A DNA stretch of 25,028 bases, from positions 1 through 25,028 of IMG/VR virus record IMGVR_UViG_3300037502_000657. One strand, 5' to 3'. Positions 1 through 25,028 of this stretch are shown one piece after another. Position numbers and translations under genes: made by a program. The DNA comes from a virus. Position 1 is the first letter of the stretch. Each line of letters starts with the position of its first letter. A model generated the notes under the pieces. That model ran no database searches. It was given only the letters and a program-made list of their open reading frames with translations, and was not told where the DNA came from.

Positions 1-15
1 AGCAGACTTTTTTTT

Positions 16-91
16 CCGGCGGTGGTCTAATGGATAAGGCAACGCTCTTCTAAAGCGTCCGATGTGGGTTCGATTCCTGCCAGCCGGGCCA
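16..91 (+). tRNA. tRNA-Arg(TCT)
   Basis: Cloverleaf with encoded CCA. The anticodon stem ACGCT/AGCGT holds loop CTTCTAA, anticodon TCT, reading AGA. The T loop is TTCGATT. The acceptor stem has one G-A mismatch at its sixth pair. It lies upstream of the array promoter at 171 and so belongs to a preceding transcript. Confidence 0.92.
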
Positions 92-94
92 ACC

Positions 95-122
95 CTAAAG
101 TTCATTGTGTAGTGAATTTTAG
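95..122 (+). terminator. Hairpin after tRNA-Arg, possible terminator
   Basis: A 10-bp inverted repeat (CTAAAGTTCA with TGAATTTTAG, one G-U pair) follows the tRNA closely. There is no long T-run, so this is either a weak terminator or a 3' processing signal. Confidence 0.4.
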
Positions 123-126
123 AGTT

Positions 127-199
127 GTTGCAAAAAAGCAACAGTTGTAAAAATACAACAAAAATAGTTCTTGACAAGTCCACGGACTTAGCGTAGAAT
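127..199 (+). promoter_or_regulatory. Promoter of the tRNA/ncRNA array with two GTTG-N8-CAAC elements
   Basis: TTGACA at 171-176, a 17-nt spacer and TAGAAT at 194-199 form a near-consensus sigma70 promoter. Two 16-bp palindromes stand upstream: GTTGCAAAAAAGCAAC (127-142) and GTTGTAAAAATACAAC (144-159). The same GTTG-N8-CAAC element recurs at most promoters of the right half of the window, so it is probably an operator or activator/UP-like site. It should drive the 9-kb array to 9169. Confidence 0.85.
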
Positions 200-219
200 T
201 GATTTCTGTTGTGAGTGAT

Positions 220-254
220 TCAGATAAGTCTGAGTTACCAAATGCTCTTTAACA
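220..254 (+). promoter_or_regulatory. rrn-like boxB-boxA antitermination leader
   Basis: TGCTCTTTAACAATT starts at 243 and is identical over 15 nt to the boxA region of the E. coli rRNA operon leaders as I recall it. A small hairpin (TCAGA-taag-TCTGA, 220-233) stands just upstream in the boxB position; the order boxB then boxA is that of rrn leaders. It sits between the array promoter and the first tRNA, where NusB/NusE-dependent antitermination would let polymerase cross the many hairpins of the array. Confidence 0.8.
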
Positions 255-270
255 ATTGATTCACCAGTTT

Positions 271-345
271 GCACCGTTCGTCTATCGGTTAGGACGGCGC
301 CCTTTCAAGGCGCAAAGATGGGTTCGATTCCCGTACGGTGTACCA
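271..345 (+). tRNA. tRNA-Glu(TTC)
   Basis: Acceptor GCACCGT/ACGGTGT, anticodon stem GCGCC/GGCGC, loop CTTTCAA, anticodon TTC, T loop TTCGATT, discriminator A and encoded CCA. It is the first tRNA after the boxA leader. Its ACCA end is also the start of a 17-bp inverted repeat that closes the next RNA domain. Confidence 0.95.
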
Positions 346-540
346 TTTGTTAGTGTTATTGTGGAAAATTCCTGTGATCGCAGGATAGTGAATCTCTGAG
401 TGGTTGCATGATCGAATACTTGTAATCAGGAGTTGATCCGAAAGCGAAGACCCTTTGGACGCATTGGGAATAAGTTGAGGCGTTAAAAGCAAACGCAGTA
501 CGGTTAAGGCTGCTATAACACAGTAACACTAACAAATGGT
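342..540 (+). ncRNA. Structured RNA between tRNA-Glu and tRNA-His
   Basis: A perfect 17-bp long-range helix (342-358 with 524-540) encloses about 165 nt. The 5' strand begins with the discriminator-CCA of tRNA-Glu and the 3' strand ends 5 nt before tRNA-His. Internal hairpins include CCTG/CAGG near 370 and GCGTT/AACGC near 480. There is no plausible ORF. A discrete RNA, a tRNA-processing scaffold or an inserted element are all possible; I do not recognise a family. Confidence 0.6.
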
Positions 541-545
541 TCTAT

Positions 546-621
546 GGTGTCCTTAGTGTAGTGGTCTGCACGCCATGTTGTGACCGTGGCAGTATGAGTT
601 CAATCCTCATAGGACACCCCA
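546..621 (+). tRNA. tRNA-His(GTG) with encoded G-1
   Basis: Acceptor GTGTCCT/AGGACAC plus an extra G546 pairing with discriminator C618, the G-1:C73 identity pair of tRNA-His. Anticodon stem CCATG/CGTGG, loop TTGTGAC, anticodon GTG. CCA is encoded at 619-621. Confidence 0.94.
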
Positions 622-627
622 AAGAAT

Positions 628-703
628 ACCGCTTTAGTTCAACGGATGAGAACACAAGGCTACGAACCTTGAGGTGGGAGTTCGATTCTCTCAGGCGGTG
701 CCA
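628..703 (+). tRNA. tRNA-Arg(ACG)
   Basis: Acceptor ACCGCTT/AGGCGGT, anticodon stem CAAGG/CCTTG, loop CTACGAA, anticodon ACG (inosine-modified in bacteria to read CGU/CGC/CGA). T loop TTCGATT, discriminator G, encoded CCA. Confidence 0.94.
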
Positions 704-716
704 AAAAAATTTGAAT

Positions 717-792
717 GTCTCGCTGGTGTTTAACGGCAGCATAGCGGTCTCCAAAACCGTTGGACGGGGTTCGAATCCCTGGCGGGATGCCA
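717..792 (+). tRNA. tRNA-Trp(CCA)
   Basis: Anticodon stem GCGGT/ACCGT, loop CTCCAAA, anticodon CCA. Acceptor GTCTCGC/GCGGGAT pairs through G-U pairs. Discriminator G and encoded CCA fit tRNA-Trp. Confidence 0.93.
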
Positions 793-799
793 AAATTAT

Positions 800-873
800 G
801 GGGGTATAACTTAGTGGTAAAGTAGTAGGCTTTTAACCTACAAATCAGGGTTCGATTCCCTGTGCCCCTACCA
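800..873 (+). tRNA. tRNA-Lys(TTT)
   Basis: Anticodon stem GTAGG/CCTAC, loop CTTTTAA, anticodon TTT. Acceptor GGGGGTA/TGCCCCT, discriminator A, encoded CCA. tRNA-Lys is the classic target of phage-triggered anticodon nucleases such as PrrC. Confidence 0.95.
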
Positions 874-881
874 CAAATTGT

Positions 882-959
882 GTGAGGATGCCCGAGTGGT
901 CCAAGGGAACGGATTGCAAACCCGTAAAGCCGTGAGTTCAAATCTCACTCCTCACTCCA
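882..959 (+). tRNA. tRNA-Cys(GCA)
   Basis: Acceptor GTGAGGA/TCCTCAC, discriminator T (U73, a tRNA-Cys identity base), encoded CCA. Anticodon loop TTGCAAA gives GCA. The loop-closing pair of the anticodon stem is an A-C mismatch. Confidence 0.92.
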
Positions 960-968
960 GAAGAATAT

Positions 969-1057
969 GGGTCTTGCCCCTTTCAGCGGACTGTAAATCC
1001 GTCGGCTTTGTTACGAAAGGAAGTTGCCACGTGGAGCGTTACCATCAAGACCCACCA
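969..1057 (+). tRNA. tRNA-Tyr(GTA)-like gene without a normal D arm
   Basis: Acceptor GGGTCTT/AAGACCC, discriminator A and CCA are intact. The anticodon stem-loop GCGGA-CTGTAAA-TCCGT gives GTA, and a long variable arm (CTTT/AAAG) fits the class II form of tRNA-Tyr. Only 10 nt separate the acceptor and anticodon stems, too few for a D arm. The T loop is AGCGTTA rather than TTCRANY. The segment CCTTTC (near 980) can instead pair with GAAAGG (near 1015). It is either a minimal tRNA-Tyr, the only one in this array, or a tRNA-like decoy. Confidence 0.55.
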
Positions 1058-1122
1058 TATTGAAGCACATTGCCGAACAGACAAATGGCGATAAACCTAT
1101 GAGTAGTGTGTTTCAATATGGT
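1054..1122 (+). ncRNA. Hairpin domain starting at the CCA of the Tyr-like tRNA
   Basis: ACCATATTGAA (1054-1064) pairs perfectly with TTCAATATGGT (1112-1122), and CAC/GTG extends the helix inward. An inner hairpin ATTGCC/GGCGAT lies near 1069-1092. As in the 342-540 domain, the helix starts at a tRNA discriminator-CCA. No ORF is plausible. Confidence 0.5.
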
Positions 1123-1196
1123 ACATTATAATGACGCATGAGCAGGTCATGAATCTCCGCTGGTCGCATTCGTGTGAGTGGGTGAGAGTAATGTAT
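1122..1196 (+). ncRNA. Second small structured domain
   Basis: TACATTA near 1122 pairs with TAATGTA near 1190. Inside are a hairpin ATGAC/GTCAT and a TCTC/GAGA stem. It fills the space between the preceding hairpin domain and tRNA-Ser. Function unknown; it could simply be a processing spacer. Confidence 0.4.
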
Positions 1197-1208
1197 CAAC
1201 TAATATAA

Positions 1209-1300
1209 GGAAGTGTGGCAGAGTCCGGTTTATTGCACCTGTCTTGAAAACAGACGATCCAGCGATGGGTCCGTGAGTTCGAATCTCACCGCTTCCACCA
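1209..1300 (+). tRNA. tRNA-Ser(TGA)
   Basis: A 92-nt class II tRNA. Acceptor GGAAGTG/CGCTTCC, anticodon loop CTTGAAA, anticodon TGA, long variable arm GATCC/GGGTC, T loop TTCGAAT, encoded CCA. Confidence 0.94.
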
Positions 1301-1709
1301 ACATTCCCCGGTCCTACGCCGGTTAGTGAGTAGGCGCAACGTGACAAGCGTTAGGAGTCGCAGGCTACTTGTAGAGCCTCCTATCGGGCGTTATCCGAAT
1401 AGGTAAACTGAGACAAGGAAGAATCATCATCTTCAAAACAGAGGTGCGGACAGGGTAACAACTCAGATTGGGGCTAGTGGAAGAGTGGCCAATCACCATA
1501 AGAGTAACAATTAAATTGTTAGATGTTGAGAAAACCGACTCTAGGCATAGAGTGGTGAGGTGACTCCGCAAGTGAGGTAAAACTAGCAACGGCCAAGTAT
1601 CAACTATCACTAACGGACCCTAAGAACGAAAGTTCATAAGCACAGCCGGCATAATTTGTGCATAATGCTCTCAATGTATGTGGTGAGAGAATTTAGTTGT
1701 TACCCTTAT
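1301..1709 (+). ncRNA. Large structured non-coding block of about 400 nt
   Basis: No convincing ORF. GGTCC (1310-1314), GTTAGTGA (1322-1329) and TAG (1331-1333) pair in order with GGACC (1615-1619), TCACTAAC (1607-1614) and CTA (1604-1606), closing about 270 nt. Inner hairpins include AGGCT/AGCCT, ACTCTA/TAGAGT and TAACAAT/ATTGTTA. Downstream hairpins GAAC-gaaa-GTTC, GCACA/TGTGC and CTCTCA/TGAGAG fill 1625-1690. Large ornate RNAs beside phage tRNAs are known (GOLLD, ROOL), but I cannot assign this one. Confidence 0.55.
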
Positions 1710-1784
1710 GGTGATATGACGTAGATGGATGCGTACTGCCCTCATAAGGCATGGAGAGTGGATCGATACCACTTATCACCACCA
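1710..1784 (+). tRNA. tRNA with CAT anticodon (elongator Met or Ile2)
   Basis: Acceptor GGTGATA/TATCACC is perfect. Anticodon arm CTGCC-CTCATAA-GGCAT gives CAT. T stem AGTGG/CCACT carries the unusual loop ATCGATA instead of TTCRANY. CCA is encoded. A paired first acceptor position argues against an initiator; Met versus lysidine-modified Ile2 cannot be settled here. Confidence 0.85.
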
Positions 1785-1786
1785 AC

Positions 1787-1861
1787 ACCGGATTAACTCA
1801 GCGGTAGAGTAATCGCTTGATAAGCGATAAGTCGTTGGTTCGAACCCAACATCCGGTACCA
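1787..1861 (+). tRNA. tRNA-Ile(GAT)
   Basis: Acceptor ACCGGAT/ATCCGGT, anticodon arm ATCGC-TTGATAA-GCGAT, T arm with TTCGAAC, discriminator A and CCA. Its anticodon arm resembles that of the permuted tRNA-Ile mimic in YL5. Confidence 0.95.
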
Positions 1862-1871
1862 AAACGAATTT

Positions 1872-1948
1872 GCCCTCATAGCCCAATCGGTAGAGGTAAC
1901 TCTCTCAAAAGGAGTGAAGTGTCAGTTCGAATCTGACTGAGGGTACCA
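1872..1948 (+). tRNA. tRNA-Leu(CAA) with a short variable loop
   Basis: Acceptor GCCCTCA/TGAGGGT, anticodon arm ACTCT-CTCAAAA-GGAGT, anticodon CAA reading UUG, discriminator A73 as LeuRS requires, CCA encoded. The variable region is about 5 nt, whereas bacterial tRNA-Leu normally has a long variable arm. Confidence 0.88.
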
Positions 1949-1987
1949 CTTGACAAATGGTAAGAAGTCTGATAGAATTAAGTTCTT

Positions 1988-2064
1988 GGTTCCATAGTAT
2001 AGCCTGGTTATTACAGCGGCTTGTCACGCCGTCAACAGGGGTTCGAATCCCCTTGGGACCGCCA
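1988..2064 (+). tRNA. tRNA-Asp(GTC)
   Basis: Acceptor GGTTCCA/TGGGACC, anticodon arm GCGGC-TTGTCAC-GCCGT, discriminator G73 (an Asp identity base), encoded CCA. Confidence 0.94.
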
Positions 2065-2071
2065 AGTTTAT

Positions 2072-2144
2072 TGCGGGGAGAATGAGCATTCAAGTAGGTC
2101 TCATAAGCCTACCTCCGGTGGTGCGACTCCACCCTCCGCTACCA
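2072..2144 (+). tRNA. Initiator-like tRNA-fMet(CAT)
   Basis: TGCGGGG/CTCCGCT leaves a U1-U72 mismatch, and an unpaired 1-72 is the hallmark of bacterial initiator tRNA. The anticodon loop is CTCATAA. Departures from tRNA-fMet: no three-G:C run in the anticodon stem, a minimal D arm (GAAT-gagc-ATTC) and T loop TGCGACT. CCA is encoded. Confidence 0.75.
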
Positions 2145-2149
2145 GTTTT

Positions 2150-2205
2150 AGGATACATTCAGCAATCAAAACAACTTTTTATTGGAAAAAAGCAAAACGT
2201 ATCCT
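2150..2205 (+). ncRNA. YL1: small RNA element of the TTCAGCAA family
   Basis: Helix AGGATAC (2150-2156) with GTATCCT (2199-2205), followed on the 5' side by ATTCAGCAA (2157-2165). The loop is A-rich and may form a weak hairpin CAA-CTTTTTA-TTG, whose 7-nt loop would read as a Lys-type TTT anticodon. It starts 5 nt after the CCA of the fMet-like tRNA. Confidence 0.65.
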
Positions 2206-2215
2206 GTATTTTTAT

Positions 2216-2290
2216 TCCGGTGTAGCACAGCGGTAGTGCAGTTGACTGTTAATCAATTGGTCGTTGGTTCGATCCCAGCCACCGGAGCCA
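2216..2290 (+). tRNA. tRNA-Asn(GTT)
   Basis: Acceptor TCCGGTG/CACCGGA, anticodon arm GTTGA-CTGTTAA-TCAAT, T loop TTCGATC, discriminator G, encoded CCA. It is flanked on both sides by TTCAGCAA-family elements. Confidence 0.94.
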
Positions 2291-2296
2291 AGTTTT

Positions 2297-2356
2297 AGAA
2301 TAGGTTCAGCAATTAAATGCATACAACTTGTAACTGTAAAAGCAAAAAACTATTCT
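2297..2356 (+). ncRNA. YL2: TTCAGCAA element with a Thr-type anticodon stem-loop
   Basis: Helix AGAATAG (2297-2303) with CTATTCT (2350-2356), followed by GTTCAGCAA (2304-2312). The insert contains TACAA-CTTGTAA-CTGTA (2322-2338), an anticodon-arm-like hairpin with loop CTTGTAA (TGT, Thr) and an A-C loop-closing pair like that in tRNA-Thr(TGT) at 2454. It starts 6 nt after the CCA of tRNA-Asn. Confidence 0.68.
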
Positions 2357-2366
2357 GTTAAAAAAT

Positions 2367-2443
2367 GCCCTCTTATCCCAATTGGTAGAGGAAGCGGTCT
2401 TAGAAGCCGTGTAGTCTCAGTTCGAATCTGAGAGAGGGCACCA
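2367..2443 (+). tRNA. tRNA-Leu(TAG) with a short variable loop
   Basis: Acceptor GCCCTCT/AGAGGGC, anticodon arm GCGGT-CTTAGAA-GCCGT, anticodon TAG reading CUA, T loop TTCGAAT, A73, encoded CCA. The variable region is only about 5 nt. It closely resembles tRNA-Leu(CAA) at 1872 and probably shares its origin. Confidence 0.88.
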
Positions 2444-2453
2444 AAGAATTTAC

Positions 2454-2529
2454 GCCCCTGAAGCATTGCTGGCGATGCAACTGATTTGTAACCAGAAGAT
2501 AGGCGGTTCGATTCCGTCCGGGGGCACCA
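2454..2529 (+). tRNA. tRNA-Thr(TGT)
   Basis: Acceptor GCCCCTG/CGGGGGC, D stem GCAT/ATGC, loop TTTGTAA giving TGT, T loop TTCGATT, encoded CCA. The anticodon stem is weak, with three Watson-Crick pairs and an A-C pair next to the loop. Confidence 0.88.
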
Positions 2530-2535
2530 AACAAA

Positions 2536-2613
2536 CCGAGTATAGCGCAGTCTGGCTAGCGCATCTGCTTTGGGAGCAGAGGGTCGTAGGTTCGAATCCT
2601 ACTACTCGGACCA
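2536..2613 (+). tRNA. tRNA-Pro(TGG)
   Basis: Acceptor CCGAGTA/TACTCGG, anticodon arm TCTGC-TTTGGGA-GCAGA, anticodon TGG, T loop TTCGAAT, discriminator A, encoded CCA. Confidence 0.95.
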
Positions 2614-2618
2614 ATTAT

Positions 2619-2693
2619 GGGGGATTAGTGCTAATGGGAACACGATACGTTTGCACCGTATAGTTAGGAGTTCGATTCTCCTATCCTCCACCA
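2619..2693 (+). tRNA. tRNA-Ala(TGC)
   Basis: Acceptor GGGGGAT/ATCCTCC, anticodon arm ATACG-TTTGCAC-CGTAT, anticodon TGC, encoded CCA. The acceptor has G3-U70, the identity pair of tRNA-Ala. Confidence 0.95.
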
Positions 2694-2704
2694 AAGGAAA
2701 TATC

Positions 2705-3208
2705 ATGAGACAAATGTTAGGCACATTAAAAAAGTTTGACTCTAAAGAACATAGCGTATATGATTCTAAAGGCAAGACTGCGATGATGAATTTTCTGAAT
2801 CGTAAACTTGCAGAGTACAATCTTAAAACGATTGAGAATCCTAATCAATATGGAATTGATTTGCTTACTGTGAACAGCAACAACAAAGTTGTTCATTGTT
2901 GGGAGATTGAAGTTCGATATGGTAATTGGCGAGGCGATGTGCCTTTCCCTTTCTCAGAAATCAATTGCATTGAGAGAAAAGATTATCAATGGCGTAGGGA
3001 CGAAGAGTTCGTTAAAAAAATACCCTACGAAATGCTTGACAAGTACAAGGTGTCTTATGTACAATTGAACGCAGAATGCACAAGGGCTGTCATCATCGAT
3101 GGAGATATCATCTTAGAGTATCCCTTGAAGCAATGGGCGAATAGAAAATCTGACGGTGAGTATGTTAGGCAAGTGCCTATAAAGAAAACTGTACAAGTGC
3201 GGCTATAG
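2705..3208 (+). CDS. Hypothetical protein, possible PD-(D/E)XK-type fold
   Basis: A 167-aa product. The start is the ATG after AAAGGA and a short ATATC spacer, the ribosome-site pattern also seen before 3287. The centre reads QYGIDLL (about residues 49-55) and then CWEIEVR (65-71), spaced like the acidic core of restriction-endonuclease-like folds, although the usual ExK is ExE here. That assignment is weak. Its last 10 nt, including the TAG stop, lie inside tRNA-Gly at 3199, so message and tRNA must be alternative fates of the transcript. Confidence 0.8.
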   Translation: MRQMLGTLKKFDSKEHSVYDSKGKTAMMNFLNRKLAEYNLKTIENPNQYGIDLLTVNSNNKVVHCWEIEVRYGNWRGDVPFPFSEINCIERKDYQWRRDEEFVKKIPYEMLDKYKVSYVQLNAECTRAVIIDGDIILEYPLKQWANRKSDGEYVRQVPIKKTVQVRL

Positions 3209-3272
3209 TTAAATGGTAGAACGGGACCTTGCCAAGGTTCGGATGCGAGTTCGATTCTCGCTAGCCGCTCCA
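3199..3272 (+). tRNA. tRNA-Gly(GCC)
   Basis: Acceptor GCGGCTA/TAGCCGC, anticodon arm GGACC-TTGCCAA-GGTTC, anticodon GCC, discriminator U73, encoded CCA. Its 5' end overlaps the 3' end of the preceding CDS by 10 nt. Confidence 0.95.
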
Positions 3273-3286
3273 CTAAGGAAAATATC

Positions 3287-3508
3287 ATGGTTATGCGAAA
3301 GCGAACAGTAGTAGAAGTAAACAAAGCGCAATGTGCATTGTGTGATGATGTGATCGAATCGACCCATCGTCATGCCTTTGTAAGTTGCAAGTGTGGCGAA
3401 ATCTTTGTAGATGGCGGCAAGTCTTATCTACGAAGAGGCGCAAAGAATTTTCTAAACTTCATTGATCTAAGTAAATCACATGAGGAAGAATATGAAAGTC
3501 AATTTTAA
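3287..3508 (+). CDS. Small Cys-rich (zinc-ribbon-like) protein
   Basis: A 73-aa product starting at ATG after AAGGA. CALC at residues 16-19 and CKCG at 34-37, with H27 and H29 between, suggest a small zinc knuckle or ribbon. The C-terminus is acidic. Its stop codon at 3506-3508 directly abuts tRNA-Gly(TCC). No specific family recognised; a role in nucleic acid or protein binding is only a guess. Confidence 0.8.
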   Translation: MVMRKRTVVEVNKAQCALCDDVIESTHRHAFVSCKCGEIFVDGGKSYLRRGAKNFLNFIDLSKSHEEEYESQF

Positions 3509-3584
3509 GCGGGTGTAGTGTCAGCGGTAGCACGGCGGTCTTCCAAACCTCAAGCGAGGAGTTCGAATCTCCCCACCCGCTCCA
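3509..3584 (+). tRNA. tRNA-Gly(TCC)
   Basis: Acceptor GCGGGTG/CACCCGC, loop CTTCCAA giving anticodon TCC, T loop TTCGAAT, U73, encoded CCA. One mismatch in the anticodon stem. It begins on the base after the upstream stop codon. Confidence 0.93.
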
Positions 3585-3602
3585 GTATATAAGGAGTCAA
3601 TT

Positions 3603-3788
3603 GTGGCACATGAAGCAGGTAAAGGTTCGAAGCAAAGACCAATGACTATATCTCAACACGAATACGACAATCGATGGGATGCAATCTTTGGGCGTGACTT
3701 AGAAAAGGAGTCCAATTCGGAGACGGATAAAGTGACTAGATATAACGAAGAAACGCAAGAAGTGAAGAACAGAGAAAATAAATTTTAG
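3603..3788 (+). CDS. Conserved small phage protein (KGSKQRP type)
   Basis: A 61-aa product starting at GTG 6 nt after a strong AAGGAG. The N-terminal half holds GKGSKQRP and a YDNRWDAIFG segment, a pattern I recall from small uncharacterised proteins of many large phages; the C-terminal half is charged and probably disordered. Its TAG stop overlaps the first two bases of tRNA-Gln. Function unknown. Confidence 0.82.
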   Translation: MAHEAGKGSKQRPMTISQHEYDNRWDAIFGRDLEKESNSETDKVTRYNEETQEVKNRENKF

Positions 3789-3861
3789 GGGTATCGCCAA
3801 GCGGTAAGGCACCGGATTTTGATTCCGGCATTCCGAGGTTCGAATCCTTGTACCCCTGCCA
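3787..3861 (+). tRNA. tRNA-Gln(TTG)
   Basis: Acceptor AGGGGTA/TACCCCT, anticodon arm CCGGA-TTTTGAT-TCCGG, anticodon TTG, G73, encoded CCA. A1-U72 gives the weak first pair that GlnRS favours. It overlaps the upstream stop codon by 2 nt. Confidence 0.94.
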
Positions 3862-3876
3862 GTTTGGAGTAATAAC

Positions 3877-4365
3877 ATGGTAAAGATAAACATCGATGAA
3901 GTTAGAGAATTCATAAACAAGCAAACACCAGAAACAAAAATCTATATTGGTGGAGATTCTGAACGATTCAAGATTGACAAAGTGTGGTACGCAGACTATA
4001 CTCTTGTTGTTGTCGTTCACGTTGATGGCAAGCATGGTTGCAAAATCTTTGGAGAAGTTCAAAGAGAACGTGACTATGATCAGTCAAAGAACAAACCAAG
4101 AATGCGTTTGATGACTGAGGTGTACAAGATCGCAGATTTGTATTTGAAGTTAGCCGATGTTCTGGAAGATAGAGAAGTGCAAGTTCACCTTGACATTAAT
4201 CCAGACGAAGCGTATGGAAGTTCATGCGTTGTGCAGGAAGCGGTTGGATACATCCGTGGTATGTGTAACGTAGTACCGATGGTAAAACCACAAGCGTTTG
4301 CCGCATCATATTGCGCAGACAGACTGAAGGAAATTTTGAACCATCAGCAAAGAAAAGTTGCTTGA
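3877..4365 (+). CDS. RNase H-like protein, YkuK/DUF458 family
   Basis: A 162-aa product. KIYIGGDSER (residues 21-30) is the first beta strand with its catalytic-type Asp27. E81 in LMTEVYK, D106 in HLDINP and D148 in YCADRL supply further acidic positions of an RNase H-like core. This matches the YkuK (DUF458) family known from firmicutes and phages, whose substrate is not established. The gene follows tRNA-Gln and precedes the ncRNA and Ro-like locus, so a role in RNA processing is attractive but inferred. Its last codons overlap the -35 box of the ncRNA promoter. Confidence 0.85.
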   Translation: MVKINIDEVREFINKQTPETKIYIGGDSERFKIDKVWYADYTLVVVVHVDGKHGCKIFGEVQRERDYDQSKNKPRMRLMTEVYKIADLYLKLADVLEDREVQVHLDINPDEAYGSSCVVQEAVGYIRGMCNVVPMVKPQAFAASYCADRLKEILNHQQRKVA

Positions 4366-4390
4366 CATTCCACTTGGAATGATATATAAT
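4362..4390 (+). promoter_or_regulatory. Consensus promoter for the YL3 RNA
   Basis: TTGACA (4362-4367), a 17-nt spacer and TATAAT (4385-4390): a perfect-consensus sigma70 promoter overlapping the end of the YkuK-like gene. Initiation near 4397 would start just before the closing helix of YL3 at 4411. It lacks the GTTG-N8-CAAC element of most other promoters here, suggesting different control. Confidence 0.88.
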
Positions 4391-4410
4391 TCAAGCATTG
4401 ATTCAGTAAA

Positions 4411-4632
4411 GGGTTGGTTACAGCAATCTTTAACATAAACGCTAAAGAGAGCCGTCCCCTACCGGAGGACCACAGCAATGTGTAATTACGGGGACTAGAG
4501 AGTAAACTTGAATTAAATCTGACACTGGAAAGACAGAAAGATGATGGTAGTCCATCTGATTACGGTGGGGCTTTATTATCCGCAAGGAAGCACCGTGGTT
4601 TAAGAACCGATAATATCTTGCCCGACCAACCC
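4411..4632 (+). ncRNA. YL3: 220-nt independently transcribed RNA
   Basis: The closing helix GGGTTGG (4411-4417) with CCAACCC (4626-4632) is followed by TTACAGCAA (4418-4426), the same helix-plus-motif layout as the other elements. Inside are GTCCCC/GGGGAC (4454-4459 with 4490-4495), GATGG-tagt-CCATC, ACGGTG/CACCGT and GGTT-taag-AACC hairpins, and TATTATC/GATAATA as an alternative pairing. It has its own consensus promoter, and a T-run follows the helix. TCTTTAACA near 4427 resembles a boxA core. There is no ORF. It is the largest member of the family. Confidence 0.75.
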
Positions 4633-4641
4633 GATTTTTTT
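4626..4641 (+). terminator. T-run after the YL3 helix
   Basis: The 3' strand of the YL3 closing helix is followed by GA and seven T residues (4635-4641). The closing helix itself, or the adjacent GGTT/AACC hairpin, could serve as the terminator stem. Some readthrough is needed if YL4-YL6 are made from the same promoter. Confidence 0.55.
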
Positions 4642-4650
4642 CGTAGTATT

Positions 4651-10411: not shown

Positions 10412-12256
10412 TTATTTGTATTGTTGATTGACCATTTCTTGATGTAGTCTGTCACTACCACTCATTAGACCTCTCAATACTCTAGCATTATCAACTGTGC
10501 GCTGATTCTTATAAATCTCTTTTGGTTCGTAAAACGCAGAATCAGGCATACCTACATTGTACTGCGCATAACCTCTTGGCTGTGTAGCAATCGATGCAAT
10601 ATCAATTGCGCCAGCAAGTTCGTTATTGGGCACATTTCTTTTAACTGTGTCAGATTGATTAGACTGTGACGATGACTGAGGAAGGCTTGGCATACTTCTA
10701 CCAATCTCTTCAATCATTGGTCTTGCACCAAAGCGTGTTAGTTCGCCTCTAGGCAAATCGACTTCAATCAATTGCTGACTTCTATTTTGTGGCACTAAAG
10801 AATATGACACTTGTGGGACTGCCGCCACAATTACAGGTGCTGTAAATCTTCCCTGTGAGTTATTTTGATCTTGGCGAAAAGCGGAAATACCAATCCCACT
10901 TTCCGTTCCAGATGAGAAAAAACTTACAGACTGTCCTTGCGAACCAGGCAAAGGTCCTGCGGCATGAATGTTGCCCATTGATTGATTCTGAGGTGCACCT
11001 GCATTCATGCTAGTAAATGTCGTTGGTTGACTGCTAATCGCTGTTGCGTGTGTCTGTGTTGCTGTCGATTGCATACTAGCCGTAATGCTGTGTTGCTGAG
11101 AATCTCCAGCAATCTTCTCGGCATCTTTCTGTGTCTTCTCTGCTTCTTTCGTTGCTTGTTCTACTGCTTGTTGCACTACGCTACGTTCTACGTTACCGAT
11201 TCTAGATTGTTCACTTGCTACAATGTTTAGAATAGTAGAGAGAGATACGCCGCCTCCAGACGATGTGCTAGTTGAAGAAGATTGTGCAGATTTTGCACTA
11301 TCTGAAACTTCACCAGCCTTTGCTGGTGCAGACGCAGGCGGTGTGCTTGCAGGCGTAGATGATGTTGGTGTTGTAGATGCTACAACGGTTGTTGTATGTG
11401 GGACAACATGTGTTGGTGTAGATTCTATAACATTTGGTACACTTGATGTAACTGGCGTCAACGATACTGGACTAATCAAACTTTCGCTTGATGCGCTTGA
11501 TGTGGTTGTTGTTGGCGTAGCAGAATTTGTCGCAATCGTTGTTGGCGATGTATAACTCTGAGTCACACACTTTGGGTCCGTTGAGTACGAAGTACATGCA
11601 GGATTACTATCTGTAGGTGGTTGAGAATTTACGCTATACAACAATCTTACGTCAATGTCTTTGATTTGTGGACCATAATAGCCAGCCCAAAAGCGATCAT
11701 CTTTACCTGAGAAACTTACACCCAGTCCACCTAGACTTGGTGGGGCATATTGAGTGTTAAAATTCTGTATACCACTCATTGTAGTCCAACCACTTGTTGT
11801 CTTTGGTAGATTGTAATTGTAACTTTCAACAACTGCGCCAGAGGAATTCGTTAGACTGATATTGCCTGTGAGTGTCCCTCTACTAAAGTCTTGATTGAAG
11901 TAGTTCCAAGAGTATCTGAAGCCATTGACTTGAATGCCTGTACCAGCGGCTTGCAATGCGGCATTGACTGCAATACCATAACTAATCGTTCCTTGAGTGT
12001 AACCAAACATGAATGTGCCGGTTGATGGATTATAAGCAGGTGTGTTACCGCCTGACAAGCCTCCACCATTAGATTGTGTAACACTAAACCCGCCCCAAGT
12101 GTAGGCACCCTGCGCCGTTGCTGGCGCAGGATTGACTGTCGTATAGACTACGTTACCTGTTTCAGTATCGACTTGCTGTGCGTTAGAAAGCGCCGGTAAG
12201 TTTGCCCATAAAAATGCCAAGCAAACTGCCGATACCGATTTTCTTATATGTGTCAT
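10412..12256 (-). CDS. Secreted Ser/Thr-rich multidomain protein
   Basis: A 614-aa product with a signal peptide whose likely cleavage is after SNA (residue 26). Residues about 27-215 form a Gly/Ser/aromatic-rich beta-type domain ending in a Cys pair near PACTSYSTDPKC. About 230-330 is a Thr/Ser/Pro/Ala-rich linker, about 340-390 a helical heptad segment (VEQATKEAEKTQKDAEKI), and the rest Gln/Ser-rich. The layout suggests a cell-surface or periplasmic adhesin-like protein made by the phage. The signal-peptide coding region overlaps the 3' end of the upstream gene out of frame. No family recognised. Confidence 0.8.
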   Translation of the reverse strand: MTHIRKSVSAVCLAFLWANLPALSNAQQVDTETGNVVYTTVNPAPATAQGAYTWGGFSVTQSNGGGLSGGNTPAYNPSTGTFMFGYTQGTISYGIAVNAALQAAGTGIQVNGFRYSWNYFNQDFSRGTLTGNISLTNSSGAVVESYNYNLPKTTSGWTTMSGIQNFNTQYAPPSLGGLGVSFSGKDDRFWAGYYGPQIKDIDVRLLYSVNSQPPTDSNPACTSYSTDPKCVTQSYTSPTTIATNSATPTTTTSSASSESLISPVSLTPVTSSVPNVIESTPTHVVPHTTTVVASTTPTSSTPASTPPASAPAKAGEVSDSAKSAQSSSTSTSSGGGVSLSTILNIVASEQSRIGNVERSVVQQAVEQATKEAEKTQKDAEKIAGDSQQHSITASMQSTATQTHATAISSQPTTFTSMNAGAPQNQSMGNIHAAGPLPGSQGQSVSFFSSGTESGIGISAFRQDQNNSQGRFTAPVIVAAVPQVSYSLVPQNRSQQLIEVDLPRGELTRFGARPMIEEIGRSMPSLPQSSSQSNQSDTVKRNVPNNELAGAIDIASIATQPRGYAQYNVGMPDSAFYEPKEIYKNQRTVDNARVLRGLMSGSDRLHQEMVNQQYK

Positions 12257-13358
12257 CTGATTTTGGCTCTTCTAGTTGAGGAACTTTTTCTGGATTTGCT
12301 TCCCATGCTGCCTTAGCCTGTTCACCAATCTTGCCTTCATATGGGCATGGTGTTCCTGCGGCTAACATTGCGTCAAACACTCTTCTGTCTTGGCACATCG
12401 TAGCAACTGCGGCTACTTTCATACCCATATCATAAAGTGTCTTAGATAGTTTCAATCTTTCGCAATTCAAGTCACGGACTGTTCCGCCAGAAGATACGCC
12501 AAAGATTTGTGTCTGTACGCCACCGCTAGTGCCAGTGGTACACAAATCGTTGTTACCACCACTCATCATTGACGGTGCAATGGCTGTTGGTGGTGGCTGA
12601 ATCACACGCTGAGTGATTTCAGTTTGGTTAATGTTACGGTTTGTCATGTCACCAGATTGAATGTTATGATTCACATTGTCGCTGGTTGATGAGTTGACGT
12701 TATTGTTATTATTTGTAGCAGTACTAGTCGAAGTGTTGATGTTTCGATTAGTCATATCGCCGCTGTTGATATTGTTATTGGTATTGTTTGTTGTCGCAGT
12801 AGTCGTATTGATATTGCGATTTGTCATGTCACCGGTGTTGATGTTGTTGTTTGTGTTTGTATTGTTTGATGTAGAAGTACTGGTATTGATGTTTCTATTT
12901 GTCATATCGCCAGTGTTCACGTTGTTGTTCGTGTTGACGTTATTAGAAGTAGAAGTGCTGGTGTTGACGTTGTTGTTATTGTTCGTTGAGGTGCTTACGT
13001 TGTTATTGTTATAAGTCATTGTACCAGTGTTGACGTTGTTATTGTTGTACGTCATGGTACCGCTGTTCACGTTATTGTTATTGATTGTCTGTGTGCCGCT
13101 GTTTACGTTTTCGTTACGATTCACGTTCGTATTCGTAGACGTAGATGTGGACACATTGTTGTTTGTGTTCGTTGAAGTGCTATTGACTGCCGAAGTACTG
13201 GTGCTTGTACTTGTGCTAGTGTTCGTATTGTTCGAATTTACGGTACTAGTGCTTGTCGAATTGTTGTTTGTGTTGACTGTTGTAGTCGTTTCTTGGGCTA
13301 TCGCCGCACCGAAAAGCATTGCAAAAAGAGCCGCAAGAGCGGTCTTTTTAAGTGTCAT
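12183..13358 (-). CDS. Secreted Asn/Thr/Ser repeat protein with conserved C-terminal domain
   Basis: A 391-aa product. The signal peptide ends near AIA (residue 21). Residues about 22-245 are almost only Asn, Thr, Ser, Val and Gly, with four copies of DMTNRNIN and two of GTMTYNNNNV plus a variant, spaced like a beta-solenoid or amyloid-type repeat. The C-terminal part (about 265-391) is ordinary sequence with four Cys and CERLKLSKTLYDMGMKVA, then a hydrophobic tail. Its last 74 nt overlap the next gene. It could form surface fibres; function unknown. Upstream (13359-13440) no strong leftward promoter was seen. Confidence 0.82.
   Translation of the reverse strand: MTLKKTALAALFAMLFGAAIAQETTTTVNTNNNSTSTSTVNSNNTNTSTSTSTSTSAVNSTSTNTNNNVSTSTSTNTNVNRNENVNSGTQTINNNNVNSGTMTYNNNNVNTGTMTYNNNNVSTSTNNNNNVNTSTSTSNNVNTNNNVNTGDMTNRNINTSTSTSNNTNTNNNINTGDMTNRNINTTTATTNNTNNNINSGDMTNRNINTSTSTATNNNNNVNSSTSDNVNHNIQSGDMTNRNINQTEITQRVIQPPPTAIAPSMMSGGNNDLCTTGTSGGVQTQIFGVSSGGTVRDLNCERLKLSKTLYDMGMKVAAVATMCQDRRVFDAMLAAGTPCPYEGKIGEQAKAAWEANPEKVPQLEEPKSDDTYKKIGIGSLLGIFMGKLTGAF
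12640..13290 (-). repeat. Degenerate tandem coding repeats
   Basis: The low-complexity part of the Asn/Thr/Ser protein is built of AAC/AAT and ACN/AGT codon runs. Units of roughly 70-90 nt, each carrying DMTNRNIN, recur four times at 12640-12920, and shorter GTMTYNNNNV units lie near 13010-13070. This suggests expansion and contraction by slippage or recombination. Confidence 0.75.
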
Positions 13359-13445
13359 GGTAGTATTACCTCTTTGTTGTAGTTATTATTTCATCACAAA
13401 AAGGTCTTCACCCTCTGTATTTAGGGATATCCTTGATCAAAAAGT

Positions 13446-13517
13446 GTTGTTTTTATGCAACTGTAGCGAAAATACAACAAAAAAGTGCTTGACAGGCACG
13501 GAAATCTGGCGCATAAT
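13446..13517 (+). promoter_or_regulatory. Promoter with paired GTTG-N8-CAAC elements
   Basis: TTGACA (13489-13494), a 17-nt spacer and CATAAT (13512-13517). Elements GTTGTTTTTATGCAAC (13446-13461) and the imperfect GTAGCGAAAATACAAC (13463-13478) stand upstream. It drives the rightward operon that starts at 13544. Confidence 0.85.
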
Positions 13518-13543
13518 AGAGTCAAGTTGATAGGAGAACTGGT

Positions 13544-13825
13544 ATGAAAGATTGGCTAGTGACAGTTTACAAAACGGACAAGCGTTGCAAGGCTGGTGAG
13601 CGGTTTGTTGCAAAGTATCCGTTTTCGGGTATGGATCGTGATGCGGTTGAGCGTGAACTAAACGGCTTGGCTCAACTGTTGTATCCGAAGAAAAACGGCT
13701 GGCGCTTTGACGTTCAGCCTGCTACGAAAATTGTCAAAAACCTGATGACAGGTAAGGATATAGAAATCGCATCCGATACGCCGTATTGTTGCGATCCTTC
13801 AAGCGAACGCTATTGGTCAATGTAA
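13544..13825 (+). CDS. Hypothetical phage protein (93 aa)
   Basis: A 93-aa basic protein starting at ATG after TAGGAGA. It opens with KDWLVTVYKTDKRCKAGE and ends with a Cys-Cys pair (PYCCDPSSERYW). It is the first gene of the operon from the 13489 promoter. No domain recognised. Codon use is richer in GC than the tRNA region and resembles the other operons to its right. Confidence 0.82.
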   Translation: MKDWLVTVYKTDKRCKAGERFVAKYPFSGMDRDAVERELNGLAQLLYPKKNGWRFDVQPATKIVKNLMTGKDIEIASDTPYCCDPSSERYWSM

Positions 13826-13838
13826 TTAGGAGAATGTA

Positions 13839-14219
13839 ATGGGAACTCGGTCTTTAACTTTTGTGTATGATGACGGCGAAGCCGTGATGAACATGTATCG
13901 CCAGTTTGACGGCTATCCGTCAGGGCATGGCGTTGAACTCGCTGACTTCCTGCTTTCAGGAAAACTTGTCAATGGGTACTCAGATTCTAATGCCGCAGAA
14001 TTCAACGGCATGGGATGCCTAGCGGCTCAAATGATTGCCAACTTTAAGAAAAGCGTGGGTGGATTCTACATTCATCCCGTGACTGCAACCGATTGTGGTC
14101 AAGACTATGAATATCACGTTTATAACGATAAGGTCATGGTCAAAGGCTATAACGATGAAGTTTTGTTTACTGGTCCTTGGGATCGGTTTCGTGAATGGTG
14201 TGCAAATGGAGATGAATGA
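13839..14219 (+). CDS. Conserved uncharacterised protein (MGTRSLT family)
   Basis: A 126-aa product starting after TAGGAG. MGTRSL, then NMYRQFDGYPSGHGVELADFL (about residues 17-37, described here by its two halves NMYRQFDGYPSG and HGVELADFL) are signatures of a family I recall from phages and some bacteria without known function. A compact single domain with no signal or membrane segment. It is the second gene of the 13544 operon. Confidence 0.85.
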   Translation: MGTRSLTFVYDDGEAVMNMYRQFDGYPSGHGVELADFLLSGKLVNGYSDSNAAEFNGMGCLAAQMIANFKKSVGGFYIHPVTATDCGQDYEYHVYNDKVMVKGYNDEVLFTGPWDRFREWCANGDE

Positions 14220-14220
14220 A

Positions 14221-14403
14221 ATGCAAGAAACTACTATGGAAATTATGAACACTTACGCCGAATCCCTCGCCAACGCTATTGAAGCGATTGATGCTGGAAC
14301 GTCAACCCCTAGCCAGAACCTGACTTGGCTGGTTTCACTATCTGAAATGTGGGTCCGAGAGACTATGGAACCGGAAAGTGTTGTATTTTCCCCACAGTCT
14401 TGA
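14221..14403 (+). CDS. Small hypothetical protein (60 aa)
   Basis: A 60-aa product. ATG 14221 is placed 9 nt after GGAG; in-frame ATGs at 14206 and 14212 have poorer sites. The sequence is mostly helical (ESLANAIEAIDAG). It starts one base after the preceding stop. Its end overlaps the -35 region of the next promoter. No family recognised. Confidence 0.7.
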   Translation: MQETTMEIMNTYAESLANAIEAIDAGTSTPSQNLTWLVSLSEMWVRETMEPESVVFSPQS

Positions 14404-14427
14404 CATTCCATCGGATTCGTGTAGAAT
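14380..14427 (+). promoter_or_regulatory. Promoter with a degenerate GTTG element
   Basis: TTGACA (14400-14405), a 16-nt spacer and TAGAAT (14422-14427). GTTGTATTTTCCCCAC (14380-14395) is a decayed copy of the 16-bp element, with only the left half kept. It drives the gene at 14461. Confidence 0.78.
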
Positions 14428-14460
14428 AGCACCTATCGATTGATTCAACGGAGAACTTCC

Positions 14461-14889
14461 ATGGCTTATATGTCTCAAGAAAAGAAAGCGAAAATTGCCA
14501 CTATGCTCAAGCCGATCCTGGCTAAGTACGGCGTCAAGGGCACCCTTGCTGTGCGTAACCATTCCACGATTGTGCTGAACGTCAAGTCTGGCAAAATTGA
14601 CTTCATTGAGAACTACATCAAGACGGATGCGGAAAAGCCGTATGCGAAGCATTTTTCGGAAGATCAAGTCGCCTACATTCGGAAGAACCAAGCGATTGAC
14701 GTAAACCCCTACTGGTTCCAAGACCACTTCACCGGCAAGGCAAAGTCCTTCCTGGCTGAAGCCTTTGCGGCTCTCAAGGGTGCCGATTGGTTCGATGAGT
14801 CGGATGCACAAATCGATTACTTCCATACCGCTTACTATGTTGACGTAAACATCGGAAAGTGGAATAAGCCTTATGAACTTACAAAATAA
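14461..14889 (+). CDS. LPD29-like domain protein
   Basis: A 142-aa single domain with GGAG upstream of the ATG. LKPILAKYGVKGTLAVRNHS (residues 17-36), a HFTGKAKSFLAEAFAALKG segment (about 94-112) and DYFHTAYYVDVNIGKWNKPY (about 119-138) match my memory of LPD29, a domain also found inside large polyvalent proteins of mobile elements. The biochemical role is unknown. It overlaps the next small gene by 17 nt. Confidence 0.8.
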   Translation: MAYMSQEKKAKIATMLKPILAKYGVKGTLAVRNHSTIVLNVKSGKIDFIENYIKTDAEKPYAKHFSEDQVAYIRKNQAIDVNPYWFQDHFTGKAKSFLAEAFAALKGADWFDESDAQIDYFHTAYYVDVNIGKWNKPYELTK

Positions 14890-15016
14890 AAGAAGAAAAC
14901 CCCGAAATCCTGTTGCTAGGGAACTCAGAAGCCCTAAGTACAGGATGAGGGTAGTAGCCGACAAACGCTACAAAAGAGAGAAACATCCTAGAAAGGAAGA
15001 CTATGTTGTTTCATGA
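14873..15016 (+). CDS. Small basic conserved phage protein (47 aa)
   Basis: A 47-aa, strongly basic protein nested between two genes and overlapping both (17 nt upstream, 14 nt downstream). RNPVARELRSPKYRMRVV (about residues 11-28) is a pattern I recall from tiny proteins in many large phages. No strong ribosome site is visible, so translational coupling to the upstream gene is likely. Its charge suggests nucleic-acid or ribosome binding, which is inference. Confidence 0.8.
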   Translation: MNLQNKRRKPRNPVARELRSPKYRMRVVADKRYKREKHPRKEDYVVS

Positions 15017-15308
15017 AGGTATGGGTCCTAGGCAGTCCATGGTTCACGAACTCATGGACACCCTTTACTTTGGCAACCTTGACAGAATCAAAGGCGTCAA
15101 GGCTTACCGCAAAGTTAAGACTGCCGAGGACAGGGATGCGTATATGGTACCGTTCGCCAGGGACAAGGAGTGCTTTGGCGCTATCATGGTGCATTCTCCA
15201 CGCCGAATTGAGGTATTTTACAATATGAAAGGCAGGAAGATCAAAGCGAAGTGCCCTAGCCTATATGAGACAAAACGGTTCATGGTCAAGACCTTTGTCC
15301 AGCCCTAG
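15003..15308 (+). CDS. Hypothetical protein (101 aa)
   Basis: A 101-aa basic protein with AGGAAG before the ATG. Features include VHELMDTLYFGNLDRIKG near the N-terminus and a beta-rich MVPFARDKECFGAIMVHSP segment. No known domain. It closes the 14461 operon, followed by a GC-rich hairpin region. Confidence 0.78.
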   Translation: MLFHEGMGPRQSMVHELMDTLYFGNLDRIKGVKAYRKVKTAEDRDAYMVPFARDKECFGAIMVHSPRRIEVFYNMKGRKIKAKCPSLYETKRFMVKTFVQP

Positions 15309-15385
15309 AGCGGCTTTTGGGCGGCTTTCCGCCCTAGGATGAACTCTGACCCCAACCCCCCCACAAAAACCGCCCAAAACCGCCC
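15308..15385 (+). terminator. GC-rich hairpin region, putative terminator
   Basis: GGGCGG-cttt-CCGCCC forms a tight hairpin at about 15318-15334. The upstream arm GCGGCTTTTGGGCGG can also pair imperfectly with CCGCCCAAAACCGCC near 15369-15384. No clear T-run follows on the + strand. It separates the 14461 operon from the next promoter. Confidence 0.5.
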
Positions 15386-15393
15386 TAAAAAGT

Positions 15394-15455
15394 GTTGTTT
15401 TTGCGCAACATGTTGTAAAAATACAACTTGACAAGCGTTCCCATTATGGTATACT
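15394..15455 (+). promoter_or_regulatory. Promoter with two perfect GTTG-N8-CAAC elements, leaderless-type
   Basis: TTGACA (15428-15433) directly abuts the second element; a 16-nt spacer leads to TATACT (15450-15455). Elements: GTTGTTTTTGCGCAAC (15394-15409) and GTTGTAAAAATACAAC (15412-15427). The ATG at 15462 is only 6 nt after the -10 box, so the transcript would be leaderless or nearly so. Confidence 0.85.
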
Positions 15456-15461
15456 GTTTAC

Positions 15462-15776
15462 ATGATGAAAAAACGCCGTTGTGACCGAAACCATGTAGTC
15501 TATAGGGTGACTTGCGTAGACACCGGTGATGAGTACATTGGTATTACAGTTGCGCAAGGTCAAGCGTATCTCCGTTCCGTCAAGGTTCGCTGGCAAAAGC
15601 ATGTTAGCCGTGCCAAGTGCGAAAACAAGGATTGGAACTTCTGCCGTGCCTTGCGTGAATTGATGGACTGCACGTGGACCTATGAGGTTCTGGAAGTGAT
15701 CCGTGGACGCAAGCCTGCGCACCAGCGTGAGCGTGAACTGATTGCCACGTTTGAACCGAGTCTAAACACCTTTTGA
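15462..15776 (+). CDS. GIY-YIG nuclease-like protein
   Basis: A 104-aa product. HVVYRVTCVDTGDEYIGIT (about residues 11-29) is the GIY-YIG strand pair, here VYR...YIG. RWQKHVSRAK follows with the conserved Arg and His, then a helix, and ERELIATFEPSLNT near the C-terminus supplies the metal-binding Glu and the Asn. The length fits a stand-alone catalytic domain, possibly a homing-type or repair nuclease; no DNA-binding tail is seen. There is no ribosome site, in keeping with a leaderless start at 15462 or 15465. Confidence 0.85.
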   Translation: MMKKRRCDRNHVVYRVTCVDTGDEYIGITVAQGQAYLRSVKVRWQKHVSRAKCENKDWNFCRALRELMDCTWTYEVLEVIRGRKPAHQRERELIATFEPSLNTF

Positions 15777-15780
15777 AACT

Positions 15781-15840
15781 GTTGCAAGAAAACAACATGA
15801 CACAACTTTCCCTTGACTTTCCCTCCGATTCTAGTATACT
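15781..15840 (+). promoter_or_regulatory. Promoter with one GTTG-N8-CAAC element, leaderless-type
   Basis: GTTGCAAGAAAACAAC (15781-15796), TTGACT (15813-15818), 16-nt spacer, TATACT (15835-15840). ATG 15848 begins 7 nt after the -10 box, the same tight arrangement as at 15462. Confidence 0.75.
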
Positions 15841-15847
15841 AGAAGTT

Positions 15848-16018
15848 ATGGAGATTGATGCTATCAATGCCGAACTGCGTGAGATTGCCGATGCTACTGT
15901 TTCGGTTCGTATGGCTGAATATGCCGATGAACTTGACATGGAAATGATGCTTGCCGATCCCCGATTTTTCGGTCCTGACTTTGATGATTGTGATGGTCCC
16001 TGGTACTGGGAACTTTGA
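15848..16018 (+). CDS. Small acidic hypothetical protein (56 aa)
   Basis: A 56-aa acidic protein ending FDDCDGPWYWEL. The start at 15848 is chosen because the -10 box lies 7 nt before it. An in-frame ATG at 15797 would add 17 residues (beginning MTQLSLDF) but lies upstream of that -10 box and has no ribosome site either. It could be used from the upstream GIY-YIG transcript. No family recognised. Confidence 0.68.
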   Translation: MEIDAINAELREIADATVSVRMAEYADELDMEMMLADPRFFGPDFDDCDGPWYWEL

Positions 16019-16028
16019 AAGGATGACT

Positions 16029-16196
16029 ATGGTTCCGTTTATGGTTGGTTTGTTGATTGTCGCTGGTGTCGTTGGTGGTATTGAGAACCTTCCGCCTGAT
16101 CCTTCGGCTAGTACGATTGGTATGCTGTTAGCGTTTACCATTCTAGGTTTCATGATGATGTTTGCTGGTGTGAAAAGTATTAAGGAGAAAATGTGA
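16029..16196 (+). CDS. Small membrane protein (55 aa)
   Basis: A 55-aa product with AAAGGA upstream. There are two hydrophobic segments (about residues 3-16 and 33-46) joined by a short polar loop with Asp and Pro residues. An in-frame ATG two codons upstream is the alternative start. It resembles small holin-like or transporter-like phage membrane proteins in plan only. Confidence 0.7.
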   Translation: MVPFMVGLLIVAGVVGGIENLPPDPSASTIGMLLAFTILGFMMMFAGVKSIKEKM

Positions 16197-16453
16197 TGAT
16201 GTATCTGGCAAAACCCAATACAAAGAACTTGACAAACTCTAAGGAGTTTGTTACAATGATTGAAGCAATGGAGTATTTGAACGAAGTTACCGCTTCCGAA
16301 GACACCGTTGCCATGCCAATTGATGAATGGATCATGGTTGGCAAACTGTTGCAAGTAAGTGAAGATGGCACGTTAACCATGCCGACCGAATACCCCAAAA
16401 AAGTTAAGGGGCAAATCAAGATGGTTAAACTTGACATGGACAGTTACCTGTGA
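16196..16453 (+). CDS. Hypothetical protein (85 aa)
   Basis: The start overlaps the previous stop (TGATG) with AAGGAG 8 nt upstream; ATG 16199 is equally possible. The core reads DTVAMPIDEWIMVGKLL and then TLTMPTEYPKKVKG. An internal AAGGAG at 16241 precedes in-frame ATG 16256, so a shorter 65-aa form could also be made. The next promoter's -35 lies in its last codons. No family recognised. Confidence 0.72.
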   Translation: MMYLAKPNTKNLTNSKEFVTMIEAMEYLNEVTASEDTVAMPIDEWIMVGKLLQVSEDGTLTMPTEYPKKVKGQIKMVKLDMDSYL

Positions 16454-16459
16454 TAGAAT
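16431..16459 (+). promoter_or_regulatory. Promoter without a GTTG element
   Basis: TTGACA (16431-16436), 17-nt spacer, TAGAAT (16454-16459), overlapping the end of the preceding gene. No GTTG-N8-CAAC copy nearby, unlike most promoters in this half. It should drive the H1-like gene at 16508. Confidence 0.78.
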
Positions 16460-16507
16460 GTGTACGTTGACTTGGTAATTTAACTTAACTTTGAGAGGAA
16501 ATTGATT

Positions 16508-16990
16508 ATGAGTAAGTCTCTGCAATATCTGAAGGTCCTTGAGGTCCTGAAGAACGCCAATGGTCCCGTGACCGTTTCAGCCGTCAAGGCTATCGATGGC
16601 ATCGTTGCCACCCGTCTGTCCACTTATCTGTGGGAAATCAAAAAGCACACTGGCTATGCCGTGAAGTCTAACCGTGACGGTCGCACCGTTGTGAGTTATG
16701 AACTTGTTGGCTCTGGCACGGTTCCGACACCGAAGGTCAAAGCCGCTAAGCCTGTTGCGGCTACTAAGGTTGCGGCCGCTACTAAGCCGGCTAAGGCAAC
16801 CAAGACTGCAAAGGCGAAGGCCTCTGCACCTGTGATGACTGAGGATGACCTGATTGAAGTCGCCATGAAAGGCTCTTCAAAAGTCATGAATGATACCGCA
16901 GTCTTTGACGCCTTGGATGAGATTGAGCCGAACATTGCGGCTTTCGAAGACAAGTCGTTTGCTGAACAATATGTAAAAGGTTTAGGATAA
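16508..16990 (+). CDS. Winged-helix protein with histone H1-like Ala/Lys linker
   Basis: A 160-aa product. Residues about 1-70 look like a small winged-helix domain (YLKVLEVLKNANGPVTVSAV, then GRTVVSYELVG as the wing strand). About 75-110 is an Ala/Lys/Thr/Pro-rich segment (VAAATKPAKATKTAKAKA) like bacterial histone H1-like tails. The C-terminal 45 residues are acidic and helical. It probably binds DNA and may act in transcription control or genome compaction. TTG 16502 is a possible alternative start. Confidence 0.8.
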   Translation: MSKSLQYLKVLEVLKNANGPVTVSAVKAIDGIVATRLSTYLWEIKKHTGYAVKSNRDGRTVVSYELVGSGTVPTPKVKAAKPVAATKVAAATKPAKATKTAKAKASAPVMTEDDLIEVAMKGSSKVMNDTAVFDALDEIEPNIAAFEDKSFAEQYVKGLG

Positions 16991-16994
16991 TACT

Positions 16995-17153
16995 ATGGCT
17001 CTAGCGGAACTAATTAGGGCCGCTATTCTTGAAGCATGGGGAAGCGGCCTCACCGGAAACGATGTGGTCGCTTTCGTCATTTCTAAGACTGGTGCGCCTG
17101 TCGAAATAGTAAATGTGGTTATAAATGAAATGTATGCCATGATGAAGGACTGA
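16995..17153 (+). CDS. Small helical protein (52 aa)
   Basis: A 52-aa product with AGGA 7 nt before the ATG, 4 nt after the H1-like gene. It reads LIRAAILEAWGSGLTGNDVV and then GAPVEIVNVVINEMYAMM, a compact helix-turn-helix-like helical protein. No family assigned. It is co-transcribed with the genes on both sides. Confidence 0.72.
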   Translation: MALAELIRAAILEAWGSGLTGNDVVAFVISKTGAPVEIVNVVINEMYAMMKD

Positions 17154-17154
17154 T

Positions 17155-17250
17155 ATGATTGACAAAGTGAAATTTTTTATGTACAATAACTTTGTGATGC
17201 TTGAAGGCATTGCTTACCTAACTATGGCACTCATTGTGCTAACTGTATGA
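17155..17250 (+). CDS. Very small membrane protein (31 aa)
   Basis: A 31-aa peptide with AAGGA 5 nt before the ATG and a hydrophobic C-terminal segment (GIAYLTMALIVLTV) that would span the membrane. Its stop overlaps the next start by ATGA (17247-17250). The overlaps on both sides support it as a real gene. Confidence 0.62.
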   Translation: MIDKVKFFMYNNFVMLEGIAYLTMALIVLTV

Positions 17251-17786
17251 ACATCAAAACTTTATATCTTGATCTTGACGGTGTTGTTGCAAATTTTGAC
17301 AAGCGTTGGCATGAACTCTTTAATGAGTCGCCCGGTTCGTCACGCAACCGAAAGCATTTCAGTCCGAACTGGGAACAGTTTATTCGTGACGGAAACTTTG
17401 CTACACTAGATTTATTTCCTGGTGCTGAACACCTGCTTGAATTTGTCCGTAGCGTTGACCACATGGTGAACGTGGAGATTCTTTCTTCAAGCGGCGGCAA
17501 AACTTTCCACAACGAAGTGTCCATTCAAAAGAATGAATGGCTGATGAAACTTGGCGTGTCGTACACTCGGAACTTTGTTCCTGGTCGTATACTGAAACGC
17601 AACTATGCAACACCCGATTCCATTCTTGTTGACGATACCGAAGATGTTATCGAAGCATTCAACAAGGCTGGTGGCATCGGTATCCTTCATCGGGATGCGT
17701 CCGTCACGGTTGAACTCCTGAAAGGATATCTCAATGAAGGCACTACTTATCAACCAATGCTCAAACAGTCTGTATTGGTACCGTAA
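17247..17786 (+). CDS. HAD-superfamily 5'-deoxynucleotidase-like protein
   Basis: A 179-aa product. LYLDLDGVVANFD (residues 6-18) is the DxDGV motif with nucleophile Asp9 and acid/base Asp11. EILSSSGG is the motif II Ser region, and SILVDDTEDVIEAF carries the motif IV acidic pair. Size and motifs fit the 5'(3')-deoxyribonucleotidase branch, which dephosphorylates nucleoside monophosphates and would tune nucleotide pools in infection. Its end overlaps the following gene by 53 nt. Confidence 0.85.
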   Translation: MNIKTLYLDLDGVVANFDKRWHELFNESPGSSRNRKHFSPNWEQFIRDGNFATLDLFPGAEHLLEFVRSVDHMVNVEILSSSGGKTFHNEVSIQKNEWLMKLGVSYTRNFVPGRILKRNYATPDSILVDDTEDVIEAFNKAGGIGILHRDASVTVELLKGYLNEGTTYQPMLKQSVLVP

Positions 17787-17934
17787 TCTTGTCGGATGCT
17801 TTGTTCCGTATGTGAGAGAGTATCCGGAGTGTTACATGAGTCGTGAGCCTGCTGGCTATGCGAACATTGTTCAATTTCAAGATGCAACTATCGTAGAAGT
17901 CGAACCTGACAAACTTTATAAGATGACGCAATGA
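17734..17934 (+). CDS. Conserved phage protein (66 aa)
   Basis: The ATG at 17734 follows AAAGGA with good spacing, although it lies inside the nucleotidase gene in another frame. YVREYPECYMSREPAGYANI (about residues 26-45) is a pattern I recall in uncharacterised phage proteins. It ends in an ATGA overlap with the next gene. Function unknown. Confidence 0.75.
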   Translation: MKALLINQCSNSLYWYRNLVGCFVPYVREYPECYMSREPAGYANIVQFQDATIVEVEPDKLYKMTQ

Positions 17935-18095
17935 ATTTTTTCAGACATTTTTATTGGGCTATTCGCTATGGTGATTGGGACTGTGGCTGGGAAATGTACA
18001 AAGGCAAACCCATGCTGAACGTCAATTACACTTACTATGATGGTAACCATGTCACGTTTCATTGTTACAAACTTTGGATTTGCGTGAGTTATTGA
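17931..18095 (+). CDS. Small aromatic-rich protein (54 aa)
   Basis: Starts in an ATGA overlap (17931-17934). A 54-aa product rich in Trp, Tyr, Phe and Cys (HFYWAIRYGDWDCGWEMYKG at the front, HCYKLWICVSY at the end). It may be a small beta-barrel or meander. No family recognised. Confidence 0.68.
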   Translation: MNFFRHFYWAIRYGDWDCGWEMYKGKPMLNVNYTYYDGNHVTFHCYKLWICVSY

Positions 18096-18096
18096 T

Positions 18097-18231
18097 ATGA
18101 AAGCCTTGTTTTTTCTACTTGGAATATTTCTTGGTTGGTCATTCGCACACCATGAAGTTTCTAGAGAATGCACATATCAAGGCAATTTTTATGTTGGCTC
18201 AACCGTCTATGAATGTAAGGTGAAAGAGTGA
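18097..18231 (+). CDS. Small exported or membrane-anchored protein (44 aa)
   Basis: An N-terminal hydrophobic segment (ALFFLLGIFLGWSFAHH) is followed by a short domain with two Cys (RECTYQGN and YECKVKE), able to form a disulphide outside the membrane. The last bases overlap the GTG of the next gene. The gene at 18670 has a similar plan, so the two may be distant relatives. Confidence 0.68.
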   Translation: MKALFFLLGIFLGWSFAHHEVSRECTYQGNFYVGSTVYECKVKE

Positions 18232-18443
18232 ACGAACGAATCGAACAGTTGGCAGAACAATGCTGGACCCATATTAATGAACCGTTGTTCGGCGCCAAAT
18301 CACCACATTGGGAATTTGATAGGCAAAAGTTTGCTGAGTTGATTGTTCGGGAATGTATTGAAGTTGTAAAATGGACACCATCTCAGTTTCCGAATGATGA
18401 ATATGTAAAGAACATCAAAGAACATTTCGGAGTTGAAGAATGA
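18228..18443 (+). CDS. Conserved phage protein, NERIxxLAEQ family, copy 1
   Basis: A 71-aa product starting at GTG in an overlap with the previous stop. NERIEQLAEQ at the front, then FAELIVRECIEVVK and IKEHFGVE, are signatures of a widespread phage family without known function. It is followed by a paralogue with an ATGA-type overlap. Confidence 0.8.
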   Translation: MNERIEQLAEQCWTHINEPLFGAKSPHWEFDRQKFAELIVRECIEVVKWTPSQFPNDEYVKNIKEHFGVEE

Positions 18444-18670
18444 ACGAACGAATTCGACAACTGGCTGAACAAGCCGCAGGAACAAAGAAATACGTTCCGC
18501 CTGTGTGGCAATTTTATGATCATGAATTAGAGAAACTTGTCGAATTGATTGTGCATGAATGCATTGACCAAGCGCATGGTGTAGGAACTTTGCGTGGCGC
18601 AAATGATGACATGACATACGGCGCTGATGTTGCGGCAGGAAGAATCGCAAAACATTTTGGAGTTAAGTGA
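18440..18670 (+). CDS. Conserved phage protein, NERIxxLAEQ family, copy 2
   Basis: A 76-aa paralogue of the gene just upstream: NERIRQLAEQ, then LVELIVHECIDQ and IAKHFGVK align with it, while the middle and the loop before the C-terminus differ. The tandem arrangement and shared ends point to local duplication. Its stop overlaps the next ATG. Confidence 0.8.
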   Translation: MNERIRQLAEQAAGTKKYVPPVWQFYDHELEKLVELIVHECIDQAHGVGTLRGANDDMTYGADVAAGRIAKHFGVK

Positions 18671-18837
18671 TGACAACTTTAAGAGTCTTTTTGTTGATAA
18701 TGGCTGTAGGTTTAACTGTACTTGGATATGCGATTTGGCAGTCTCACAATATGAATTTGGAATGTGAAGGTAAGAATGGCGTTCTAGTCAAAACGATGCA
18801 AGGATGGACTTGCATTGACGTTAAAGTTATAAAGTGA
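18670..18837 (+). CDS. Small single-span membrane protein (55 aa)
   Basis: Starts in a TGATG overlap. Residues about 4-23 form a transmembrane helix (RVFLLIMAVGLTVLGYAIW). The outside part has two Cys (LECEGK and WTCIDV). The plan matches the 44-aa protein at 18097. A role in the envelope is likely, otherwise unknown. Confidence 0.68.
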   Translation: MTTLRVFLLIMAVGLTVLGYAIWQSHNMNLECEGKNGVLVKTMQGWTCIDVKVIK

Positions 18838-18843
18838 TATACT

Positions 18844-19239
18844 ATGGGAACAAACTACTACGTTGCAAAAAATCTGTGCGAATGTTGCAATCGCTATGAT
18901 GAAGAGTACCACATCGGTAAATCGTCATACGGTTGGGCATTCACATTTCAAGGTTATCCCGCTGAACGTATAACGTCTTGGAAAGCGTGGAAAGAATTTT
19001 TGAAGAATCGAATCATCATGGACGAATACGGAGAACGTCAAGGCTACGATGCATTTGTTCAAATGATTGAAACATATAAAGCGCCAGGTTATGTGCGTGA
19101 AGATGGACACAAAAATCTAACACACAATGAACAAGGTAAAAAAGGCGATATGCATCCACGACAACAAGCGTGGTTCAATCCAGACTATGATTGGGATGAT
19201 GAAGATGGTTATTCTTTTACTTCTAGGGAGTTTTCATAA
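18844..19239 (+). CDS. Conserved hypothetical protein (MGTNYY family)
   Basis: A 131-aa product opening MGTNYYVAKNLCECCNRYDE, with a Cys cluster at residues 12-15 that may bind metal. GWAFTFQGYP and WKAWKEFLK follow. Proteins beginning MGTNYY occur in many phages and bacteria and are uncharacterised. It overlaps the next ATG by one base. No ribosome site is evident. Confidence 0.8.
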   Translation: MGTNYYVAKNLCECCNRYDEEYHIGKSSYGWAFTFQGYPAERITSWKAWKEFLKNRIIMDEYGERQGYDAFVQMIETYKAPGYVREDGHKNLTHNEQGKKGDMHPRQQAWFNPDYDWDDEDGYSFTSREFS

Positions 19240-19685
19240 TGGAATACGATTGGGATGAATTTGAAGAATACGTCACTACTCTGCTAGAAGCGATGTGGCG
19301 TGATGTTGACTATCTGGAGATTGGTGAAGACATTTCCGATGTGCCAGAAATCAAAATTATCTTTGATGGCTACGGCGATCAAGATGATGAAGATGGCTAC
19401 ATTGAAGGTGGCAACAAGGACATGGAGTCCTATGCTATCTTTGTCCACAAAGATTCGTGGAAAGAAGATTTTCACTTTCCAGAACATGAGACTACACCTT
19501 GGGCGCTGATTCATCGAACTCAAGAGGAAGTTTGTCTCTACGCATGGTACGATGTTATAGAAGACAAGTGGGACATTCTTCCAATGGAAGATCAGTTGCA
19601 CGATAGGGCGATGACTGCTGAAGATGTGATGCATTGCCTGAGAACTGTTCACAAGCGTTATTACGATTACAAGGATGAAGAATGA
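19239..19685 (+). CDS. Acidic hypothetical protein (148 aa)
   Basis: A strongly acidic 148-aa protein (opening MEYDWDEFEEYV, with GYGDQDDEDGYIEGG in the middle) with many Trp and Tyr residues. Charge and size would suit a DNA mimic or an inhibitor of a host factor, but no family supports that. ATGA overlap with the next gene. Confidence 0.75.
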   Translation: MEYDWDEFEEYVTTLLEAMWRDVDYLEIGEDISDVPEIKIIFDGYGDQDDEDGYIEGGNKDMESYAIFVHKDSWKEDFHFPEHETTPWALIHRTQEEVCLYAWYDVIEDKWDILPMEDQLHDRAMTAEDVMHCLRTVHKRYYDYKDEE

Positions 19686-20161
19686 GTAATTATGAACGAC
19701 ACGCAATGATGGAATTCAGAGCCGCTGGTTGGACCGATGAAAACGGCAAATTCAATGATGAAATGCAAGAGGCAATTTGTACGCATGTGTTGAAGTTGCT
19801 TGAAGTCTTTGACGGCGAAGGACACTCTGGTTCTTCTGCTCCGTATGCAATCAATCTGTTCAAACAACTAGCATCATTTGAACCTGTCGCACCTCTGACT
19901 GGCGAAGACTGGGAATGGACTGACGTAAGCGAATATGGCGGCCGCAACAACGGCATTCTCTATCAAAACAAACGATGCGGTCATGTATTCAAAGATGACG
20001 AAGGCGCATACGATAGCGATGGCATTGTTTGGTACGATTGGCACACCGATGAGAAGACTGGAGAAAAATACAAGTCGCATTTCACTAGTCGTGAAAGCAA
20101 AGTGCCGGTGACTTTCCCATACACACCGAAGAGAGAATACCGAGAGTGGGTTGAGAAATGA
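19682..20161 (+). CDS. Conserved uncharacterised phage protein (159 aa)
   Basis: GHSGSSAPYAINLFKQLASF (about residues 46-65), PLTGEDWEW, YQNKRCGHVFKDDEG and VPVTFPYTP are signatures of a family common in phages of many hosts, with no assigned function. Single cytosolic domain. ATGA overlaps on both sides place it in the long small-gene operon. Confidence 0.84.
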   Translation: MSNYERHAMMEFRAAGWTDENGKFNDEMQEAICTHVLKLLEVFDGEGHSGSSAPYAINLFKQLASFEPVAPLTGEDWEWTDVSEYGGRNNGILYQNKRCGHVFKDDEGAYDSDGIVWYDWHTDEKTGEKYKSHFTSRESKVPVTFPYTPKREYREWVEK

Positions 20162-20436
20162 TCCTAGAAGACATGGTAAAAACAATCGACCTTCCAATTG
20201 GAGGTAAAGTATTGGTTGCCACGTTGAACATGGATGAAGATCAATTTTCAAATGTGCCAAAAGATATGATCAAGGATCAACTGGTTCGCCTCATCGTGGC
20301 AGAAGTTGTGAAGAACAAGATGGTTGAGTTTACAATCCAAGATGATTATGCTACACTAAGAAAGATCATTCATGCAAGGATGTACGTTGCGCCAGATGAA
20401 CAAGTCAAACTTCTAAGAATACACAAGGTGATTTAA
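20158..20436 (+). CDS. Hypothetical protein (92 aa)
   Basis: A 92-aa product starting in an ATGA overlap. It begins with a beta segment (KVLVATLNMDEDQF) and continues as helices (DQLVRLIVAEVVKNKMVEF). It ends in a TAATG overlap with the next gene. No domain recognised. Confidence 0.75.
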   Translation: MILEDMVKTIDLPIGGKVLVATLNMDEDQFSNVPKDMIKDQLVRLIVAEVVKNKMVEFTIQDDYATLRKIIHARMYVAPDEQVKLLRIHKVI

Positions 20437-20765
20437 TGGAACGAAAACTTCTAGAACCAAGCATTCGAAGACTCGCCAAAAAGGCAGGTTTCATTTTGTG
20501 GGATGATTGCGATTGGGGTCCTGGCAAAGATCACATCGATTGGTCGTGTGAGTACGATGAAGAATTGGTAAATCTTATCAAACTCATCCAGAAGCGGCTG
20601 AAGAAACACCTTGAGATTTGCCGAAAAGAACTTGCAGAGACAGAAGATTTAGATTATAATTATGCTATTGGGTATGATGATGCGATGCTAGATGCCATCG
20701 AAATCGTATTGACACTTGGCAAAGGGTATGTGAATGAGCAAGAAAACGCCGAAGTTGGAACTTGA
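20436..20765 (+). CDS. Hypothetical protein (109 aa)
   Basis: A 109-aa product starting in a TAATG overlap. LARRLAKKAGF-like N-terminus (actual ...IRRLAKKAGFILWDD), then a helical, charged middle (KKHLEICRKELAETEDLDY). Its last 32 nt overlap the next gene. No family recognised. Confidence 0.74.
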   Translation: MERKLLEPSIRRLAKKAGFILWDDCDWGPGKDHIDWSCEYDEELVNLIKLIQKRLKKHLEICRKELAETEDLDYNYAIGYDDAMLDAIEIVLTLGKGYVNEQENAEVGT

Positions 20766-20946
20766 CTACGAAACCGCAGACAAGATTACCGTGCTGTGTC
20801 TAAAGGATCACTTGCAGTATCTTCAAAAGGAACTTGACGATCATCGAAACGGATCGTACATGCATCCAGAAGACGCATACAATTCTGAATTCAAGTTGAT
20901 TCCCGCATTGAAGATTGTTCTAAATTATTATGGAGAAAGCGTATGA
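20734..20946 (+). CDS. Hypothetical protein (70 aa)
   Basis: A 70-aa protein whose ATG lies 32 nt inside the preceding gene, with AAAGGG upstream. LCLKDHLQYLQKELDDH is a likely helix, followed by an acidic loop. ATGA overlap with the following gene. Helical, function unknown. Confidence 0.7.
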   Translation: MSKKTPKLELDYETADKITVLCLKDHLQYLQKELDDHRNGSYMHPEDAYNSEFKLIPALKIVLNYYGESV

Positions 20947-21227
20947 GTATCGGTGACTGGCCTAGTAGAGATAAGAATCGTTTTGTGAAGTGGCTGAAGG
21001 GTCACCTTGCATACGGTGAAGTGACGATTACTTTCGAAAAGAAAGACGGCACGTTGCGTGAAATGCGTTGCACACTCAAGGACGTTCCTGAGTATGAGCG
21101 TAAGACTGAGAGTGAAACACCTCGCAAGAAAAACGATGAAGTCATTTCCGTGTATGATTTGGACAAGAGCGATTGGCGTTCGTTTCGAATTGATTCTGTA
21201 AAAAATGTGAGATTTGATTTGGGTTAA
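20943..21227 (+). CDS. Hypothetical protein (94 aa)
   Basis: A 94-aa product starting in an ATGA overlap. The first half looks like a small beta-sheet domain (VTITFEKKDGTLREMRCTLK), with a linker of charged residues and a C-terminal YDLDKSDWRSFRIDSVKNV. The latter resembles the SH3-like ending seen in many small phage proteins (SVxDxxKxxWRSFRxxSI). Function unknown. Confidence 0.76.
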   Translation: MSIGDWPSRDKNRFVKWLKGHLAYGEVTITFEKKDGTLREMRCTLKDVPEYERKTESETPRKKNDEVISVYDLDKSDWRSFRIDSVKNVRFDLG

Positions 21228-21228
21228 A

Positions 21229-21789
21229 ATGAAAAAAGAACTTGATGAAGCATTGTGCGCAAAGTATCCGAAATTGTTTCGGGATCGTCATGCGCCAATG
21301 ACAGTGACTTGCATGTGTTGGGGCTTTGACTGCGGCGATGGTTGGTACAATATCATCGATGTACTCTGTTCTAACATTCAACACCATATTAATCATAAGC
21401 GTAAAGATAGAGCAAGGGCTCTTGTCTACAATCGTGCGCTGAAGAGAGCCATTGCTGGCGATGACACTTCCATGCGCCGTTGGTATTCGTACATGTCTTC
21501 ACCCAATCTTGATGAAGCCATTAAGACTGATATTGAACGAAAACAATTTCGCAAAGTGCCCGATACTGTGAGGCAAGTCGTTGTCTCGCAAGTGAAAGAA
21601 AAGTTTGGTGGCTTGCGTTTCTATGTTGACTATGCGGATGATGTAGTGTATGGAATGATTAGCATGGCAGAATCTATGTCTTATCGAACCTGTGAAGTGT
21701 GCGGTTCGCCAGGAACGTCTAACAGTCACGGATGGATCACAACCCTCTGTGAAACACATCGTAATGAAAAGGAGAATCAGTATGCCTAA
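21229..21789 (+). CDS. Conserved phage protein with C-terminal zinc-binding Cys/His
   Basis: A 186-aa product. ATG 21229 comes directly after the previous stop. TCMCWGFDCGDGWYNIIDVL (about residues 25-44), VKEKFGGLRFY and MAESMSYRTCEVCGSPG mark an uncharacterised family frequent in phages and some bacteria. The end has CEVC, then C and H (TLCETH), probably one zinc site. It overlaps the next ATG by 8 nt. Confidence 0.83.
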   Translation: MKKELDEALCAKYPKLFRDRHAPMTVTCMCWGFDCGDGWYNIIDVLCSNIQHHINHKRKDRARALVYNRALKRAIAGDDTSMRRWYSYMSSPNLDEAIKTDIERKQFRKVPDTVRQVVVSQVKEKFGGLRFYVDYADDVVYGMISMAESMSYRTCEVCGSPGTSNSHGWITTLCETHRNEKENQYA

Positions 21790-22267
21790 TTGGTGCAATA
21801 ATTCATTTAACGTCAGCGGTGATAAAGAAGACATTGATAAGTTTGAAGCGTTTCTAGAAGAAAAATCAGGCAAGGACTGGTTTGACTTCTTTGCGCCAAC
21901 ACCGCCTGAACTGAAGAGTGAAGGTTGGTATGAGTGGAACATTTCCAATTGGGGTTGCAAGTGGAACTGTGATGCGCAGGACTGGACCCGTGAAGGCAAT
22001 ACAATCTCATTCTGGTTCGATTCGCCGTGGGGTCCGCCAATCGAACTTTATCGAAAGATGAATGATGAAGGCTTTGACGTTAAAGCAGAATATTGCGAAG
22101 AAGGCATGGGCTTTGTTGGTGAATTCGTTGATGGTTGTGATGACACCTATGAATTTTCTAGTCTAGAAGACTTGGACGATATTCCAGAACACTTGGTTGA
22201 GAACTGGAACTTGCGTGACAATCTAGAAGCAATGGAAGAAGACTTGGAGGACGAAGAGGATGAATGA
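21782..22267 (+). CDS. Api92-like / YubB-type ferredoxin-fold protein
   Basis: A 161-aa product with AAAGGAG upstream. MPNWCNNSFNVSG at the start, FDFFAPTPPEL, YEWNISNWGCKWN and FDSPWGPP in the middle fit the Api92-like (DUF1281-type) family found on plasmids and phages. The C-terminal 30 residues are very acidic. Function is not established. It overlaps the next gene by 8 nt. Confidence 0.83.
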   Translation: MPNWCNNSFNVSGDKEDIDKFEAFLEEKSGKDWFDFFAPTPPELKSEGWYEWNISNWGCKWNCDAQDWTREGNTISFWFDSPWGPPIELYRKMNDEGFDVKAEYCEEGMGFVGEFVDGCDDTYEFSSLEDLDDIPEHLVENWNLRDNLEAMEEDLEDEEDE

Positions 22268-22472
22268 TCATGATCGTTCTAATCTTGAGTTTCTTTTGAA
22301 TGCGTCACCTGAAGTCCTGCAAGACTGGTACAGTAAGATGGAAGAGGATGATATCCTCTATGCATTCGAACTCCTTCAAGCGGCTAGTCTGGAACTTCTG
22401 GAGCGTCCTGTCAATATCTCAACCGATTGTACTGAGGCAAAGAAAATACTATCGAAATTCATGCTTCAATAG
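22260..22472 (+). CDS. Hypothetical helical protein (70 aa)
   Basis: A 70-aa product, last of the long operon. SPEVLQDWYSKMEEDDILYA and FELLQAASLELLE are helical. GAGGA lies just before the ATG inside the preceding gene. It is followed by two intrinsic terminators. No function known. Confidence 0.75.
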   Translation: MNDHDRSNLEFLLNASPEVLQDWYSKMEEDDILYAFELLQAASLELLERPVNISTDCTEAKKILSKFMLQ

Positions 22473-22496
22473 AAAGAATTTATTGTTGTTTTTATA

Positions 22497-22531
22497 CAAC
22501 AACTTACAGTACCCCGTAAGTTGTTGTTTTT
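22497..22531 (+). terminator. Intrinsic terminator of the long operon
   Basis: CAACAACTTAC (22497-22507) pairs perfectly over 11 bp with GTAAGTTGTTG (22516-22526) and is followed by TTTTT. It ends the operon running from 16508 to 22472. A GTTG-N8-CAAC copy (22485-22500) overlaps its 5' edge. Confidence 0.85.
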
Positions 22532-22534
22532 CAA

Positions 22535-22578
22535 GGGGAAAAGTGTTGCAAAAAAGCGACATTTTCCCCTCTTTTTTT
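22535..22578 (+). terminator. Second intrinsic terminator
   Basis: GGGGAAAA (22535-22542) pairs with TTTTCCCC (22562-22569), with an inner GTTGC/GCGAC stem, and is followed by TCTTTTTTT. It stands in tandem with the first terminator and insulates the next promoter. Confidence 0.85.
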
Positions 22579-22612
22579 GGGTGCTTGACAATTGTGGAGG
22601 AACGTGTAGAAT
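22545..22612 (+). promoter_or_regulatory. Promoter after the tandem terminators
   Basis: TTGACA (22585-22590), 16-nt spacer, TAGAAT (22607-22612). The GTTG element GTTGCAAAAAAGCGAC (22545-22560), imperfect in its right half, forms the inner stem of the terminator upstream. It drives the genes from 22651. Confidence 0.82.
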
Positions 22613-22650
22613 AGGTACTGTAGTGAGTTGATAGTGATACGGAGATTGTG

Positions 22651-22743
22651 ATGCTGACTTTTCTGACGATTGTTCTGGTTCTGTTCTTGGCGATGGTGCT
22701 GTTTGGCGCCGCTGTGAGCGGTTCTGTTACCACCCTCGGTTGA
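22651..22743 (+). CDS. Very small membrane protein (30 aa)
   Basis: A 30-aa, almost wholly hydrophobic peptide (LTFLTIVLVLFLAMVLFGAA) with a GGAG site 6 nt upstream and a promoter in front. One transmembrane span. First gene of its operon; the position after promoter and ribosome site is the main evidence. Confidence 0.65.
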   Translation: MLTFLTIVLVLFLAMVLFGAAVSGSVTTLG

Positions 22744-22757
22744 TTTAGGAGATTAGA

Positions 22758-23027
22758 ATGCGTACAAAGCGTTACATTAGCGGTCTTGACAACAATCAGA
22801 AAATCCGTGTCATTTGCAATGGCGTTGGTTTCTACACCACGGTCAAGGGTGCGTTTGATATGGCGTTCCATGACCAGCGGGTTGCGGTGACTACCGCTTT
22901 GGTTTCGCTTGGTTGCGACCAGTATCTTCCTGAGGGCAAGCGCCCCACCGGGTTCGGTACTCGGATGCGAGTGTACAACGGTCAAGGTGAGCAAGTCTCG
23001 GTTGACGTTCAAGTTGATTTGGTTTAA
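22758..23027 (+). CDS. Hypothetical protein (89 aa)
   Basis: An 89-aa basic protein with TTAGGAG upstream. RVICNGVGFYTTVKGAFDMA, then VAVTTALVSLGCDQYLPEG, suggest an alpha/beta fold. No family recognised. GC-richer codon use than the array region. Confidence 0.76.
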   Translation: MRTKRYISGLDNNQKIRVICNGVGFYTTVKGAFDMAFHDQRVAVTTALVSLGCDQYLPEGKRPTGFGTRMRVYNGQGEQVSVDVQVDLV

Positions 23028-23036
23028 GGAAATATT

Positions 23037-23219
23037 ATGATGAAAATTGAGACTGCTATCGGCATCTTAGAAAAAGAGAGACAATTCCTTGGCTTGGGTT
23101 TCCTAGAATTGTTGCAGGACATCCAGAAGGACGGCAGAATGGTCTACTCCGCAAAGGTCATGGAAGCCTATGAACGGTTCATGATTGACGGTCGCCGGAT
23201 GTTTGCGCCTGTTGCATAA
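23037..23219 (+). CDS. Hypothetical protein (60 aa)
   Basis: A 60-aa product with AAGGAAATATT before the ATG (a second in-frame ATG follows). Mostly helical: TAIGILEKERQFLGLGFLEL. Its last codons form part of the next GTTG element. No function known. Confidence 0.72.
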   Translation: MMKIETAIGILEKERQFLGLGFLELLQDIQKDGRMVYSAKVMEAYERFMIDGRRMFAPVA

Positions 23220-23268
23220 AAACAACACTTAAAATAGTTGTTGACAATCTTCGGAAATCGTGTACAAT
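23211..23268 (+). promoter_or_regulatory. Promoter with GTTG-N8-CAAC element
   Basis: GTTGCATAAAAACAAC (23211-23226) overlaps the preceding stop codon. TTGACA (23241-23246), 16-nt spacer, TACAAT (23263-23268). From the -10 box on, the sequence AATAGAATCTGTTGAGTGAG is shared with the promoter at 24437, so one is a duplicate of the other. Confidence 0.84.
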
Positions 23269-23304
23269 AGAATCTGTTGAGTGAGAAAACAAGGAGTTTC
23301 GAAA

Positions 23305-23541
23305 ATGGCTAAAGTTGACTATGTTGCAGTAAGTGATGGTTGCATTGAATTCTATGCTGGTCTTGGTAACTTGGTTGTGAAGTCTGCCGACCGCTTGGTT
23401 CTTGCGCAGGCTGTGATTGATGCTGGCGGTTTCGCCGATGCCGTCTACGGCTCTTCGTCATGTGACTTTGCTACTGAGTACGGATTCCCCACACAATTTG
23501 CCTATGACAAGTTGTTCAAGGACGTTTGCGAACTGGTCTAA
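23305..23541 (+). CDS. Hypothetical protein (78 aa)
   Basis: A 78-aa product; ATG 23305 with AAGGAG upstream. It opens VDYVAVSDGCIEFYAGLG, then SADRLVLAQAVIDAGGF. Cytosolic, no domain recognised. First gene after the 23241 promoter. Confidence 0.75.
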   Translation: MAKVDYVAVSDGCIEFYAGLGNLVVKSADRLVLAQAVIDAGGFADAVYGSSSCDFATEYGFPTQFAYDKLFKDVCELV

Positions 23542-23555
23542 AAGAGGATACTGAA

Positions 23556-23867
23556 ATGGCTATGCTTGTTGTCTCTACCCAATATCGTGAAAACTATGGC
23601 ACGGACACCGATCCGTACTGGAAGTTTAAGGGTGGGTCGGAGTACAAAATCCTCAATGTGCCGCTAAATATTGACTTCGAAGAAGTGATAGCGGTTGCTA
23701 ACATTGCATATTCCAATGACTATTCCGAGGAGTACATCCTAGGTTGGTCCATCGAAAACGATGACTACCTGAGTGACTTTGAGCGTAGCCAATTGGAATA
23801 TGAGGGTGGCATCACCTACCCCGAAAAGACAATTGAATATTCTGACCTAGTTGCGGAGGGTGTATGA
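23556..23867 (+). CDS. Conserved phage protein (103 aa)
   Basis: A 103-aa acidic protein; ATG 23556 follows AGAGGA. VVSTQYRENYGTDTDPYWKF at the front and YILGWSIENDDYLSDFERSQ near the end recall an uncharacterised phage family (TQYxENYG). ATGA overlap with the next gene. Confidence 0.78.
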   Translation: MAMLVVSTQYRENYGTDTDPYWKFKGGSEYKILNVPLNIDFEEVIAVANIAYSNDYSEEYILGWSIENDDYLSDFERSQLEYEGGITYPEKTIEYSDLVAEGV

Positions 23868-24082
23868 TTAATTCGTTGAAAGAAAAATATCCTTTCCTCA
23901 TGCGTGAGATTGAGACAATCAATTATGCATGGGGATGGCCTGGTATGCTGGACTCTCTAGAGTTTATCGGCAACCGCTTGACTCAATATGAGGGAACCAA
24001 GGTTGGCGATGAGTACAAGGTGTTCATTGAAGAAATGGGTGAACTGGTCCAGGAAATGCCTTTGAATTCTAGTATTGTTTGA
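23864..24082 (+). CDS. Hypothetical protein (72 aa)
   Basis: A 72-aa helical protein starting in an overlap with the previous stop. PFLMREIETINYAWGWPGML and YKVFIEEMGELVQEM are the main segments. No family recognised. Confidence 0.74.
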   Translation: MINSLKEKYPFLMREIETINYAWGWPGMLDSLEFIGNRLTQYEGTKVGDEYKVFIEEMGELVQEMPLNSSIV

Positions 24083-24094
24083 GAGAAAATTGTA

Positions 24095-24382
24095 ATGAGT
24101 GAACGTGGTACTTGTCCGATATGTAATGGCTCCGGTCGTAGGGAAGCGTATGACTCTCCCTATAAATCGGTCATGGCTGGCTATGATGCTGAAACTGATA
24201 CCTTACCCTGCCAAAATTGTGGCGGGCAGTACATGTACGGAAAGCCTACGGGAACCGTTCGGATGAATGCTGAAGGAAAGCCGTGCTGGCATTCGTATAA
24301 AAGCCAGACTGTCGGCCGGTGTCTAACTGAATACACTTGTATTCATTGCGGGGATCGTTATCAAATCGATAGCGGAGACTGA
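24095..24382 (+). CDS. Zinc-ribbon protein with CxxC-G-x-G repeats
   Basis: A 95-aa product. CPICNGSGR (residues 7-15) and CQNCGG (about 39-44) resemble one DnaJ-type zinc centre; a third pair CIHCGD lies near the end and another Cys precedes it. It probably folds around one or two zinc ions and may bind protein or nucleic acid. It ends just before a promoter. Confidence 0.8.
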   Translation: MSERGTCPICNGSGRREAYDSPYKSVMAGYDAETDTLPCQNCGGQYMYGKPTGTVRMNAEGKPCWHSYKSQTVGRCLTEYTCIHCGDRYQIDSGD

Positions 24383-24385
24383 TTT

Positions 24386-24464
24386 GTTGCGTAAAAACAA
24401 CAGAGTGTTGCGTAAAAACAACACTCAAAATAGTGCTTGACAATTGCCTGGATCGGTGTATAAT
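24386..24464 (+). promoter_or_regulatory. Promoter with two identical GTTG-N8-CAAC elements
   Basis: GTTGCGTAAAAACAAC occurs twice (24386-24401 and 24407-24422). TTGACA (24437-24442), 16-nt spacer, TATAAT (24459-24464). A consensus promoter for the GP88-like gene. Confidence 0.88.
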
Positions 24465-24494
24465 AGAATCTGTTGAGTGAGAAAAGGACTGATT

Positions 24495-25028: not shown

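Follow-up and report, generated by a model that had tools for sequence, protein, structure and literature searches.

We analysed a 25,028-base stretch of viral DNA from an IMG/VR virus record (the window, taken at its full length), in which ARAGORN recognized 25 tRNA genes. A leader precedes the first of them, and its elements follow one another in the order promoter, hairpin, boxA and tRNA-Glu (Table 1). The boxA 15-mer was present as a single copy in the window, ended 13 nt before tRNA-Glu and was identical in all its 15 nt to the boxA of the Escherichia coli K-12 rrnB leader, which lies 2 nt behind the boxB hairpin; the rrnB spacer carries TGCTCTTTAAAAATC. A first-pass annotation of the window had described a match to the enteric rrn boxA well beyond its core, a boxB-like hairpin in front of it and a position between the promoter and the first tRNA, and all three observations were borne out. 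The 10-bp stem, closed by a UAAG loop, was equalled in 0.5% of dinucleotide shuffles, and the boxA itself was unpaired (single-stranded) in the centroid fold. This boxA also fitted exactly the gammaproteobacterial consensus GYTCTTTAANA (PMC5725501). In its sequence the locus thus presents features of an rrn-type leader: a boxB-like hairpin and a promoter upstream of boxA, and long untranslated RNA downstream.

The segment between the leader and the next promoter held nine tRNAs detected by ARAGORN and one extra detected by Rfam, together with long untranslated spacers. The same annotation had placed the next strong promoter only at position 4362, which proved wrong: a promoter lies inside the array, 9 nt upstream of tRNA-Asp, and its score (11/12) equals that of the array promoter. 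The boxA-headed stretch is therefore about 1.7 kb long before further transcripts can be added.

Other features of the window are included in Table 1. The perfect promoter at 4362 is followed by another boxA-like sequence (TCTTTAACA, position 4427), which was rejected: it has no pyrimidine before TCTTTA, and the relatives showed no boxA in front of the Ro-like gene. The element repeated between the tRNAs is a candidate small RNA or processing hairpin, and pieces similar to it also lie between tRNAs in the relatives L476 and L492.

Table 1 Features of the window and of related phage loci
Feature	Location	Strand	Evidence or remark
Sigma-70 promoter of the array, TTGACA-17 bp-TAGAAT	171..199	+	11/12 consensus bases
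BoxB-like hairpin, GTGATTCAGA-TAAG-TCTGAGTTAC	about 214..237	+	10-bp stem, centroid fold
Putative NusB/S10-binding boxA, TGCTCTTTAACAATT	243..257	+	exact match
tRNA-Glu(TTC), first tRNA after the leader	271..345	+	ARAGORN and Rfam
BoxA-headed portion of the array, as far as the internal promoter	271..1948	+	ARAGORN, Rfam, promoter scoring
Possible tRNA-Tyr(GTA)	961-1058		by eye, missed by ARAGORN
Likely extra tRNA	1710-1781		Rfam 46.6 bits, missed by ARAGORN
Internal "naked" promoter without boxA, TTGACA-17-TAGAAT	1950..1978	+	TG before the -10
Repeated element AGTTTTAGGATACATTCAGCAA...GTATCCTG between tRNAs	2144-2206, 2291-2357, 4645-4775, 4908-4934
Ro60-like protein gene (DUF2828/DUF7788, PHROG 850)	4362-6416		perfect-consensus promoter and non-coding stretch upstream
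Weak Y RNA-like (YrlA) match	4828-4889		under the family's gathering score
Small release-factor-like protein	6465-6839		RF-1 domain (PF00472), adjoins tRNA-Val
Non-coding stretch of Xanthomonas phage XacN1	L604:1132-3639, about 36.6-39.1 kb		GOLLD and permuted tmRNA
Non-coding stretch of Stenotrophomonas phage RAS14	L605:4664-8661		GOLLD

BLAST of the window leader against phages gave no meaningful match. A scan of viral contigs for TGCTCTTTAA followed by a tRNA T-arm 56-86 nt further on returned 54 loci, in 38 of which (near-identical copies included) a tRNA begins 2-23 nt past the 15-mer; the control scan with the reversed boxA gave 12 loci, of which a single one was followed by a tRNA, at a distance of 28 nt. 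All sets pooled, 59 non-redundant boxA-tRNA leaders were obtained. Their first tRNA was most commonly tRNA-Glu(TTC) or tRNA-Gln(TTG), the distance from the end of boxA to the tRNA was mostly 13-21 nt, and a promoter scoring at least 10/12 was found in 40 of the 59, versus 4.9% of shuffled upstream sequences. We also inspected a sample blind to boxA, composed of 225 tRNA-array loci fetched by T-arm patterns. Here GYTCTTTAANA stood no more than 70 nt from the tRNA in 6 of 578 cases for first tRNAs, compared with 1 of 2110 for internal tRNAs; the shuffled motif gave a mean of 0.09 before first tRNAs, and the broader YTCTTTRANA preceded 17 first tRNAs (shuffles: mean 0.98, maximum 6). The loci L140, L143, L144 and L162 showed a different arrangement, an intrinsic-terminator-like hairpin followed directly by boxA and then by the tRNA, with no clear promoter between.

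In bacterial and archaeal genomes (257 billion bases) a more specific boxA-tRNA pattern had only six matches. One of them, L191, is a dense array of 14 tRNAs on a betaproteobacterial contig, and in the class of this organism the match occurred in 2 of 370 genomes, its own included; tRNA operons of hosts thus make almost no use of a boxA leader.

Hairpins upstream of boxA differed in stem sequence from phage to phage while their pairing was kept. In 24 of 31 long leaders boxA followed a stem of 5 bp or more (shuffles: mean 10.5, maximum 17), and in the eleven hairpins used for covariation, which were chosen for their GAAA loop, 64 of 66 cells were paired with 22 pair types, a result that was never matched when the 3' arms were permuted 10,000 times. 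Some phage leaders have no hairpin, and in these only 6-12 nt separate boxA from the -10; boxA is therefore the constant element. It lay between 6 and about 59 nt from the promoter, and its sequence stayed of the rrn type.

Relatives of the window's Ro-like protein, 69-89% identical to it, are encoded in 80 contigs. The pattern YTCTTTAANA lay within 60 nt of a tRNA in 19 of them, three of the matches, at 38 nt (L492, L494 and L504), being one near-identical sequence with no obvious promoter there, and several relatives carried two boxA units, before tRNA-Gln and tRNA-Glu. Many of the 80 had no consensus boxA in the stretch seen; some presented instead a near-consensus form or a promoter abutting tRNA-Glu. 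When the non-redundant strong promoters of these relatives were classed by leader length, boxA occurred in 18 of 21 leaders of 25-70 nt, in none of 33 shorter than 25 nt (promoter abutting the tRNA) and in none of 21 of 70-110 nt, a class that probably includes many false promoters; a leader of 25-70 nt is hence nearly always a boxA leader. Arrays headed by boxA had a median of 10 tRNAs and an untranslated span of 1.30 kb, versus 2.5 tRNAs and 0.31 kb for those headed by a naked promoter (p = 1.7e-4 for tRNA number and p = 4e-4 for span, both optimistic since phages of shared ancestry are non-independent samples).

The first-pass annotation had proposed a search of homologous phages for boxA before tRNA arrays, and its outcome was positive, with recurrence in several lineages of a terminase tree. 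One group of boxA phages stood next to XacN1 and RAS14, two cultured jumbo phages, another beside Stenotrophomonas phage DLP6, and a further one was related to Synechococcus phage BUCT-ZZ01; L028 is also a boxA phage, with an unsure position in the tree, and the T4-KVP40-nt-1-S13 group contained none. BoxA before tRNAs was absent in T4, KVP40, nt-1 and phiKZ, and this, together with its absence from a share of the relatives, indicates that the leader is not universal among phages. In 15 cultured phages no boxA was found immediately before a tRNA, and a scan with the consensus pattern yielded no more matches than its reversed control did; the boxA sites of XacN1 and RAS14 were distinguished only by context and mutual similarity. 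The promoter-boxA leaders of these two phages are homologous (73% identity over 113 nt), and in each phage the promoter-boxA heads a long unannotated non-coding stretch containing GOLLD RNA according to Rfam (Table 1), with three tRNAs and two small annotated genes between boxA and GOLLD in RAS14. GOLLD is also present in L161, a boxA phage.

A second boxA-like motif, GTTCTTTGACATATTGG and close forms, surfaced without being sought in other phages (L221, L223, L252, L268, L386, L404, L423 and L428), where 14-19 nt separate it from the first tRNA, and it may resemble the rrn leaders of Bacteroidota. A host-adapted boxA could be a general device for non-coding RNA islands (tRNA arrays, GOLLD and permuted tmRNA) in several large-phage lineages and possibly in several host phyla, GTTCTTTGACATATTGG being the version of another phylum; we put this forward tentatively, as an idea with somewhat less than an even chance of being right.

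The best explanation for these leaders is probably a NusB/S10-dependent antitermination that opposes Rho along the phage tRNA array. A host-type sigma-70 RNA polymerase would read the array promoter, and the hairpin and then boxA would be exposed on the nascent leader RNA. The host NusB-S10 dimer would bind boxA and, with NusA, NusG and SuhB, would stay on the polymerase via an RNA loop, and the polymerase modified in this way would resist Rho along the kilobases of untranslated RNA that follow, tRNAs and spacers alike; the same Nus complex may aid the folding and processing of these RNAs. From the known biochemistry of boxA we infer the binding of NusB-S10, the resistance to Rho and the action of NusB, S10 and SuhB against Rho at this locus. 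In a reporter with the rrn boxA, a long non-coding stretch was shielded from Rho in a NusB-dependent and boxA-dependent manner (PMC4807359), and in Legionella the precursor RNA of a synthetic CRISPR array rose about 10-fold when its leader carried a boxA (PMC7862264). Several points count against antitermination: many relatives have no consensus boxA in the stretch seen, the 15 cultured phages showed none directly before a tRNA, the Nus complex has been argued to serve mainly maturation at rRNA (PMC4807359), compact tRNAs may be Rho-resistant by themselves, and the window has a second, internal promoter that makes read-through less necessary. Recurrence, covarying hairpins, the bias to long units and near-absence from host chromosomal tRNA operons nevertheless support, at the level of sequence, the interpretation of the first-pass annotation as an antitermination leader, and the recurrence in many uncultured phages suggests that a host machine for transcription protection is borrowed for non-coding RNAs.

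The boxA complex might instead be mainly a co-transcriptional aid for the folding and maturation of tRNAs and structured RNAs, a role that we consider unlikely as the principal one. It stays in play because structured RNAs lie downstream of boxA, as in XacN1, whose leader precedes GOLLD and the permuted tmRNA, both highly structured, and at rRNA the Nus complex and SuhB have been argued to matter more for maturation than for antitermination (PMC4807359). However, boxA tracks longer units and not a particular RNA, which favours antitermination, and the same kinds of tRNA are driven by naked promoters without boxA. Antitermination is also to be preferred to a decoy, by which abundant phage boxA RNA would titrate NusB-S10 and lower host rRNA synthesis. 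The two boxA copies of some phages would fit such a decoy, but it needs neither placement at the head of an array, nor proximity to a tRNA, nor a bias to long arrays, and boxA, with one or two copies per locus, has all three; titration is thus very improbable. We give equally little credit to a mere look-alike of boxA, either a DNA element close to the promoter or a signal for processing the 5' end of the tRNA: in several phages boxA does begin near the expected transcription start, but its rrn sequence is constant whatever the promoter distance, its spacing to the tRNA varies, and naked promoters stand before the same tRNAs without the motif. Finally, although matches to TGCTCTTTAACAATT outside tRNA arrays are common in a large viral collection (most of 119 stretches), a chance match is refuted by the 1.5e-4 copies expected in the window (first-order Markov, both strands) and by the same placement recurring in unrelated leaders.

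The known settings of boxA antitermination are rRNA, CRISPR arrays, suhB and lambdoid nut sites. No link of boxA to phage tRNA arrays was found in the open-access literature searched; judged from sequence, what appears to be new here is that phages apply host-type boxA antitermination to their non-coding RNA islands, tRNA arrays among them. If real, it would explain how untranslated RNA is expressed over kilobases in lytic phages, it would tie the phage tRNA supply to host factors serving ribosome synthesis, and it would provide a sequence-based way into the expression of GOLLD, whose function is unknown.

The closest likeness is to E. coli rrnB, with the same 15-nt boxA, a hairpin directly 5' of it, a sigma-70 promoter and untranslated RNA downstream. 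Unlike rrnB, the present leaders are phage-borne and head tRNA arrays, the distance between boxA and the first RNA is mostly 13-21 nt (about 130 nt in rrnB), and their hairpin is often a GAAA-loop stem or is missing. Leaders of CRISPR arrays with boxA were reportedly described by Stringer et al. in eLife in 2020 (e58182, as cited in PMC7862264); boxA there also leads a long non-coding array, the difference being that phage tRNA arrays follow here. In a lambdoid nut site boxA is followed by boxB, and the phage N protein takes part; a full rrn-type boxA works in the host without a phage protein. The leaders studied here share with nut sites the use by a phage of boxA and, presumably, of host Nus factors, but in the window the hairpin precedes a boxA of the full rrn type, and we rejected its classification as a nut site on the upstream position of the hairpin. 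Nus factors also regulate suhB, where boxA represses the expression of an mRNA (PMC5725501); the phage boxA resembles that of suhB in matching GYTCTTTAANA outside rRNA, and differs from it in being followed by a tRNA and not by an mRNA.
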